From Streptomyces sp. SID13031 (lineage in GTDB: Bacteria > Actinomycetota > Actinomycetes > Propionibacteriales > Kribbellaceae), in assembly GCF_010548305.1 (NCBI RefSeq), contig NZ_JAAGLV010000001.1, positions 868,001 to 932,000 of the forward strand: a stretch of 64,000 bases of DNA, written 5' to 3'. This document shows, one piece after another, positions 1 to 64,000 of the stretch. The first letter of the stretch is position 1; each line of letters opens with the position of its first letter. The notes under the pieces were generated by a model, which had not been told where the DNA came from, ran no database searches, and worked only from the letters and a program-made list of their open reading frames with translations. A program made the position numbers and the translations under genes.

Positions 1-1
1 C

Positions 2-352
2 GACGCTCAGGATGTCGTCGAGGTGGCTGCCGTCGCGCTGACCGGGGTCGGGCACTTCGGTCAGGTGTACGAACTGACCGGGCCGGATTCGCTCACCTTC
101 GCCGAGGCTGTCCGGATGATGTCGGTGGCGAGCGGGCGGCCGATCGAGTATGTCGAGGTGCCCGCCACGGAGTACGAGGCGGGGTTGCTCGCCGAGGGCT
201 ATCCGGCCGAGGTCGCGGAGGAGCTGGGGGCGCTGTTCGAGGTGATGCGGGCGGGCCTCATCACCGAGCCCACCGACACCGTGGCGAAGCTGTTGAACCG
301 GCCCGCGACCAGCTTCGCCGAGTACGTCGCACGAGCTTGGCAGCGGCCATAG
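2..352 (+). CDS. NmrA-like NAD(P)-binding protein, C-terminal part (5' end outside window)
   Basis: The reading frame is open from the first bases, so only the last 116 or so codons are present. The segment around YELTGPDSLTFAEAV, followed by an alpha-helical tail ending AEYVARAW, is typical of the C-terminal half of NmrA/atypical SDR proteins, where it forms part of the substrate pocket. The Rossmann NAD(P) site would lie upstream of the window. The substrate cannot be told. An internal GTG at 23 is not a credible start because homologous sequence runs through it. Confidence 0.7.
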   Translation, partial: DAQDVVEVAAVALTGVGHFGQVYELTGPDSLTFAEAVRMMSVASGRPIEYVEVPATEYEAGLLAEGYPAEVAEELGALFEVMRAGLITEPTDTVAKLLNRPATSFAEYVARAWQRP

Positions 353-422
353 CGCAGATCGGCCGGAATTGCGCGCCGGATCGGGGAGTGAGCCAGGTCG
401 TGTCGCGAATTCGCTGACTAGA

Positions 423-428
423 TAGGCT
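423..428 (+). promoter_or_regulatory. -10 box TAGGCT of mshC
   Basis: TAGGCT ends 7 nt before the mshC ATG and no Shine-Dalgarno sequence is visible, so the transcript probably starts at or within a base or two of the start codon. Confidence 0.55.
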
Positions 429-435
429 CCGTCCT

Positions 436-1656
436 ATGCAGGCGTGGACGAAACCAGAAATCCCGGTCGTACCCGGGCCGGCCCGGCGTCTTCGCCTCTA
501 CGACACCGCTTCGGCGGGGCCGGTGGAGGTGCCGCCGGACAGCGACGGGGTGGCGCGGATCTACGTGTGCGGGATCACGCCGTACGACGCGACCCATATG
601 GGGCACGCTGCGACGTACGTCACATTCGACCTGATCAACCGGCTGTGGCGTGACGCCGGGTACGACGTGCACTACACGCAGAACATCACCGACGTGGACG
701 ACCCACTGCTCGAGCGTGCGACCGCGACCGGGGTCGACTGGACCGATCTGGCGCAGACCGAGATCCAGTTGTTCCGCGACGACATGACCGCGCTGCGGGT
801 GATCCCGCCGCAGAACTACATCGGCGTGGTCGAGTCGATCGACCTGGTCACGAGCGCGATCGAGGACCTCCAGCGGGCCGGCGCGGTGTACTCCGTCGAC
901 GACGACCTGTACTTCGCTGTGAAGGCCGACCCGGCGTTCGGTGGCGTGTCCGGCTACACCGTCGAGACGATGCGCGCGCTGTTCGCGGAGCGTGGTGGCG
1001 ACCCGGATCGAGAGGGCAAGCGCGACCCGCTGGACAGCCTGCTCTGGCGGGCCGAGCGGCCGGGCGAGCCGGCCTGGGAGTCGCCGTTCGGGCGGGGCCG
1101 GCCGGGCTGGCACGTGGAGTGCTCGGCGATCGCGCTGAAGCACCTCGGGATGACTTTCGACGTGCAGGGTGGCGGCAGCGACCTGATCTTCCCGCACCAC
1201 GAGATGTCGGCCAGTGGCGCGCAGGTGGCGACCGGCGAGCACCCGTTCGCGCGGGCCTACGTGCACCAGGCGATGGTCGGGCTGGACGGCGAGAAGATGT
1301 CCAAGTCCAAGGGCAACCTGGTGCTCGTCTCCAAGGAGCGACTGGCCGGTACCGACCCGATGGCGATCCGGCTTGCGCTGTTGGCACATCACTACCGCAC
1401 CGACTGGTTCTGGACCGACACCGACTTGTCGGCGGCGCAGGAGCGGCTGGACGTCTGGCGAGGCGCGATCGGCCGGGGGACTGGGCCCGATGGCGCCGCA
1501 GCGGTCGATGCGGTGCGCGCCGCTCTGACGAACGACCTGGACACGGCATCGGCACTCGCCGCAGTCGACCTCTGGGCCGAAACGAACGGCGACGACCCGG
1601 CGGCTTCTGCCCTGGTGGCCCAGGCCGTCGACGCACTACTCGGCATCCAGCTCTAG
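436..1656 (+). CDS. mshC: L-cysteine:1D-myo-inositol 2-amino-2-deoxy-alpha-D-glucopyranoside ligase
   Basis: MshC joins cysteine to GlcN-inositol with ATP, the penultimate step of mycothiol synthesis, in the cytoplasm. The 406-residue protein is a class I cysteinyl-tRNA synthetase paralogue. Visible features are the zinc ligand Cys45 in CGITPYD, the HIGH-type motif HMGH at 54-57, the second zinc-site region WHVECS near 225-230, PHHEMS, and KMSKS at 287-291. It lacks the long tRNA-binding C-terminus of CysS, as expected for MshC. The ATG at 436 follows a TAGGCT -10 box by 7 nt. Mycothiol marks the host as an actinobacterium. The next genes are convergent, with a hairpin at 1686-1714 between. 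Confidence 0.96.
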
Positions 1657-1685
1657 CCCGTACGCCCTACTGCCGCAGCAGCGCC

Positions 1686-1714
1686 GGGCAGGCCCAGATC
1701 TGGTGGGCTTGCCC
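1686..1714. terminator. Hairpin between convergent mshC and the secreted-protein gene
   Basis: Arms GGGCAGGCCCA (1686-1696) and TGGGCTTGCCC (1704-1714) pair over 11 bp with one G-T wobble and a 7-nt loop. It sits between two converging genes and could serve both. No T-tract follows. Confidence 0.6.
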
Positions 1715-1728
1715 CATGGTGGCGTGGG

Positions 1729-2622
1729 TCAGCCGGTGACCGGGTGGTGGGTTTTGACGGGGGTTGGGACCGGGGCGGCGGGGGCTTGGTCGGCGGGCGG
1801 GGCCGGCAGCGTGGTGGTCGGGCGGGTCGGCTTCGGGGTTGGCTTGGCTGCGGGTTTGGCGCAGGTTGCCGAGGCCAGGCGGATTACTTCGGTGCCGCCG
1901 CCGAGGTTGATCGTCAGGCCGGTGATGGTGAAGGAGCCGTCCGAGTGCTTGGCCTGCTCGTTGACGGTGATCGTCGCCAGGGGAGCGGCCGGGATCGTCG
2001 CACTCTTCTTCACGGTCGGTACTGCGATCCGCTGGCCCAGCAGGGTCAGTGCGCCGATGTCGACGCCGCCGGTGTCACCGGAGCACCAGACGTTGACGCC
2101 CTCGATGCCGAGCAGCGAACTCGGCGGTGTGAGCAGCAGCTTGCACAGGTCCGGCAGGTTCTTGACCGGCAGGTCGATCGTGCTGAGGTCCGGCAGCGGG
2201 ATGCCGAGGTCGGGCAGCGGCAGCTTCGGGATCGGCAGGTCGTCGGCGCCGGTCGCGGGCAGCGTGTCGCAGCTCTTCTTCAGGTCAGGCGGCAGCTTGA
2301 TCTGGCTGAGGATGTCCGGCCCGATGGTGATGTCGAACAGCTCGACCGAGGCGGCGTCGTTGCCCGCCGTCGCCGTCCCGGCGCGCACGGAGATCAGTGG
2401 GTTCTTCGGCAGTTCGAGCGCGGAGGTGCTGTGCCGCTTGCCGTCGAGGGACTCCGCGTACGGCGTCCTCGCGACCGGCACCTGTCCTTCGGCGCTGATC
2501 GCGTACGCCGAGGATGCCCGCGCGGCCGCGTTGCCCACCGGGGCACTGGCGACGAGCGTGAACGCCACGACACCGGTCACGGCCGCGAACGTCGTGATGG
2601 TCGGTACCAGCTGTCGTCGCAT
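1729..2622 (-). CDS. Secreted protein, possibly choice-of-anchor P family
   Basis: The 297-residue protein has an N-terminal export signal (MRRQ followed by a hydrophobic stretch to about residue 28, then ASAPVGNAAARA) and a Thr/Pro-rich C-terminal tail of about 45 residues. The middle begins SSAYAISAEGQVPV, resembling actinobacterial choice-of-anchor P proteins, with four cysteines that could form disulfides. It is probably exported and held by, or exposed at, the cell wall. I chose the ATG at 2622 because AAAGTGGGG lies at ribosome-binding distance; a GTG four codons upstream (2634) is the alternative. It lies 25 nt after the L,D-transpeptidase gene on the same strand, so co-expression is likely. 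Function unknown. Confidence 0.6.
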   Translation of the reverse strand: MRRQLVPTITTFAAVTGVVAFTLVASAPVGNAAARASSAYAISAEGQVPVARTPYAESLDGKRHSTSALELPKNPLISVRAGTATAGNDAASVELFDITIGPDILSQIKLPPDLKKSCDTLPATGADDLPIPKLPLPDLGIPLPDLSTIDLPVKNLPDLCKLLLTPPSSLLGIEGVNVWCSGDTGGVDIGALTLLGQRIAVPTVKKSATIPAAPLATITVNEQAKHSDGSFTITGLTINLGGGTEVIRLASATCAKPAAKPTPKPTRPTTTLPAPPADQAPAAPVPTPVKTHHPVTG

Positions 2623-2647
2623 CGAGATCCCCACTTTCCGAAGGCGT

Positions 2648-3433
2648 CTACTTGCTGTCGATCAGGACGAGGGTCCCGAGCGGAACCTGCTGGAGCTTGC
2701 CGAGAGCGGTCTTCGGCACCCGGACGCAACCGGCGCTGATCGCCGCCCCGAACACGTCCGGGCTAGGCCAGCCGTGAATCGCGACCGTACCAGGACCGCC
2801 ACCGAACGTGTCGAGAGTGGGACTGTGTGCACCCAACGGCAGCACGATCGGCGACGCGGACCGCTTGGTGTCGACGATGGAGCCGAGCAGGAAGGTGCGT
2901 CCGGGTGGCGTCGGCGTCTTCTTCGCGCCGACACCGGCCTTCCAGCTGCCCAGGCTCTTGCCTTGCTCGAACAGCTCGATCGTCCGCGATCCGGTGTGCA
3001 CCCGGATCAGGTACGACGAGGACGCGCGATCCAGGTCCTCATCGCGCATCCAGCCCGTCGAGCGGTTCGGTTTCGACGGCAGCAGCACCCGCAGCCAGCC
3101 GTCGGATTGCTCGACGACGGGCAACCAGGTCGGCCCGAACTGGGTCGGTCCGATCTTGGCGAACGGTTCCGCATCCGGCGCGGAGTACAGGGCGGTCTGG
3201 GTGCGCGGGTGCACGACCAGACCGCCGGTCAGGGCGAACGGCTCGGGGTCGAGCGGCGCGGTGGTGATGGTGGTCTGCGTCGACGAGCCCTTCAGCGCGG
3301 TGAGGTCGACGGCGGCCTCGGCGTGCTTGCGGTTGCCGAGGATGCCGACGACCGCGACGGCGCCGAGTACCAGGAGCACGGCCAGTGCCCCGATCGACCC
3401 GCCACCGCGCTCGTCCGCGCGTACCTTGCGCAT
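2648..3433 (-). CDS. L,D-transpeptidase (YkuD domain), membrane-anchored
   Basis: The 261-residue protein has a short basic N-terminus, one membrane segment at about 12-32, a linker, an SH3-like middle region (about 60-135) and a C-terminal YkuD catalytic domain. The active-site signature is visible as HGWPSPD followed by SAGCVRV, giving the conserved histidine and nucleophilic cysteine. Enzymes of this family form 3-3 peptidoglycan cross-links or attach proteins to the wall outside the membrane. The usual SHGC motif reads SAGC here. GGGGAG precedes the ATG at 3433. It probably shares a transcript with the secreted protein downstream. Confidence 0.9.
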   Translation of the reverse strand: MRKVRADERGGGSIGALAVLLVLGAVAVVGILGNRKHAEAAVDLTALKGSSTQTTITTAPLDPEPFALTGGLVVHPRTQTALYSAPDAEPFAKIGPTQFGPTWLPVVEQSDGWLRVLLPSKPNRSTGWMRDEDLDRASSSYLIRVHTGSRTIELFEQGKSLGSWKAGVGAKKTPTPPGRTFLLGSIVDTKRSASPIVLPLGAHSPTLDTFGGGPGTVAIHGWPSPDVFGAAISAGCVRVPKTALGKLQQVPLGTLVLIDSK

Positions 3434-3522
3434 GCCAACTCCCCGTTTGCCAGCGTCCCGGACGACAATAGAACGCTTGAAGCGAAGAGGCTACTCCTCA
3501 GTACAGTCTCTTGAAGGCGCGG

Positions 3523-4368
3523 CTATTCGGGCCGGTCCGTGTTGCGCCGGCGCAGGTAGCGCTCGAACTCGGCGGCGATCGCGTCCCCACTGGCCTCGGG
3601 CAGGTCGGTGGTGTCGCGCTGCTCCTCGAGGGACGCGACGTACTCCGCGACCTCCGGATCCTCTTCGCTCAGCTCGTCCGCGCCGCGCTGCCAGGCGCGC
3701 GCCAGCTCGGGCAGGTCGCCCTCGGGGATCGGCAGGTCCAGCAACGCCTCGATCTTGCTGAGCAGGGCCAGCGACGCCTTCGGGCACGGCGTCCCCGCGA
3801 TGTAGTGCGGGATCGCCGACCAGATCGACACGGCCGGTACGCCGAGGCTGGTGCACAGGTCGGCGAAGACGCCGGTGATACCGGTCGGGCCCTCGTAGCT
3901 CGACGGCTCGAGGCTCCACGACGCGGTCAGTTCGGGGTCGGACGACGACGCGGTGACCGGGATCGGCCGCGTGTGCGGCGAGTCGGCCAGCAGTGCGCCG
4001 AGAACGACGATCAGCTGCGCGTTCGACTCGTCGACCACTTCGAGTAGTTCGCGGCAGAAGCCGCGCCAGCGCATATTCGGCTCGATGCCGCGGATCAGCA
4101 GTACGTCGCGGCCGGTGTCGTCCGGACGCGCCAGGTAGATCCGGGTGGTCGGCCAGGTCAGCCGCCGGACGCCCTCGTCGTCGAACTCGACCTCGGGCCG
4201 CTTCACCTGGAAGTCGTAGTAGTCCTCGGGGTCGATCGCGAGGACGAGCTCGGCGTCCCACTCCTCGATCAGATGATCGACCGCTCCGGTGGCCGCCTCG
4301 GCCGCGTCGTTCCAGCCTTCGAACGCGGCGATCACGACCGGATCCCTCAGGTTCGCGAGATCTGCCAC
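3523..4368 (-). CDS. PAC2 family protein
   Basis: The 281-residue protein belongs to the PAC2 family, related to proteasome assembly chaperone 2. Recognisable segments are AAFEGWNDAAEAAT near the N-terminus, EDYYDFQVKRP, the strand LIRGIEPNMRW and SIWSAIPHYI. In actinobacteria PAC2 genes are often found near proteasome genes and mshC, and the cytoplasmic role is not settled. The start is the GTG at 4368; an ATG 10 nt upstream is in another frame. The gene is divergent from the HAD phosphatase gene. The Pup-proteasome genes lie more than 30 kb away in this window. Confidence 0.88.
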   Translation of the reverse strand: MADLANLRDPVVIAAFEGWNDAAEAATGAVDHLIEEWDAELVLAIDPEDYYDFQVKRPEVEFDDEGVRRLTWPTTRIYLARPDDTGRDVLLIRGIEPNMRWRGFCRELLEVVDESNAQLIVVLGALLADSPHTRPIPVTASSSDPELTASWSLEPSSYEGPTGITGVFADLCTSLGVPAVSIWSAIPHYIAGTPCPKASLALLSKIEALLDLPIPEGDLPELARAWQRGADELSEEDPEVAEYVASLEEQRDTTDLPEASGDAIAAEFERYLRRRNTDRPE

Positions 4369-4543
4369 TCGCCATCCCCCGTCCTAGTCGTCTGTTGTGC
4401 CCTGCCGATGTGCCCTGCCGACTTCATCTGTTCTGCCCATCATGTGCCCGTGATGTGCGCAGCCGGACTGCCCAGCCTACGTGCAACGCGCGCCCGGCGG
4501 CGCGCGTTTCACAGCCAGCGGAAAGGGTGTCGGACGCGGTCCG

Positions 4544-4549
4544 TAGGAT
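4544..4549 (+). promoter_or_regulatory. -10 box TAGGAT of the HAD phosphatase gene
   Basis: TAGGAT lies 7 nt before the ATG at 4557, with no ribosome-binding site between. This supports the short form of the gene rather than the open frame that extends upstream. Confidence 0.5.
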
Positions 4550-4556
4550 CAAGCCC

Positions 4557-5207
4557 ATGACCCTCCAAGCGGTGCTCTGGGACATGGATGGCACGTTGGT
4601 CGACTCGGAGCCCGTCTGGGTGCGGGTCCAGATCGCCGTGCTCGCCGAGCTGGGTGCGACCTGGACGGCCGAGGACAGCATGACGCTGGTCGGCAGCGAC
4701 CTCGCCGATGCGCTGAAGGTGTGGATGGCGCAACTGCCCGCCGGCACGATCGAGTCCGACGAGCTGGCCGAGCGGATCTACGGCGAGGTGGTCCGCACGC
4801 TGAAAGAAGGCGTCGTCCTTCGTCCCGGCGCGCTCGAGCTGCTGACCGGGCTGAAAGCGGCCGGCATTCCGTGCGCGCTCGTGTCGGCGTCGTACCGGCT
4901 GATGATCGAGACCGTGCTGTCGCACCTGCCGCCGGATCTGTTCGACGTGATCGTGGCCGGCGACGAGGTCCGCAACGGCAAACCGCATCCGGAGCCGTAC
5001 CTGACGGCCGCCGCCGAGCTCGGTGTCGATCCCGCCGACTGCGTGGTGATCGAGGACTCGCCGGGCGGTACCCGCTCCGGTACCGCGGCGGGTGCTTTCG
5101 TGGTCGCCGTGCCGCAGTGGGTGACGATCCCGGAGGCGCCGCGCCGGCTGGTGCTGGAGTCACTGGAATCACTCAGCCCGGATGCGCTGCGCGACTTGCT
5201 CCGCTGA
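4557..5207 (+). CDS. HAD superfamily phosphatase, subfamily IA
   Basis: The 216-residue protein resembles beta-phosphoglucomutase/phosphoglycolate phosphatase-type HAD enzymes. Motif I is DMDGTLVDSEP (catalytic Asp9 and Asp11), followed by a helical cap domain of the C1 type (about 17-85), motif II in ALVSAS, motif III at the lysine of NGKPHPEPY and motif IV in VVIEDSPGGT. It should act on a small phosphorylated metabolite in the cytoplasm; the substrate cannot be read from sequence. The open frame continues far upstream but opposite the PAC2 gene, so the ATG at 4557 is the start. The next gene begins 40 nt downstream. Confidence 0.9.
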   Translation: MTLQAVLWDMDGTLVDSEPVWVRVQIAVLAELGATWTAEDSMTLVGSDLADALKVWMAQLPAGTIESDELAERIYGEVVRTLKEGVVLRPGALELLTGLKAAGIPCALVSASYRLMIETVLSHLPPDLFDVIVAGDEVRNGKPHPEPYLTAAAELGVDPADCVVIEDSPGGTRSGTAAGAFVVAVPQWVTIPEAPRRLVLESLESLSPDALRDLLR

Positions 5208-5247
5208 GGAGCTACCTTCTTCAAGTGCTGATGGGGGTGAGGTCGAG

Positions 5248-6819
5248 ATGGTGACTGTGCTGAATCGTCGTGCCGTGTGGCTGGCGGCGGCCGGCCTGCT
5301 GGCGGGTTCGCTCGCCGCCTGCGGCAAGCCGAACGGCGACCACCCGAACCAAGGTGGCGCGACGCCGAAGGAAATGGTCATCAAGGTCGCGACGGCCGAC
5401 TCGGTCAGCTCGCTCGACCCGGCCGGACCGTACGAGATCGGCTCCCGCACGCTGCAAGCCAACCTGTTCCAGACGCTGCTGACGATCCTGCCCGGCAAGC
5501 CGACGCCGGTGCCGGACGCCGCCGACTGCCAGTACGACGCGCCGACGACGTACACCTGCAGCCTGAAGAACGAGCTGACCTTCCCGAACGGGCACGAGCT
5601 CACCTCCTCGGACGTGAAGTTCAGCTTCGACCGGATGCTCCGGCTGAAAACGCCGGGTGGCCCGGCCGGCCTGTTCACGTCGCTGGCCTCGGTGACCACG
5701 CCGGACAAGCTGACTGCGGTCTTCACGCTGAAGAAGCCGGACGCGCGGCTGCCCTATCTGCTGACCACCACGGCCGCGTCGATCGTCGACGAGCAGTTCT
5801 ATCCGGCGAACAAGCTGCTCAGTGACAACGCGATGGGCAGTGGGTCCTATCAGCTGAAGTCGTACCAGGCCGGATCGTCGGCGGTGCTCGGAAAGTTCAA
5901 GGGCTACCGCGGACCACGCGCGGCCCAGAACGACACCGTCGAGGTCAGCCTGCTGCCCGACGCGGCGTCGCTGACGCAGGCGCTGACCAGCGGCAAGGCC
6001 GACGTCGGGGTGCACGGGTTCGGGCCGGGGACGCTGGCCAAGCTGCGGGCCGGCGGCGAGCTGCAGGTGGTCGAGGGCGGTTCGGCCGAGATCCGGTTCT
6101 TCGCCTTCCACATGGGGTCGCTCGTCTCGCGCAAGCCCGCGGTGCGGCAGGCCGTGGCTCAGCTCATCGACCGGCCGGCCATCGCGAAGAAGGCGTACGA
6201 CGATCACGTGACGCCGCTGTACTCCGTGGTGCCACCCGGGTTCTCCGGGCAGGTGGACGCGTTCCGGACGCAGTACAAGGATCCGAACAAGACGGCCGCG
6301 GCGGCGATCCTGCGCGCGGCCGGGATCATCACACCGGTGACGCTGAACGTCGGCTGGACGCCGGTCCAGTACGGTGCGGGCGCGAAGGCCGAGGTGCTGG
6401 AGCTGAAGCGGCAACTGGAGGCCTCGGGGCTGTTCAAGGTGGTTCTGCGCAGCGCGGACTGGCCGAAGTACCAGCAGTTGGCGGAGGCCGGGGCTTACGA
6501 CCTCTACTACGCGGGTCTCTTCCCGGACTACCTGGACAGCGGTGACTATCTGCAGCCCTTCGTCCGCGATGGCGGTCTGTTCCAGAACGGCTGGCGCAAC
6601 TCGGCGGCGAACCGGCTGATGGACACCGAGATCGCCGAGCAGAATCAGCTCGAACGCGAAGCGTCACTGACCGACCTGCAGAATCTGCTGGCCCAGGAGG
6701 CTCCGGTGATCCCCAGTTGGCAGGGCCGGCTGACGGTGGTCGCGGGCAAGGGGGTCGAGAACGTCGACAAGACGCTCGATCCGCTGTCTTTCATCTACTT
6801 CGCGCCGTTACGCAAGTAG
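5248..6819 (+). CDS. ABC transporter substrate-binding lipoprotein (peptide/nickel class), first copy
   Basis: This 523-residue protein is an SBP_bac_5-type extracellular binding protein. The signal peptide has a hydrophobic core WLAAAGLLAGSLAA and a lipobox ending at Cys25, so it should be membrane-tethered. The mature part shows the family pattern SLDPAGPYE, FPNGHELTSSDVKFSFDRM and repeated tyrosine/tryptophan-rich ligand-site segments. It precedes the permease gene at 7072 by 250 nt and is separated from it by a hairpin, so it may be transcribed partly on its own. The ATG at 5248 follows GGGGGTGAGG. A second, more distant binding protein lies within the same cluster (8156-9913). Confidence 0.88.
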   Translation: MVTVLNRRAVWLAAAGLLAGSLAACGKPNGDHPNQGGATPKEMVIKVATADSVSSLDPAGPYEIGSRTLQANLFQTLLTILPGKPTPVPDAADCQYDAPTTYTCSLKNELTFPNGHELTSSDVKFSFDRMLRLKTPGGPAGLFTSLASVTTPDKLTAVFTLKKPDARLPYLLTTTAASIVDEQFYPANKLLSDNAMGSGSYQLKSYQAGSSAVLGKFKGYRGPRAAQNDTVEVSLLPDAASLTQALTSGKADVGVHGFGPGTLAKLRAGGELQVVEGGSAEIRFFAFHMGSLVSRKPAVRQAVAQLIDRPAIAKKAYDDHVTPLYSVVPPGFSGQVDAFRTQYKDPNKTAAAAILRAAGIITPVTLNVGWTPVQYGAGAKAEVLELKRQLEASGLFKVVLRSADWPKYQQLAEAGAYDLYYAGLFPDYLDSGDYLQPFVRDGGLFQNGWRNSAANRLMDTEIAEQNQLEREASLTDLQNLLAQEAPVIPSWQGRLTVVAGKGVENVDKTLDPLSFIYFAPLRK

Positions 6820-6820
6820 C

Positions 6821-6850
6821 CCGGCGGCGAGGCGTGGGCTGGCCCGCCGG
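6821..6850 (+). terminator. Weak hairpin after the first substrate-binding gene
   Basis: CCGGCGG (6821-6827) pairs with CCGCCGG (6844-6850) around a 16-nt loop, starting 1 nt after the stop codon. The rest of the intergenic region up to 7071 holds no other clear element; TTGACA at 7046-7051 lies too close to the next start to be its -35 with an ordinary leader. Confidence 0.35.
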
Positions 6851-7071
6851 TGTCAGTGACAGTGTGTTGCCAAGAAGTCGCCCGCGACCCTCAGTAGGTG
6901 CATGCTGTACTGCGTGTTGTCCCACGATACGGGACGATTTCCTACTCATCACGATCGGGCAACGCAGCACTTTCGGCGTTTGACTCCGGCGAGTAATGAC
7001 GGCAGGTTAAGGCGGCAGCCACCTGGATTCCGCGACTGGGATCCATTGACACAGGCAGGGGAACACGACGC

Positions 7072-8067
7072 GTGACGACACCACTCGAGGTCGAGCCCGG
7101 TTCGATGGCCGCAGATCCTGAGGCCGTCCTCAAGGGCGCCGGCAAGATCGAGGGGCGCTCGCTCGGCCAGATCGCCTGGACCCGGCTGAAGCGCGACAAG
7201 GTCGCGCTGGCCGGAGCCGTCGTGGTGATCCTGCTGATGCTGGTGGCGATCTTCGCGCCGCTGATCTGCAAGGCGATCGGTCAGTCGCCGAACCTGTACC
7301 ACCAGGACCTGATCGACACCAAGGGCGGCACGCTGGCCCCGCTCGGCAAGTTCGGCGGTATCTCCTGGGAGCACCCGATGGGGATCGAGCCGGAGAAGGG
7401 CCGCGACATCTTCTCCCGGGTCGTCTACGGCGCCCGGGTGTCGCTGCTGATCGCGTTCCTGGCCACCCTGCTGTCGGTGGCGATCGGTACCACGATGGGC
7501 ATCATCGCCGGCTTCTTCGGCGGCTGGGTGGATGCGCTGATCAGCCGGCTGATGGACATGTTCCTGGCCTTCCCGCTGATCGTCTTCGCGCTCGCGCTGG
7601 CCGGTGTGATGCCGGACGAGGCCTTCGGCCTGAAGGGCAACGCGCTGCGGATCGCCTTGCTGATCTTCCTGGTCGGCTTCTTCAACTGGCCGTACATCGG
7701 CCGGATCGTCCGCGGCCAGACGCTGTCGCTGCGCGAACGCGAGTTCGTCGACGCGGCCCGCAGCCTGGGCGCGCGCCGGCCGTACATCCTGTTCACCGAG
7801 CTGCTACCGAACCTGATCGGCCCGATCCTCGTCTACTCGACGCTGATCATCCCGACCAACATCTTGTTCGAGGCGGCGCTGTCGTTCCTCGGCGTCGGCG
7901 TGAACGCGCCGCTGGCCACCTGGGGCGGCATGCTGTCCGAGGCCGTGGCGTACTACACGATGCCGTTCTTCATGTTCTGGCCCGGGATGGCGATCTTCAT
8001 CACCGTGCTGGCTTTCAACCTGTTCGGCGACGGGCTGCGCGACGCGCTCGACCCGCGCTCCCGCTGA
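7072..8067 (+). CDS. Oligopeptide ABC transporter permease, DppC/OppC type
   Basis: The 331-residue integral membrane protein has an OppC-type N-terminal region (WTRLKRDKVALAGAVVV, first membrane segment at about 44-64), a periplasm-side loop and five further membrane segments. The cytoplasmic EAA loop that docks with the ATPase is visible as EFVDAARSLGARRPYILFTELLPN (EFVDAARSLGA portion and following helix). It would pair with the DppB-type permease encoded at 10000-11013. The GTG start at 7072 follows AGGCAGGGGA. In most dpp/opp operons the C permease follows B; here it precedes both the second binding protein and B. Confidence 0.92.
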   Translation: MTTPLEVEPGSMAADPEAVLKGAGKIEGRSLGQIAWTRLKRDKVALAGAVVVILLMLVAIFAPLICKAIGQSPNLYHQDLIDTKGGTLAPLGKFGGISWEHPMGIEPEKGRDIFSRVVYGARVSLLIAFLATLLSVAIGTTMGIIAGFFGGWVDALISRLMDMFLAFPLIVFALALAGVMPDEAFGLKGNALRIALLIFLVGFFNWPYIGRIVRGQTLSLREREFVDAARSLGARRPYILFTELLPNLIGPILVYSTLIIPTNILFEAALSFLGVGVNAPLATWGGMLSEAVAYYTMPFFMFWPGMAIFITVLAFNLFGDGLRDALDPRSR

Positions 8068-8155
8068 ACCAGACGCACCGACCGAACGACCAATTAGCTC
8101 CCGGCAGTCTCGCCGAGGCTGAGTAGAAGATGGAAGAAGGGGTGGATCGGAAACG

Positions 8156-9913
8156 ATGAACACCAGACGACTGCGAACGGCGATCGCCGCGGCAGCAGTA
8201 CTCGCCCTCGGCCTTTCGGCCTGTGGCGGCGGCTCCGACGACACCTCGAGCGGAGGAACCACTGGGGCCAAGGCGGAATTCAACGCCGGCCTGGAAAAGG
8301 TGTTCAACCCTTCTGACAAGAAGGGCGGCATCATCAAGATGGCCGACGAGAGCGTGCCGGACTCCATGGACCCGGCCGACACCTACTACGGCAGCAACTG
8401 GAACATGGTCCGGAACTACGTGCGGACGCTGACCATGTTCGAGATCGGTCCCGGTAAGACCAGCGACAACGTGGTCCCCGACCTGGCCGAGAGCCTGGGC
8501 AAGACCGAGGACCAGGGCAAGACCTGGACCTACAAGCTGCGCAAGGGTGTCAAGTTCGAGGACGGCACCGAGATCAAGGCGCAGGACGTCAAGTACGGTG
8601 TCGAGCGGTCGTTCGACAAGGAGATCTACCCCGACGGCCCGACCTACTTCAACGACATGTTGGACTGGCCGGCCGCCTACAAGGGTCCGTACAAGTCCAA
8701 GGGCATGAACGTCGACTCGGCGATCTCCACGCCGGACGACTACACGATCGTCTTCCACCTGAAGAAGGCGTTCTCCGGCTTCGACTACGTGCTGACCACG
8801 CCGCAGGGTGCTCCGGCCCCGGCTGCCAAGGACACCGGCGCGAAGTACAAGGAGCACGTGATCTCCTCGGGTCCGTACATGTTCTCCGACTACCAGGAGG
8901 GCAAGAGCTACACGCTCGTCCGCAACCCGAACTGGAGTGCGGACACCGACCCGAACCGCAAGGCGCTGCCGGACGGTTTCCAGGTCTCGATGAACGTCAA
9001 CGCCGAGGACATCGACAACCGGATCACCTCCGGTGACCTCGACATCGCGATCACCGGTACCGGCGTCACCACCGCCAGCCAGAGCCGGGTACTGAGCAAC
9101 CCGGACCTGAAGGCGCGGGCCGACAACCCGACCCTGGCGCGGACCTGGTACACCTCGATCAACCCGACGGTGAAGCCGTTCGACAACATCGAGTGCCGCA
9201 AGGCGGTCATGTACGGGATGGACAAGACGGCCTACCAGACCGCTTACGGCGGCGCGTTCGCCGGTGGCGACCTGGCCAGCAGCATGATGCCGCCGATCAT
9301 TCCGGGCTACGCCGCGAGCGACGTGTTCCCGACGCCGGACGGCAAGGGCGACCTGGTCAAGGCCAAGGAAGCACTGGTCGCCTGTGGTCAGCCGAACGGC
9401 TTCTCGACCCAGATCTCCTACCGGATCGAGCGTCCGAAGGAGAAGGCGGCCGCCGAGGCGTTCCAGCAGCAGATGGCCAAGATCGGCATCAAGCTGACCC
9501 CGAAGGGCTACCCGCGCAAGGACTACTTCTCGACCTACGCCGGCAACCCGCCGTACGTGGTCAAGAACAACCTGGGTCTGGTCGTCAACGGCTGGGGCGC
9601 GGACTGGAACGACGGCTTCGGCTTCGAGTCGCAGATCTTCGACTCCCGCGTCATCCGTGACACCGGTGGCTCCTCGAACACCAGCGTCCGGATCCCCGAG
9701 GTCGACAAGTTGATCGACGCCGGGCAGAACGAGCTGGACAAGACCAAGCGCGAAGCCTACTGGGGCCAGATCGACAAGCTCGTGATGGAGCAGGCCGTCG
9801 TCTACCCGGGTGTGTGGGCCAAGAGCCTGCTGCTGCGCAGCAAGAACCTGACGAACGTCTTCGTCAACGCGCAGTACGGCATGTACGACTACGTGAACAT
9901 CGGCAAGCCGTAA
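8156..9913 (+). CDS. ABC transporter substrate-binding lipoprotein (peptide class), second copy
   Basis: The 585-residue lipoprotein has an N-terminal signal (MNTRRLRTAIAAAAVLALG) ending in the lipobox LSAC with Cys23, then a Gly/Ser/Asp-rich linker. The mature part shows SBP_bac_5 features: SMDPADTYYG, the segment KFEDGTEIKAQDVKYGVER and the late WGADWNDGF. It captures peptides or related solutes outside the membrane and hands them to the permease pair. It lies between the two permease genes and is followed by a strong hairpin at 9951-9985, which could give this message a higher level than the downstream genes. It is only distantly similar to the copy at 5248. Confidence 0.92.
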   Translation: MNTRRLRTAIAAAAVLALGLSACGGGSDDTSSGGTTGAKAEFNAGLEKVFNPSDKKGGIIKMADESVPDSMDPADTYYGSNWNMVRNYVRTLTMFEIGPGKTSDNVVPDLAESLGKTEDQGKTWTYKLRKGVKFEDGTEIKAQDVKYGVERSFDKEIYPDGPTYFNDMLDWPAAYKGPYKSKGMNVDSAISTPDDYTIVFHLKKAFSGFDYVLTTPQGAPAPAAKDTGAKYKEHVISSGPYMFSDYQEGKSYTLVRNPNWSADTDPNRKALPDGFQVSMNVNAEDIDNRITSGDLDIAITGTGVTTASQSRVLSNPDLKARADNPTLARTWYTSINPTVKPFDNIECRKAVMYGMDKTAYQTAYGGAFAGGDLASSMMPPIIPGYAASDVFPTPDGKGDLVKAKEALVACGQPNGFSTQISYRIERPKEKAAAEAFQQQMAKIGIKLTPKGYPRKDYFSTYAGNPPYVVKNNLGLVVNGWGADWNDGFGFESQIFDSRVIRDTGGSSNTSVRIPEVDKLIDAGQNELDKTKREAYWGQIDKLVMEQAVVYPGVWAKSLLLRSKNLTNVFVNAQYGMYDYVNIGKP

Positions 9914-9950
9914 GTCAGCATCCAAACCTGTTAGGTAGGTGAAGGCAGAG

Positions 9951-9985
9951 GTGGCCGGCCCGGCGGAATCCGCCGGGCCGGCCAC
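9951..9985 (+). terminator. Perfect 16-bp hairpin between binding-protein and permease genes
   Basis: GTGGCCGGCCCGGCGG (9951-9966) and its exact complement (9970-9985) enclose a 3-nt AAT loop. It ends 14 nt before the GTG of the permease gene. Placed inside an operon, it is more likely a partial terminator or an mRNA-stabilising end than a full stop. Confidence 0.7.
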
Positions 9986-9999
9986 CGGCGCCATCGGTC

Positions 10000-11013
10000 G
10001 TGGTCACATACATCATCAGGCGCCTGATCGCCGCAGTCGGGCTGCTGTTCGTCATCAGCATCATCACGTTCGCCATCTTCTTCCTGGTGCCGCGGATCGC
10101 GGGCGCCGGGCCGGACACGATGGCCGCCCGGTACGTCGGGCGTACCGCCACGGCCGACACGGTGCACGCGACGGCGGTGCGGCTCGGGTTCACCGACCCG
10201 ATCGCGGTGCAGTACGGGAACTGGGCGAAGGGCATCTTCGTCGGCGCGGACTACGACATGGGCACGTCGATCGACCACTGCCCGGCACCCTGCCTGGGGT
10301 ACTCCTTCATCAACCGGGCGCCGGTCTGGCCCGACCTGCTGGATCGAATACCGGTCACCTTCTCACTGGCCATCGGTGCCGCGGTGCTGTGGCTGATCAG
10401 CGGTATCGGTACGGGTGTGCTGTCGGCCCTGAAGAGGGGCTCGATCTTCGACCGGGCGGCGATGACGGTCGCCCTCGCCGGTGTTTCGATGCCGATCTTC
10501 TGGACCGGCCTGATGGCGCTGGCGATCTTCGCCTACCAGTTGCAGATCTTCAAGGGTGGTGGGTCGTACGTCCCGCTCACCCAGAACCCGATCCAGTGGG
10601 TCCAGGGCCTGTTGCTGCCGTGGATCACGCTGGCGTTCCTGTTCTCCGCGCAGTACGCCCGGCTGACCCGCGCGGGCATGCTCGAGACGATGAACGAGGA
10701 CTACATCCGGACCGCCCGGGCCAAGGGGCTGGCCGAGCGTGATGTCGTGGTCAAGCACGGGCTTCGCGGCGCGCTGACCCCGATCCTGACCATCTTCGGC
10801 CTGGACTTCGGCCTGCTGATCGGTGGCGCCATCCTGACCGAGAAGGTGTTCAGCATCAACGGTCTGGGCATGTACGCGGTCACCGCGATCAGTGACCAGG
10901 ACATGCCGAAGGTGATGGGTGTGGTCTTGGTCGCGACCGTCTTCATCGTGTTCGCGAACCTGATCGTGGACCTCTTGTACGCCGTCATCGACCCGAGGGT
11001 GCGAGCCAAGTGA
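10000..11013 (+). CDS. Oligopeptide ABC transporter permease, DppB/OppB type
   Basis: The 337-residue protein begins with the typical DppB helix (MVTYIIRRLIAAVGLLFVIS), then a long external loop and five more membrane helices. The cytoplasmic EAA loop reads NEDYIRTARAKGLAERDV. The external loop holds a cysteine pair (DHCPAPCLGYS, near residue 92-100) that could form a disulfide. The GTG start at 10000 lies just behind the intergenic hairpin and I see no strong ribosome-binding site. The stop codon overlaps the GTG of the next gene by 4 nt, so translation is probably coupled. Confidence 0.93.
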   Translation: MVTYIIRRLIAAVGLLFVISIITFAIFFLVPRIAGAGPDTMAARYVGRTATADTVHATAVRLGFTDPIAVQYGNWAKGIFVGADYDMGTSIDHCPAPCLGYSFINRAPVWPDLLDRIPVTFSLAIGAAVLWLISGIGTGVLSALKRGSIFDRAAMTVALAGVSMPIFWTGLMALAIFAYQLQIFKGGGSYVPLTQNPIQWVQGLLLPWITLAFLFSAQYARLTRAGMLETMNEDYIRTARAKGLAERDVVVKHGLRGALTPILTIFGLDFGLLIGGAILTEKVFSINGLGMYAVTAISDQDMPKVMGVVLVATVFIVFANLIVDLLYAVIDPRVRAK

Positions 11014-12035
11014 CTACCGAACCGTTCCTGCAGGTGCGGGATCTCAAGGTGCATTTCCCGACCGACGACGGCCTGGTCAAGTCGGTCGACGGTCTGTCGT
11101 TCTCGGTCGACCGGGGCAAGACGCTCGGCATCGTGGGCGAGTCCGGCTCCGGCAAGAGCGTCACCAGCCTGTCGGTGATGGGGCTGCACAAGCGCGGTAC
11201 GGCGCGGATCTCCGGTGAGATCGTGCTGGACGGGATGGAGCTGGTCAACGCCACTCCTGACGAGGTCCGGGCACTGCGTGGCAAGCGGATGGCGATGATC
11301 TTCCAGGACCCGCTGTCGGCGATGCACCCGTACTACACGGTCGGCCACCAGATCATCGAGGCCTACCGGGTGCACAACAAGGTCACCAAGGCCGTTGCGC
11401 GCAAGCACGCGATCGACATGCTCGACCGGGTCGGCATCCCGGAGCCGGACAAGCGCGTCGACGCCTACCCGCACCAGTTCTCCGGCGGTATGCGGCAGCG
11501 CGCGATGATCGCGATGGCGCTGTCGTGCGACCCCGACCTGCTGATCGCCGACGAGCCGACCACGGCGCTCGACGTCACCGTGCAGGCGCAGATCCTGGAC
11601 CTGATCCGGGACCTGCAGCGCGAGTTCAACTCGGCCGTCATCATCATCACCCACGATCTCGGCGTGGTCGCCGAGCTCGCCGACGACATCCAGGTGATGT
11701 ACGCCGGCCGCGCGATCGAGTACGGCACGGCCGAGGACATCTTCGACCGGCCGCAGCACCCCTACACCTGGGGTCTGCTCGGCTCGATGCCGCGGATCGA
11801 CCGGGAGCGGACCGAGCGCCTCATCCCGATCAAGGGCTCGCCGCCCAGTCTCATCAACGTGCCGTCCGGGTGTGCGTTCAACCCGCGGTGCAACTACGCC
11901 GCCCTGAACGAGGGTGCAAGTGAGACCGATCGGCCGGAGCTTCTGGACATCGGCGCCGGGCACAAGGTGGCTTGCCACCTGACCCCGGCGAAGCGCCAGG
12001 AGATCTGGGACACCGAGATCAAGCCGAAGCTGTGA
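11010..12035 (+). CDS. Oligopeptide ABC transporter ATPase, DppD/OppD type
   Basis: The 341-residue nucleotide-binding subunit carries Walker A GESGSGKS (43-50), a Q-loop in [12 protein letters not shown], the signature [11 protein letters not shown], Walker [13 protein letters not shown] and a switch histidine in IIITHDLGV. The C-terminal oligopeptide-transporter extension (PIKGSPPSL followed by [10 protein letters not shown]) is present and carries the cysteines that ligate an iron-sulfur cluster in some family members. It pairs with the next ATPase to drive uptake. Its GTG start overlaps the permease stop, and its stop overlaps the next GTG. Confidence 0.94.
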
Positions 12036-13114
12036 CGGAGCGACCCACTGTGACTACTGCTGAAACCGAACCGGTCACGCCTGCCCTGGCAGATGGCGAG
12101 AACCTGCTCGAGGTGACGAATCTGACCAAGCACTTCCCGATCCGGCGCGGCCTGCTGCAGCGCCAGGTCGGCGCGGTACAGGCCGTCGACGGCCTCGACT
12201 TCACGGTCAAGAAGGGCGAGACGCTCTCGCTGGTGGGGGAGTCGGGCTGCGGCAAGACCACCACCGGCCGGCTGCTCACCCGGCTGCTCGAGCCGACCGC
12301 GGGCAAGATCGTCTTCGAGGGCCGCGACATCTCGCACATGTCCGAGGGCAAGATCCGGCCGCTGCGCAAAGACATCCAGATGATCTTCCAGGACCCGTAC
12401 GGTTCGCTGAACCCGCGGCACACGGTCGGCAAGATCGTCGGCGCGCCGTTCCACCTGCAGAAGGTGAAGACGGAGGGCGGCACGAAGAAGGCCGTCCAGG
12501 AACTGCTCGAGCTGGTCGGCCTGAGCCCGGAGCACTACAACCGCTACCCGCACGAGTTCTCCGGCGGCCAGCGGCAGCGCATCGGTATCGCCCGCACGCT
12601 CGCCCTGCGACCGAAGCTGATCGTCGCCGACGAGCCGGTCTCCGCGCTCGACGTGTCGATCCAGGCCCAGGTGGTCAACCTGCTGGAGGACCTGCAGAAC
12701 GAGTTCGACCTCACGTACGTGATGATCGCCCACGACCTGTCGGTGGTCCGGCACGTGTCGGACCGGGTGGCGGTCATGTACCTGGGCAAGATCGTCGAGA
12801 TCGCCGACCGAATCAGCCTCTACGAGAAGCCGATGCACCCGTACACGGTGGCGCTCCTCTCGGCCGTACCGATCCCCGACACCAAGCGCAGAGGCAAGCA
12901 GGAACGCATCCGCCTCGAAGGCGACGTCCCCAGCCCGATCAACCCGCCACCGGCCTGCCGCTTCCACACCCGCTGCTGGAAAGCCCAGGACATCTGCAAA
13001 ACAGTAGAACCACCGCTGCTCCAGCTGGCCCCCGGCCACCAAGCAGCCTGCCACTTCCCAGAAAACCAGTCCGGCGGCGAAGCCCCCAAGAAGGCCACAG
13101 CGGCCGCCAGCTAA
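12032..13114 (+). CDS. Oligopeptide ABC transporter ATPase, DppF/OppF type
   Basis: The 360-residue second ATPase has Walker A GESGCGKT (about 69-76), the family-typical MIFQDPYGSLNPRHTV, the signature SGGQRQRIGIA, Walker B LIVADEPVSALD and MIAHDLSVVRHV, followed by the oligopeptide C-terminal extension with RFHTRC. I chose the GTG at 12032, which overlaps the preceding stop; a GTG at 12050, with ACGGAGCG upstream, is the alternative. It is the last gene of the transporter cluster and ends before a hairpin at 13129-13151. Confidence 0.93.
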   Translation: MTERPTVTTAETEPVTPALADGENLLEVTNLTKHFPIRRGLLQRQVGAVQAVDGLDFTVKKGETLSLVGESGCGKTTTGRLLTRLLEPTAGKIVFEGRDISHMSEGKIRPLRKDIQMIFQDPYGSLNPRHTVGKIVGAPFHLQKVKTEGGTKKAVQELLELVGLSPEHYNRYPHEFSGGQRQRIGIARTLALRPKLIVADEPVSALDVSIQAQVVNLLEDLQNEFDLTYVMIAHDLSVVRHVSDRVAVMYLGKIVEIADRISLYEKPMHPYTVALLSAVPIPDTKRRGKQERIRLEGDVPSPINPPPACRFHTRCWKAQDICKTVEPPLLQLAPGHQAACHFPENQSGGEAPKKATAAAS

Positions 13115-13128
13115 GCACTCACCTGAAG

Positions 13129-13151
13129 CCCGGGATCCAACGGATCCCGGG
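13129..13151. terminator. Terminator hairpin between convergent ATPase and NACHT genes
   Basis: CCCGGGATCC (13129-13138) and GGATCCCGGG (13142-13151) form a perfect 10-bp stem with an AAC loop. It lies 2 nt from the stop codon of the minus-strand NACHT gene and 14 nt from the plus-strand stop. Confidence 0.75.
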
Positions 13152-13153
13152 TG

Positions 13154-16100
13154 TCAGTTTATGTATCCGATGAGCCTTTGCACGGCGGACAAGGGGCTGC
13201 TTCCCCTGTCATCCGGATCGATCCGGCGACCGGTCAGATACTCCTCAAGGAAGGGATTGCTTTCTGTGGGCCATGACTCGGCGACGTTCAAGACATCTTC
13301 CGGGTCGATACTCGCGAGGACCGACGACCCGAGGTCGTCGAACACGGCGGTTGTGTGTTCCGGCGTGTACCAGTGAGCAGGTCGGACCTTTCGTAGATAG
13401 GTCAGGAATTGAGGAGCGAAGTAGTTCTCCCGGAACCTGAGCCCCGGCTCGGCGGCCATCGCGGTGTCGACCGCTTCCAAGAGATCGGTCAGCAGGTCGC
13501 TTTCATGGCCTGAGTGCGCCGCCGCTGCAAGCCAGAAGAGAGCTACGACTGTCGTTCCGTCCGCCAGATTGACGTCTCTGATCGCTTCGCGAACCGCTGG
13601 GTTGTCCCGCAGGATCGACGGATGGGCGGCGGCCACCGCGGCCAGTTCAGGACCACGGTCGGCGTAGTACATCGAATGGACGGCGTTGAGGAGGGCTTCG
13701 ACCACCTCGACCGGCAGGTACTGCGCGTCTCGCGACAGCAGCTTCAGGATGTGGACGGCCAGCGCGCCGTTGCTCGTACGCGCCTCCAGACACCTGGCCA
13801 GTTCGAGGTACCGGCCAAGGTCAACCGGTAGCAGTTGCCCCAGATAGGGCACTCCGGTATGAGCCGCGCCGATGCTCGCGATCATATTCACGGCGTGCAG
13901 GTCGTCCTCTGACCACTCCCCGACGTACGCTCCGGCTCGATGGGCGCTGAAGTAGAGGTCTGCCATCAGCCCGCGGTTTCCGAGCAGCTCAGCTTCGCCG
14001 AAGACCCCGCGGTGATCAGTGCTCCGTGCGCACAGCTGAAGGTCAGTCGTGACCGCGGCACCGATGGAGTCGATGACGCTCAACCAGGCCGGCTCATCCA
14101 GTCCGACGCGCCAGAGCCGGACATGGCTCTCCCAGTCAGCTCGCTGCCGACTCCCGATGACTGTCGCAGGTCTCACCGGCGTCATGTCGAGCAGCACGCG
14201 GAGGAGGGTGAGGTTGGCGGAGTAGGCGGCCCGATGGCGGATCGGGTCGTATGGCGACGGCCTGTAGAGGTCGTCGGGGACGTCCGGCCGCGTCCTCGCC
14301 GCCTGGATCAGCTCTGTAATCGTGGCGAGCAGGGTGGTACGACGGGGTTCGTCCAGCTCCCTCGTCAGCTCGACCAGGAAAGTGATGATCGGGCGTCTGC
14401 TGCTGAGTGGTTGATGTGAGAGCACCCGGCGCAGGAGCAGATCGTCGAGCTGGGTGGCGCCGAGGGTGAGCTCATCCGCCTCTAACGTCCGGTGGGCGTC
14501 GAGGCGCAGCAGCTGTTCGAAGGTCAGTTCGGCGACCAAGTACTCGCCGAAGGTCGCGTGCAAGAACTCGTAGGCGCCGCGTTGCTCCTGGTCGGCCTTG
14601 GCGTTGTGGACGAACATGAAAGCGCCGAGAACGCGGTGAGCCTGGCGGAGTGCTGCGGTTTCTGTTGCCTTGTTGGGCTGGGGGAGGAGGGCCGCCAGGT
14701 CGGCGTCGAGTTCAGTGTCGGTGAGGTGCTGGCGGCCGCGGTTGAACATGCCGATCGCGGCGAACTGCAACTGCTTGCGCTGCAGGGCTTCCAGGACCTT
14801 CTGCTGCCGGGGATCGAGGTCGGTGTCGCGCTTGTCGACGACCTGGCGGCTGATGAAGCGGTCGAGGATCTCCCGGTACAGCTCCGTCTGGGTGAGGACT
14901 CCGGCCTCGAGTAGGACCGGACCGACCTCGGCTAGGTAGATGGCGAGGACGAGGAGAAGAAGCGGCTGACAGGCGAGTACCGCGACACTTTCCGGTCTGG
15001 TGAGTACCTGGGCCTCCAACGGCTGGTACTCCGATACGTCGCGGTGGGCCGCGTTCCAGGCCGTCAACCAGTGCTCGATCCTGGGCTCGTCGAATTCGCA
15101 GAGCTTCAGGATCGGGGTGTTGCGGGGGATGTCGGCATGCTCGGCGACCACCGTCCGGGAGGTGATGATGACCGAGGTCGGTACTCCGAGCGTCCTGGCG
15201 CGTTTCTGGAACTCGACGATCTTGTTGAGGTAGCCGGACTGGGTGACGCCGGTGGCCTGGATCAGTTCGTCGAAGCCGTCGAGAAGGATGACCAGCCGGC
15301 ACTGATGGGTGCAGACGGCTACCGTGGCCGCCCGGCAGTCAGGGCAGTCGCCGCACTCGGCTCGCAGTTCGGCGAGGTCCGCTTGCGGCCGCTGCAGAGT
15401 TCGCTGCAGCTCTTTGGTGATCTGTACGGCGAGCTCGTCGTCGGTGTTGACTCTGCGCAGCGGCACCCGGAGGACCGCAAAGGAGTCCGAGGGCAGCTGA
15501 GCGGCGAGCACTTCGGTCAGCAGCGACTTGCCGGCGCCGGGGTGGCCGAGAAGGAGAAGTGGAAGCTCAGTGCTGGATTCGTCGGCCAGGTAGCCGGCCA
15601 GGTAGTCAACGAGCGATTCTTGCGGGAGGAGGTATCTCCACCAGTCCTCATCAGCCGGCTTGGCCCCGGTATCGGCGACCGCGAGTTGGAAGGCGGGCTC
15701 GACGAAGCCCTGCTCGACGGTGGGCGACACCAGCCCGTACGTGCCGGAGCGGACCAGTGGCTCGGTGAGGACCTCTTGCGCCGCGAGGGCGAGTTGAGCG
15801 CGGTAGCTCTGGGCCGGCGCTGGGACGCCGCGCAGTACCAGCGGAAGTATCGCTCGCAGTTCACCCAAGGCGGATGCCTCTGCTGCCCGGACGGTCGCGC
15901 GGGTGGCGGCGTGCTCATTGAGGGTCACCCAGAGGGCGAACGCCGTCCCTGTGCTGAGGCTGAGCATGCGGCCGCGGTAGACGGTGGCGGCGCGGTCGGT
16001 GACGTCTCGGGACAGGGTCGCGGCATTGCCCACGCGGCGCCCGCGTCCACGCTCCCAGGCGTCGAGACCGGCAAAGAACTCGAAACAGGCGGTGGTCAGG

Positions 16101-16627
16101 CGGCGGTAGTACGGGACGATCCGCTGGTCGAGGTTCTCGAGTACCCCGAACTCGGTGGATGGCAGTGGGACCTCGGTGGCGACCAGGGCTTCGACGAAGG
16201 ACCGGCCCCTGCCGCCGGTCTGCGGCACGCCGGCCAGGCGTTCCAGGTTCTGCTGGGTCAGCTGGAGGCTGGTGAATGATTCGCCGAGCACCTCACGTAG
16301 TGCGTCGAAGTAGGAGGAGAGCACGGTGATCGTGTGGGCCGCCACCACCAGGTCGTACTGGTCGTCCTGTCGGCCGCCCCTTATCCGGGTGATGACCTTG
16401 TCGACCAAGGGGCTGAGGAATCTGACCGCTTCGTTCTTCGGGTCGACCAGGCCGAGGAGGGTGGCGGCGGTCAGGCCGATCACCGGGACCGGCGCACCGG
16501 CGATCGCCAGGCTCGCTCCGCCCGCCAGGATTGCGCCGCCGAGGACCTTGTCGAGGCCGGCGAGTTTGTTTCGGTCGGGGTCGGCGAGGTCCAGGGCACC
16601 GGCGAAGGTGAAGGGCGAGCGGGCCAT
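13154..16627 (-). CDS. Large NACHT-domain NTPase, possible anti-phage STAND protein
   Basis: This 1157-residue protein has three parts. An N-terminal, mostly helical region of about 340 residues starts with a hydrophobic Gly/Ala-rich stretch (about 25-60) and may be a NACHT-associated helical effector or sensor domain. The NTPase core carries Walker A GHPGAGKS (361-368) and the Walker B-type LVILLDGFDEL (about 446-456, the extended D-x-F-D-E form usual for NACHT). A C-terminal region of more than 500 residues is alpha-helical without an obvious repeat consensus. NACHT proteins are STAND NTPases, and bacterial members can protect against phage; that role here is inference. No nuclease, TIR or protease motif was seen. 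GAGGAG lies upstream of the ATG at 16627. It stands alone between the peptide transporter and a sigma factor pair. Confidence 0.85.
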   Translation of the reverse strand: MARSPFTFAGALDLADPDRNKLAGLDKVLGGAILAGGASLAIAGAPVPVIGLTAATLLGLVDPKNEAVRFLSPLVDKVITRIRGGRQDDQYDLVVAAHTITVLSSYFDALREVLGESFTSLQLTQQNLERLAGVPQTGGRGRSFVEALVATEVPLPSTEFGVLENLDQRIVPYYRRLTTACFEFFAGLDAWERGRGRRVGNAATLSRDVTDRAATVYRGRMLSLSTGTAFALWVTLNEHAATRATVRAAEASALGELRAILPLVLRGVPAPAQSYRAQLALAAQEVLTEPLVRSGTYGLVSPTVEQGFVEPAFQLAVADTGAKPADEDWWRYLLPQESLVDYLAGYLADESSTELPLLLLGHPGAGKSLLTEVLAAQLPSDSFAVLRVPLRRVNTDDELAVQITKELQRTLQRPQADLAELRAECGDCPDCRAATVAVCTHQCRLVILLDGFDELIQATGVTQSGYLNKIVEFQKRARTLGVPTSVIITSRTVVAEHADIPRNTPILKLCEFDEPRIEHWLTAWNAAHRDVSEYQPLEAQVLTRPESVAVLACQPLLLLVLAIYLAEVGPVLLEAGVLTQTELYREILDRFISRQVVDKRDTDLDPRQQKVLEALQRKQLQFAAIGMFNRGRQHLTDTELDADLAALLPQPNKATETAALRQAHRVLGAFMFVHNAKADQEQRGAYEFLHATFGEYLVAELTFEQLLRLDAHRTLEADELTLGATQLDDLLLRRVLSHQPLSSRRPIITFLVELTRELDEPRRTTLLATITELIQAARTRPDVPDDLYRPSPYDPIRHRAAYSANLTLLRVLLDMTPVRPATVIGSRQRADWESHVRLWRVGLDEPAWLSVIDSIGAAVTTDLQLCARSTDHRGVFGEAELLGNRGLMADLYFSAHRAGAYVGEWSEDDLHAVNMIASIGAAHTGVPYLGQLLPVDLGRYLELARCLEARTSNGALAVHILKLLSRDAQYLPVEVVEALLNAVHSMYYADRGPELAAVAAAHPSILRDNPAVREAIRDVNLADGTTVVALFWLAAAAHSGHESDLLTDLLEAVDTAMAAEPGLRFRENYFAPQFLTYLRKVRPAHWYTPEHTTAVFDDLGSSVLASIDPEDVLNVAESWPTESNPFLEEYLTGRRIDPDDRGSSPLSAVQRLIGYIN

Positions 16628-16705
16628 TCAGGGACTCCTCAGTGCACGGCGAACGGACTGGTCAACCTAGTGGCCGGGACCGTGGAGTTCAACGCCGCGC
16701 TGGGG

Positions 16706-17887
16706 TCAGCCGAAGAGCCAGCGGATGGGGGCGCCGATGGGAAGGGCGAACTGGGCGACGCGGGGTGGGGATTGGGTGAAGGTGAAGGGGGAGAAGGCGC
16801 GGACGGTGGTTTCGCAGGTGAGGGATTTGGTGGAGCAGGTGAGGAGGTCGACCGGGGAGTTCTCGGCGGTGGTGCGGAGGCCGACGGCGGTGAAGGTGTC
16901 GTCGGCGACCCACTGGCTGAAGATCAGTAGAGGGTGGCCGGCGTGGGTGAAGGTGAGTTCCTTGGCGGTGGCGGTTTGGAAGAGGCGCAGGACGGCGGGG
17001 GGTGGGGTGATCTTGTGTGGGTCACTTGTTGCGGTGAGCAAGTACTTTGCCGAGGGGGACAGATAGCCGTACCGGCCTGGGAGAGTGACGCCGCCGAAGG
17101 TGGAGAGTTGGTCCTTGACCGAGACTATGGTGCCGTCGTGGGGGTCGCTGACCGGGTTCTGGAGGAGGTACCGGCCGGAAGTGACGGTACTGATCGCGCT
17201 CGGCGCCGCGCCGGTGAGTTTCTGCTGCTGCCCGGTGGCCAGTTCCCAGCGGTAGACACCCTTGAAGGTGCCGAAGTAGGCGTAGCCGCCGTCGATGGCG
17301 ACGATGCGTGGGGCCTCCACGGGGTCGAAGAGCGGGCCGCGGGCGTTGCCGAGGGGGGTGCGGACGATCTCCCGCCCTGCGGCCACGTCGTAGATCACCG
17401 ACTCGCTGCGGTCGTTGAAGTCCTCCACCCAGCCGACAAGGTTGCCGTGGTTCGCGGCGGTCAGCGGGGTCAGCTCGCCGGGGTAGCCGGCGAGCTTGCG
17501 TACTTGTTTGCCGTCGGCAAGGAAGAGGCCTTCTTCGCCGGTGGCGGTGAAGACGAAGCCGGTGTCGGTCTGGACGAAGGCGTTGATCTTCTTCGGTGCG
17601 ATCGAGATGACGTCCTTGCCGTAGTGGATCTCGCTGCCGGTCGCGTAAGTGGCGCGGCGTTGGGCGAAGGACGGGGTGGCCGGGGCTGGCTCGCGGCCGG
17701 ACGGTTTGAACAGCGTGAGTCCACCGGCCAGGACGGCGAGCGTGACCATCGCAGTACCGGTGATCACCACCACCCGACGGCGGCGGATCCGGCGGTCGCC
17801 GGTGGTGATGATCGCGTCGAGGTCGAGGCCCGGCGGCTGGGCGCGGTCCGCGTGCTCGGTCAGGGTGTCCTTCAACAGGTCGGTCAT
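16706..17887 (-). CDS. Membrane-anchored putative beta-propeller, partner of the SigE-family sigma factor
   Basis: The 393-residue protein has a cytoplasmic N-terminus of about 50 residues ending in RIRRRR, a single membrane segment (about 52-72) and an extracellular domain made of repeated strand-rich segments such as GYAYFGTFKGVYRWELATG, as in WD40-like or YVTN-type propellers. The ATG overlaps the sigma factor stop (ATGA), so the two are translationally coupled. By position and topology it could be an anti-sigma factor or sensor, but no recognisable anti-sigma (ZAS) motif is visible. The open frame extends into the sigma gene, and that extension is rejected. Confidence 0.65.
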   Translation of the reverse strand: MTDLLKDTLTEHADRAQPPGLDLDAIITTGDRRIRRRRVVVITGTAMVTLAVLAGGLTLFKPSGREPAPATPSFAQRRATYATGSEIHYGKDVISIAPKKINAFVQTDTGFVFTATGEEGLFLADGKQVRKLAGYPGELTPLTAANHGNLVGWVEDFNDRSESVIYDVAAGREIVRTPLGNARGPLFDPVEAPRIVAIDGGYAYFGTFKGVYRWELATGQQQKLTGAAPSAISTVTSGRYLLQNPVSDPHDGTIVSVKDQLSTFGGVTLPGRYGYLSPSAKYLLTATSDPHKITPPPAVLRLFQTATAKELTFTHAGHPLLIFSQWVADDTFTAVGLRTTAENSPVDLLTCSTKSLTCETTVRAFSPFTFTQSPPRVAQFALPIGAPIRWLFG

Positions 17888-18408
17888 TCCGTCATCCCCG
17901 CCTTGTCCATGATCTGATCCGCGTCGGCGCCGAGCCGGGCGCGGAGTTTCTTGAGGGCGTCGGAGACCTGGCTCTTCACCGTGCCGATCGAGCAGTCGAG
18001 AAGCTCGGCGGTCTGGGCCTCGGTGAGGTCCTCGTAGTACCGCAGCACGACCGCCGCGCGCTGGCGAGGCGGAAGCTTTCTGAGTTCGTCCCACAACCAG
18101 AGCCGGGCGGTGGCGTCCTCGGTGGCAGCCGCTTGCTCCGGTACGTCGTCACGCGGCCGCTCGGCGTGCCAGGCCTTGCGGCGCCACCAGGTGATCGCGA
18201 CGTTGGTGATCGCCTTGCGGGTGTAAGCCTCCGCGTTGGCCGGATCCCGCAGTTTGTGCCAGGCGACATACGTCTTCGTGAGCGACTCCTGGACCAGATC
18301 GTCGGCCAGACCACGATCACCGGCCAGCAGGTAGGCGTACCGATACAGCGCCCCGTGCCGGGCGGTAGCGAACTCCACGAACGCACTGGAGTCCTTTCCG
18401 TCGGCCAT
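17884..18408 (-). CDS. SigE-family ECF RNA polymerase sigma factor
   Basis: The 174-residue protein has region 2 (FVEFATARHGALYRYAYLLAGD, then ADDLVQESLTKTYVAWHKL) and region 4 (LPPRQRAAVVLRYYEDLTEA, then the recognition helix IGTVKSQVSDALKKL). These match the actinobacterial SigE-family short ECF type, which redirects RNA polymerase to specific promoters. I chose the ATG at 18408 because GAGGGAGAC precedes it; the upstream extension lacks sigma homology and runs into the glp regulatory region. It is divergent from glpF and coupled to the membrane protein gene at its 3' end. Confidence 0.9.
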   Translation of the reverse strand: MADGKDSSAFVEFATARHGALYRYAYLLAGDRGLADDLVQESLTKTYVAWHKLRDPANAEAYTRKAITNVAITWWRRKAWHAERPRDDVPEQAAATEDATARLWLWDELRKLPPRQRAAVVLRYYEDLTEAQTAELLDCSIGTVKSQVSDALKKLRARLGADADQIMDKAGMTE

Positions 18409-18519
18409 CTTGTCTCCCTCACGCGCTGGTCGGTCTACTGCCCACCTTGACGCCCTGACGCCGTCAAACGGTTGGGTGTCCGCAACCGGAGTGTCGCAAT
18501 CGTGTGGCAGGGTGGAGGC

Positions 18520-18536
18520 GTTCGACAATGTCGAAC
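18520..18536. promoter_or_regulatory. Perfect 17-bp palindrome, candidate glycerol-regulator operator
   Basis: GTTCGACAATGTCGAAC is an exact palindrome around a central base. It lies 8 nt upstream of the proposed glpF -35 box and about 110 nt upstream of the divergent sigma gene. An IclR-family protein such as the one encoded at 25370-26128 is the likeliest binder, by analogy with GylR of Streptomyces glycerol operons. Confidence 0.6.
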
Positions 18537-18544
18537 GAGTGGCG

Positions 18545-18573
18545 TTGTGCCGCCTCGCTAACGCTCCTACATT
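18545..18573 (+). promoter_or_regulatory. Candidate promoter of glpF-glpK-glpD
   Basis: TTGTGC (18545-18550) and TACATT (18568-18573) are separated by 17 bp, giving a leader of about 35 nt to the glpF ATG. Confidence 0.5.
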
Positions 18574-18615
18574 CCAGTTCTCCGTGGTCGTCACGGGGTG
18601 GAAGGGAGATCAAGC

Positions 18616-19452
18616 ATGGCTACGACCGAGGCGGTCAAGGCGAAGACCCTTCTGGGGGAGTGCTCCGCCGAGCTCGCCGGTACGTTCATCCTGATCCTGT
18701 TCGGCTGTGGCGTGGTCGCGCAGGTGGTCGGGGGTGGGATCGGGGACCACGACTCCATCGCGTGGGCCTGGGGACTCGGTGTGACACTGGGTATCTACGT
18801 GGCGGGCCGGATGACCGGCGCGCACCTGAACCCGGCGGTGACGATCGCGCTGGCGGCGTTCCGCGGGTTCAGCTGGAAGAAGGTGCTGCCGTACTCGGTG
18901 GCACAGTTCCTCGGAGCGTTCCTGGCGGCGCTCGTAGTTCGCTGGAACTACACCGAGGCACTGCACAAGGTCGACCCGGGCCTGACGATCAAGACCCAGG
19001 GCGTCTTCTCGACGCTGCCCGGGAACGGCAGCATGGATCTCGGCGTCCACATGTGGGGCGGTTTCCGGGACCAGATCATCGGTACGGCGATCCTGATGAT
19101 GGTCATCCTGGCCATCACCGACCTGCGCAACACCTCCCCGGCGGCCAACCTGGCCCCGCTCATCGTCGGCCTGCTGGTGGTCGCGATCGGGATGGCTTGG
19201 GGCACCAACGCCGGCTACGCGATCAACCCGGCGCGTGACTTCGGGCCCCGGCTGGCGTCCTTCTTCACCGGCTACGGGGGAGCGTTCAAGGATCAGTTCG
19301 GGGATATCTATTTCTGGGTGCCGATCGTGGCACCGATCATCGGCGCCCTGATCGGCGCGTTCCTGTACGACCTGCTGGTCGGCCGCAACCTGCCGATCGC
19401 GGACGAAGACGAGGAGCCCGGCCGCATCCCCGAGGGCGAGACCACCGCATGA
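18616..19452 (+). CDS. glpF: Glycerol uptake facilitator, MIP/aquaporin family
   Basis: GlpF is a membrane channel that lets glycerol diffuse into the cell. The 278-residue protein shows both half-membrane motifs, HLNPAVT (NPA at 72-74) and INPARDFGPR (204-208). The aspartate after the second NPAR is characteristic of glycerol-conducting aquaglyceroporins rather than pure water channels. Six membrane segments can be recognised. GGAAGGGAG lies before the ATG at 18616; an upstream ATG at 18598 overlaps that ribosome-binding region and is rejected. glpK starts 28 nt after the stop, so one operon is likely, under the promoter and palindrome just upstream. Confidence 0.95.
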   Translation: MATTEAVKAKTLLGECSAELAGTFILILFGCGVVAQVVGGGIGDHDSIAWAWGLGVTLGIYVAGRMTGAHLNPAVTIALAAFRGFSWKKVLPYSVAQFLGAFLAALVVRWNYTEALHKVDPGLTIKTQGVFSTLPGNGSMDLGVHMWGGFRDQIIGTAILMMVILAITDLRNTSPAANLAPLIVGLLVVAIGMAWGTNAGYAINPARDFGPRLASFFTGYGGAFKDQFGDIYFWVPIVAPIIGALIGAFLYDLLVGRNLPIADEDEEPGRIPEGETTA

Positions 19453-19479
19453 CCCTGCAGCGTGAGGAGAGGAAAATCC

Positions 19480-20997
19480 ATGGCTGACTTCGTAGGTGCC
19501 GTCGACCAGGGCACCACGAGCACCCGCTTCATGATCTTCGACCACTCCGGCAACGAGGTGGGCAAGCACCAGTTGGAGCACTCGCAGATCCTGCCGCAGG
19601 CGGGCTGGGTCGAGCACAACCCGGTCGAGATCTGGGAGCGCACCAGCTCGGTGATCCGGACCGCGCTGAACGCGCAGGGGCTGCATGCGAGCGACCTGGC
19701 GGCGCTCGGCATCACCAACCAGCGCGAGACGGCCGTGGTCTGGAACCGCAAGACCGGCCGGCCGTACTACAACGCGATCGTCTGGCAGGACACCCGGACC
19801 GACCGGATCGCCTCCGCGCTGGAGCGCGAGGGCAAGGGCGACGTGATCCGGCAGAAGGCCGGTCTGCCGCCGGCGACGTACTTCTCGGCCGGCAAGGTGC
19901 AGTGGATCCTCGAGAACGTCGACGGGGTCCGGGAGGCCGCCGAGGCCGGTGACGCCGTCTTCGGCAACACCGACAGCTGGCTGCTGTGGCACCTCACCGG
20001 CGGGACGGAAGGCGGCGTTCACGTCACCGACGTCACCAACGCCAGCCGGACGATGCTGATGAACCTGGAGACGCTCGACTGGGACGACGAGCTGATCTCG
20101 TTCTTCAACATCCCCCGGCAGATGCTGCCGGAGATCCGTCCGTCGTCGGACCCGAACAAGTACGGCGAGACGCTGGTGAACGGTCCGCTCCAGGGCGTCG
20201 TGCCGCTCACAGGTGACCTCGGCGACCAGCAGGCCGCGACCGTCGGTCAGGTCTGTTTCAAGCCGGGCGAGGCCAAGAACACCTACGGCACGGGCAACTT
20301 CATGTTGCTGAACACCGGCACCGAGCTGGTCCGCTCGAAGGCGGGTCTGCTCAGCACGATGGCCTACAAGTTCGGCGACGAGGCTCCGGTCTACGCGCTG
20401 GAGGGATCGATCGCAGTCACGGGCTCGGCCGTCCAGTGGCTCCGGGATCAGCTCGGCATCATCTCCGGCGCGGCCGAGGTCGAGACACTCGCCCGGCAGG
20501 TCGCGGACAACGGCGGCGTGTACTTCGTACCGGCGTTCTCCGGCCTGTTCGCACCGTACTGGCGCTCCGACGCCCGCGGCGCGATCGTCGGGTTGTCGCG
20601 GTTCAACACCAACGCTCACCTGGCGCGAGCGACACTGGAGGCGATCTGCTACCAGAGCAAGGACGTCGCCGACGCGATGGAGAAGGACTCGGGCGTCAAG
20701 CTCGAGGTCCTCAAGGTCGACGGCGGGGTGACGGCGAACGAGCTCTGCATGCAGATGCAGGCCGACATCCTCGGCGTCCCGGTGAGCAAGCCGGTCGTCG
20801 CGGAGACGACCGCCCTCGGAGCGGCGTACGCGGCCGGCCTGGCGGTGGGGTTCTGGAACAACACCGACGAGCTGGTGCAGAACTGGAACGAGGACAAGCG
20901 CTGGAACCCGGAGTGGAACGACGAGCAGCGTGCCGAGGGGTACAAGGGCTGGGAGAAGGCCGTCCAGCGCACCCTCGACTGGGTTGACGTGGATTAA
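19480..20997 (+). CDS. glpK: Glycerol kinase, operon copy
   Basis: GlpK phosphorylates glycerol to sn-glycerol 3-phosphate with ATP, trapping it in the cytoplasm. The 505-residue protein has the FGGY-kinase fold: N-terminal [15 protein letters not shown] phosphate loop, GITNQRET and AIVWQDTRT glycerol-site segments, [10 protein letters not shown], and C-terminal [15 protein letters not shown] with [10 protein letters not shown]. The ATG at 19480 is preceded by GAGGAGAGG; an ATG 18 nt upstream overlaps that site. It sits between glpF and glpD. A second, divergent-in-sequence glycerol kinase lies at 23782-25290. Confidence 0.96.
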
Positions 20998-21067
20998 GGC
21001 AGTAGCGCTCCGCGTTGGGTAGTACGAGGGCATTAGGTAATACGAGGGAACGACGGAAGGAACAGAA

Positions 21068-22780
21068 GTGGGCGCAGTGGCACTGTCACCACAGGCAAGG
21101 ACCGACGCCATCGAAGCGATGGCGGACGGCCGGGAGCTGGACATCCTGGTGATCGGTGGCGGGGTGGTCGGCAGCGGGTCGGCGCTCGACGCCGCGACCC
21201 GGGGGCTGACCACCGGACTGCTGGAGGCTCGTGACTTCGCGAGCGGTACCTCCAGCCGGTCCAGCAAGCTGGTGCACGGTGGCTTGCGCTACCTGGAGAT
21301 GCTCGACTTCCGTCTCGTGCACGAGGCGTTGCAGGAGCGTGGGCTGCTCCTGCAACGCCTGGCACCGCACTTGGTGAAGCCGGTGCCGTTCCTCTACCCC
21401 CTGCAGCACCGGTGGTGGGAGCGGTTCTACGCCGGCGCCGGCGTCGCCCTGTACGACGCCATGGCGCTCAGCTCGGGCTACGGCGCGGGCCTGCCGATCC
21501 ACAAGCACCTGACCCGGCGCGGAGCCATGCGGCTGGCCCCCAGCCTCAAGAAGTCGGCCCTGGTCGGCGCTCTCCAGTACTACGACGCGCAGGTCGACGA
21601 CGCTCGCCACACGATGGAGCTAGCCCGTACTGCGGCGTCGTACGGCGCCCATGTCGCCAACCGGGTCAAGGTGACCGGCTTCCTGCGACAGGGCGAGCGC
21701 GTGACCGGCGTCCAGGCGAAGGACCTGGAGAGCGGGCGCGAGTTCGAGGTGCGGGCCAAGCAGGTCGTCAACGCGACCGGGGTCTGGACCGACGACACCC
21801 AGGCGATGGTCGGCGAGCGCGGGCAGTACCACGTGCGCGCGTCGAAGGGCATCCACCTGGTCGTACCGAAGGACCGGATCCAGTCCAGCACCGGGATGAT
21901 CCTGCGGACCGAGAAGTCCGTGCTGTTCATCATCCCGTGGGGCCGGCACTGGCTGATCGGTACCACCGACACCGACTGGAACCTGGACAAGGCCCACCCG
22001 GCCGCGACCAGCAAGGACATCGACTACCTGCTCGACCACGTCAACTCGGTACTGGTGACGCCGTTGACGCGCGAAGACGTCGAGGGCGTGTACGCCGGGC
22101 TCCGACCCCTACTGGCGGGGGAGTCGGAGAGCACGTCGAAACTCTCGCGCGAGCACGTCGTCGCGCACGCCGCCCCCGGGCTCGTGGTGGTTGCCGGTGG
22201 CAAGTACACGACGTACCGGGTGATGGCGAAGGACGCGGTCGACGCGGCCGCGAACGCGCTCGACGGCCGGGTGCCGAAGTCGGTCACCAAGAACACACCG
22301 CTGGTCGGCGCCGACGGGTACCACGCGATGTGGAACCAGCGTCAGCTGATCGCGCAGCGCTCGGGGCTGCACGTGGCCCGGATCGAGCACCTGCTCAACC
22401 GGTACGGCGCACTCATCGACGAGGTGCTCGAGCTGGTCGCGAAGGACCCGTCGCTGGGCGAGCAGTTGCCCGGCACGCAGGATTACCTCAAGGCAGAGGT
22501 CGTCTACGGAGCCACGAACGAAGGCGCCCGGCACCTGGACGACGTACTGGCCCGCCGGACCCGGATCTCGATCGAGGCCTGGGACCGCGGCGTGGAGGCC
22601 GCCGACGCGGCGGCTCGCCTGATGGCCCCGATCCTCGGCTGGGATGAGAAGACGATCGAGCGGGAGGTCTCCTTCTACCAGCAACGAGTCCAGTCCGAAC
22701 GCGACTCCCAGGACCAGCCCGACGACGAATCCGCCGACAAGGTCCGCCTGGAAGCCCCGGATATCGTCTCCCCGGCCTGA
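21068..22780 (+). CDS. glpD: Glycerol-3-phosphate dehydrogenase, FAD-dependent (GlpD/GlpA type)
   Basis: GlpD oxidises glycerol 3-phosphate to dihydroxyacetone phosphate and passes electrons to the quinone pool at the membrane. The 570-residue protein has an N-terminal FAD-binding Rossmann motif (VIGGGVVGSG, about 28-37), the family signature SSRSSKLVHGGLRYLE, the motif IIPWGRHWLIGTTDTDWN and a C-terminal helical domain. The GTG at 21068 follows GGAAGG. A glpK-glpD gap of 70 nt with a near-duplicate TACGAGGG pair precedes it. A strong terminator (22796-22834) follows, ending the glp operon. Confidence 0.95.
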   Translation: MGAVALSPQARTDAIEAMADGRELDILVIGGGVVGSGSALDAATRGLTTGLLEARDFASGTSSRSSKLVHGGLRYLEMLDFRLVHEALQERGLLLQRLAPHLVKPVPFLYPLQHRWWERFYAGAGVALYDAMALSSGYGAGLPIHKHLTRRGAMRLAPSLKKSALVGALQYYDAQVDDARHTMELARTAASYGAHVANRVKVTGFLRQGERVTGVQAKDLESGREFEVRAKQVVNATGVWTDDTQAMVGERGQYHVRASKGIHLVVPKDRIQSSTGMILRTEKSVLFIIPWGRHWLIGTTDTDWNLDKAHPAATSKDIDYLLDHVNSVLVTPLTREDVEGVYAGLRPLLAGESESTSKLSREHVVAHAAPGLVVVAGGKYTTYRVMAKDAVDAAANALDGRVPKSVTKNTPLVGADGYHAMWNQRQLIAQRSGLHVARIEHLLNRYGALIDEVLELVAKDPSLGEQLPGTQDYLKAEVVYGATNEGARHLDDVLARRTRISIEAWDRGVEAADAAARLMAPILGWDEKTIEREVSFYQQRVQSERDSQDQPDDESADKVRLEAPDIVSPA

Positions 22781-22795
22781 CCCGCACTGCTCGAA

Positions 22796-22834
22796 GGAAG
22801 CCCCGAAGGCGAGCCCCTGGCCTTCGGGGCTTCC
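22796..22834 (+). terminator. Terminator of the glpF-glpK-glpD operon
   Basis: GGAAGCCCCGAAGGC (22796-22810) pairs perfectly with 22820-22834 over 15 bp around a 9-nt loop. No T-tract follows, which is common for actinobacterial terminators. Confidence 0.8.
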
Positions 22835-22929
22835 GCGGCTACCCATCTCCGGATCTCGGGCTACCCATTTCCGGGGCCGAGACCGTTGTCCTGGGCAAGT
22901 AGTGCTGCCGGCTCGCTACAGTGGCCGGT

Positions 22930-23748
22930 ATGGATCTGGTGGAGCTGGCCGAGGTTGTCGAGGCCAATCTGATGTTCAAGATCACCGCGATCGAGCCGTC
23001 CTTGCTCGAGCGACTGGGGATCACCGGCCGCCGGTTCGGGCGGGGGATCGCGCTCTCGTTGCGCAACGACCCGTCGCAGTACTGGTCGAGGGTGCAGGGG
23101 CTCGGGCTCGACGGGCCGGTGACGGCGGAGCTGATCGGTGAGGTCGTCGACTTCCACCGCGCCGCTGGGACGCCCGCCGCCCACTTCCACCTGCCGCCGG
23201 CCGTGCTGCCGGCCGACTGGGATGACATCCGGGAGACGTACGGGCTCGAACCGGGTGGCACGATCGTGAAGCTGCTCCGGGACGATGCGCCGGTTGAGCC
23301 CGCCGAGTCATCACTGCGCATCGGTCCGGTCGACCCGGCTGACTCCGACGGCCACCGGGCGTGGGCCGACATCCAGATCCTCGCGTTCGAGATGCCGGAT
23401 CCGGAGGGACTGCTGGCGGAGATGCTCGCGGCGCTCACCGTCGTACCGGGCTTCCAGGCGTACGGAGCCTGGGACGGCGACAAGTTGGTGGCGACCGGTG
23501 GCCTGTACGTCGAGGATGAGGTCGGCGAGTGCGTGAGCGCGTCGACCCTGCCGGAGTACCGCGGCCGCGGAGCCCAGTCGGCGCTGATCGCCCGGCGGGT
23601 GCAGGACGCGCTGGCTGCAGGCTGCAAGTGGGTCTCCACCGAGACGGGCAAACCGGCCGAGGGGGAGCAGAACCCGTCGCTGGACAACATGCAACGGGCC
23701 GGCTTCAAGCCCCTGTACGACCGCCAGTCCTGGGTCTGGAGGCCCTGA
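22930..23748 (+). CDS. GNAT family N-acetyltransferase with extra N-terminal domain
   Basis: The 272-residue protein has an N-terminal helical half of about 120 residues and a C-terminal GNAT half. The acetyl-CoA segment is visible in VSASTLPEYRGRGAQSALIARR (the R-G-R-G-A loop, near 200-206), with the GLYVEDEVG strand before it. The acceptor is unknown. TACAGT (22917-22922) lies 7 nt before the ATG at 22930, which suggests a leaderless message; a GTG at 22921 overlaps that box and is rejected. It converges on the second glycerol kinase gene with 33 nt between, and no metabolic link to the glycerol genes is evident. Confidence 0.8.
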   Translation: MDLVELAEVVEANLMFKITAIEPSLLERLGITGRRFGRGIALSLRNDPSQYWSRVQGLGLDGPVTAELIGEVVDFHRAAGTPAAHFHLPPAVLPADWDDIRETYGLEPGGTIVKLLRDDAPVEPAESSLRIGPVDPADSDGHRAWADIQILAFEMPDPEGLLAEMLAALTVVPGFQAYGAWDGDKLVATGGLYVEDEVGECVSASTLPEYRGRGAQSALIARRVQDALAAGCKWVSTETGKPAEGEQNPSLDNMQRAGFKPLYDRQSWVWRP

Positions 23749-23781
23749 ACCGGCTGGCTTCCCTGAACCGGAAGGGGCCGC

Positions 23782-25290
23782 TCACTGGTCTGGGCGGATC
23801 CAGCCGAAGGTGCGCTGGACTGCTGCCTGCCAGTTGGCGTACTCCGTGGCGCGTCGGTCGGGGTCCATGTGGGGGAGCCACTGACCGGCCCGGTGCCAGT
23901 TGCTCCGCAGGCCTTCCAGGTCGGGCCAGTAGCCGACCGCCAGGCCTGCGGCGTACGCAGCGCCGAGTGACACCGTCTCGGTGACCATCGGCCGGACCAC
24001 CGGTACGTCGAGCAGGTCGGCGAGGAACTGCATCAGCAGGTTGTTCGCCGTCATGCCGCCGTCGACCTTGAGCGCCTTGAGCGCGATACCGGAGTCCGCG
24101 TTCATCGCGTCGACGACCTCGAGCGTCTGGAAGCCGGTCGCCTCGAGTACCGCCCGGGCCAGATGGCCTTTGGTGATGTACGAGGTGAGACCCGCGATCA
24201 CCCCGCGCGCCTCGCTGCGCCAGTGCGGCGCGAACAGCCCGGAGAACGCGGGCACGATGTAGGCGCCGCCGTTGTCCTCGACCGTCCGGGCGAGCGTCTC
24301 GATCTCGGCGGCGGTGTGGATCAGCCCGAGCCCGTCGCGGAACCACTGCACCAGCGAGCCGGTGACCGCCATCGACCCTTCCAGCGCGTACGCCGCCGGC
24401 TCCGACCCGATCTGGTAGGCGACCGTGGTGAGCATGCCGTGGGTCGACCGGACGATCTCCTTGCCCGTGTGCAGCAACAGGAACGATCCGGTCCCATACG
24501 TGCACTTGGCCTCACCCGCGCTGAAGCAGGTCTGGCCGAACAGCGCGGCCTGCTGATCCCCCAGCGCAGCACCGATCCGTACTCCGGGGAGCACCTCGGT
24601 CGCGGTGGCGAAGACCCCCGAGGACGGGCGGATCTCCGGCAGCACGGTTCGTGGTACGTCGAACGCGGCCAGCAACTGGTCGTCCCACTGGAGCGTCTCG
24701 ATGTTCATCAGCATCGTCCGGCTCGCGTTCGTCACGTCGGTGGCGTGCAGACCGCCCTCCGGGCCGCCGGTGAATTTCCAGATCAGCCAGCTCTCCATCG
24801 TGCCGAACAGCACCTCGCCCCGGTTGGCGCGGGCGCGCAGGCCGGGGGTGTGGTCGAGCATCCAGCGCAGTCGGGGCGCGGAGAAGTACGTCGTCAGCGG
24901 CAGGCCGCAGAGGTCGGCGAAGCGATCCGGGCCTTCGTCGCCGGCCAGTTCGGTGACGAGGCGGTCGGTGCGGGTGTCCTGCCAGACGACGGCATGACCG
25001 ATCGGCTCGCCGGTCCGGCGATCCCAGAGCAGGCTGGTCTCCCGCTGGTTGGTGATGCCGATGGCAACGATCTGGGACGGCTCGGCGCCGATCTGCCGGA
25101 TCGCGGCCGGTACCACCCGGGTGACGTTGCGCCAGATCTCCGCCGCGTCGTGCTCGACCCAGCCCGGCTTCGGAAAGTGCTGCTTGTGCTCCCGCTGCGC
25201 CACGGACACCAACCGGCCCCGCCGGTCGAACAGGATGCAGCGCGTCGAGTTGGTGCCCTGGTCGACCGCCGCCACGTATTGCTCGGCCAT
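23782..25290 (-). CDS. glpK: Glycerol kinase, second copy
   Basis: The 502-residue FGGY kinase has the same motif series as the operon copy: [52 protein letters not shown] and [14 protein letters not shown]. It should also convert glycerol to glycerol 3-phosphate, though a related polyol substrate cannot be excluded. The ATG at 25290 follows GAGGGG; the longer frame is an unsupported extension into the IclR gene region. It lies 79 nt downstream of the IclR gene on the same strand, so the two may be co-transcribed. Differences from the operon copy suggest an old duplication or separate acquisition rather than a recent copy. Confidence 0.93.
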
Positions 25291-25369
25291 CAGAGTCCCC
25301 TCGCGTCGGCTGGCGGAGTGATGGGGGAGAAGGCCCGCTCGGCGCGCGTGATGGTCGACGAAGCGGAGG

Positions 25370-26128
25370 TCATCTGTCCTCGCGGAGGTCGCGGCCGATG
25401 GCTTCGGCGGTGGCGCGGACCATCGTGATGAGGTCGGTGCGATGACGCAGGCGGCTGTCGCAGATGCGTTCGATCCGGCCGGTGAGGCCGACCGCACCGA
25501 CGACGAGTCCGCCCAACCCGCGGATGGGCGCGGCGATCCCGGCCAGCTCGACGGTGTGCTCCTCGAACTCCCCGGCCCACCCCTTCGCCCGTACCGCGGT
25601 CAGCTCCTCGGCAAGCCGGGCCGGTTCGACGATCGTCCGCGTCGTGTAAGCGTCGAGCTTGCCGGGCCGGGCGGCTCCGCTGGCATCGAACGCGAGCACC
25701 GCCTTGCCGAGAGCGCACGCGTGCGGCGGCAACGTAGTACCGACGTCCAGGTCCTGTTCGCTGTCGTCGGGGCGGAAGACGTGGTGCACGACGACCACCT
25801 TGCCCTCGACCAGGCGGCCGACGCGGACGACCTCGCCGCTACGGGAGGCCAATGAGTCGGCCCAGTTGATCGCCCGGCTGCGCAACTCGTTCGGATCGAG
25901 GTAGGTCTCGCCGAGCCGGCCGAACGCGTCACTGAGCCGGTAGTGCGCGCCGCTGTGGTCCTGCTCCACGAAGCCGACCTGGTGCAGCGTCTTGAGAATG
26001 CCGTGCACGGTCGCCTTGGCCAGCCCGAGCGCATTGCCGAGATCGGCGACGCCCAGCCCGTTCGGGGCGGCGGCGAGTAGTCGCAGCACGGCCGCAGCAC
26101 GTTCGATCGACTGCACGCTGCCCGGCAC
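25370..26128 (-). CDS. IclR family transcriptional regulator, probable glycerol regulator
   Basis: The 252-residue protein has an N-terminal winged helix-turn-helix (about 5-65, [16 protein letters not shown], then [14 protein letters not shown]) and a C-terminal IclR effector domain (about 80-245; [15 protein letters not shown] and the late [11 protein letters not shown]). The GTG at 26128 follows TAGCCT (26135-26140 on the plus strand) by 6 nt, a leaderless arrangement. Streptomyces glycerol operons are controlled by the IclR-type protein GylR, and this gene precedes glpK and lies near glpFKD, so a glycerol or glycerol-phosphate responsive role is likely. The palindrome at 18520 is a candidate site. 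Confidence 0.9.
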
Positions 26129-26188
26129 ACCGGCAGGCTACCTGCGATTACGCGTCGTGGCTGCCCTTCGCGGCGGTACCGCCACGCG

Positions 26189-28714
26189 TCACTCGGCCGC
26201 GATCGCCCGCAGCACGTCAAGCTTCGCTGCACGGCGTGACGGCCACACTGCAGCCAGTACGCCGACCACGCCGGCCACCAGTACTGCGATCAGCAACTGG
26301 ATCACCGGGATGTCGAGCACGCTGAGGCCGTCGTCCCGCATCACGTACTGGACGGCCGCGCCGAACAAGATGCCGACCAGTAACCCCAGCAGGGCTCCGA
26401 GCAGGGCGATCGCGATCGCCTCGACCTGGAGCATCCGGCGCAACTGCCGGCCGTCCATCCCGATCGCGCGGAGCAGGCCGATCTCCCGGGTCCGCTCGAT
26501 CACGCCGAGCGCGAGGGTGTTCACGATGCCGAGCACCGCGATCAGGATCGCGAGCGTGAGCAGCATCGCGATCACGCCGAGAACGATGTCGATCGGCTGC
26601 CGCTGGCTCTGCGCGAAGGCCTGCTGGTCGCGGACCTGGACGGCGGGGTAGTCGGTCAACTGGGTCGCGACGGCCCGCCGGACCGTCCCGAAATCGGTGC
26701 CGTCGGCAACATCGACGTACAGGGTGCTGTCGGTCGTGCCGCCGCCGGCCTGGGTGAAGGTGGGCTGGGCCAGGATGACGGCGTTGAGCTGGCGGTTCGG
26801 GGCGATGATGCCGGTCACCCGGAGCGTCTGCTTGCCGGTCGTCGTGGTCAGCTCGAACGATTTCCCGACGACCAGGTCGAGCTGTTTGGCCAGGTTGCGG
26901 GGGATCACCGCCTTGCCGTCCTTCAGGCCGTCCGCCGAACCGGAGTCGAAGCGGGTGGTGATCGGCCCGGCGATGGTGCCGTCGTCGACGCCGGCCACGG
27001 TGATCCGGTGACCGGCGATGTCGCCGGGCATCTGCCGGACGCGATGTACGGCGGCGACCCCGGGGACCTTGGCGACCTTGTCGCCGACCTGGCCGCTGAA
27101 CGGCTCGTCGGCGTTGACCAGCAGTTCGGCGGTGCCGATCGCATCCTGGAGGTTCCGGTTGATTGAAGCCTTCGCCGAAGCGGCGATGACGACCAGCCCG
27201 CTGACCAGGGCGAGCGAGATCATCAGGGCCGACGCGGTCGCGGCGGTCCGGCGGGGATTGCGCTCGGCGTTGCGTCGGCCGAGGGTGATCGGGGCCTTGT
27301 GGCCGAATGGCGACAAGAGCCCGCGGACGGCGTACCGGCTGATCAAGGGGCTGGTCAGTACCACGCCGAGGAGCGCGATGCCGGCGGCCAGGCCGAGGAG
27401 GATCGCCGCGGCCAGGCCTTGCAGGGTGAAGGCGATTGCGACGAGCAGGGCGGTCATCAGCAGGAGGAAGCCGCCGACCGCCAGCCGGAGACGGAGCGAG
27501 CGTTCGGGGACGCTGACGTCATCGCGCATCGCCGCGACGGGTGGGAGCTTGCCGGCCCGGCGGGCTGACGGATAGGCCGCGAAGAGGGTGACGCCGATAC
27601 CGACGACGTAGCAGGCGATCACTGTCGGGGCGCTGATCTGCAGGCTCGAGCCGGGGATTGCCAGGTCGAGGGACTGATAGACGGACTGCAGGGTGGCCGC
27701 GACACCTGTACCGAGCAGGAGGCCGAGGGTGGAACCGATCGCGCCGATGATGAGGGCCTCGATCAGGACTGTGCGGGTGACCTGCGCGCGGGAGGCGCCG
27801 ATCGCGCGGAGCATCGCGAGCTCGCGGGAGCGCTGGGCGACGAGCATCGAGAAGGTGTTGACGATCAGGAAGGTGCCTACGAACAGCGCGATACCGGCGA
27901 ACAGCAGCAGGATCGCGCTGAAGCCGCCGAAGCTGCTGTCGAGCGCGTTCTCGCCGTCGGCCGAGACCTGCGCGGCGGTCCGGACGCTGACGTCCTGGCC
28001 GACGACCTTGGCGATCGCCTGGCTGACTGCCTGCACGTCCTGGCCGGGTTGGACGGAGACGGTGATCGAGGTCCAGCCGGGCCGGCCGAGGAGGAGAAGT
28101 TGGGCGGTCGCCGGGTCGAAGGTGATCAGCGGGGCGCCTGCCGACTTGCCGGAGAGGTTGGGGGAGGTGACCGCGGTGAGGGTCGCGGTGATCGCCTTGG
28201 CCGGGGTGACGACCTTGACCTGGTCGCCGATCTCGTAGCCCTCGCGCTTGGCGGTCGGCTGGTCGAGGGCGAGTTGCTGCTGACCCCAGGGCGGTTTGCC
28301 GTCGATCAGCTGGAAGGTGGCGGTCCGCGGGTCGTGCGGCCAGCCACCGGCGTACGTCGGCAGGCCGAACGCGTCGGTCGGCTTGCCGTCGGTGCCGAGG
28401 ACCTGGGCGCCCGGGATGAGGACCTGCGGGTCGGTGCCGGCGACGCCGGGGACTTGTGCGATCTGGCTTGCCAGATCCGAGGAGAGCGTTGCCGTGCGGG
28501 CGTTGGAGAGGCCGGGGTTGTTCTTGAGGCCGGCCACCGGCGTGACGGTGATGTCGGCGGGGCTACCGGCGAAGTTCTTCTTGAGGGCGGCCGACAGGGT
28601 GTCGGTGAAGATCAGCGCGCCGCCGACGAAGGCGACGCCGAGCAGGACGGCGACCGTGCACAGGACGAAACGGAGGGAATGCGCGAGCACCGACCGGAGG
28701 CCGAGTTTGAGCAT
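26189..28714 (-). CDS. ABC transporter permease with two FtsX domains (MacB/LolE-like)
   Basis: The 841-residue protein has an N-terminal membrane helix (about 16-38), an extracytoplasmic MacB-type domain (about 40-250), three membrane helices of a first FtsX domain (about 260-390), a second extracytoplasmic region and a C-terminal FtsX domain with the motif ERTREIGLLRAIGMDGRQLRR. The first FtsX copy has the parallel motif RSRELAMLRAIGASRAQVTR. Such permeases move lipids, lipoproteins or hydrophobic peptides out of the membrane or transmit force. The ATG overlaps the stop of its ATPase gene (ATGA). The substrate is unknown. Confidence 0.9.
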   Translation of the reverse strand: MLKLGLRSVLAHSLRFVLCTVAVLLGVAFVGGALIFTDTLSAALKKNFAGSPADITVTPVAGLKNNPGLSNARTATLSSDLASQIAQVPGVAGTDPQVLIPGAQVLGTDGKPTDAFGLPTYAGGWPHDPRTATFQLIDGKPPWGQQQLALDQPTAKREGYEIGDQVKVVTPAKAITATLTAVTSPNLSGKSAGAPLITFDPATAQLLLLGRPGWTSITVSVQPGQDVQAVSQAIAKVVGQDVSVRTAAQVSADGENALDSSFGGFSAILLLFAGIALFVGTFLIVNTFSMLVAQRSRELAMLRAIGASRAQVTRTVLIEALIIGAIGSTLGLLLGTGVAATLQSVYQSLDLAIPGSSLQISAPTVIACYVVGIGVTLFAAYPSARRAGKLPPVAAMRDDVSVPERSLRLRLAVGGFLLLMTALLVAIAFTLQGLAAAILLGLAAGIALLGVVLTSPLISRYAVRGLLSPFGHKAPITLGRRNAERNPRRTAATASALMISLALVSGLVVIAASAKASINRNLQDAIGTAELLVNADEPFSGQVGDKVAKVPGVAAVHRVRQMPGDIAGHRITVAGVDDGTIAGPITTRFDSGSADGLKDGKAVIPRNLAKQLDLVVGKSFELTTTTGKQTLRVTGIIAPNRQLNAVILAQPTFTQAGGGTTDSTLYVDVADGTDFGTVRRAVATQLTDYPAVQVRDQQAFAQSQRQPIDIVLGVIAMLLTLAILIAVLGIVNTLALGVIERTREIGLLRAIGMDGRQLRRMLQVEAIAIALLGALLGLLVGILFGAAVQYVMRDDGLSVLDIPVIQLLIAVLVAGVVGVLAAVWPSRRAAKLDVLRAIAAE

Positions 28715-29472
28715 CAGTGGGCCGCTTGGGTGTCGAGCTGCTTCATCTTGTCGAGGACAGAGTCCGCGGTCGGGTCGAGCAGCTCGGACTGGAGCCGGCC
28801 GTCGGCGAGGAAGACCACGCGATCGGCGTAGGAGGCCGCGGTCGGGTCGTGGGTCACCATCACGACGGTCTGGCCGAACTCGCGGACCGAGCGATGCAGG
28901 AAGTCGAGCACGTCGGCCGACGAGCGGGAGTCGAGGTTGCCGGTCGGCTCGTCGGCGAACACGACCTCGGGGCGGGAGACGAGCGCGCGGGCGCAGGCGA
29001 CGCGCTGCTGCTGGCCGCCGGAGAGCTCGGAAGGCTTGTGTTTGAGGCGGTCCTGCAGGCCGATCGCGGAGATGACCTGGTCGAGCCACTCCTGGTCGGG
29101 CTTGCGGTTGGCGAGGTCGAGCGGGAGCGTGATGTTCTCCAGCGCCGTCAGCGTCGGGACCAGGTTGAACGCCTGGAACACGAAGCCGATCCGGTCGCGG
29201 CGCAAGTGGGTCAGCCGCTTCTCGTCGAGCCGCGTGAGCTCGACGTCCCCGAGCATCACCTGCCCGGTTGTCGGCCGGTCGAGGCCGGCCAGGCAGTGCA
29301 GCAACGTCGACTTGCCCGAACCCGACGGCCCCATGATCGCCGTGAACCTGCCCTTGCCGAACTCCAGCCCGACATCGGCCAGCGCCTCGACCCGGGTGTC
29401 CCCGGACCCGTAGCTCTTCCCGACCCCGACGGTCCGGATCGCCACGGCTTGCTTGACAGCTTTCCCAGTCAC
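28714..29472 (-). CDS. ABC transporter ATPase of the MacB/LolD type
   Basis: The 252-residue ATPase has Walker A GPSGSGKST, Q-loop GFVFQAFNLVPTLTALEN, signature LSGGQQQRVACARAL, Walker B VVFADEPTGNLD and MVTHDPTAASYADRVVFLADG. These are typical of the LolD/MacB/FtsE-like class that partners FtsX permeases, here the overlapping downstream gene. I chose the GTG at 29472 because a TAGCGT box (plus-strand 29480-29485) ends 7 nt upstream, and the extra seven residues from the GTG at 29493 would include that box. Confidence 0.92.
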   Translation of the reverse strand: MTGKAVKQAVAIRTVGVGKSYGSGDTRVEALADVGLEFGKGRFTAIMGPSGSGKSTLLHCLAGLDRPTTGQVMLGDVELTRLDEKRLTHLRRDRIGFVFQAFNLVPTLTALENITLPLDLANRKPDQEWLDQVISAIGLQDRLKHKPSELSGGQQQRVACARALVSRPEVVFADEPTGNLDSRSSADVLDFLHRSVREFGQTVVMVTHDPTAASYADRVVFLADGRLQSELLDPTADSVLDKMKQLDTQAAH

Positions 29473-29564
29473 GACGCGAACGCTATCCCGCACCAGGTCC
29501 GCCCCCTCGGGCCGGTTGGGATCGAGGGGGCGGTGCGGTCTGTACGGGCTGTGCGGGCTGAAGG

Positions 29565-31250
29565 TCAGGCGTCGATGACGACGGGGATGATGACCGGGCG
29601 ACGGCGCCAGTGGCGCCAGGTCCAGTTGCCTACCGCTCGCCCGACGAGCTCCTCGAGGGCGTTGGCGTCGCCGATGCTCTCGGAGGCCGCCTTGGCGAGG
29701 GTCTCCTCGATGACCGGGATGACGTCCTTGAAGGTGGTGTCGTCGTGCTTGAAGCCCCGGGCCAGGAAGTCCGGGGGCTCGGCCAGGTGACCCGTGTTGG
29801 CGTCGACGAGCATGACGACGGTGACGACGCCTTCTTCGGCCAGGGCCCGGCGGTCCTTCAGATTCGCCTCGGTCACGCCGCCGACGGTCATCGCGTCGAC
29901 GTAGACGTAGCCCGCCTCGACCTTGCCGGTGATCTTCGCGCGGCCGTTGTCAAGGTCGACGACGACACCGTCCTCGGCGATGATCACGCGATCGGCCGGT
30001 ACGCCGGTGCTGACCGCGAGCGCCGCGTTGGCCTTCAGATGCCGGAACTCGCCGTGCACCGGCATCACGTTGCGCGGCTTGACCAGGTTGTAGCAGTAGA
30101 CGAGCTCGCCGGCGCTGGCGTGCCCGGAGACGTGCACCTTGGCGTTGCCCTTGTGCACGACGTTGGCGCCCCAGCGGATCAGCCCGTTGATCAGGCCGTA
30201 GATGGCGTTCTCGTTGCCCGGGATCAGCGAGCTGGCCATCAGTACGGTGTCGCCCTCGCCGATCCGGATCATGTGGTCGCGGTTAGCCATCCGGGCCAGG
30301 GCGGCCATCGGCTCGCCCTGCGAACCGGTGCAGATCAGCGTGACCTTGCGGTCGGGGAGCTTCTCCAGCTCCTTCAGGTCGACGATCAGGCCCTTGGGGA
30401 TCTTCAGGTAGCCGAGGTCGCCGGCGATGCCCATGTTGCGCACCATCGAGCGGCCGACGAAGGCGACCTTGCGGCCGCCGGCCTTCGCCGCGTCCAGCAC
30501 CTGCTGGATCCGGTGCACGTGGCTGGCGAAGCTGGACACGATGATCCGGCCGGGGGCGGTCCGGAAGACCGTGTCGATCGCCGGGCCGAGGTCCTTCTCG
30601 GCGGTGGTGAAGCCCGGCACGTCGGCGTTGGTCGAGTCGGTCAGGAACAGGTCCACGCCCTCTTCGCCGAGCTTGGCGAAACCGCGCAGGTCGGTCAGCC
30701 GCTTGTCGAGCGGGAACTGGTCCATCTTGAAGTCGCCGGTGTGCAGGACGGTGCCGGCCTTGGTCCGGATCGCGACCGCGAGACCGTCCGGGATCGAGTG
30801 GTTGACGGCGAAGAACTCGGTGTCGAACGGGCCGAGCTTGCGCCGGTCGCCTTCCTTGACCTCGATCGTCTTCGGCGTGATCCGGTGTTCCTTGAGCTTG
30901 GACGTGATGAACGCCAGCGTCAGCCGGGAGCCGACCACCGGGATGTCGGCGCGCTCCTTCAGCAGGTAGGGCACACCGCCGATGTGGTCCTCGTGACCGT
31001 GGGTGAGGACGATCGCCTCGATCTTGTCCAGCCGGTCCCGGATCCAGCCGAAGTCGGGCAGGATCACGTCGACGCCGGGCTGGTGCTCCTCGGGGAACAG
31101 CACGCCGCAGTCGACGACCAGCAACCGGCCGCGGTGCTCGAACACGGTCATGTTGCGGCCGATCTCACCGAGACCGCCCAGAGCGACCACGCGGAGTGCG
31201 TTGTCGGGGAGGCGGGGCGGCTGGCCGAGGTCGGGATGCGGATGACTCAT
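29565..31250 (-). CDS. rnj: Ribonuclease J
   Basis: RNase J is a 5'-3' exoribonuclease and endonuclease used for mRNA decay and rRNA maturation. The 561-residue protein has a metallo-beta-lactamase core with the catalytic HGHEDH (His84, His86, Asp88, His89), a beta-CASP domain with CTGSQGEPMAALARMA, and a C-terminal RNase J domain. The motif HTGDFKMDQ and HVSGHASAGE supply the other metal ligands. The ATG at 31250 follows TACGGT (plus-strand 31258-31263) by 7 nt, suggesting a leaderless transcript. In many actinobacteria the neighbour is dapA; here it is the FtsX exporter. Confidence 0.95.
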   Translation of the reverse strand: MSHPHPDLGQPPRLPDNALRVVALGGLGEIGRNMTVFEHRGRLLVVDCGVLFPEEHQPGVDVILPDFGWIRDRLDKIEAIVLTHGHEDHIGGVPYLLKERADIPVVGSRLTLAFITSKLKEHRITPKTIEVKEGDRRKLGPFDTEFFAVNHSIPDGLAVAIRTKAGTVLHTGDFKMDQFPLDKRLTDLRGFAKLGEEGVDLFLTDSTNADVPGFTTAEKDLGPAIDTVFRTAPGRIIVSSFASHVHRIQQVLDAAKAGGRKVAFVGRSMVRNMGIAGDLGYLKIPKGLIVDLKELEKLPDRKVTLICTGSQGEPMAALARMANRDHMIRIGEGDTVLMASSLIPGNENAIYGLINGLIRWGANVVHKGNAKVHVSGHASAGELVYCYNLVKPRNVMPVHGEFRHLKANAALAVSTGVPADRVIIAEDGVVVDLDNGRAKITGKVEAGYVYVDAMTVGGVTEANLKDRRALAEEGVVTVVMLVDANTGHLAEPPDFLARGFKHDDTTFKDVIPVIEETLAKAASESIGDANALEELVGRAVGNWTWRHWRRRPVIIPVVIDA

Positions 31251-31389
31251 AGTGCGGACCGTATCCGAGACCGGTGGTTGTCACCGGCATCGACCGGGTG
31301 TGAGCAGAAACTCAGGCGGATGCTAGCGGGCCCTGAGCGGCGCTCTGAAGTGCTGTTCGGCAGGCTGGATCGAGGCGCTGCGGGGGTGC

Positions 31390-32277
31390 TCATCCATCCG
31401 CTCCGACCAGGTCGACGCCCGCGGACTCCTGGGCGACCTCCTCCACCGAGCGGTTCGGGAGCGGCGGCGGCGTCCCGCCCCAGGCGGGACAGATCGCCTT
31501 GTGGTCGCACCAGTCGCACAGCGGGCCCTTGTTCGGCCGCCAGTCGCCTGACTCCAGGGCGCGGGTGATCGCGGTCCAGAGCGCGCCCACCTTGCGTTCG
31601 CAGGCGAGCAGGTCGGCCTCGTCAGGCACATAGCGGACGATCTCGCCGTTGCCGAGGTAGACCAGCTGCAGCATCGCCGGCACGACGCCACGCAGCCGCC
31701 ACAGCACGAGTGCGTAGAACTTCATCTGGAACAGCGCCTTGGCCTCGAAATACTCCGACGGCGACCGGCCGGTCTTGTAGTCGACCACCCGGATCTCACC
31801 GGTCGGCGCGACGTCGAGACGGTCGACATACCCCCTGAGCGTGAGGCCTGACTCCAGCTCGGTCTCGACGTACAGCTCTCGCTCGGCCGGCTCCAGCTGG
31901 TTCGGGTCTTCGAGGGTGAAGTACTTGCCCAGCAGCGTGTGGGCCTCGGCGAGCCACTTGGCCAGGTCTTCGCCGTCCGCGTCCTCGGCGAACAGCTCCG
32001 CCACCTCGGGCTCGGCCTCGAGCAGTTTCTGCCATTGCGGCTCCAGCATCTCGGCAGCGTGCTCGAGGGTGCGCTGGCCGCGGGGCAGGTCGAAGAGGCG
32101 CTCCAGCACGGCGTGCACCACTGTGCCCCGGACCGCCGCCGACGAAGGCTTCTCCGGCAGCCGGTCGATCACCCGGAACCGGTACTTGAGCGGGCAGCTC
32201 ATGAAGTCCGCCGCCCGGGACGGAGACAGCGCTCCGTTCGGGTGGCCGTGCCTGTCGACTGCTGCTGCAACGCTCAT
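31390..32277 (-). CDS. RecB-family PD-(D/E)XK nuclease with four-cysteine cluster site
   Basis: The 295-residue protein has a Cas4/RecB-type nuclease fold. LSPSRAADFMSCPLKYRFR carries the first cysteine, LRGYVDRLDVA and RVVDYKTGR carry the acidic pair and catalytic lysine, and DWCDHKAICPAWGG with the preceding CDWC carries three more cysteines, giving the iron-sulfur layout of AddB/Cas4-type nucleases. It may act in DNA end processing. Actinobacterial genomes, including M. tuberculosis near trmI, carry a homologue beside the TrmI-proteasome region. The ATG at 32277 follows TAGCCT (plus-strand 32285-32290) by 7 nt. Confidence 0.88.
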   Translation of the reverse strand: MSVAAAVDRHGHPNGALSPSRAADFMSCPLKYRFRVIDRLPEKPSSAAVRGTVVHAVLERLFDLPRGQRTLEHAAEMLEPQWQKLLEAEPEVAELFAEDADGEDLAKWLAEAHTLLGKYFTLEDPNQLEPAERELYVETELESGLTLRGYVDRLDVAPTGEIRVVDYKTGRSPSEYFEAKALFQMKFYALVLWRLRGVVPAMLQLVYLGNGEIVRYVPDEADLLACERKVGALWTAITRALESGDWRPNKGPLCDWCDHKAICPAWGGTPPPLPNRSVEEVAQESAGVDLVGADG

Positions 32278-32329
32278 GCCGCCCAGGCTAGGCGAGACCA
32301 CCGACAGTCGGGGCCTTCGGCGCACGGGT

Positions 32330-32338
32330 TGTGGATAA
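32330..32338 (-). promoter_or_regulatory. Isolated consensus DnaA box
   Basis: TTATCCACA on the minus strand matches the DnaA box consensus exactly. It is alone in the gap between the divergent nuclease and dioxygenase genes; no cluster or AT-rich unwinding element lies nearby, so this is not an origin. Confidence 0.35.
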
Positions 32339-32428
32339 CGGCCTCACAGCGAACTCCCAGCAGGCTTTCGGCAAACCATCGGTCCCGATCGGCATTCTGG
32401 ATCCATCAGCAAGGAGAGGGAGACCGAG

Positions 32429-33280
32429 ATGCATGACCACGACAGAGGCCTCGAGTACGACCTGGGCATGCTCCGCCGGCGCAACGTCCTGCGCCTGTTC
32501 GCCGGAGCAGGCCTGGCCGTGGTCGCCGGCTGCGCGGCCGGCAACAGCACATCGAGCGGCTCAACTCCGAGCACATCTGGTGCCACGAGCGGTGCATCCC
32601 CGAGTGCCACCAGTACAACGAGCAGTACGCCGTCGGCGACCGCATCGGCCGTCGACGTTGACGAGATCCCCGAGGAGACGGCCGGTCCCTATCCGGGCGA
32701 TGGGTCCAACGGGCCGAACGTGCTCACCGAGTCGGGCATCGTGCGGAGCGACCTCACCAAGAGCTTCGGCAGCGCGACGGGCGTCGCCGCAGGCATCCCG
32801 CTCACGGTCGAACTCGTAGTACTGGATGCAGCCAAGGACACCGCGCTGCCCGGTGCCGCCGTCTACCTCTGGCACTGCGACGCGGAGGGCCGCTACTCGC
32901 TCTACGACGGGGAGATCAGCGGCGAGAACTACTGCCGCGGAGTCCAGGCTGCCGATGCGACCGGGAAGGTCACCTTCACCACGATCTTCCCCGCGGCGTA
33001 CCAGGGGAGATGGCCGCACATCCACTTCGAGGTCTACTCGTCGCTGTCCGAGGCCACGGCGGCCGGGAAGATCAGTGCGACCTCACAATTGGCCCTGCCG
33101 GCCGAGGCGTGCAACGCGGTTTATGCCACCGCGGGGTACGACGGAAGCGCGCAGAACATGGCAAACACGTCGCTGCAGAACGACAATGTGTTCCGCGATG
33201 ACGGCGCCGTACACCAGTTGGCGACGATGAGCGGCGACGTGAAGGCGGGGTACTCCGCGCGGCTTACGGTGGGTGTGTAG
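32429..33280 (+). CDS. Intradiol ring-cleavage dioxygenase-like lipoprotein
   Basis: The 283-residue protein starts with a Tat-type lipoprotein signal (LRRRNVLRLFAGAGLAVVAG then lipid-modified Cys35), a Ser/Thr-rich linker of about 45 residues and a catalytic domain with the intradiol fold. The iron ligand pattern is visible as tyrosines in GRYSLYD and PAAYQGRWPHIHFEVY, with histidines at HIH. Cytoplasmic family members cleave catechols; exported ones have poorly known substrates. AGGAGAGGGAG lies upstream of the ATG at 32429. It stands alone between divergent and same-strand neighbours with no aromatic catabolic genes. Confidence 0.85.
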   Translation: MHDHDRGLEYDLGMLRRRNVLRLFAGAGLAVVAGCAAGNSTSSGSTPSTSGATSGASPSATSTTSSTPSATASAVDVDEIPEETAGPYPGDGSNGPNVLTESGIVRSDLTKSFGSATGVAAGIPLTVELVVLDAAKDTALPGAAVYLWHCDAEGRYSLYDGEISGENYCRGVQAADATGKVTFTTIFPAAYQGRWPHIHFEVYSSLSEATAAGKISATSQLALPAEACNAVYATAGYDGSAQNMANTSLQNDNVFRDDGAVHQLATMSGDVKAGYSARLTVGV

Positions 33281-33315
33281 CGCGCTGTTACCACGGGACC
33301 AGTAGCGTTGCCTCG

Positions 33316-34467
33316 ATGTCCGAGCCGCGTGATCCTCAGAGTCCCGCCCAGCCCGCCGGTCCGACCCCCGGTACCTGGGTGCTCGGTCGCGTCAGGGGAA
33401 TCAAGCTGACCATGCGCTTCACCTGGCTGCCGGTGGCGATGCTGCTGGCACTGGGGTTCTCCAGCGTCATCGGCGCGCAGTTCCCGGAGCTGGGCGCCTG
33501 GCGGTACGTCGCGTCGTTCGCCTTCGTGGTCGCGTTCACCGCGTCGATCCTGGTCCACGAGCTGGCGCACGCGCTGGTGGCGCTGCGGTTCGGGATCAAC
33601 GTGTCGGAGATCAACCTCGGGTTCTTCGCGGCCGGCACGCACATCGAGGGGGAGCGGAAGACCCCCTTCGAGGAGTTCGCCATCTCCGTGGTCGGCCCGC
33701 TGGCTTCGCTGCTGGTCGGCGGTCTGGCATACCTCGGCTCCCGCGTGGCGGACGAGGGCGTCGGGTACGTCGCACTGTTCGAGCTAGCCATAGCCAACCT
33801 GATCGTCGGCGTCACCAACCTGCTGCCGGGCCTGCCGCTGGACGGCGGCTGGGTACTGCGGGCCTTCGTGTGGAAGCTGACCGGCAACATGCACACCGGC
33901 ACGATCGCGGCCGCCTGGGCGGGGCGCGTGATCGCCATCTCGGTCCTCGCGGCGCCGGTGATCCTGGAGCAGGTCTTCGACCGCCAGCCCACGATCATCG
34001 ACTTCATCATCGCGCTGGCGGTCGGCTTCTTCCTCTGGATGGGGTCCACCGCGTCGCTCATGCAGGCCCGGCTTCGGCGCAAGCTGCCTGCCCTGCAGGT
34101 ACGAGGGCTGGCTCGCCGCGCGATCGCAGTACACGCCAGTACGCCGATCTCGGAGGCAGTACGACTCGCGGCCGGTGCGCAAGCCGGTGCCGTCGTGGTC
34201 ATCGACGGCGACGACAAGCCCCACGCGCTCGTCTCGGAGTCGGCCGTCAACGCGGTCGCCCAGAGCCAGCGCCCGTGGACCACGGTTGGCGAGGTCGCCA
34301 CCAGGATCGGCGCCGGCCACATCATCGGCGTCAACGACACCGGCGAGGAGATCCTCGCCACCCTCCGCGAGAACCCCGCCTCGGAGTACCTCGTCCTCGA
34401 CGCCGACGGCCAGATCTACGGAGTCCTCGCCACCGCCGACATCGAACAAGCCTTCCGCAACCGCTGA
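33316..34467 (+). CDS. Site-2 protease family membrane metalloprotease with CBS domain
   Basis: The 383-residue protein has membrane segments at about 38-56, 66-82, 108-128, 140-158 and 200-250. Zinc-site motifs are HELAH (81-85) and NLLPGLPLDGG, the S2P signature. A C-terminal cytoplasmic CBS-like region (about 265-383) ends EYLVLDADGQIYGVLATAD. Proteases of this type cleave substrates such as anti-sigma factors within the membrane. TAGCGT (33303-33308) lies 7 nt before the ATG, consistent with a leaderless message. Related genes sit next to trmI in many actinobacteria, as here, though a 671-nt gap separates them. Confidence 0.9.
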   Translation: MSEPRDPQSPAQPAGPTPGTWVLGRVRGIKLTMRFTWLPVAMLLALGFSSVIGAQFPELGAWRYVASFAFVVAFTASILVHELAHALVALRFGINVSEINLGFFAAGTHIEGERKTPFEEFAISVVGPLASLLVGGLAYLGSRVADEGVGYVALFELAIANLIVGVTNLLPGLPLDGGWVLRAFVWKLTGNMHTGTIAAAWAGRVIAISVLAAPVILEQVFDRQPTIIDFIIALAVGFFLWMGSTASLMQARLRRKLPALQVRGLARRAIAVHASTPISEAVRLAAGAQAGAVVVIDGDDKPHALVSESAVNAVAQSQRPWTTVGEVATRIGAGHIIGVNDTGEEILATLRENPASEYLVLDADGQIYGVLATADIEQAFRNR

Positions 34468-34525
34468 TCCCGATCCTGGCCGATTGGGCTGGGGCTGGGC
34501 TGGCTGGTTGGGGGGCCCGCGCTAA

Positions 34526-34565
34526 GGGTGCTGTGGATCCGGGGTGCTGTGCCAGGGGTGCTGTG
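34526..34565. repeat. Three short direct repeats GGGTGCTGTG
   Basis: Exact 10-bp copies start at 34526, 34542 and 34556 (16 and 14 nt apart). Their meaning is not clear; they precede the structured inverted repeat by about 25 nt. Confidence 0.6.
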
Positions 34566-34591
34566 GATTGGGTCGCCGGGCTGCGAAATGG

Positions 34592-34681
34592 TCCTAGTCG
34601 CGGCGGCGCGCGTCAAGAGCGCTGCGCGTCCCTTCGGGATCGAACAAGTTCGACTCTTGACACGCACCGCCGCGACCAGGG
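34592..34681. repeat. Large inverted repeat able to fold into a long three-part stem-loop
   Basis: Arms 34597-34619 and 34654-34676 are complementary over 23 bp with two G-T type differences, and pairing continues for 3-4 bp further out past one mismatch. The 34-nt interior contains two smaller exact hairpins: TCCC/GGGA around TTC (34629-34639) and CGAAC/GTTCG around AA (34641-34652). It could be a terminator of the site-2 protease gene, a small structured RNA or a MITE-like element. No tRNA fold is formed. Confidence 0.6.
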
Positions 34682-35138
34682 AAGGACGCAGCTATCCCGG
34701 AGCCGCTGCAAAGACTGACCACGATGAATTGATGACCGTCGTCGTGAGGCTGGCCGCCATCCGGGTCCGTAGGCTCTCGCGATCGCCCGGCTAGCCGGCA
34801 GTTGGCCGCCGGGCGGTGAGTCGAGCTGGGCGAACGCCGTTCGTCGGCGGCTGACGCTCTACAGGTCGCCAGCGGCCGAACAACCCGCCAGCCGAGCCCG
34901 GAAACCGTCAAGGAAGGGCTTCGGTGGAAACAAACTTGCACCTGGCGACGAAAAGTTTCCCACTCAACCCTCCTCACCCCCACCCGACCCCGCAACCCGG
35001 CCGACTTCACCGTCATTTCCCCGCGACTCGGCCGGCGTGTCAGGCGGAGCGTCGGTCGCCGGGTTGGTTGCGGAGTGGGCGTCGGGGCATCGGTCGCATT
35101 CTGAGGTCGTTGGGGTGGCGAAGTAGGGTGAGCCTCTT

Positions 35139-36095
35139 ATGTCTGATCTTCGTGATTTTCCTGATGCTTCGTTCTCCGGGGTGCACCACGGGCCGCTGCA
35201 GGCCGGTGAGTGGATCACCCTGTCCGACTCCAAACAACGCCGGCACTCGGTGTTCCTGGAGCGGGGGAAGGTCTTCCACACCACCAAGGGCGGGATCGAG
35301 CACGACGAGCTGATCGACGGCCCCGACGCGGTGGTGGTCCGCTCCAAGGGCGGCGTCGAGTACTTGGCGCTGCGCCCGCTGATGGCCGACTACTCGGTCT
35401 CGATGCCGCGCGGAGCGGCCGTGATCTACCCCAAGGACACCGCCCAGATCGTGACGATGGCCGATATCTTCCCGGGCGCGAAGGTGGTCGAGGCCGGGGC
35501 CGGCTCGGGCGCGCTGACCACCGCGCTGCTGCGCGCGGTCGGGATCCACGGGCAGGTGATCTCGTTCGAGCGCCGCGAGGACTTCGCCGAGGTCGCCCGC
35601 AAGAACGTGACCGGCTTCTTCGGCGCGGAGCACCCGGCCTGGCGGCTGCAGGTCGGTGACCTGGTCGAGTTGCTGGACGAGGAGGACGTCGACCGGATCG
35701 TGCTCGACATGCTGGCACCCTGGGAGTGCATCGACGCCGCCGCGGGCGCCCTGGTACCGGGCGGCGTGTTCTGCGCGTACGTCGCCACCACGACCCAGCT
35801 GAGCCGCGTTGTGGAGACGCTGCGGGCGCATGGCGAGTTCACCGAGCCGCGGGCCTGGGAGTCACTCGTGCGGGACTGGCATGTCGAAGGGCTGGCCGTC
35901 CGGCCTGGCCACCGGATGCAGGGCCACACCGCATTCCTGGTCACCGCGCGGCGGATGGCGCACGGCGTACAGGCGCCTCGGAAGAAGCGGCGGCCGGCGC
36001 CGGGTGCATACGGCGACGACTATTCCGGGCCCCGCAAGTCCGATACACCTTCCGACACGCCCGTGACAACCGATTCATCCGCAACCGACACGTGA
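35139..36095 (+). CDS. trmI: tRNA (adenine(58)-N1)-methyltransferase TrmI
   Basis: TrmI methylates A58 in the T-loop of tRNAs with S-adenosylmethionine. The 318-residue protein has the small N-terminal beta domain (GEWITLSDSKQRRHSVFLE) and the SAM-binding Rossmann domain with VVEAGAGSGALTTALLRA, followed by IVLDMLAPWE and a C-terminal segment rich in Thr, Ser, Asp and Pro that looks disordered. The ATG at 35139 lies 9 nt after TAGGGT. TrmI lies directly upstream of the proteasome ATPase gene, as Rv2118c does near mpa in M. tuberculosis. Confidence 0.93.
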   Translation: MSDLRDFPDASFSGVHHGPLQAGEWITLSDSKQRRHSVFLERGKVFHTTKGGIEHDELIDGPDAVVVRSKGGVEYLALRPLMADYSVSMPRGAAVIYPKDTAQIVTMADIFPGAKVVEAGAGSGALTTALLRAVGIHGQVISFERREDFAEVARKNVTGFFGAEHPAWRLQVGDLVELLDEEDVDRIVLDMLAPWECIDAAAGALVPGGVFCAYVATTTQLSRVVETLRAHGEFTEPRAWESLVRDWHVEGLAVRPGHRMQGHTAFLVTARRMAHGVQAPRKKRRPAPGAYGDDYSGPRKSDTPSDTPVTTDSSATDT

Positions 36096-36164
36096 TGGGA
36101 TTCAGCTTGCTCGGTGAGCTTTTCTGGGTAAGGTCCATAGGGTCGAGCCCCACATGGTGAGGTG

Positions 36165-37910
36165 ATGATCGTGGCTGGAGACGAGAGTCCTACCGCGGCA
36201 GAGCTGCGTAACCAGGTCCGTTACCTGGAGGCCGAGGTCGCAGCGTTGCGGCGGAGGTTGTTGGAGCACCCGGCAGACAGCCGGTCGCTCGAGAGCAGAC
36301 TGTCCGAAACCCAGGCGTCCTTGTCGAGTGTGACCGCCCAGAACGAACGGTTGGCGGACACACTGCGCGAGGCCCGTGAGAAGATCATCGCCCTGAAGGA
36401 GGAGGTCGACCGGCTGGCACAACCGCCATCCGGTTTCGGTACCTTCCTGGGCCGCAACGACGACGACACGCTGGACGTGTTCACCGGGGGCCGCAAGCTC
36501 CGCGTCGCGGCGAGCCCGTCAGTCGACCTGGACGGGCTACGGCTCGGCCAGGAACTGATGCTGAACGAGGCGCTGAATGTCGTCGAGGCCTGCGATTTCG
36601 AGGTCGTCGGCGACGTGGTGATGCTGAAGGAGCTGCTGGCCGACGGCGAGCGGGCACTGGTGATCGCGCAGGCCGACGAGGAACGCATCGTCCGGCTCGC
36701 CTCGCCGCTGCTCGACATCGCGCTGCGGACCGGCGACTCGCTGCTGCTGGAGCCCCGCTCCGGCTATGTCTACGAGAAGATCCCGAAGTCTGAGGTCGAG
36801 GAGCTGGTGCTCGAAGAGGTCCCGGACATCGACTACACCCAGATCGGTGGCCTGGCCGGCCAGATCGAGCAGATCCGGGACGCGGTAGAGATGCCGTACC
36901 TGCACAAGGACCTGTTCCTGGAGCACGAGCTGAAGCCGCCGAAGGGCGTCCTGCTCTACGGCCCGCCGGGCTGTGGCAAGACGCTGATCGCGAAGGCGGT
37001 GGCGAACTCACTGGCCAAGAAGGTCGCCGAGCGGACCGGGGTGGAGGGCGGCAAGTCCTTCTTCCTCAACATCAAGGGTCCGGAGCTGCTCAACAAGTAC
37101 GTGGGTGAGACCGAGCGGCACATCCGCCTGGTCTTCCAGCGCGCCCGGGAGAAGGCTTCCGAGGGCATGCCGGTGATCGTGTTCTTCGACGAGATGGACT
37201 CGCTGTTCCGCACCCGCGGTTCCGGTGTCTCCTCCGACGTCGAGAACACCATCGTCCCGCAGTTGCTGAGCGAGATCGACGGCGTCGAAGGCCTCGAGAA
37301 CGTGATCGTCATCGGCGCCTCCAACCGCGAGGACATGATCGACCCGGCGATCCTGCGGCCGGGCCGGCTGGACGTGAAGATCAAGATCGAGCGGCCGGAC
37401 GCCGAGTCCGCCCGCGACATCTTCTCGAAGTACCTGACCACCAGTCTGCCGTTGCACCCCGAGGACGTGAGCGAGTTCGGTGGTGACCGGCGCGAGTGCG
37501 TGAACGGGATGATCCAGCGCACGGTCGAGCGGATGTACACCGAGGCCGACGAGAACCGCTTCCTCGAGGTCACCTACGCCAACGGTGACAAGGAGGTCCT
37601 GTACTTCAAGGACTTCAACTCGGGCGCGATGATCCAGAACATCGTCGACCGGGCCAAGAAGATGGCGATCAAGGCCTTCCTCGACGACGGCCAGAAGGGT
37701 CTGCGGGTGCAACACCTGCTGCAGGCCTGCGTCGACGAGTTCAAGGAGAACGAGGACCTGCCGAACACGACCAACCCGGACGACTGGGCCCGCATCTCCG
37801 GCAAGAAGGGCGAGCGGATCGTCTACATCCGTACGCTCATCTCCGGTAAGCAGGGCACCGAGCCGGGCCGGTCGATCGACACGGCCACGAACACCGGTCA
37901 GTACCTGTAA
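36165..37910 (+). CDS. arc: Proteasome-associated AAA ATPase (ARC/Mpa)
   Basis: This ring ATPase binds Pup-tagged proteins, unfolds them and threads them into the 20S proteasome. The 581-residue protein has an N-terminal coiled coil (about 8-80) that captures Pup, two OB domains (about 85-225), an AAA module with Walker A GPPGCGKT (about 266-273), Walker [13 protein letters not shown] and arginine-finger region [15 protein letters not shown], and a C-terminal GQYL tail that docks in the proteasome alpha-ring. Three closely spaced starts exist (GTG 36162, ATG 36165, GTG 36171); I chose the ATG. A terminator follows, so it is not co-transcribed with dop-pup-prcBA. Confidence 0.96.
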
Positions 37911-37921
37911 CCAGCTCCACG

Positions 37922-37962
37922 ACAGCCGCCCCGGTCCGGATTTCCCGGACGGGGGCGGCTGT
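37922..37962 (+). terminator. Terminator behind arc
   Basis: ACAGCCGCCCCGGTCCGG (37922-37939) pairs with 37945-37962 over 18 bp with one mismatch and a 5-nt loop, then TGCTTT. It separates arc from the following small genes. Confidence 0.8.
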
Positions 37963-38038
37963 TGCTTTGGCCGCCCGCTCATGTTTCCGTAGGCGACAAG
38001 GGGAAGGGCCTGGGGGAGGTTCTACAGGGGGTATCAGG

Positions 38039-38683
38039 ATGCTGCAGTCGGTCCTGACGTTGATGGTCTTCGGGCGGCTGGTCGACGGGCAGATCGAGGT
38101 TGAGCACGTCCTCACTCTCGAGACCGCAGCTGCGCAGTGCGGCACGAATCTCCCCGGGACGCGGTTGGATCTGATCGACGACGTGGGGCGGATCGTTGCG
38201 ACGGCGCCGGTGCAGGTGATCGAGACGGCGGTCTGCGGCGACGGGACTGGCGGCTGTGGCGGAGGCTGCGCGGCTGGCGGCCCGGTGACGTCCGGGGTGA
38301 TCTGTGCGGTGATCCCGGAGCCGCCGCGGGGCACGACCCTGCGCATCGTGCGCGATGAGGAGGAGACCTGGATCCGCGAGCCTGCCGGTGCTCCGCCGCG
38401 CGTAGAGGGCATGCAGGGCTCTGTCGAGGGCGACTGGGTCCGCCTGACCTGGCAGGAGGAGGTGTACGTCGACAGGCCGCTCCGGTTGCTGCGCTGGTCG
38501 GCCGACGAGGGGGAGAGCTGGCAGGTACTCGCTGGTGCACTCGATGCGGGCGAAGCGACCGTGCCGGTGGCGCCTCTGCTGTCAGGGCCGGCCTTGATCC
38601 AGGTGATCATCTCGGACGGCTTCGATACAGCTGTGAGCGAGTGGTCGCGGCTCGACGTCCCCGTACCGCACCGCCGGGGCTGA
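38039..38683 (+). CDS. Unknown protein with cysteine/glycine cluster and C-terminal Ig-like region
   Basis: The 214-residue protein is not recognised. It has no signal peptide. A segment near 60-80 is rich in Gly and Cys (CGDGTGGCGGGCAAGG with a further Cys after it), which could bind metal or form disulfides. The C-terminal 90 residues (LRLLRWSADEGESWQVLAG then ALIQVIISDGFDTA) resemble the beta-sandwich tail seen behind some actinobacterial proteases. The ATG at 38039 has AGGGGG upstream. Third-position GC is high, so it is probably a true gene. It lies in the segment that separates arc from dop. Confidence 0.55.
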   Translation: MLQSVLTLMVFGRLVDGQIEVEHVLTLETAAAQCGTNLPGTRLDLIDDVGRIVATAPVQVIETAVCGDGTGGCGGGCAAGGPVTSGVICAVIPEPPRGTTLRIVRDEEETWIREPAGAPPRVEGMQGSVEGDWVRLTWQEEVYVDRPLRLLRWSADEGESWQVLAGALDAGEATVPVAPLLSGPALIQVIISDGFDTAVSEWSRLDVPVPHRRG

Positions 38684-38762
38684 CCTTGGCTTGCTGTGGC
38701 AGAGGGGTGGGTCGGGGGTTTCCCCGATAGCCGAGGACCCGTCGCCGCCGTACCTTGCTGGT

Positions 38763-39101
38763 ATGGCGACGGACGAGATTCGCAAGGACCTGCGCGCTGC
38801 GGTGGCGGCGCGGCAGGAGCTGGGGCCGGAGTACGAGTTCGAGGTGATCGAGGGGTTCCTGGCGAAGCTCGACGCGCACACGGCCCAGCACCTGGCCACG
38901 CCGCCGGTACAGGCTCCGAAGCCGAGTCGCGAGGGCGACCCGGGTGGGCTCGCCCTAGCGATCGTCTCGGTCACCGCGGGCATCCCGATCACGGCAATCG
39001 CTGCGGCTCAGGAAGGTGCCGCCGTCATCTTCATCTGCTGGGGCGGCCTGGTCGGCATCAACCTGGCCCGCTCGATCTCCCGCTTCATCGGCCGGAACTA
39101 G
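38763..39101 (+). CDS. Small two-helix membrane protein of unknown function
   Basis: The 112-residue protein has a charged cytoplasmic N-terminus of about 60 residues (MATDEIRKDLRAAVAARQEL) and two likely membrane helices (about 64-84 and 88-106), ending in a basic tail. No family is recognised. TACCTT (38751-38756) lies 6 nt before the ATG, so a leaderless transcript is likely. Its stop codon lies in CTAG shared with the stop of the convergent fusion gene, a 4-nt tail-to-tail overlap. Confidence 0.6.
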   Translation: MATDEIRKDLRAAVAARQELGPEYEFEVIEGFLAKLDAHTAQHLATPPVQAPKPSREGDPGGLALAIVSVTAGIPITAIAAAQEGAAVIFICWGGLVGINLARSISRFIGRN

Positions 39102-40030
39102 TTTTTGACCGGCACCGGACGGCCCTGCTTGTCGAAGGCGCGGACCTGCAGCTTGTAATCGACGGTCAGGATCATCACCTCGTTGGCGCGACTGTCGACG
39201 TAGGCGAACCCGCCGGCGACGACACCGGTGGTCCAGGGGCCGCTGCCACCCTTCCAGACCATCCGCGACTGCACGCGGGCGATCTCGGGCCGGACGCGGT
39301 AGAAGCCCCAGTTCTGGACCGAGGCGTACTTGTCGTTCTTGGCCGCAGCGAACGGGTTGCCGGCCAGCATGATTACGCCTTGGGCACGGGTGGGTGACTT
39401 CGCCCAGGTGGCGTCCCAGACAGGGGCGGTCAGGTTGGTCGTCACGCAGACGGCCACACCCTTGCTGAACCTCGCGTCAGGCCCTGCAGGCCCCTTCAGC
39501 AGCAGGACCACACTCTTGTCCGCCGGATCCGGACCCTTGACCTTGCGTGACCACAGCACCTCGGGCTGCCCGGTCACAGCGCAGTCGGACAGCCCCTCCG
39601 TCTGCTCAGCGGGGGAGACACGGCCGAGATCGATGTCCTTCAGCAGCGGGAGAGGAGGTTGTGTGTTACCAACGGTGAAGGTGGGTGTGGAGCCAGCGAT
39701 CGGCGGCAGGCTCTCGTGCTTGCCGTTCGTCACGGCGATTGTGCCGGTCAGCGGGCCGGGTGGGTTGCGCTGGAAGCGTCGCCAGGTGCTCAGGAACGTC
39801 GTCTGCACGACGTCCTCGGCGGTGTTCCAGGAGGCGGTCCGCCGGAACGCGAACGCGTGCACGTCGTTCGCATAGCGATCGAACAGCTCGCCCAGCGCCA
39901 GCTGGTCACCTTGCCGCAGCCGCTCCCAGACCTCGTGGTCCGGGCCCGGGTCAGGGCCAGGCGAGCTCCCGGGGCCTGCGGATCCGGTGGCCATGGCGGG
40001 CTCCGTCTCGTCGGTCAGGATGATCTTCAC
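39098..40030 (-). CDS. ECF sigma region 2 fragment fused to an extracytoplasmic-type domain
   Basis: The 310-residue frame begins with about 70 residues that match an ECF sigma factor region 2 (WERLRQGDQLALGELFDRY, AEDVVQTTFLSTWRR). Then, at RFQRNPPGP, it passes directly into a domain of about 200 residues (GTIAVTNGKHESLPPIAG to the end) that looks like the outer domain of a sigma-partner membrane protein. Sigma region 4 and the expected membrane helix are both missing. The likeliest history is an in-frame deletion that joined a sigma gene to the gene behind it. Start GTG 40030; an ATG at 39994 is the alternative. Whether the product is functional is unknown. Confidence 0.6.
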   Translation of the reverse strand: MKIILTDETEPAMATGSAGPGSSPGPDPGPDHEVWERLRQGDQLALGELFDRYANDVHAFAFRRTASWNTAEDVVQTTFLSTWRRFQRNPPGPLTGTIAVTNGKHESLPPIAGSTPTFTVGNTQPPLPLLKDIDLGRVSPAEQTEGLSDCAVTGQPEVLWSRKVKGPDPADKSVVLLLKGPAGPDARFSKGVAVCVTTNLTAPVWDATWAKSPTRAQGVIMLAGNPFAAAKNDKYASVQNWGFYRVRPEIARVQSRMVWKGGSGPWTTGVVAGGFAYVDSRANEVMILTVDYKLQVRAFDKQGRPVPVKN

Positions 40031-40078
40031 ACCGGGTAGTGACCGGCCATCCTGCCGATGGTTGCATCCGTTGTTTGA

Positions 40079-40822
40079 TTACAGCCGGTCCGAGATCTCC
40101 GCGAGACCGCTCTCCACGTCCGCCGGCAGGTTGATCAGGAGCCCGCGGTGCACTCTGTACCAGGGTGCTAGCCGGTGCCAGTCGAGCGCCCGCTGCCGCA
40201 GTACCGGCGTGATTTCGTAGGTCTCGGCCAGGCCGGTCACGATCCCGGCCGGAGCGTCGTTGAGCAGCCAGGAGAGGTCGAGGGCGGGGTCGCCGATCTC
40301 CGCGTCGGTCCAGTCGATCACGCCGCCGATGCGGCCGTCCCGGACTAGTACGTGCTCGGAGCCGAGGTCGGCGTGGACCAGCGCCGTACGGGTGCTGGCT
40401 ACGCGCGCGAGGAGTTCGATAGCGGTCCGGCGCAAGCCCTCTGGCAGCAGGGGGATGACCTGGGCCCGGCACTCGTCGAGGAATAGCGAGTTGTCCGCTG
40501 CGGCCGTCTCTGCGTCAACAGCGCCACGCGCTACCGCCTCGGCTGCGTCTACGGCGTGGAGAGCTCGTAGGAACTCGCCGAGCTCGCGGCCGAGCGCAGT
40601 ACTGCCGACTTCGAGTGGCTCACCGATCAGGACTCGGTGGCGTACGCCGTACTCGGTCGGCTCGGGCACTGGTACCGGTACTGGCAGTTGCGGGGCCAGC
40701 CAAGGCATGAGGCGGGTCTCGGCGAGTAGTCGCGGGCGGACCTCCTCGCGGCGGGGCTCGCGGTTGAGCCAGTCGCCGTCCAGCCAGGCGTGGCTGTCCC
40801 AGCCGTTGTCGGTGATCGTCAC
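40079..40822 (-). CDS. Aminoglycoside phosphotransferase-family kinase
   Basis: The 247-residue protein is a small APH-type kinase. The Brenner-like catalytic motif is LVHADLGSEHVLV (Asp conserved, the usual Asn replaced by His) and the metal motif is VIDWTDAEIGDPALDLSWL (the DPxxD form kept). The ATP-grip N-lobe is short. Such proteins phosphorylate small molecules or antibiotics; the substrate is not predictable. The GTG at 40822 overlaps the stop of the NUDIX gene by 4 nt, so the two form a coupled pair. The His substitution may reduce activity. Confidence 0.8.
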   Translation of the reverse strand: MTITDNGWDSHAWLDGDWLNREPRREEVRPRLLAETRLMPWLAPQLPVPVPVPEPTEYGVRHRVLIGEPLEVGSTALGRELGEFLRALHAVDAAEAVARGAVDAETAAADNSLFLDECRAQVIPLLPEGLRRTAIELLARVASTRTALVHADLGSEHVLVRDGRIGGVIDWTDAEIGDPALDLSWLLNDAPAGIVTGLAETYEITPVLRQRALDWHRLAPWYRVHRGLLINLPADVESGLAEISDRL

Positions 40823-41316
40823 TGGGTGTAGGCCCGGACCAGTGGGCCGAGGAGGGCGACGGTGTCGGGCATGAAGGGCCACTCGTCGAACTTGGCGACC
40901 AGGTCGGACGGGGACATCCAGGCGCCCCACTCGACCTCCTCCGGCTGGTGCTTCACCGGGCCGTCCCAGACGCAGGTGTAGAGGTAGGCACGGTAGGTGG
41001 TGTGCTCGTCGGCGTAGTCGCCCTCCGGCAGCCGGGTCAGCTCGACACCGGTGATGCCCAGCTCCTCATCCAGCTCGCGCACGACCGCGTCGTACGGGTC
41101 CTCACCGGCGGAGACGACACCACCGGCGGCGAAGTCGTAGCGATGCGGGTAGACGTCCTTGGTGGGCGTCCTGCGGTGCACGTAGATCTCACCGGCACTG
41201 TTCCGGACCAGTACGCCGGTAGCGCCGTGGCGCAGGTTGTCGCGCCGCATCACGGAGCGTGGTGCTGACCCGCAGACCGCTCCGTCTTCATCGACCAGTG
41301 CCACCAGCTCTTCCAT
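40819..41316 (-). CDS. NUDIX hydrolase (YfcD/IPP-isomerase-like)
   Basis: The 165-residue protein has the complete Nudix box GGVVSAGEDPYDAVVRELDE followed by ELGI, with the RELDEE helix that binds the metal. The N-terminus (EELVALVDEDGAVCGSAPRSVMRRDNLRHGAT, in part) resembles the isopentenyl-diphosphate isomerase-like NUDIX group that includes E. coli YfcD. It should hydrolyse a nucleoside diphosphate-type substrate. The start is ATG at 41316, and the gene overlaps the kinase gene downstream. Confidence 0.88.
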   Translation of the reverse strand: MEELVALVDEDGAVCGSAPRSVMRRDNLRHGATGVLVRNSAGEIYVHRRTPTKDVYPHRYDFAAGGVVSAGEDPYDAVVRELDEELGITGVELTRLPEGDYADEHTTYRAYLYTCVWDGPVKHQPEEVEWGAWMSPSDLVAKFDEWPFMPDTVALLGPLVRAYTQ

Positions 41317-41326
41317 GTCCGCAGTC

Positions 41327-41953
41327 TCACACGACGCCGGTGTAGTGCACCTCCTGTTTCCAGTCGGCCCGCAGCTGCTGGTGCAGAGCCCAGTACTGCT
41401 CGGCGATGGCGTCCGGGTCGAACGCAGTACCGGGCGCGACGGCGCCGTAGACAGTCACTGTGGCGGCGTGCAGACCGTCTGCGCCGTACGTCTGGTCCAG
41501 CAGGCCCACCAGCGCCCTGACACCGGCCTTGCCGAGCGAGAGGCTCACGTAGTCCGGCTTGGTCTCCGGCATCCCACCGGTGATCAGGAAGGAGCCACCA
41601 CCGTTCGCGACCATCGCTGGAGCGAGTTGGCCGGCCGCGGTGATCGCACCGCCGACGTTCACCGCCCAGGCATCCAGCTGCTCGCGCAAAGACAGCTCAC
41701 CGATCCGGTCGGCCGCGATCTTCGCAGCGTTGTAGACGACGACATCTGGCGTCCCCAACTCGGCAACGACCTGGTCCAGGGCGGCCCGCAGCGCCAACTC
41801 GTCCGTACTGTCCGCAGCCAGCGTCAGCGCAGCTCCTGCAGCCTCCGGACGCCGCCGCGCGATCAACGCGACCGGTAGCCCCTCCCGCTCGAACCTGTGT
41901 CCCACCGCCTGCCCGATCCCGGGCCCGGCCCCGATCACCACAACTCCCGGCAT
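41327..41953 (-). CDS. Short-chain dehydrogenase-like protein with altered active site
   Basis: The 208-residue protein has an N-terminal dinucleotide-binding motif VVVIGAGPGIGQAVGHRF and the mid-strand NAA (VVVYNAAKI) of SDR enzymes. The classical YxxxK catalytic motif is absent; the corresponding segment reads YVSLSLGKAG, with Tyr and Lys seven positions apart, so it may be a non-standard SDR or reductase. AGGAGGAG lies before the ATG at 41953. It is divergent from a MerR gene and lies behind a MerR-type promoter with a 19-20-bp spacer. Confidence 0.82.
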   Translation of the reverse strand: MPGVVVIGAGPGIGQAVGHRFEREGLPVALIARRRPEAAGAALTLAADSTDELALRAALDQVVAELGTPDVVVYNAAKIAADRIGELSLREQLDAWAVNVGGAITAAGQLAPAMVANGGGSFLITGGMPETKPDYVSLSLGKAGVRALVGLLDQTYGADGLHAATVTVYGAVAPGTAFDPDAIAEQYWALHQQLRADWKQEVHYTGVV

Positions 41954-41990
41954 GTCTGCTCCTCCTGAGGTGTTGTTATTGGTGGTCGGA

Positions 41991-42022
41991 ACCGTAGGCC
42001 GTGACATCGGTGTGAAGGTCAA
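41991..42022 (-). promoter_or_regulatory. Candidate MerR-type promoter of the SDR gene
   Basis: On the minus strand TTGACC (42022-42017) and TACGGT (41996-41991) are 20 bp apart (19 if CTACGG is used), with an imperfect dyad CCTTCACA/TGTCACGG between. Over-long spacers with a dyad are the hallmark of MerR-activated promoters. Confidence 0.55.
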
Positions 42023-42041
42023 GAACGTGAGGAGCGAGCAT

Positions 42042-42407
42042 TTGCTGATCGGAGAGTTGTCGACCCGAACCGGTGTGAGCAGAAGGCTGCTCCGGTACTA
42101 CGAGCAGCAGGGCCTGCTCGAGCCCAAGCGTCAGACCAACGGCTACCGCGAGTACTGCGAGCGCGCACCGGCCGTCGTCGGACACATCCGCAACCTGCTC
42201 GCAGCCGGACTGCCGACGACGATGATCGTCCGCCTGATCGACTGTGTGCACGGCGATCCGGAGCGGCCGGTGCTGTCCGGATGCCCGGGCATGGTCGACG
42301 GACTGGCCGCCGAGCAGGCCCGGGTCGCCGAGGAGATCGAGCGGCTCAGGCAGTCCCAGCAGGCGCTCGGCGTACTGCTCGCGGCGGCGGCGCACGGACC
42401 GCGGTGA
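42042..42407 (+). CDS. MerR family transcriptional regulator
   Basis: The 121-residue protein has the winged-helix MerR head (LIGELSTRTGVSRRLLRYYEQQGLL in two parts, about 1-25), the wing at RQTNGYREY and a coiled-coil dimerisation helix (AEQARVAEEIERLRQSQQAL). A short effector region with two cysteines, in DCVHGDPERPVLSGCPG, could bind metal or a thiol ligand. I chose the TTG at 42042 because AGGAG lies 7 nt upstream and MerR proteins normally begin at this point; GTG at 42027 or 42012 is possible. It is divergent from the SDR gene and probably controls it and itself. Confidence 0.85.
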   Translation: MLIGELSTRTGVSRRLLRYYEQQGLLEPKRQTNGYREYCERAPAVVGHIRNLLAAGLPTTMIVRLIDCVHGDPERPVLSGCPGMVDGLAAEQARVAEEIERLRQSQQALGVLLAAAAHGPR

Positions 42408-42451
42408 CGCCGGGATCGAGACGAACACCCGCTTTGGTCGGTTCGACCGCG

Positions 42452-42457
42452 TAGGCT
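42452..42457 (+). promoter_or_regulatory. -10 box TAGGCT of dop
   Basis: TAGGCT ends 7 nt before the ATG at 42465, which favours that start over the GTG at 42459. Confidence 0.5.
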
Positions 42458-42464
42458 CGTGAGC

Positions 42465-43985
42465 ATGAGTGTTCGGCGGATCATGGGGACCGAGACCGAG
42501 TTCGGCATCTCGGTTCCTGGCCAGCCCGGGGCCAACCCGATGCTGACTTCGAGCCAGGTGGTGAACGGCTATGCCCAGACGCAGCCCCTGGCGCGCAAAA
42601 CCCGGTGGGACTTCGACGAGGAGCACCCGCTGCGGGACGCGCGTGGCTTCGACCTGAGCCGGGAGGTGGCCGACTCCAGCCAGCTCACCGACGAGGAGAC
42701 CGGGCTGGCGAACGTCATCCTCACCAACGGCGCCCGGCTGTACGTCGACCACGCCCACCCGGAGTACTCCGCGCCCGAGTGCACCAACCCGCGCGACGTG
42801 GTGGTCTGGGACAAGGCCGGCGAGCTGGTGATCATGGAGGGCGCGCGGCAGGCCCGGCAGATCCCCGGTGCGCCGCCGCTGAACCTGTACAAGAACAACA
42901 CCGACAACAAGGGCGCGTCGTACGGGTCGCACGAGAACTACCTGATGCGCCGGTCCACGCCGTTCGCGTCGATCGTGCGGCACCTGACGCCGTTCTTCGT
43001 CAGCCGCCAGGTGGTCACCGGCGCCGGCCGGGTCGGGATCGGCCAGGACGGCAGCACCAACGGCTTCCAGATCAGCCAGCGGGCCGACTACTTCGAGGTC
43101 GAGGTCGGCCTGGAGACGACGCTGAAGCGGCCGATCATCAACACCCGCGACGAGCCGCACGCCAACCCCGACCGGTACCGCCGGCTGCACGTGATCATCG
43201 GCGACGCGAACCTGTCCGAGATCTCGACGTACCTGAAGGTCGGCACCACGTCGCTGGTGCTGGCGATGATCGAGGACGGCTGGCTGACCGCCGACCTGTC
43301 CGTCGACCGCCCGGTCAGCGCGCTGCACGAGATCAGCCACGACCCGACCTGTACGCACCTGATGACGCTCAAGGACGGCCGCAAGATCACCGCCGTCCAG
43401 CTCCAGGTGGAGTATCTGGAGCAGGCCCGCAAGTACGTCGAGGACAAGTACGGCGACGACGCCGACCGGCAGACCAAGGATGTCCTGCAACGCTGGGAAA
43501 GCGTTCTCGACCAGCTCGCGACGGACCCGATGCAGCTGTCCGACCAGCTCGACTGGGTGGCGAAGTACAAGCTGCTGCAGTCCTACCGCGACCGCGACGG
43601 GCTGGAGTGGGACGACTCGAAGCTGCACCTGGTCGACCTGCAGTACGCCGATCTCCGCCCGGACAAGGGGCTGTACTACAAGCTGGTGAAGTCCGGCCGG
43701 ATGCAGCGTCTCGTCACCGACGAGGAGATCCGGATGGCCGTCTCGCACCCGCCGACCGACACCCGCGCGTACTTCCGCGGCCGCTGCATGCAGCAGTACG
43801 CCGGTCAGGTCGCCGCCGCGTCCTGGGATTCGGTGATCTTCGACCTGCCGGGGCGTGAATCGCTTCAACGGATCCCGACCCTCGACCCGTTGCGTGGCAC
43901 GAAAGCGCACGTCGGAGCGTTACTGGACCAATGCGACACCGCGAGTGACCTGGTTCGCACCATCACTGGGGGTGCCGCCGGGTAG
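42465..43985 (+). CDS. dop: Pup deamidase/depupylase
   Basis: Dop removes Pup from substrates and, where Pup ends in Gln, deamidates it. The 506-residue protein is related to glutamine synthetases and to the ligase PafA. The N-terminal [11 protein letters not shown] holds the ATP/metal-binding glutamates, and the long dop loop follows the opening strand ([19 protein letters not shown]). [20 protein letters not shown] and SHENYLMRR are typical. Absence of the shorter PafA N-terminus and presence of the dop loop separate it from PafA. pup follows 77 nt later, so one operon with pup-prcB-prcA is likely. Confidence 0.95.
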
Positions 43986-44062
43986 GGTCTGCCGTAGAAG
44001 AAAAACACTGCGAGAGCCGGTTGGGTGGCCGTCGCAGACGGCTGTTCTAGGAGGTGTGTGCC

Positions 44063-44272
44063 ATGGCGAAAGACGGCGGACAGCAGCACAAGCAGCCGAA
44101 GCGCTCGTCGACCGAGGAAGAGGTCACCGAGGTCAAGTCCGGCGAGGACGTGGCCGAGCGCAAGGAACGGCTCGACGACGATGTGGACTCGATCCTCGAC
44201 GAGATCGACGAGGTGCTCGAGGAGAACGCGGAAGAGTTCGTCCGCGGCTTCGTGCAAAAGGGTGGGGAGTGA
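44063..44272 (+). CDS. pup: Prokaryotic ubiquitin-like protein Pup
   Basis: Pup is the small, largely disordered protein that is attached to lysines of target proteins. The 69-residue protein has a Gln/Lys-rich N-terminus, a C-terminal helix-forming half (DDDVDSILDEIDEVLEENAE) that binds the Arc coiled coil, and the terminal FVQKGGE. It ends in Gly-Gly-Glu, so no deamidation by Dop is needed before ligation. TAGGAGG precedes the ATG at 44063. prcB begins 8 nt after the stop. Confidence 0.98.
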   Translation: MAKDGGQQHKQPKRSSTEEEVTEVKSGEDVAERKERLDDDVDSILDEIDEVLEENAEEFVRGFVQKGGE

Positions 44273-44280
44273 ACCGCTAG

Positions 44281-45120
44281 ATGACATTCGATGCCTCCGG
44301 CCGGTTGCCGGAAGCCTTCCTGACCCCAGGTGGCTCGTCCTTCATGGACTTCCTGGCCGGGCACGCGCCCGACCTGTTGCCCGGACGGCGCGACCTGGGG
44401 ACGGGTGATTTCGGCAAGGACGTCCCGCACGGTACGACGATCGTCGCCGCCACCTTCCCCGGTGGCGTCGTGATGGCCGGCGACCGGCGCGCCACGATGG
44501 GCAACATCATCGCCCAGCGCGATATCGAGAAGGTCTTCCCGGCCGACGAGTACTCGTGCGTCGCGTTCGCCGGGACGGCGGGCCTCGGGATCGAGATGGT
44601 GCGGCTGTTCCAGGTCGAGCTGGAGCACTACGAGAAGCTCGAGGGCACCACGCTCAGCCTCGACGGCAAGGCCAGCCGGCTGACCGCGCTGATCCGCGGC
44701 AACCTGCCGATGGCGATGCAGGGCCTGACCGTGGTTCCGCTGTTCGCGGGCTACGACCCCGACATCAAGGGCGGCCGGATCTTCTCCTACGACCCGACCG
44801 GCGGCCGGTACGAGGAGCGCGCTTTCCACAGCGTCGGCTCGGGCTCGCTGTTCGCGCGGGGCGCGCTGAAGAAGCTCTACCGCGAAGATCTGTCCGAGAC
44901 CGAGATCGTGACGGTGGCCATCCAGGCCCTCGTCGACGCGGCCGACGACGACTCGGCGACGGGTGGTCCGGACATGCTGCGGCGGATCTTCCCGGTGATC
45001 GGCGTGGTCACCGCCGACGGCTACCGGCGGCTGCCGGCCGAAGAGGTCGGCGGGCTCGTCGACACGGTCATGGCGGCCCGGCAAGAGCGCCCGGACGGCC
45101 CGGCCGCGCCCATCACCTGA
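44281..45120 (+). CDS. prcB: Proteasome beta subunit
   Basis: PrcB forms the two inner, proteolytic rings of the 20S proteasome. The 279-residue precursor has a 51-residue propeptide ending HG, followed by [21 protein letters not shown], where Thr52 becomes the N-terminal nucleophile; GDRRAT supplies the conserved Asp and nearby Lys follows. The alternating [11 protein letters not shown] segment matches active-site Ser/Gly residues. The C-terminus ends in a Pro/Ala-rich tail. The ATG at 44281 follows GGGGAG in the pup tail. Confidence 0.97.
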
Positions 45121-45151
45121 CCACCATCGACTGATAGAGGACGACCCCTAG

Positions 45152-46027
45152 ATGAGTACGCCGTTCTACGTCTCGCCCGAACAGTTGATGCGGGACCGGG
45201 CCGACTTCGCGCGCAAGGGCATCGCCAAGGGCCGCAGTGCGATCGCGCTGCAGTACGCCGATGGCATCTTGTTCGTGGCCGAGAACCGATCCCCGGCGCT
45301 GCACAAGGTGGCCGAGATCTACGACCGACTGGCCTTCGCCGCCGTCGGCCGGTACAACGAGTTCGAGAACCTGCGGATCGCCGGCGTGCGGCTGGCCGAC
45401 ATGCGCGGGTACTCCTACGACCGCCGCGACGTGACCGGACGGGCCCTGGCCAACGCCTATGCCCAGACGCTCGGCGCGATCTTCTCCTCCGGAGGTGAGA
45501 AGCCGCTCGAGGTGGAGATCCTGGTCGCCGAGGTCGGCGCGACCGCGGCCGAGGACACGATCTACCGGCTCACCTACGACGGCTCGATCGCGGACGTCCG
45601 CGGTTACGCCGTGATGGGTGGCCCGGCCGAGCAGGTCGCGGAGTACGTCGGTGAGCACTACTCCGAGGGCATCTCACTGGCGGGGGCACTACGCCTCGCG
45701 GTGGATGCGCTCGGCCACGAGGGCACCGACGTGCGGCAGCTCGAGCCGGACCAGATCGAGGTCGCCATCCTCGACCGGAGCCGCACCCAGGTGCGCAAGT
45801 TCAAGCGGATCAACGACGAGACGCTGGCCCGGATCCTGGCCGAGTCCCGTCCGGACACGTCCCCGGTGGAGCCGGTCGCGCACGCCGAGTCGGCCGAGAC
45901 GGTCAACGGCGGCAGCTACGAGAGCAAGACGGCGAGCGACAAGAGGGACGACGCCCCGGTGGCGCCGCCCGCCGACGACGCTCCGATCGCCCCGCCGGCA
46001 GACCCGGATACCGACCGCCCGCTGTGA
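45152..46027 (+). CDS. prcA: Proteasome alpha subunit
   Basis: PrcA forms the outer gating rings of the 20S proteasome and receives the Arc tail. The 291-residue protein starts with [23 protein letters not shown] (in part) typical of the alpha N-terminal gate, then the proteasome fold with [20 protein letters not shown] and a C-terminal extension of about 50 residues rich in Pro, Asp and Ala. It lies 31 nt behind prcB, and its stop overlaps the GTG of the following NUDIX gene. Confidence 0.96.
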
Positions 46028-46635
46028 CGGACTCTTCGCCGTCCGCCCCAGGCTCCACGCCGGGGGCGGACGGCGTACGTCCAGGCGACCCCGAGCCGTG
46101 GGTGTTGCTGGGGGAGGAGCCTGGGTACGACGGGTTTCTGACCGTACGCAGGCGCCGGTACAGGTTAGCCGACGGCCGGGAAGCCGACTGGGACGTCTTC
46201 GGTCCGGCGCTCAGCGCGGGAGTGATGGGTGGCGTCGCGGTGCTCCCGCTGACGCCGGACGGGCGGATCGTCACCGTGCGGATGTTCCGGGCCGGCCCCG
46301 ACCAAGTGGTCACGAACCTGCCCGGCGGGTTGATCGACCCGGGCGAGGATCCGGTGGATGCCGGCCGGCGTGAGCTGGAGGAAGAGACCGGCTACACCTG
46401 CGAATCGATCGAGGTGGTGGGCTGGATGTGGTCCGGTTCCTCCTCGGTTTACCGCAAGTACGTCGCGATTGCGCGCGGCTGCCGCCCGGACGGCAAACAA
46501 TCCCTCGACGACTTCGAGGACTGCGTACCGGTCGAGCTCACGCCCGCCGAGTTCCGGACCGAGCTGCGCACCCCGGGAGCGATGACCGGCACCGACGCCG
46601 CCTATGTGGCGCTCGACCACGCAGGCCTTCTCTAA
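46024..46635 (+). CDS. NUDIX hydrolase (ADP-ribose pyrophosphatase-like)
   Basis: The 203-residue protein has the Nudix box [24 protein letters not shown] (Gly-Gly and REL-EE positions kept) preceded by an ADP-ribose-hydrolase-like beta domain ([23 protein letters not shown]). It probably cleaves ADP-sugars or related nucleoside diphosphates. The GTG at 46024 overlaps the prcA stop by 4 nt, so it is translated with the proteasome genes. A link to proteasome function is not known to me. The N-terminal 20 residues are Ser/Pro/Gly rich. Confidence 0.88.
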
Positions 46636-46684
46636 CCCCGCAAACCAGTTGCCCGAGGTCTGGCGGCGGCCCGAGTATTGCCAC

Positions 46685-47320
46685 GTGCTGACTGACCACT
46701 GGCCACTGCGCCGGCTCTGCCTCACCACCGACCGTCTCGTCCTCCGGCAACCGACCGAGGAGGAGCTGGCACTCGTGGCCGACCTCGCCGCGAGCGGCGT
46801 CCATCTGCCCGGCGAGCGCCCGTTCCTCACGCCCTGGACGGATCTCGCGCCGGCTGAGCGCGCACTATGGGTGATGCAGCAGCATTGGGCGAGCCGGGGC
46901 AGCTGGGCGCCGGACGACTGGTCGCTGGGTCTAGCCGTCTTCCGTGACGAGATCCCGGTCGGGCAGGTCTACCTGGGAGCGCGCCAATTCGCGGTACTTC
47001 GGGAGGTACGGACCTCGTCGTGGCTCGGCCTGGCCCACCACGGGCAGGGGTACGGGACCGAGGCCCGGACGGCGCTGCTGCACCTCGCCTTCGCGGAACT
47101 CGGCGCGGAGGCGGCCTTGTCGGAGGTCTTCCAGGACAACCACGGATCCCAGGCGGTCTCCCGCAAGCTCGGTTACCGGCCGGACGGCATCTCGCGCGAC
47201 GTGCTGCATGGCGAGCCGGTGATCTCGGACCGGCTGCGGCTCACGCGCGCCGATTGGCAAGGTCACGCCGTACAGGTCGAGGGGCTGGAGCAGTGCAGGA
47301 GCTTCTTCGGCGGGCAGTAA
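46685..47320 (+). CDS. GNAT acetyltransferase (RimJ/RimL-like)
   Basis: The 211-residue protein begins LTDHWPLRRLCLTTDRLVLRQPT, the typical opening of RimJ/RimL-type GNATs, and continues with GARQFAVLREVRTSSWLGLAHHGQGYGTEARTALLHLAF, in which GQGYGTEAR is the acetyl-CoA loop. It could acetylate N-termini or small molecules. The start GTG at 46685 has no clear ribosome-binding site. The upstream frame extension runs into the NUDIX gene and is rejected. Confidence 0.85.
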   Translation: MLTDHWPLRRLCLTTDRLVLRQPTEEELALVADLAASGVHLPGERPFLTPWTDLAPAERALWVMQQHWASRGSWAPDDWSLGLAVFRDEIPVGQVYLGARQFAVLREVRTSSWLGLAHHGQGYGTEARTALLHLAFAELGAEAALSEVFQDNHGSQAVSRKLGYRPDGISRDVLHGEPVISDRLRLTRADWQGHAVQVEGLEQCRSFFGGQ

Positions 47321-47330
47321 ACTTCTCCAC

Positions 47331-47413
47331 GGACCGCGACTGGCGTTGAGGTGGATGACCACCGGGGAACGGTCTGCCGACCGGTGTCGGCTGGAGCCGC
47401 GCGCCTGGGCATA
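47331..47413 (+). promoter_or_regulatory. ZTP riboswitch (pfl motif) upstream of folD
   Basis: The leader carries the diagnostic pieces of the pfl/ZTP aptamer in order: GACCG (47332-47336) pairing with CGGTC (47370-47374), GCGACTGGCG, a GGTGG/CCACC hairpin, CCGGGGAACG, and after a linker GCGCCTGGGCA near 47401-47411, which forms the pseudoknotted second subdomain. The aptamer senses ZTP/ZMP, signals of folate shortage, and normally turns on one-carbon genes. A further hairpin (GGCATACGA with TCGTCGATGCC, 47408-47432) lies just before the folD ribosome-binding site and may be the expression platform. Confidence 0.92.
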
Positions 47414-47446
47414 CGAGTTTTTCGTCGATGCCTGGAGGAACGTGCT

Positions 47447-48295
47447 GTGACGGCCAAGTTGATGGTTGGGACCGATCTTGCTGCCGAGCTGGTGGTGAGG
47501 GCGGGGGAGCGGGCCAGGAAGCTGCAGGACGAGACCGGCGTGCAGGCGTGTCTGGCGGCTGTGCTGGTGGGGGACGACCCGGCGTCGGCGACCTACGTGC
47601 GGATGAAGCAGAACCGGAGCAAGAAGGCCGGCATCGGGTCGCGGAGCGTGGTGTTGCCCGCGGCGACGACCACCGAGGAGTTGGTGGCCGAGCTGCGGAA
47701 GCTTTCGGATGACCCGGCGGTGCACGGCATTCTGTTGCAGCACCCGGTGCCGGCGCAGATCGACGAGCGGGCCGCGTTCGAGGCGATTGCTCCGGGCAAG
47801 GATGTCGACGGCGTCACCATGCACGGGTTCGCCGCGATGGCGTTCGGTGAGCCCGGCTTCGTCTCCTGTACGCCCGGTGGCATCCTGCGCTTGCTGCAGG
47901 CGTACGATGTGCCGCTGGAAGGGGCGCACGCCGTCGTCATCGGCCGCAGCCCGATCCTCGGCAAGCCGATGGGAATGTTGCTGCTGGCATCGAATGCGAC
48001 CGTCACCTACACGCACTCGAAGACCCGCGACCTGGCCGGCATCGTCCGTACCGCGGACATCGTGGTCGCCGCGGTCGGCCGGGCGAACTTCGTCCGGGGC
48101 GACTGGCTGAAGCCCGGTGCGGTCGTGATCGATGCCGGATACAACGAAGGCAACGTCGGCGACGTCCACTTCGACGAGGCCGCCGAGGTGGCGAGCCTGA
48201 TCACCCCGGTCCCCGGCGGGATCGGACCGATGACCATCGCACTGCTGCTGGAGCAGACCGTCGACGCCGCCGAGGCGCAGAATCCGAGACGGTGA
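47447..48295 (+). CDS. folD: Methylenetetrahydrofolate dehydrogenase/cyclohydrolase
   Basis: FolD interconverts 5,10-methylene-, methenyl- and 10-formyl-tetrahydrofolate in the cytoplasm. The 282-residue protein has the catalytic Tyr-Lys segment ATYVRMKQNRSKKAG, KDVDGVTMHG and TPGGILRLL in the substrate domain, and the NADP-binding VVIGRSPILGKPMGMLLL. The GTG at 47447 is preceded by TGGAGGA. Expression is predicted to depend on the upstream ZTP riboswitch. The longer frame starting inside the aptamer is rejected. Confidence 0.95.
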   Translation: MTAKLMVGTDLAAELVVRAGERARKLQDETGVQACLAAVLVGDDPASATYVRMKQNRSKKAGIGSRSVVLPAATTTEELVAELRKLSDDPAVHGILLQHPVPAQIDERAAFEAIAPGKDVDGVTMHGFAAMAFGEPGFVSCTPGGILRLLQAYDVPLEGAHAVVIGRSPILGKPMGMLLLASNATVTYTHSKTRDLAGIVRTADIVVAAVGRANFVRGDWLKPGAVVIDAGYNEGNVGDVHFDEAAEVASLITPVPGGIGPMTIALLLEQTVDAAEAQNPRR

Positions 48296-48364
48296 CGCAC
48301 TGGCTGGACGTTCTGTCCTAGGGTTGAGACCAATCACGCATCACCGATCTAGGAGGCAGACGCT

Positions 48365-48733
48365 GTGGCGGTACGGGCGATCCGCGGAGCCACCCAGCTC
48401 GAGGTGGACGAGCGCGAGCATCTGCTCGAGCGGTCCGCCGAGCTGGTCAGGGCCGTGCTGGAGGCCAACGACCTGGAGTCCGAGGACCTGATCAGCATCC
48501 TGTTCACCGTCACGCCGGACCTGCACTCGGAGTTCCCGGCGGTGGCCGGCCGGCAGATCGGGCTGACCGACGTACCGCTGATGTGCATGCAGGAGATCGA
48601 CGTACCGCACGCGTTGCCGCGGGTGGTCCGGATGATGGTGCACGCCGAGTCGGCGCGGTCACGGGACAAGGTCCAGCACGTCTACCTGCATGGAGCCGTC
48701 AGCCTGCGCCCCGACCTGACCGGCGCCCAGTGA
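48365..48733 (+). CDS. aroH: Monofunctional chorismate mutase, AroH type
   Basis: AroH converts chorismate to prephenate. The 122-residue protein is of the trimeric B. subtilis AroH class, with the start MAVRAIRGATQLEVDE (Arg7 in the active site) and catalytic CMQEIDVPHALPRVVR (Glu and Arg). The GTG at 48365 follows GGAGGC. Its stop overlaps the GTG of the prephenate dehydrogenase gene, so the two consecutive steps of tyrosine synthesis are coupled. Confidence 0.95.
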   Translation: MAVRAIRGATQLEVDEREHLLERSAELVRAVLEANDLESEDLISILFTVTPDLHSEFPAVAGRQIGLTDVPLMCMQEIDVPHALPRVVRMMVHAESARSRDKVQHVYLHGAVSLRPDLTGAQ

Positions 48734-49803
48734 CAGAGCTGCGCGGCCCCGTCCGGATCGTCGGAACCGGCCTGATCGGTACGTCGATCGGCCTGGCCCT
48801 CGGGCGACTCGGCGTCGTCGTGGAGCTCATCGACGCCCACCCGGACAACGCTTTGATGGCCGAGCGGATCGGGGCCGGCTCGCGGCTGGTCCAGATCGAG
48901 CCTCAATTGGTAGTGGTCGCAGTCCCGCCGGACCACGTCGGCGCGGTCGTCGCCGAGCAGCTCCAGCAGACCGACGCGATCGTCACCGACGCCGCCAGCG
49001 TCAAGTCGAAGCCACTCAACGACGCCCGCGCCCTGGTCGCCAAGCCCGAAGACCTCTCCCGGTACGTCGGCAGCCACCCGATGGCCGGTTCCGAGCGGAG
49101 CGGCCCGCTGGCCGGCCGGGCGGACCTCTTCGACGGCGCGACCTGGGCGATCACCCCGCACGAGACCAGCGACCCCGCCGCGGTCGAACTGGTACGACGC
49201 CTCGCCGAGGCCGCTGGAGCCCGCACGGTGGAGCTGTCCGTCGCCGACCACGATCTCGCCGTGGCTCGCGTCTCGCACCTCCCGCAGCTGATGTCCTCGC
49301 TGGCCGCCGGCACATTGGTCGACGCGCCCGCCGCGCACCTCGAGCTGTCCGGGCAAGGTGTTCGCGACGTTACCCGGATCGCGGCCGGCGACCCCGGGCT
49401 GTGGACGCAGATCGTCTCAGCGAACTCGCCCGCTCTCAGTGGCCTGCTGGAGCAGATTCGCGACGAGCTCGACCGGCTGCTGATTGCTCTGGGCAAGGAA
49501 GAGTCGACGGACGAGGTGACCGCGGTACTGAACCGTGGAGTCTCCGGCGCGATCCGGGTTCCCGGCAAGCACGGCTCCCCGCACATCGAGCTGGTACCGG
49601 TCCTCGTCACCATTCCCGACCGGCCCGGTCAGCTGGCCCGGTTGTTTGCGGATGCGGCCGAGTCCGGCGCCAACGTCGAGGATCTGCGGATCGACCACAG
49701 TCCGGGCCGCCCGATCGGTGAGGTCGAGCTTTCGGTCAAACCGGCGTCGGTGGATCAGCTGGTCCGGGTACTGACCGAGCGGGGCTGGGCCGTCCACCGG
49801 TAA
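48730..49803 (+). CDS. tyrA: Prephenate dehydrogenase with C-terminal ACT domain
   Basis: TyrA oxidatively decarboxylates prephenate to 4-hydroxyphenylpyruvate with NAD(P). The 357-residue protein has the Rossmann motif VRIVGTGLIGTSIGLALG, the signature SHPMAGSERSG and a catalytic histidine region, and a C-terminal ACT domain (about 285-357; LVTIPDRPGQLARLFADAA) that may bind an aromatic amino acid as feedback inhibitor. The GTG at 48730 overlaps aroH; the longer upstream frame is rejected. Its TAA stop is part of the -10 box of cmk. Confidence 0.93.
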   Translation: MTELRGPVRIVGTGLIGTSIGLALGRLGVVVELIDAHPDNALMAERIGAGSRLVQIEPQLVVVAVPPDHVGAVVAEQLQQTDAIVTDAASVKSKPLNDARALVAKPEDLSRYVGSHPMAGSERSGPLAGRADLFDGATWAITPHETSDPAAVELVRRLAEAAGARTVELSVADHDLAVARVSHLPQLMSSLAAGTLVDAPAAHLELSGQGVRDVTRIAAGDPGLWTQIVSANSPALSGLLEQIRDELDRLLIALGKEESTDEVTAVLNRGVSGAIRVPGKHGSPHIELVPVLVTIPDRPGQLARLFADAAESGANVEDLRIDHSPGRPIGEVELSVKPASVDQLVRVLTERGWAVHR

Positions 49804-49806
49804 TCT
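49801..49806 (+). promoter_or_regulatory. -10 box TAATCT of cmk, overlapping the tyrA stop codon
   Basis: The tyrA stop TAA is the first half of TAATCT, which ends 7 nt before the cmk ATG. Confidence 0.45.
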
Positions 49807-49813
49807 TCAGGCC

Positions 49814-50500
49814 ATGATCATCGCAGTCGACGGCCCGAGCGGGTCCGGTAAGTCGAGCACGGCCCGTGGAGTCGCCACCCGGCTCGGTCTGCAGTACCTG
49901 GACACCGGCGCGATGTACCGGGCGGTGACCTGGTCGGCGCTCGAGTACGGGCTCGACCTGGACGACCTCGCGGCGGTCGCCGAGCGCGCCCGCGCAGTAG
50001 TGCTGTCGATCAGCACCGATCCACAGCGGGCCCGGTTCGCTGCTGACGGGGTGGACGTGACCGAGGCGATCCGCGATCCCCGGATCAGCGCCAGCGTCAG
50101 CAAGATCGCCACCAACCTCGACGTACGGGCCGAGCTGATCCGCCGCCAGCGTGAGCTGATCGACGCGGCTCAGCCGACCGGTGGCGCGGTGGTCGAGGGG
50201 CGCGACATCGCGACGGTGGTGGCGCCGCAGTCTGAGCTGAAGGTGCTGCTGACCGCGGACCAGGACGCCCGGATGGCCCGCCGCAAGGCCGAGCTGGCCG
50301 ACGGCTCGGTGACCGCCGAGCAGCTGCGGGACCAGATCGTCCGGCGCGACGCCGACGACTCGACCGTCTCGCAGTTCCAGGTGGCCTCCGACGGCGCGGT
50401 GGAAATCGATTCGACCCACCTGACGTTGGAAGAGGTCATCGACGTGATTTGCCGACTCGCGAAGGAGGCTGAGGCCGTGCCGAGCGACCGAACTTCATGA
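49814..50500 (+). CDS. cmk: Cytidylate kinase
   Basis: Cmk phosphorylates CMP and dCMP with ATP. The 228-residue protein has the P-loop IIAVDGPSGSGKSS at the N-terminus, LQYLDTGAMYRAVTW, VVEGRDIATVVAP and the CMP-specific insert region. No Shine-Dalgarno is visible; the start is 7 nt behind a TAATCT box, which may give a leaderless message even though the gene follows tyrA by only 10 nt. Its stop overlaps the ATG of the acyltransferase gene. Confidence 0.95.
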   Translation: MIIAVDGPSGSGKSSTARGVATRLGLQYLDTGAMYRAVTWSALEYGLDLDDLAAVAERARAVVLSISTDPQRARFAADGVDVTEAIRDPRISASVSKIATNLDVRAELIRRQRELIDAAQPTGGAVVEGRDIATVVAPQSELKVLLTADQDARMARRKAELADGSVTAEQLRDQIVRRDADDSTVSQFQVASDGAVEIDSTHLTLEEVIDVICRLAKEAEAVPSDRTS

Positions 50501-51228
50501 CTGCTGACGAACTGACCGGGCAGCAAGACCTGCCCCGGACCGATGACCTGCCGGCCATACCGTACCGGTTGGGCAGTGTCGTACGTCACTTGGTCGAGCC
50601 GTACATCCGGTGGCGCTACGAGTTGACCATCCACCACGAGGAGCGTTTCCCGGCGAGCGGCCCGGTCCTGGTCGCGCCGAACCACCTGGGCCTGCTCGAC
50701 GGGCCGTTACTGGGGGCCACGGCGCCCAGAATGATGCACCAGCTGGGCAAGGTCGAGGCCTTCCACGGGCTGCAGGGGTTCCTTCTGCATCGCGCTGGGC
50801 AGATTGCCGTCGACCGTTCGGAGTACGACATCCGGGCGATCCGCCGGGCGATCCAGATCCTGCGCGGGGGCCGGGTGCTGAGCGTGTATCCCGAAGGGAC
50901 CCGCGGTCCCGGCGACTTCCGCCAGGTGCGCGGCGGAGTGGCGTACCTGGCGATGGTCACGGGTGCGCCGATCCTGCCGGTGGCACTGCTCGGGACTCGC
51001 CGGCCAGGTGGCGATATCGAGGTCTATCCGCCCAAGGGCAGCCGGGTCGACGTGGTGTATGGCGAGACCTTCACGGTTGACCGCGTATCATTTCCCCGGA
51101 GGCATGTCGACGTACGCGCGGTTGCCGACCAGATCGGCGACGTGTTGCGGGCTCATGTGCAGGCGGCCGTCGAAGCCACCGGCCACCCGCTACCGGGCAA
51201 GCCAGACCATAAGGATCCTGATGAGTGA
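50497..51228 (+). CDS. PlsC-type acyltransferase (1-acyl-sn-glycerol-3-phosphate acyltransferase family)
   Basis: The 243-residue protein has the acyltransferase motif I NHLGLLD (N-H-x4-D), motif II around [11 protein letters not shown] and motif [14 protein letters not shown], the usual order for PlsC enzymes that make phosphatidic acid on the inner membrane face. PlsC between cmk and der is a common actinobacterial arrangement. Start ATG 50497 overlaps the cmk stop (ATGA). The C-terminal 8 nt overlap the der start. Confidence 0.9.
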
Positions 51229-52603
51229 CCTGCCCACCGGCTACGAGTTCGACGCGGAGCCGACCCACGACCGCGAGGACCTGGGCCCGCTGCCCGTGGT
51301 GGCGATCGTCGGCCGGCCGAACGTCGGCAAGTCGACGCTGGTGAACCGGATCATCGGCCGCCGCGAGGCTGTGGTCGAGGACACCCCGGGCGTTACTCGC
51401 GACCGCGTCTCGTACGACGCCAACTGGGCCGGCCGCGGCTTCACGCTGGTCGACACCGGCGGCTGGGATCCGGACGCCGTCGGCTTCGCCGCGCTCGTCG
51501 CCGCCCAGGCCGAGGTCGCGATCAACGCCGCGGACGCGGTGCTGTTCGTGGTCGACGCGACGGTCGGCATCACCGACTCCGACGAGGCCGTCGTCCGGGT
51601 GCTGCGCAAGGCGGGCAAACCGGTCGTACTGGCCGCCAACAAGGTCGACGACGCCCGCGTCGAGGCCGAGGCGATGAACCTGTGGAGCCTGGGCATCGGG
51701 GAGCCGTTCCCGATCTCCGCGATGCACGGCCGCGGGACAGGCGACATGCTGGACGCAGTGCTGGCCGCGTTGCCGGAGGCACCGGCCGAGCGGGACGCTC
51801 AGCTCGGTGGCCCGCGCCGGGTCGCGATCGTCGGCAAGCCGAACGTGGGCAAGTCCTCGCTGCTGAACAAGGTGGCGAAGGAAGACCGCGTCGTCGTCAG
51901 CGAGGTCTCCGGTACCACCGTCGACCCGGTCGACGAGGAGATCACCCTCGGCGGCAAGCAGTGGCGCTTCATCGACACCGCCGGCATCCGGCGCAAGGTC
52001 AAGAACGTGCAGGGGCACGAGTACTACGCCAGCCTCCGCACCAACAGCGCGATCGAGCGGGCCGAGGTCGTCGTCGTCGTGATCGACGCGTCCGAGCCGA
52101 TGACCGAGCAGGACCTGCGGATCATGAACACCGTCGAGGAAGCCGGTAAGGCCCTCGTCATCGCCTACAACAAGTGGGACCTGGTCGACGAGGACCGGCG
52201 CTACTACCTCGAGCGCGAGATCGACCGCGACCTGGTCCAGTTCCGCTGGGCGCCGCGGGTCAACATCAGCGCGATGACCGGCCGCCACATGGAGAAGCTC
52301 GTACCGGCCATCGAGGCCGCTCTGGACGGCTGGCAGACGCGCGTCCCGACCGGCCAGCTGAACGCGTTCCTGGGCCGTCTGGTCGCCGCCCACCCGCACC
52401 CGGTGCGCAGCGGCAAGCAACCGAAGATCCTCTTCGGCACCCAGGCGACAACGATGCCCCCGACCTTTGCGATCTTCACCTCGGGCGCCTTCGAGCCGTC
52501 GTACCAGCGCTTCATCGAACGCCGCCTCCGCGAGGACTTCGGCTTCGTCGGCAGCCCCGTCCACGTCCAGATCCGCCCCCGCGTGAAGAAGCTGAAACAC
52601 TAG
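51221..52603 (+). CDS. der: Ribosome biogenesis GTPase Der (EngA)
   Basis: Der is a tandem GTPase required for 50S ribosomal subunit assembly. The 460-residue protein has two G domains, with P-loops GRPNVGKS (31-38) and GKPNVGKS (205-212), G3 segments DTGGW and DTAGI, and the AANKVDD and AYNKWDL specificity motifs, then a C-terminal KH-like domain ending [10 protein letters not shown] chose the ATG at 51221, overlapping plsC by 8 nt; a long open frame upstream is rejected. Two hairpins lie between its stop and the tRNA gene. Confidence 0.96.
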
Positions 52604-52631
52604 GACCGCTGGTCAAAACTGCTCTCCGAAT

Positions 52632-52670
52632 GGGGTAAGGTTTACCCCGGTCGTCCTCCCGGGGACGACC
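52632..52670 (+). terminator. Two tandem hairpins between der and tRNA-Pro
   Basis: GGGGTAA/TTACCCC (52632-52648, 3-nt loop) and GGTCGTCC/GGACGACC (52649-52670, 6-nt loop) are both perfect and directly adjacent. They could end der or be processing signals for the tRNA precursor. TAAGGT inside the first could also be the tRNA -10 box. Confidence 0.45.
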
Positions 52671-52673
52671 GTT

Positions 52674-52750
52674 CGGGCTGTAGCGCAGCTTGGTAGCGCA
52701 TCTGGCTGGGGGCCAGAGGGTCGCAGGTTCAAATCCTGTCAGCCCGACCA
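52674..52750 (+). tRNA. tRNA-Pro (anticodon GGG)
   Basis: The gene folds into a cloverleaf: acceptor CGGGCTG/CAGCCCG, D stem GCGC/GCGC, anticodon stem TCTGG/CCAGA with loop CTGGGGG (anticodon GGG, reading CCC and CCU), T arm GCAGG-TTCAAAT-CCTGT, then discriminator A and an encoded CCA. Total 77 nt. A perfect terminator begins within its last bases. Confidence 0.97.
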
Positions 52751-52790
52751 TAAAGAGGGGCACCGATCTGTCGGTGCCCCTCTTTATGGT
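52747..52790 (+). terminator. Perfect 20-bp terminator starting in the tRNA-Pro CCA end
   Basis: ACCATAAAGAGGGGCACCGA (52747-52766) is exactly complementary to 52771-52790 around a TCTG loop. The first four bases are the end of the tRNA. Confidence 0.85.
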
Positions 52791-52796
52791 CTCCGT

Positions 52797-53576
52797 ATGA
52801 ACACGATTGGGGACAAGCGCAGTTGGAGCGATGCCCAACTGCGTAAGGCGGTTGAGGACAACAGGTCTTGGCGGGCGGTTGCCCGCGCTCTGGGTCTGAA
52901 GGACACCTCCGCGGGTGTGATTCGCACCATCAAGCGGCATGCGCTCAGGCTTGAGTTGGACAGCGAACACTTCACCGGGCAGCGCCGATGGACAGATGGT
53001 CAGCTTCGTGAAGCTCTGCTTGGATCGACCTGCTGGAGCGAGGTCTTCGTCAGCCTTGGAATCTCCGACAGCGGTCAGGACCGAGTCCGGATCAAGGGGC
53101 ATGCCGTCCGGCTCGATCTCGACTGCAGCCACTTGAAGACGCCACACCGTGCGTCGATGACGGGCGAGGTGTTCGACCAGCCGGTTCAGCCGGAAATGCT
53201 CAGTGCTGCGGCACCAGGCATTGCCATGGCGTGGTTCGCCATGCGTGGTTGCGCGGTCGCGTTGCCTGTCGAACCGCAGTTGTATGACCTCTTGGTGACC
53301 ACTAAGGATGGTATCCAGCGGGTGCAGATCAAGACGGGTGTCCGCGCAAACGGTCGGGGCCGCTGGAGCGTCGGTGTGGGGCGGCGCCCGTACCTGCTCG
53401 ACAAGTCGGCCGGCAAGATGCCCTACGATCCGGATTCTCTCGACCTGTTCTTCATCGTCCTCGGTGACGGCAGCATCTACGTGATCCCGAGTTCCGTCCT
53501 CGCCGGGCGAGTCGGGATCTATGTCGACACCTACCTGCCGTATCGCGTAGGTGATGCCTCCGGCGTCGTGAGCTGA
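52797..53576 (+). CDS. Free-standing PD-(D/E)XK endonuclease with duplicated DNA-binding region
   Basis: The 259-residue protein has two copies of a helix-rich DNA-binding module at about 8-58 and 62-115, seen in the shared pattern W-x-D-x-QLR and LG followed by IK-x-HA-x-RL-x-LD. The C-terminal 140 residues show a nuclease core: AMAWFAMRG helix, the acidic YDLLVTT strand and VQIKT with the catalytic lysine. This matches the group I intron-associated PD-(D/E)XK nucleases (I-Ssp6803I-like homing enzymes of tRNA introns). Here the tRNA is uninterrupted. The ATG lies 6 nt after the terminator with no ribosome-binding site. GC appears lower than in neighbouring genes, suggesting acquisition. Confidence 0.7.
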   Translation: MNTIGDKRSWSDAQLRKAVEDNRSWRAVARALGLKDTSAGVIRTIKRHALRLELDSEHFTGQRRWTDGQLREALLGSTCWSEVFVSLGISDSGQDRVRIKGHAVRLDLDCSHLKTPHRASMTGEVFDQPVQPEMLSAAAPGIAMAWFAMRGCAVALPVEPQLYDLLVTTKDGIQRVQIKTGVRANGRGRWSVGVGRRPYLLDKSAGKMPYDPDSLDLFFIVLGDGSIYVIPSSVLAGRVGIYVDTYLPYRVGDASGVVS

Positions 53577-53644
53577 GGGGGAGAAGCCGTCACCACACTC
53601 GCCGACTTGATTGCGGAGTAATGATGTAAGCAGGAGGCGGCGAG

Positions 53645-54574
53645 ATGATGGATGACGATGTGTTGGATGCGTACTCCCGGGTGGTGTCGGGGGTGGCGGA
53701 GCGGTTGATTCCGCGGGTGGCGAGTCTGCGGGTGCAGGGGCGGCGGGGTGACTCGTCCGGGTCGGCTGTGGTGCTGACCGGTGACGGGCATCTGCTGACG
53801 AACGCGCATGTTGTCGGTGATGGCAGCAGCGCGACGGCGGAGTTCGCGGACGGTACGGCGGCGCAGGCGCGGGTTATCGGGGTGGACCGGCTGTCCGATC
53901 TCGCGGTACTGCGGGCTGACCGGGAGATCCCCGACCCGCCGGAGTACGGCGACGCGGACAAGCTCAAGGTCGGCAATCTCGTGGTTGCCGTGGGCAACCC
54001 GCTGGGCCTGGCCGGGAGCGTGACGGCCGGGGTGGTGAGCGCTCTCGGGCGATCGCTGCCGGTCCGGTCGGGGACGGCGAGCCGGATCATCGAGGACGTG
54101 ATCCAGACCGACGCGGCGCTCAACCCGGGCAACTCCGGCGGAGCGCTTGCCGATGGCAACGGTCGCGTGATCGGCATCAACACGGCGGTCGCGGGCATCG
54201 GTCTCGGCCTGGCCGTGCCGATGAACCCGACCACCCGCAGGATCATCTACGCGTTGCTGCATGACGGCAGAGTCCGCCGCGCCTACTTGGGCTTGGTCAC
54301 CACCCCGGCCCCGCTACGCCCGCAGTTGGCGGAGCGCTTCGGTCAACGGAGCGCGCTGCGCGTGGTCGAGGTGATTTCCGGCAGTCCGGCCGCGGAAGCC
54401 GGCTTGCGCCAAGGCGACCTGGTCCTCGCGGTAGACGGCACTCCGCTGCGAGACGCCCAATCCCTCCAACGCCAGCTCTTCGCCGACGCGATCGGGCGTC
54501 GTACTGAGATCACCGCAGTCCGCAATGACGCCCTGGTCGACGTCGTCGCCGAGCCGGCCGAGCTCACCGACTGA
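53645..54574 (+). CDS. HtrA/DegP-like serine protease without signal peptide
   Basis: The 309-residue protein has a trypsin-like domain with the triad His55 (TNAHVV), Asp85 (LSDLAVL) and Ser164 (NPGNSGGAL), and one C-terminal PDZ domain (about 225-305, with SGSPAAEAGLRQGDLVLAVDG). HtrA proteases handle misfolded proteins, normally outside the membrane. This one has neither a signal peptide nor a membrane segment, so it should be cytoplasmic. AGGAGG lies before the ATG at 53645. Its last 11 nt overlap the convergent GNAT gene. Confidence 0.9.
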   Translation: MMDDDVLDAYSRVVSGVAERLIPRVASLRVQGRRGDSSGSAVVLTGDGHLLTNAHVVGDGSSATAEFADGTAAQARVIGVDRLSDLAVLRADREIPDPPEYGDADKLKVGNLVVAVGNPLGLAGSVTAGVVSALGRSLPVRSGTASRIIEDVIQTDAALNPGNSGGALADGNGRVIGINTAVAGIGLGLAVPMNPTTRRIIYALLHDGRVRRAYLGLVTTPAPLRPQLAERFGQRSALRVVEVISGSPAAEAGLRQGDLVLAVDGTPLRDAQSLQRQLFADAIGRRTEITAVRNDALVDVVAEPAELTD

Positions 54575-55097
54575 GCGGAGCCTTGAGTAGTACGCCGGTG
54601 CCTGGCTTGAGTGGGGAGTTGGGGAAGGTGAAGTTGCGGGTGACTTCGGTGAAACCCAACCTCTGGTGGAGGTCGAGGGTTGCGTTGTTGGCGAGGTTCG
54701 CGAAGTAGTGGATCTCGTCGGCGCGTTCGGCCGTCCAGCGCATTCGGTCGAGGGTGAGCAGCTCGCCGATCCCGTACCGCCGCCAGGTCGGCGCGACGAT
54801 CAGGCCGACCAGGTAGTAGCCGGTTGGGGCCGTTGGATACTCGGGGGTGAGTTCGTAGTGAAATACGCCGCCGTAGCCGATCACTTCGGATTCTGCGCAG
54901 GCGACCGCGACGTACCGGTCGGCCTGCTCGAGATCGGTGAGCAACCGCTCTCTGCGGTCCTCGGCGGATCCGCCAGTGCGGGTGACGATCAACTCGGCGC
55001 AGACAGCGAGATCCGCGGCGACGGCCGGTCGTACCGAGATCGCGCTCTCTGTAGGCCGGCGGGTCGAGTCGGGGTCGTAGGGCGCGAAACCGTTCAT
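54564..55097 (-). CDS. GNAT family N-acetyltransferase
   Basis: The 177-residue protein has a single GNAT domain: the start SVRPAVAADLAVCAELI, the strand YYLVGLIVAPTWRRYGIGELL with the R-R-Y-G-I-G acetyl-CoA loop, and the late NATLDLHQRLGFTEV. The substrate is unknown. TAGGCT (plus-strand 55106-55111) lies 8 nt upstream of the ATG at 55097, suggesting a leaderless message. It converges on the HtrA gene with an 11-nt overlap. Confidence 0.88.
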   Translation of the reverse strand: MNGFAPYDPDSTRRPTESAISVRPAVAADLAVCAELIVTRTGGSAEDRRERLLTDLEQADRYVAVACAESEVIGYGGVFHYELTPEYPTAPTGYYLVGLIVAPTWRRYGIGELLTLDRMRWTAERADEIHYFANLANNATLDLHQRLGFTEVTRNFTFPNSPLKPGTGVLLKAPLSR

Positions 55098-55235
55098 GAA
55101 CGCCGAGCCTAGGGCGCAAGCGCGATCGAAGGCTTCGGTGCCCGCAGGTTCGGGCCGTTGCCGAGGTGGGCAACTACTTTCGGTGTGACTAGAGTCGCGG
55201 TGAGCAATCTACCGGACCGCCCTCTGGAGACCGTC

Positions 55236-55420
55236 ATGCGTCGTCGTACCTTGCTGGGCTCGATCGTTGCCGCTCCGTTGGGGGCGGCGGTGCTTGGCCA
55301 GACGAAGCCCAGCTGGAAGAGGCTCGCGGCATCCTCTGACGCTCACCCGCTGCACGCCCAACGGCGCGAGCGGCCACCGTCGACGGGCCCGCCAGCTGCA
55401 GACGTACCAGTTGCGGATCT
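55236..55420 (+). pseudogene. Remnant of an exported-protein gene: ribosome-binding site and Tat signal only
   Basis: CTGGAGA stands 7 nt before an ATG that begins MRRRTLLGSIVAAPLGAAVLG, a good Tat signal. Within about 30 further codons, recognisable sequence ends and the frame continues antisense to the MBL hydrolase gene, whose stop is at 55419. The original mature protein has therefore been lost, probably by a deletion near 55330-55420. Its identity cannot be told. Confidence 0.5.
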
Positions 55421-56078
55421 ACCAGCCGCGGGTGCGCCACTCTCCGAGGGATGGGCGTTCGGTGCCGAGGGTGGTGTCGGCGCCGTGGCCTGGGTAGACC
55501 CAGGTCTCGTCGGGGAGGCGGGCGAAGAGTTTGGTCTCGACGTCGTTCAGCAAGGACTCGAAGTTCGCCTTGTTGCCGCGGGTGTTGCCGACGCCGCCGG
55601 GGAACAGGGAGTCGCCGGTGAAGAGGTGCGGCGGGCCCGTCGGGTCGTCGTACAGGAGGGCGATCGAGCCGGGGGTATGGCCGACCAGCTGGATCACTTC
55701 GAGGCTGAGCTCGCCGAAGTGGATCCGGTCGCCGTCGCCGACGGGCTCGTCCGTGTGGACCGGGATGCCTTCGGCGTCGTCGCGACCGGCGACGGTCGCG
55801 GCGCTCGTCCGGGCGACCACCTCGGCGAGTGCCTGCCAGTGGTCCGGGTGCTGGTGGGTGGTGATGACGCGGCTGATCCCGCCCTCGCCGATCACCTTGA
55901 GCAGCGTGCCGGCCTCGTCGGCGGCGTCGATCAGCACCTGCTCGTCGGTGATCCGGCTGCGTAGCAGGTAGGCGTTGTTGTTCGTCGGGCCCACGGCGAC
56001 CTTGGTGATCATCAGCTTGGCCAGCTCGTGCGTCTGCGCCGGCCCGCCGACGTGGACGTTGCCGTGATACTCCGTCAT
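55419..56078 (-). CDS. MBL-fold metallohydrolase (glyoxalase II-like)
   Basis: The 219-residue protein has the metallo-beta-lactamase signature TTHQHPDHW (His75, His77, Asp79, His80), a second histidine in LVGHTPGS, the bridging aspartate in LFTGDSLF and the last histidine in VYPGHGADT. It is in the glyoxalase II-like branch, which often acts on thioesters; in a mycothiol-using organism a mycothiol adduct is possible but unproven. The start is ATG at 56078. Its 3' end abuts the truncated gene on the other strand. Confidence 0.9.
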   Translation of the reverse strand: MTEYHGNVHVGGPAQTHELAKLMITKVAVGPTNNNAYLLRSRITDEQVLIDAADEAGTLLKVIGEGGISRVITTHQHPDHWQALAEVVARTSAATVAGRDDAEGIPVHTDEPVGDGDRIHFGELSLEVIQLVGHTPGSIALLYDDPTGPPHLFTGDSLFPGGVGNTRGNKANFESLLNDVETKLFARLPDETWVYPGHGADTTLGTERPSLGEWRTRGW

Positions 56079-56097
56079 GCGTTCTCCCTAAGTCAGG

Positions 56098-56811
56098 TCA
56101 TCCCCATGGCGGCGGCTCCGGCAGGGCGCCACCCGGCTCCCTGCCCAGCTCGCTGCCGTCGCTCCGGCCGAGCACCCAGCTCAGCAGAGCGGCACTGCCG
56201 CCAGTGACGATCCTTGCACCGGCGGGACGAACGGGTGACGACCAGGTGGTGTCAGAGCTCTCCAGTACTACGGGAAACCCGCTGGGCCAGCGACTGGTCG
56301 TGTAGGTGAGCAGCGCATCGCGCGACCCGGCCGGTACGTCGTCGAACGTGTACCCGAGACCCAGGTCGACGTGGTGCACCTCCAACTCGTTCAGCCGGGC
56401 GGTGACCACCTGGCTCGCAGTACGGACGGCTCCGCTCGGCCAGCTCACCTCGACGGCCCACGCATCGGCCGGGAGGTTCTCGAAACGCTCCAGCAGTCGT
56501 GCCTCGGAGTCGGCGATGTCCTTGAGTTGTTCCGGGAGCGGCCGGGCGGCGCCGTCGGCGATATCGGCCTCCCGGGCCTCCATCGACACGTACATCGGCT
56601 TGCGGACGCCGGTACGAGCCCAGTCGCACAGGTTGACCAGGGCGTCGGCGTTGCGGGCGATGTGGCTCAGCACGTGGCCCACGGTCCAGCCGGGCAGCAG
56701 CGACGGGCGCAGTACTGAATCGTCCGATAGTTGGGTGACGGTGTCGAGCAGCCGTCGGTTCGCGGACGGTAACTCGGCGATGAGGCGGCTCGTTGGCTCC
56801 GGTGCGACCAT
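56098..56811 (-). CDS. Maleylpyruvate isomerase-family mycothiol-dependent protein
   Basis: The 237-residue protein has the DinB-like N-terminal four-helix fold of mycothiol-dependent enzymes: [21 protein letters not shown] gives the first zinc histidine, and [15 protein letters not shown] gives the later Glu and His. Family members isomerise maleylpyruvate or transfer mycothiol; the precise reaction is not predictable. The ATG at 56811 follows TAGAGT (plus-strand 56818-56823) by 6 nt, next to a LexA-box-like site. It lies upstream of, and divergent from, uvrA. A role in stress handling fits the context. Confidence 0.85.
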
Positions 56812-56823
56812 GTCTGGACTCTA

Positions 56824-56839
56824 TCGAATATGCTTTCGA
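56824..56839. promoter_or_regulatory. LexA-box-like palindrome between the isomerase gene and uvrA
   Basis: TCGAATATGCTTTCGA matches the actinobacterial SOS box TCGAAC-N4-GTTCGA at 10 of 12 positions. It is 111 nt before uvrA and immediately beside the -10 box of the isomerase gene. Confidence 0.45.
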
Positions 56840-56950
56840 AAGACCTCCTGGATCCGGGCCGCCGACCGGCTGGGAAGTTTTTGTCGGTGGGCCCCGTTAG
56901 CATCACGGATTGCCCGAGAAATCCCTCGAGAACGGCTGAGAGTAGAGCTT

Positions 56951-60025
<3,075 letters not shown>

Positions 60026-60040
60026 CCCGCAGTACCGAAT

Positions 60041-60077
60041 CAGGACCCCTGTCACGGTTGACGTGGCAGGGGTCCTG
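60041..60077 (+). terminator. First terminator behind uvrA
   Basis: CAGGACCCCTGTCAC (60041-60055) and GTGGCAGGGGTCCTG (60063-60077) pair over 15 bp with one wobble, followed by TTCTGTCTG. Confidence 0.8.
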
Positions 60078-60099
60078 TTCTGTCTGAGGCTGCCCGGAA

Positions 60100-60136
60100 T
60101 CCGGAGTCGTCCGGCGAGCCGCCGGACGACTCCGGA
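60100..60136 (+). terminator. Second terminator behind uvrA
   Basis: TCCGGAGTCGTCCGGCG (60100-60116) is an exact 17-bp complement of 60120-60136 around an AGC loop. The remaining intergenic bases (60137-60324) show only the Rieske gene ribosome-binding site near the end. Confidence 0.7.
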
Positions 60137-60324
60137 GCCGGCTGCCAGGGTGGTCGAGCGCGCTACTCGGTAAAGATCCACCGGACGTTGAACCATCCGG
60201 GCGACTGGCCCGTGTAGGGAAGATATCGGCGCCTCACCGCACGGGATTTGGTGTCGTCGGCTACAACAGCAAGAAGCGGAACGTTCAACTACTTTTGCCA
60301 ACAAGCTCTTGGAGGTCCAGATTC

Positions 60325-60861
60325 ATGAGCAACGACAGAACGGCAGAACTCGCCCGGGCGATCGACACTCTGCGTGACCGGCGGGCGGTGCTCCGAGGCG
60401 CCGCAGTGGCCGGCCTCGCCGGTGTCAGCGTCCCGTTGCTCGCCGCATGCGGTGGCGGCGACGACGCGAGCAGCACGCCATCCAGCGGGGGCACCACCTC
60501 CGCACCCACCTCGGCGCCGACGTCGGCCCCGAGCTCAGCGGCGTCATCCTCCAGTACGCCGTCCAGCGGCGGCGGGGGAGCGGTCCTCGGTCCGGTCAGC
60601 GATGTCCCGGTGGGTGGCGGCAAGATCTACGACAAGATCGTGGTGACCCAGCCGGCCGCGGGCGAGTTCAAGGCCTTCACGGCCGTCTGCACGCACGCGG
60701 GCTGCATCGTCCGGACGGTCGAGAACGGCACCATCAACTGCCCCTGCCACGGCAGCAAGTTCAGCGCCACTGACGGCAGCGTGCAGGGCGGCCCGGCACC
60801 GGCGCCGCTCGCGGCGGTCCAGGTGACCGTCTCAGGTGGCAACATCCTCGGCCCCGCCTAA
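60325..60861 (+). CDS. Rieske (2Fe-2S) lipoprotein
   Basis: The 178-residue protein has a Tat-type lipoprotein signal (DRRAVLRGAAVAGLAGVSV and then LLAAC, Cys42), a linker of about 45 residues made mostly of Ser, Thr, Ala, Pro and Gly, and a Rieske domain with both cluster motifs, VCTHAGC and CPCHGS. The domain probably sits outside the membrane on a flexible tether and passes electrons to an unknown partner. GGAGGT precedes the ATG at 60325. No oxygenase or cytochrome gene is adjacent. Confidence 0.92.
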   Translation: MSNDRTAELARAIDTLRDRRAVLRGAAVAGLAGVSVPLLAACGGGDDASSTPSSGGTTSAPTSAPTSAPSSAASSSSTPSSGGGGAVLGPVSDVPVGGGKIYDKIVVTQPAAGEFKAFTAVCTHAGCIVRTVENGTINCPCHGSKFSATDGSVQGGPAPAPLAAVQVTVSGGNILGPA

Positions 60862-60875
60862 GCATCGCCCTCCAT

Positions 60876-60958
60876 TTCGGCGGTTAACCGCCCAGCTGGT
60901 GGGTTGGCACCTCGGATTCAGGGGTGACAACCCACCAGTTCAGCGGTTAACCGCCGAA
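60876..60958. terminator. Long inverted repeat between convergent Rieske and subtilase genes
   Basis: Arms 60876-60906 and 60928-60958 match at 28 of 31 positions when one is complemented; each contains the palindrome CGGTTAACCG. The stop codon of the minus-strand protease gene (60947-60949) lies in one arm. A short inner hairpin CACCTC/GGGGTG adds to the fold. It is placed to end transcription in both directions. Confidence 0.7.
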
Positions 60959-62215
60959 CTGCGGAGCGGGTGGGGAGGTGGTGGCGGTCGGGTCGGCGGC
61001 GCCTACGAAGAGGAGTTTGTTCGGCGAGTCGGTGCCCGGGTCGCTGACCTTGTCCAGGGTCGTCGTGCCGAGCAGTGCGGTGGTGACCTCGGCCGGCTTC
61101 GCATCCGGGTGCGCGCTCAGGTACAGGGCGATGGCGCCGGCGACGTGCGGGCACGCCATCGACGTACCGCTCATCTTCGTGGTCGAGTCCGGTGCGGTGA
61201 TGGCGACCGACTCGATGTCGACGCCCGGTGCGAACAAGTCGACGCACTTGCCCCAGTTGGAGAAGTTCGCCTTCACGTCCTTGTCGTCGGTCGCGCCGAC
61301 CGTGATCGCCACCGGCGCGTTGGCCGGCGACCCGTTGCAGGCGTCCGACGAGTCGTTGCCAGCAGCAACGGCATAGCTGATACCGGCGTCGACCGAGGCC
61401 TTCACGGCCGCATCGAGGGCAGCGTCGGCGCCGCCGCCGAGGCTCATGTTCGCGACCGCGGGCTTCTTCGCGTTCGCTGTCACCCAGTCGATCCCGGCCA
61501 CGACGGTCTCGGTCGAGCCCGAGCCGCTGCAGTCGAGGACCCGGACGCCGAAGATCTTCGCGCCCTTGGCCAGCCCGAAGTTCGTCCCGGCGATGGTGCC
61601 CGCGACGTGGCTGCCGTGGCCCATGCAGTCGACGCCGTTCTGCCCGTCGCCGACGGTGTCGGTGCCGACCGAGGCCCGGCCGCCGAAGTCCTTGTGGGCG
61701 GCGTAGATGCCGGTGTCGATCACGTAGACGCTGACGTTCTCGGCCGTTGCCGACGGCTCGTACTTCTTGTCCAGCGGCAGGTCGCGCTGGTCGGCGCGGT
61801 CCAGACCCCAGGGCGGGTTGTCCTGGGTCGCGTCGAACCTCTGGTTCTGCTGGACGAACGCGACCCGCGAGTCGGCGGCCATCTTCTGTGCCTGCTCCGG
61901 CGACATACTCGCGGAGAAGCCCTTGATCGAGGCGATGAACTGTTTGCGCACCTTGGCGTCGTACGACTTCGCCAGGCTCTGCGTGGTGACCCGGGTCTCC
62001 GCGGGTGAGCGCGACCCGGACAAGACGACGACATAGCTGCCGGGGATCGCGGTGGGGCTGCCGACTCCGCGGACCGTGACGGCTGTCTTGTCCGGTGCGA
62101 TCACACCAGCCTGGCTCGCGGGCGCGGTGGCGACCAGACCGGTCACCGCGAGCGCGGCGGCCGCTGACGCACCGACGGCAGCCCTCAATCGACGGGATGG
62201 TGTCACTGGGGACAT
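60947..62215 (-). CDS. Secreted S8 family (subtilisin-like) serine protease with inhibitor prodomain
   Basis: The 422-residue preproprotein has a signal peptide (SRRLRAAVGASAAAALAVTG to about residue 36), an inhibitor I9-type prodomain (about 50-125; GSYVVVLSG and later VAFVQQNQ), and a proteinase-K-like catalytic domain with Asp167 (VIDTGI), His200 (GHGSHVAG) and Ser352 (GTSMACPHVAG). It should be exported and auto-activated to act on external proteins. GAGGGAG lies before the ATG at 62215; the longer upstream frame lacks a signal-peptide start. The C-terminal 20 residues are Pro/Thr rich. Confidence 0.95.
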   Translation of the reverse strand: MSPVTPSRRLRAAVGASAAAALAVTGLVATAPASQAGVIAPDKTAVTVRGVGSPTAIPGSYVVVLSGSRSPAETRVTTQSLAKSYDAKVRKQFIASIKGFSASMSPEQAQKMAADSRVAFVQQNQRFDATQDNPPWGLDRADQRDLPLDKKYEPSATAENVSVYVIDTGIYAAHKDFGGRASVGTDTVGDGQNGVDCMGHGSHVAGTIAGTNFGLAKGAKIFGVRVLDCSGSGSTETVVAGIDWVTANAKKPAVANMSLGGGADAALDAAVKASVDAGISYAVAAGNDSSDACNGSPANAPVAITVGATDDKDVKANFSNWGKCVDLFAPGVDIESVAITAPDSTTKMSGTSMACPHVAGAIALYLSAHPDAKPAEVTTALLGTTTLDKVSDPGTDSPNKLLFVGAADPTATTSPPAPQFGG

Positions 62216-62401
62216 GGGCGGAGCTCCCTCGAGTTTGCGTGGGCCCGGTTGCCTCACGCTCGGATCCTGCACGTCAACCCTGAGTGACAAGTTACGGATC
62301 CCGCCCATCCCAACCGGGGATCAAACGAGCGGTATGGGACAACCCGCAACACGATCTCCGTCCGACCGTGAGGTGCGGCGAGACTTGTCCGTGGCGCGAA
62401 C

Positions 62402-62407
62402 TAGGCT
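62402..62407 (+). promoter_or_regulatory. -10 box TAGGCT of uvrC
   Basis: TAGGCT ends 6 nt before the GTG at 62414; no ribosome-binding site lies between. Confidence 0.45.
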
Positions 62408-62413
62408 GGGTCG

Positions 62414-64000
62414 GTGGCTGATCCCTCCTCCTACCGTCCCGCTCCCGGGTCGATACCCGACTCGCCTGGTGTGTACCGCTTCAGCGACTCCACCGGGCGG
62501 GTGATCTACGTCGGCAAGGCGAAGAACCTGCGGTCCCGGCTCTCGTCGTATTTCCAGGACCTGGTCAACCTGCACCCGCGGACCCAGACGATGGTGACGA
62601 CCGCGGCCAAGGTCGACTGGACGGTGGTGGCCAACGAGGTCGAGTCGCTGCAGCTGGAGTACTCCTGGATCAAGGAGTACGACCCGCGCTTCAACGTCAA
62701 GTACCGCGATGACAAGTCCTACCCCTGGCTCGCCATCACGCTGAACGAGGAGTACCCGCGGGTGATGGTTGGCCGCGGCCCGAAGAAGAAAGGCGTCCGG
62801 TACTTCGGTCCGTACAGTCACGCCTGGGCGATCCGGGAGACCGTCGACCTGCTGCTCCGGGTCTTCCCGATGCGCTCGTGCAGCAAGGGCGTCTTCAACC
62901 GGCACCGCCAGATCGGCCGGCCCTGCCTGCTCGGCTACATCGGCAAGTGCGCCGCACCCTGCACCGGCCAGGTGACCCAGGAAGAGCACAGCAAGATCGT
63001 CGAGGACTTCTCCGCGTTCCTTTCCGGCCAGACCGCGACGTACGTGCGCCGGCTGGAGAAGGAGATGAAGGCAGCGGCGGCCGAGTTGGAGTACGAGCGG
63101 GCCGCGAAGATCCGCGACGACCTGAGCGCGCTCGACAAGGCGCTCGCGAAGAACGCGGTCGTGCTCGGCGACGGCACGGACACGGACGTGATCGCGCTGT
63201 CGGAGGATCCGCTGGAGGTCGCAGTACAGATCTTCTACGTCCGCGGCGGCCGGATCCGCGGTCAGCGCGGCTGGATCGCGGACAAGGCCGACGGAGACGC
63301 GACGACCGCTGACCTGGTCGAGCGGTTCATCCAGCAGACGTATGCGGGGGAGGGCGCCGACGCGATCCCGCGGGAGATCCTGGTGCCGACCGTGCCCGCG
63401 GGGGAGGAGGCGCTGGTCGAGTGGCTGTCAGAGTTCCGCGGCTCGCGGGTCGCGATCCGGGTGCCGCAACGCGGTGACAAGAAGGACCTGATGGCGACCG
63501 TCGAGCGCAACGCGCTGCAGACGCTGACCATGCACAAGACCAAGCGGGCCAGCGATCTGACCACTCGCAACCTCGCCCTCGAGGAGATCCAGACGGCACT
63601 CGAGCTGCCCGAGGTGCCGCTGCGGATGGAGTGTTACGACGTCTCGAACCTGCAGGGCACCGAGGTGGTCGCCTCGATGGTGGTCTTCGAGGACGGGCTG
63701 CCCCGCAAGAGCGAGTACCGCAGGTTCGTGATCAAGGGCGTCGAGGGGCAGAACGACGTCGCCTCGATCGCCGAAGTACTGACCCGGCGGTTCAAGCGGA
63801 TGCTGGAGGACCGGGCCGGTATCCCCGAGGGGGAGGACCCGACGGCGTATCTGATCGATCCGGAGACCGGCCGGGCGAAGAAGTTCGCCTACACGCCGAG
63901 CCTGGTCGTCGTCGACGGTGGCCCGCCACAGGTCGCGGCCGCCCGCCAGGCGATGGACGAGCTGGGCCTGGGTGACATCCCGGTCTGCGGCCTGGCCAAG
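62414..64000 (+). CDS. uvrC: Excinuclease ABC subunit C, N-terminal 529 codons (3' end outside window)
   Basis: UvrC makes the two incisions around a lesion after UvrA and UvrB. The frame is open from the GTG to the last base of the window. Visible domains are the GIY-YIG nuclease (about 20-100; SPGVYRFSD and [14 protein letters not shown]), a cysteine cluster near 155-180, a UVR domain that binds UvrB (about 205-240; [13 protein letters not shown]) and the start of the RNase H-like second nuclease (CYDVSNLQG and [15 protein letters not shown]). The missing part would hold the rest of that nuclease and the helix-hairpin-helix. uvrA lies 2.4 kb upstream, separated by two unrelated genes. Confidence 0.95.

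Follow-up and report, generated by a model that had tools for sequence, protein, structure and literature searches.

What is the open reading frame (ORF) that lies immediately behind an intact tRNA-Pro(GGG) gene in this genome, and what accounts for its position? The 64-kb stretch of DNA that we analyzed (the window) belongs to contig C47 of an 8.5-Mb genome (G000) whose named close relatives are Kribbella species. A first-pass annotation had proposed a selfish endonuclease gene tied to the tRNA, and had suggested either a homing enzyme that lost its intron or an element that spreads by cutting unoccupied tRNA-flank sites. We conclude that the ORF is very likely a homing endonuclease gene of the free-standing, intronless kind, with predicted cleavage activity, that targets tRNA-Pro(GGG) and spreads between bacteria. 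The features of the locus are collected in Table 1.

Table 1. Features of the tRNA-Pro(GGG) locus and its neighbors, with positions in the window
Feature	Position	Strand	Evidence or remark
tRNA-Pro(GGG), intact, genome-encoded CCA	52674..52750	+	ARAGORN; Rfam tRNA 64.9 bits; ORF adjoins it in every bearer
21-bp perfect hairpin, loop 4 nt	52746..52791 (arms 52746-52766 / 52771-52791, loop 52767-52770)	+	folding energy
ORF, 259 aa, predicted free-standing homing-type endonuclease	52797..53576	+	ATG 5 nt past hairpin
HTH-like DNA-binding module 1, ~residues 10-60, ends in DSEHFTGQ	52824..52976	+	AlphaFold helices H12-21, H25-31, H39-51; phrog_10822
HTH-like DNA-binding module 2, ~residues 64-115	52986..53141	+	AlphaFold helices H67-76, H80-87, H93-105; second phrog_10822 stretch
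PD-(D/E)XK nuclease core, ~residues 132-253	53190..53555	+	PF11645; Foldseek 2ost; invariant columns
D164; Q177-x-K179	53286-53288; 53325-53333	+	catalytic columns of the 259-aa ORF
der (GTPase), upstream neighbor, conserved in Kribbella	51221..52603	+	start inferred from ORF; vertical-divergence control
HtrA-like protease, downstream neighbor in part of Kribbella	53645..54574	+	second flank control

ARAGORN and Rfam both recover the tRNA gene that the annotation had placed ahead of the ORF, and we presume it to be both the homing target and the resident site of the ORF. The hairpin behind it starts within the GACC of the tRNA 3' end, has a folding energy of -42.4 kcal/mol (z = -9.4), and is the probable intrinsic terminator of tRNA-Pro(GGG), as had been supposed, with the corrections that its stem exceeds the 20 bp first given and that the start codon does not lie 6 nt but 5 nt beyond it. 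A similar hairpin is present in most Kribbella genomes without the ORF as well. Apart from the tRNA, no RNA family of Rfam, group I introns included, was detected in positions 52000-54600; the tRNA is uninterrupted and the ORF does not lie inside a group I intron, so it does not belong to the intron-encoded (I-) type. The GC and codon-usage comparison with der and the HtrA gene that the annotation had put forward as a check sets the ORF lower on both counts, with a GC content of 62.4% versus ~69% in its neighbors and a GC3 of 75% versus 81-95%.

The encoded protein matches PF11645 (PDDEXK_5) over residues 143-233 (E = 1.9e-5). Its score lies close to the cut-off of 26.1 bits (25.1 for the whole protein, 26.2 in a genome search), several relatives score well above it, and the family is matched by 29/29 aligned relatives (best E = 1.6e-13). 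The residues D164, Q177, and K179 of the YDLLV / VQIK motif, which correspond to the catalytic residues of PD-(D/E)XK enzymes, are invariant in 29 sequences. An AlphaFold model based on these 29 sequences (pLDDT 87), used in place of a poorer one based on 17 close sequences (pLDDT 67), consists of two three-helix modules followed by the nuclease core. When this model was submitted to Foldseek, the only PDB matches at E <= 0.001 were the four chains of I-Ssp6803I, the best being 2ost_A (E = 3.2e-7, probability 1.00, TM 0.69 on the target), which places the core in the PD-(D/E)XK fold. A sequence-profile search also ranked 2ost first (E = 0.0026), with the YDL and VQ(V/I)K motifs aligned; plain phmmer of the window protein against the PDB gave no match. 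The two tandem DNA-binding modules, the YDLLVTT/VQIKT core, and the I-Ssp6803I type of fold named in the first-pass annotation are thus borne out. The N-terminal modules match phrog_10822 HNH endonucleases in two stretches (E = 2.6e-15), indicating that a DNA-binding module is common to the ORF and to an unrelated type of nuclease. Among other candidates, an NCBIfam match to MshC (E = 0.012) was attributed to chance, and a defense gene was rejected in the absence of any match of the window protein to PADLOC defense models.

The ORF is found in 20/38 Kribbella genomes, in all 20 directly 3' of tRNA-Pro(GGG), and the genomes without it keep this tRNA. Upstream, der is constant, while the downstream neighbors differ across the genus and include HtrA, an MMPL-like gene, and others. 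On the rpoB tree, presence and absence of the ORF require at least six changes and most simply eight. Such patchy distribution, combined with discordance with flanks and host, is characteristic of homing endonuclease genes. Two side observations concern the same genomes. In G001:C110, G004:C294, and G037:C2, a gap of 2.4-2.7 kb separates der from tRNA-Pro, which are adjacent elsewhere in Kribbella; this gap is another insertion, upstream of the same tRNA. In the complete Kribbella genome G018, rpoB (C1:3337708-3341017) is split over two reading frames, probably by a frameshift or a sequencing error.

Pairwise comparisons locate the discordance precisely. Between G000 and G007, der and HtrA are ~90% identical and the gene is 60-70% identical (mostly 58-77%), with a sharp shift at both its start and its end, while G000 and G030, with flanks again ~90% identical on both sides, share a gene that is 80-91% identical. 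Synonymous measures agree: pS is 0.083 in der and 0.587 in the gene for G026-G029, 0.141 and 0.599 for G006-G016, and 0.238 and 0.640 for G000-G007 (HtrA 0.383). In concordant pairs the corresponding values are 0.121 and 0.142 (G024-G026) and 0.259 and 0.402 (G000-G030; HtrA 0.394). As the same gene is matched to its flanks in some pairs and grossly more divergent in others at equal flank distance, alleles must have been replaced at a single, fixed location. The rpoB tree joins G006 and G016 as sisters (support 100), a relationship that the gene rejects (p-AU = 0.0078). Intact copies have a dN/dS of ~0.1-0.2 in most pairs, so function is maintained by purifying selection. Other copies have decayed, with the core lost in frame in G005, a broken copy in G036, and a copy in pieces in G663; together with the scars of ORF loss in G445 and G673 (see below), these broken copies trace the gain, decay, and loss expected of homing endonuclease genes.

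An ordinary host gene, for instance a regulator or repair nuclease that is vertically inherited beside tRNA-Pro and merely evolves fast, would account for the constant place in Kribbella and for the purifying selection. It would not account for a pS that in some pairs departs from that of both flanks and in others agrees with it, which rate alone cannot explain, nor for the rejected sisterhood of G006 and G016, the absence from 18/38 species with six to eight or more changes, or the differing flanks, sides, and strands in other genera (see below); we consider it very unlikely. The mobile character assigned to the ORF at first pass is upheld by its patchy presence, allele replacement, and gene-tree discordance, and neither of the two outcomes named then as contrary to that reading (a fold without a PD-(D/E)XK core, or universal presence with vertical phylogeny and normal codon usage) was found.

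Beyond Kribbella, all distant full-length relatives examined from order- and class-level profile searches lie beside tRNA-Pro(GGG) (L090-L093, L101-L109), as do a decayed relative (L110) and one on a predicted viral contig (L205), giving 15/15 distant relatives in all. Their placement varies: downstream on the same strand, upstream and divergent (L092, L093, L106), or tail to tail (L108). Because side and strand vary and tRNA-Pro(GGG) does not, the tRNA is the common denominator, and the recurrence of the arrangement in 20/20 Kribbella bearers and every distant relative found is more than chance. Residence at one fixed site across genomes is a mark of homing endonucleases, and it substantiates the tie to the tRNA gene that had been suggested. 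The idea of a homing enzyme that lost its intron finds no such backing, as no intron-borne relative and no intron RNA in the flanks was seen, and the relatives may precede or follow the tRNA in either orientation. One locus (L102/L126; G491:C12:46358-47920) carries two tandem endonucleases behind a single tRNA-Pro(GGG), the second of which has a degraded catalytic region, with QVR in place of QVK.

Since tRNA genes are common att sites, the ORF could alternatively be cargo or a remnant of a larger integrative element, an integrase-type island for which the tRNA served as the att site. The endonuclease on the viral contig (IMGVR_UViG_2935054407), which is 39% identical to the window protein, might be taken in this sense and represents the edge of a prophage or else a possible vehicle. 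However, no second copy of the tRNA-Pro(GGG) 3' end is present within the window, in agreement with the first-pass annotation, so that the combination of integrase and duplication that defines such islands was not found; moreover, the insert is a single ORF, the neighboring intergenic region resumes within tens of bases, and the gene also occurs upstream of the tRNA and on either strand. An integrative element is therefore extremely improbable as the source of the ORF, and the free-standing homing endonuclease is the reading that we retain. In a search for a phage or plasmid vehicle, no full-length relative was found in phages or plasmids, a result that counts against the retained reading. Vibrio phages Pylo and River4 encode, at ~75.2-75.7 kb, a hypothetical protein with ~31% identity to the window protein over the C-terminal part of the latter.

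Weaker profile matches share only the HTH module, here joined to an HNH nuclease, and lie beside tRNA-Leu(TAG), once tRNA-Leu(TAA), often ending 11-60 nt before the tRNA. A search with an HNH profile returned 30 loci, each of which (30/30) has a tRNA in the stretch: three have Leu(TAA), six have Thr(TGT), and most have Leu(TAG). The proteins encoded beside tRNA-Thr(TGT) (L279, L281-L285) are small and have a zinc-ribbon-like N-terminus and no HTH module. Canonical short PDDEXK_5 proteins (~140 aa; L130-L135) lie beside tRNA-Arg(TCT), most divergent, at a distance of 55-141 nt. For comparison, no tRNAs occur in 20 background stretches, each 15 kb long and upstream of rpoB (300 kb in total). Each nuclease family is thus tied to one isoacceptor, unlike the generic use of tRNA genes as att sites, and the ORF represents a single branch of a phenomenon that involves several nucleases and several tRNAs, a wider setting to which the first-pass annotation was blind.

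The tRNAs concerned are themselves unusual. Kribbella tRNA-Pro(GGG) occurs as 22 haplotypes in 38 genomes, with a mean difference of 19% and a maximum of 35%, compared with 3% for tRNA-Pro(CGG) and 5% for tRNA-Leu(TAG) in the same genus, where an endonuclease was found beside tRNA-Leu(TAG) at 0/30 loci. Up to four pair types occur at one position and 797/798 stem pairs are standard, which indicates functional diversification and not decay. Distances between these tRNAs are uncorrelated with rpoB distances (r = 0.00) and weakly correlated with distances between the endonuclease genes (partial r 0.18, p = 0.03). In a Mycobacterium-like genus, the Pro endonuclease is rare (6/199 genomes) and tRNA-Pro(GGG) varies by 3%; in a Streptomyces-like genus, HNH genes beside tRNA-Leu(TAG) are common and that tRNA varies by 21% (both genus labels are tentative). 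We also observed that about 17 of the tRNA-Leu(TAG) genes beside HNH genes (L113, L114, L115, L118, L122, L260, L262, L264-L268, L270-L272) and 4/4 tRNA-Leu(TAA) genes (L119, L273, L278, L280) measure only 74-78 nt by ARAGORN; those of them whose sequences were inspected have a class-I-like short variable loop where a long variable arm is expected.

Part of this variation concerns the anticodon arm. In the Streptomyces-like genus, an arm other than the canonical CTGGG-TTTAGGT-CCCAG is found in 13/14 HNH bearers and 3/15 non-bearers (p = 1.2e-4), and in 15/17 bearers that were found via the protein. The locus downstream of tRNA-Leu(TAG) is the same in 26/29 cases and thus orthologous, and a tree of this locus implies 10 changes in presence (six of them forced). 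Among supported independent pairs, arm state follows presence in 5/6, with one against, numbers too few to reach 0.05; sister rows such as G832/G848, G881/G834, and G853/G869 provide examples. Recoded arms are found in six bearers of the Mycobacterium-like genus and the canonical arm in 22/25 of its non-bearers, an association with p = 6e-4 when the decayed bearer with a canonical arm (L110) is counted. These bearers share a downstream context and have, upstream of tRNA-Pro (L286-L289, L297, L298), a promoter sequence different from that of non-bearers, so the association may reflect a single lineage, and we give it less weight as independent support; promoter, tRNA, and gene look as though they had traveled together or made up a separate locus of long standing. 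Of the three recoded non-bearers, two (G445 and G673) contain no ORF, retain what appear to be its first and last codons, and have beside these the recoded tRNA that also occurs in the bearer G300, as expected for former bearers. In Kribbella, four tRNA-Pro(GGG) haplotypes are shared by genomes that have the gene and genomes that lack it, so tRNA recoding alone does not explain occupancy there, which argues against resistance as a straightforward rule.

Given that the tRNA is constant whereas its flanks and the side and strand of the gene are not, the target of the endonuclease most likely lies in the tRNA gene itself, and probably in its anticodon arm, the region named for I-Ssp6803I in an entry of the reference list of PMC3984707. 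The earlier proposal that unoccupied sites in the tRNA flank are cut is therefore probably better recast: cutting beside the tRNA gives way to cutting of the tRNA gene. The recoded tRNA of a bearer probably protects it from cutting itself.

Altered anticodon arms in many bearers would also fit an anticodon-nuclease toxin, a competition or defense module that cuts the tRNA (as RNA) in its anticodon arm and whose bearer is immune through the recoded adjoining tRNA; such a toxin would likewise lead to tRNA diversification. The protein, however, contains HTH DNA-binding modules and has a DNA homing endonuclease as its closest structure, and the same DNA-binding module occurs with either of two unrelated DNase folds, PD-(D/E)XK and HNH. 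The window protein matches no defense model, its HNH relatives match PADLOC "homing endonuclease" models first, and no secretion signal or partner gene was seen. Together, these features make an anticodon nuclease quite unlikely and favor an enzyme that acts on DNA.

For the homing endonuclease, we propose the following model. The two tandem HTH modules would bind the DNA at the tRNA-Pro(GGG) locus, which the core of the I-Ssp6803I type would cut, presumably on both strands. When the gene enters a cell in which the tRNA-Pro(GGG) locus is unoccupied or holds another allele, the break would be repaired from the incoming copy by recombination, such that the ORF, often with the neighboring tRNA allele, is copied in beside an intact tRNA. 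The bearer would escape self-cutting through a recoded yet base-paired arm or an altered junction. In time, the ORF would decay and then be lost.

More broadly, the ORF may exemplify a general class of actinobacterial chromosomal selfish elements, each made up of a stand-alone endonuclease (PD-(D/E)XK or HNH, in most cases with the common HTH modules) and a recoded allele of the targeted tRNA gene that resists cleavage; the two would home jointly and thereby force repeated compensatory rewriting of an uninterrupted host tRNA (Pro-GGG, Leu-TAG, and others); we regard the existence of this class, which is apparently undescribed, as an evenly balanced proposition. tRNA genes count as slow-evolving and universally conserved, whereas here single isoacceptors differ by ~20% among congeners with their stems still paired, and, in the genus/tRNA combinations that we compared, this hyperdiversity goes with the presence of an endonuclease specific to the tRNA. 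It appears that the actinobacterial cutters, tied to individual tRNAs, make their target tRNAs change at an unusually high rate without loss of function. If recoding is resistance, a selfish DNA cutter is driving compensatory evolution of the translation machinery. The families also add many natural enzymes that may recognize individual tRNA genes, and they suggest that bacterial chromosomes commonly contain free-standing homing endonucleases, a type of enzyme known best from phages and organelles.

Several described systems resemble this one in part. A literature search restricted to open-access papers returned no description of chromosomal tRNA-linked endonuclease families, and we consider their novelty provisional. 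I-Ssp6803I (PDB: 2ost), a PD-(D/E)XK homing endonuclease that belongs to the group I intron of a cyanobacterial tRNA-fMet gene, has in common with the window protein the core fold, the motif spacing (YDL ... VQVK, with 15 residues from D to K in both), association with a tRNA gene, and probably a comparable target region. In contrast to I-Ssp6803I, the window protein is actinobacterial and free-standing, has no intron and two extra HTH modules, and accompanies another tRNA, which is uninterrupted in the bearer. Canonical PF11645 members (~140 aa) lack HTH modules and reside beside tRNA-Arg(TCT). The phrog_10822 and PADLOC "HEase" HNH endonucleases share the HTH module and residence beside one tRNA, but their nuclease fold is unrelated and their tRNAs are different.

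SegB of T4-like phages, a GIY-YIG enzyme, likewise is encoded by a stand-alone gene beside intact tRNA genes and undergoes intronless homing. SegB is found in phage genomes, whereas the present genes are chromosomal, have different folds, and associate with one isoacceptor per family. The concept of intronless homing is reviewed in PMC3984707, and SegB is cited for the inheritance of the T4 tRNA region in a passage of PMC6582537. The nearest described case is that of HNH homing-type genes within large mycobacterial tRNA arrays, which are thought to be horizontally acquired (PMC6582537); those arrays are phage-like and comprise many tRNAs, while the genes described here accompany a single host tRNA in a core locus.
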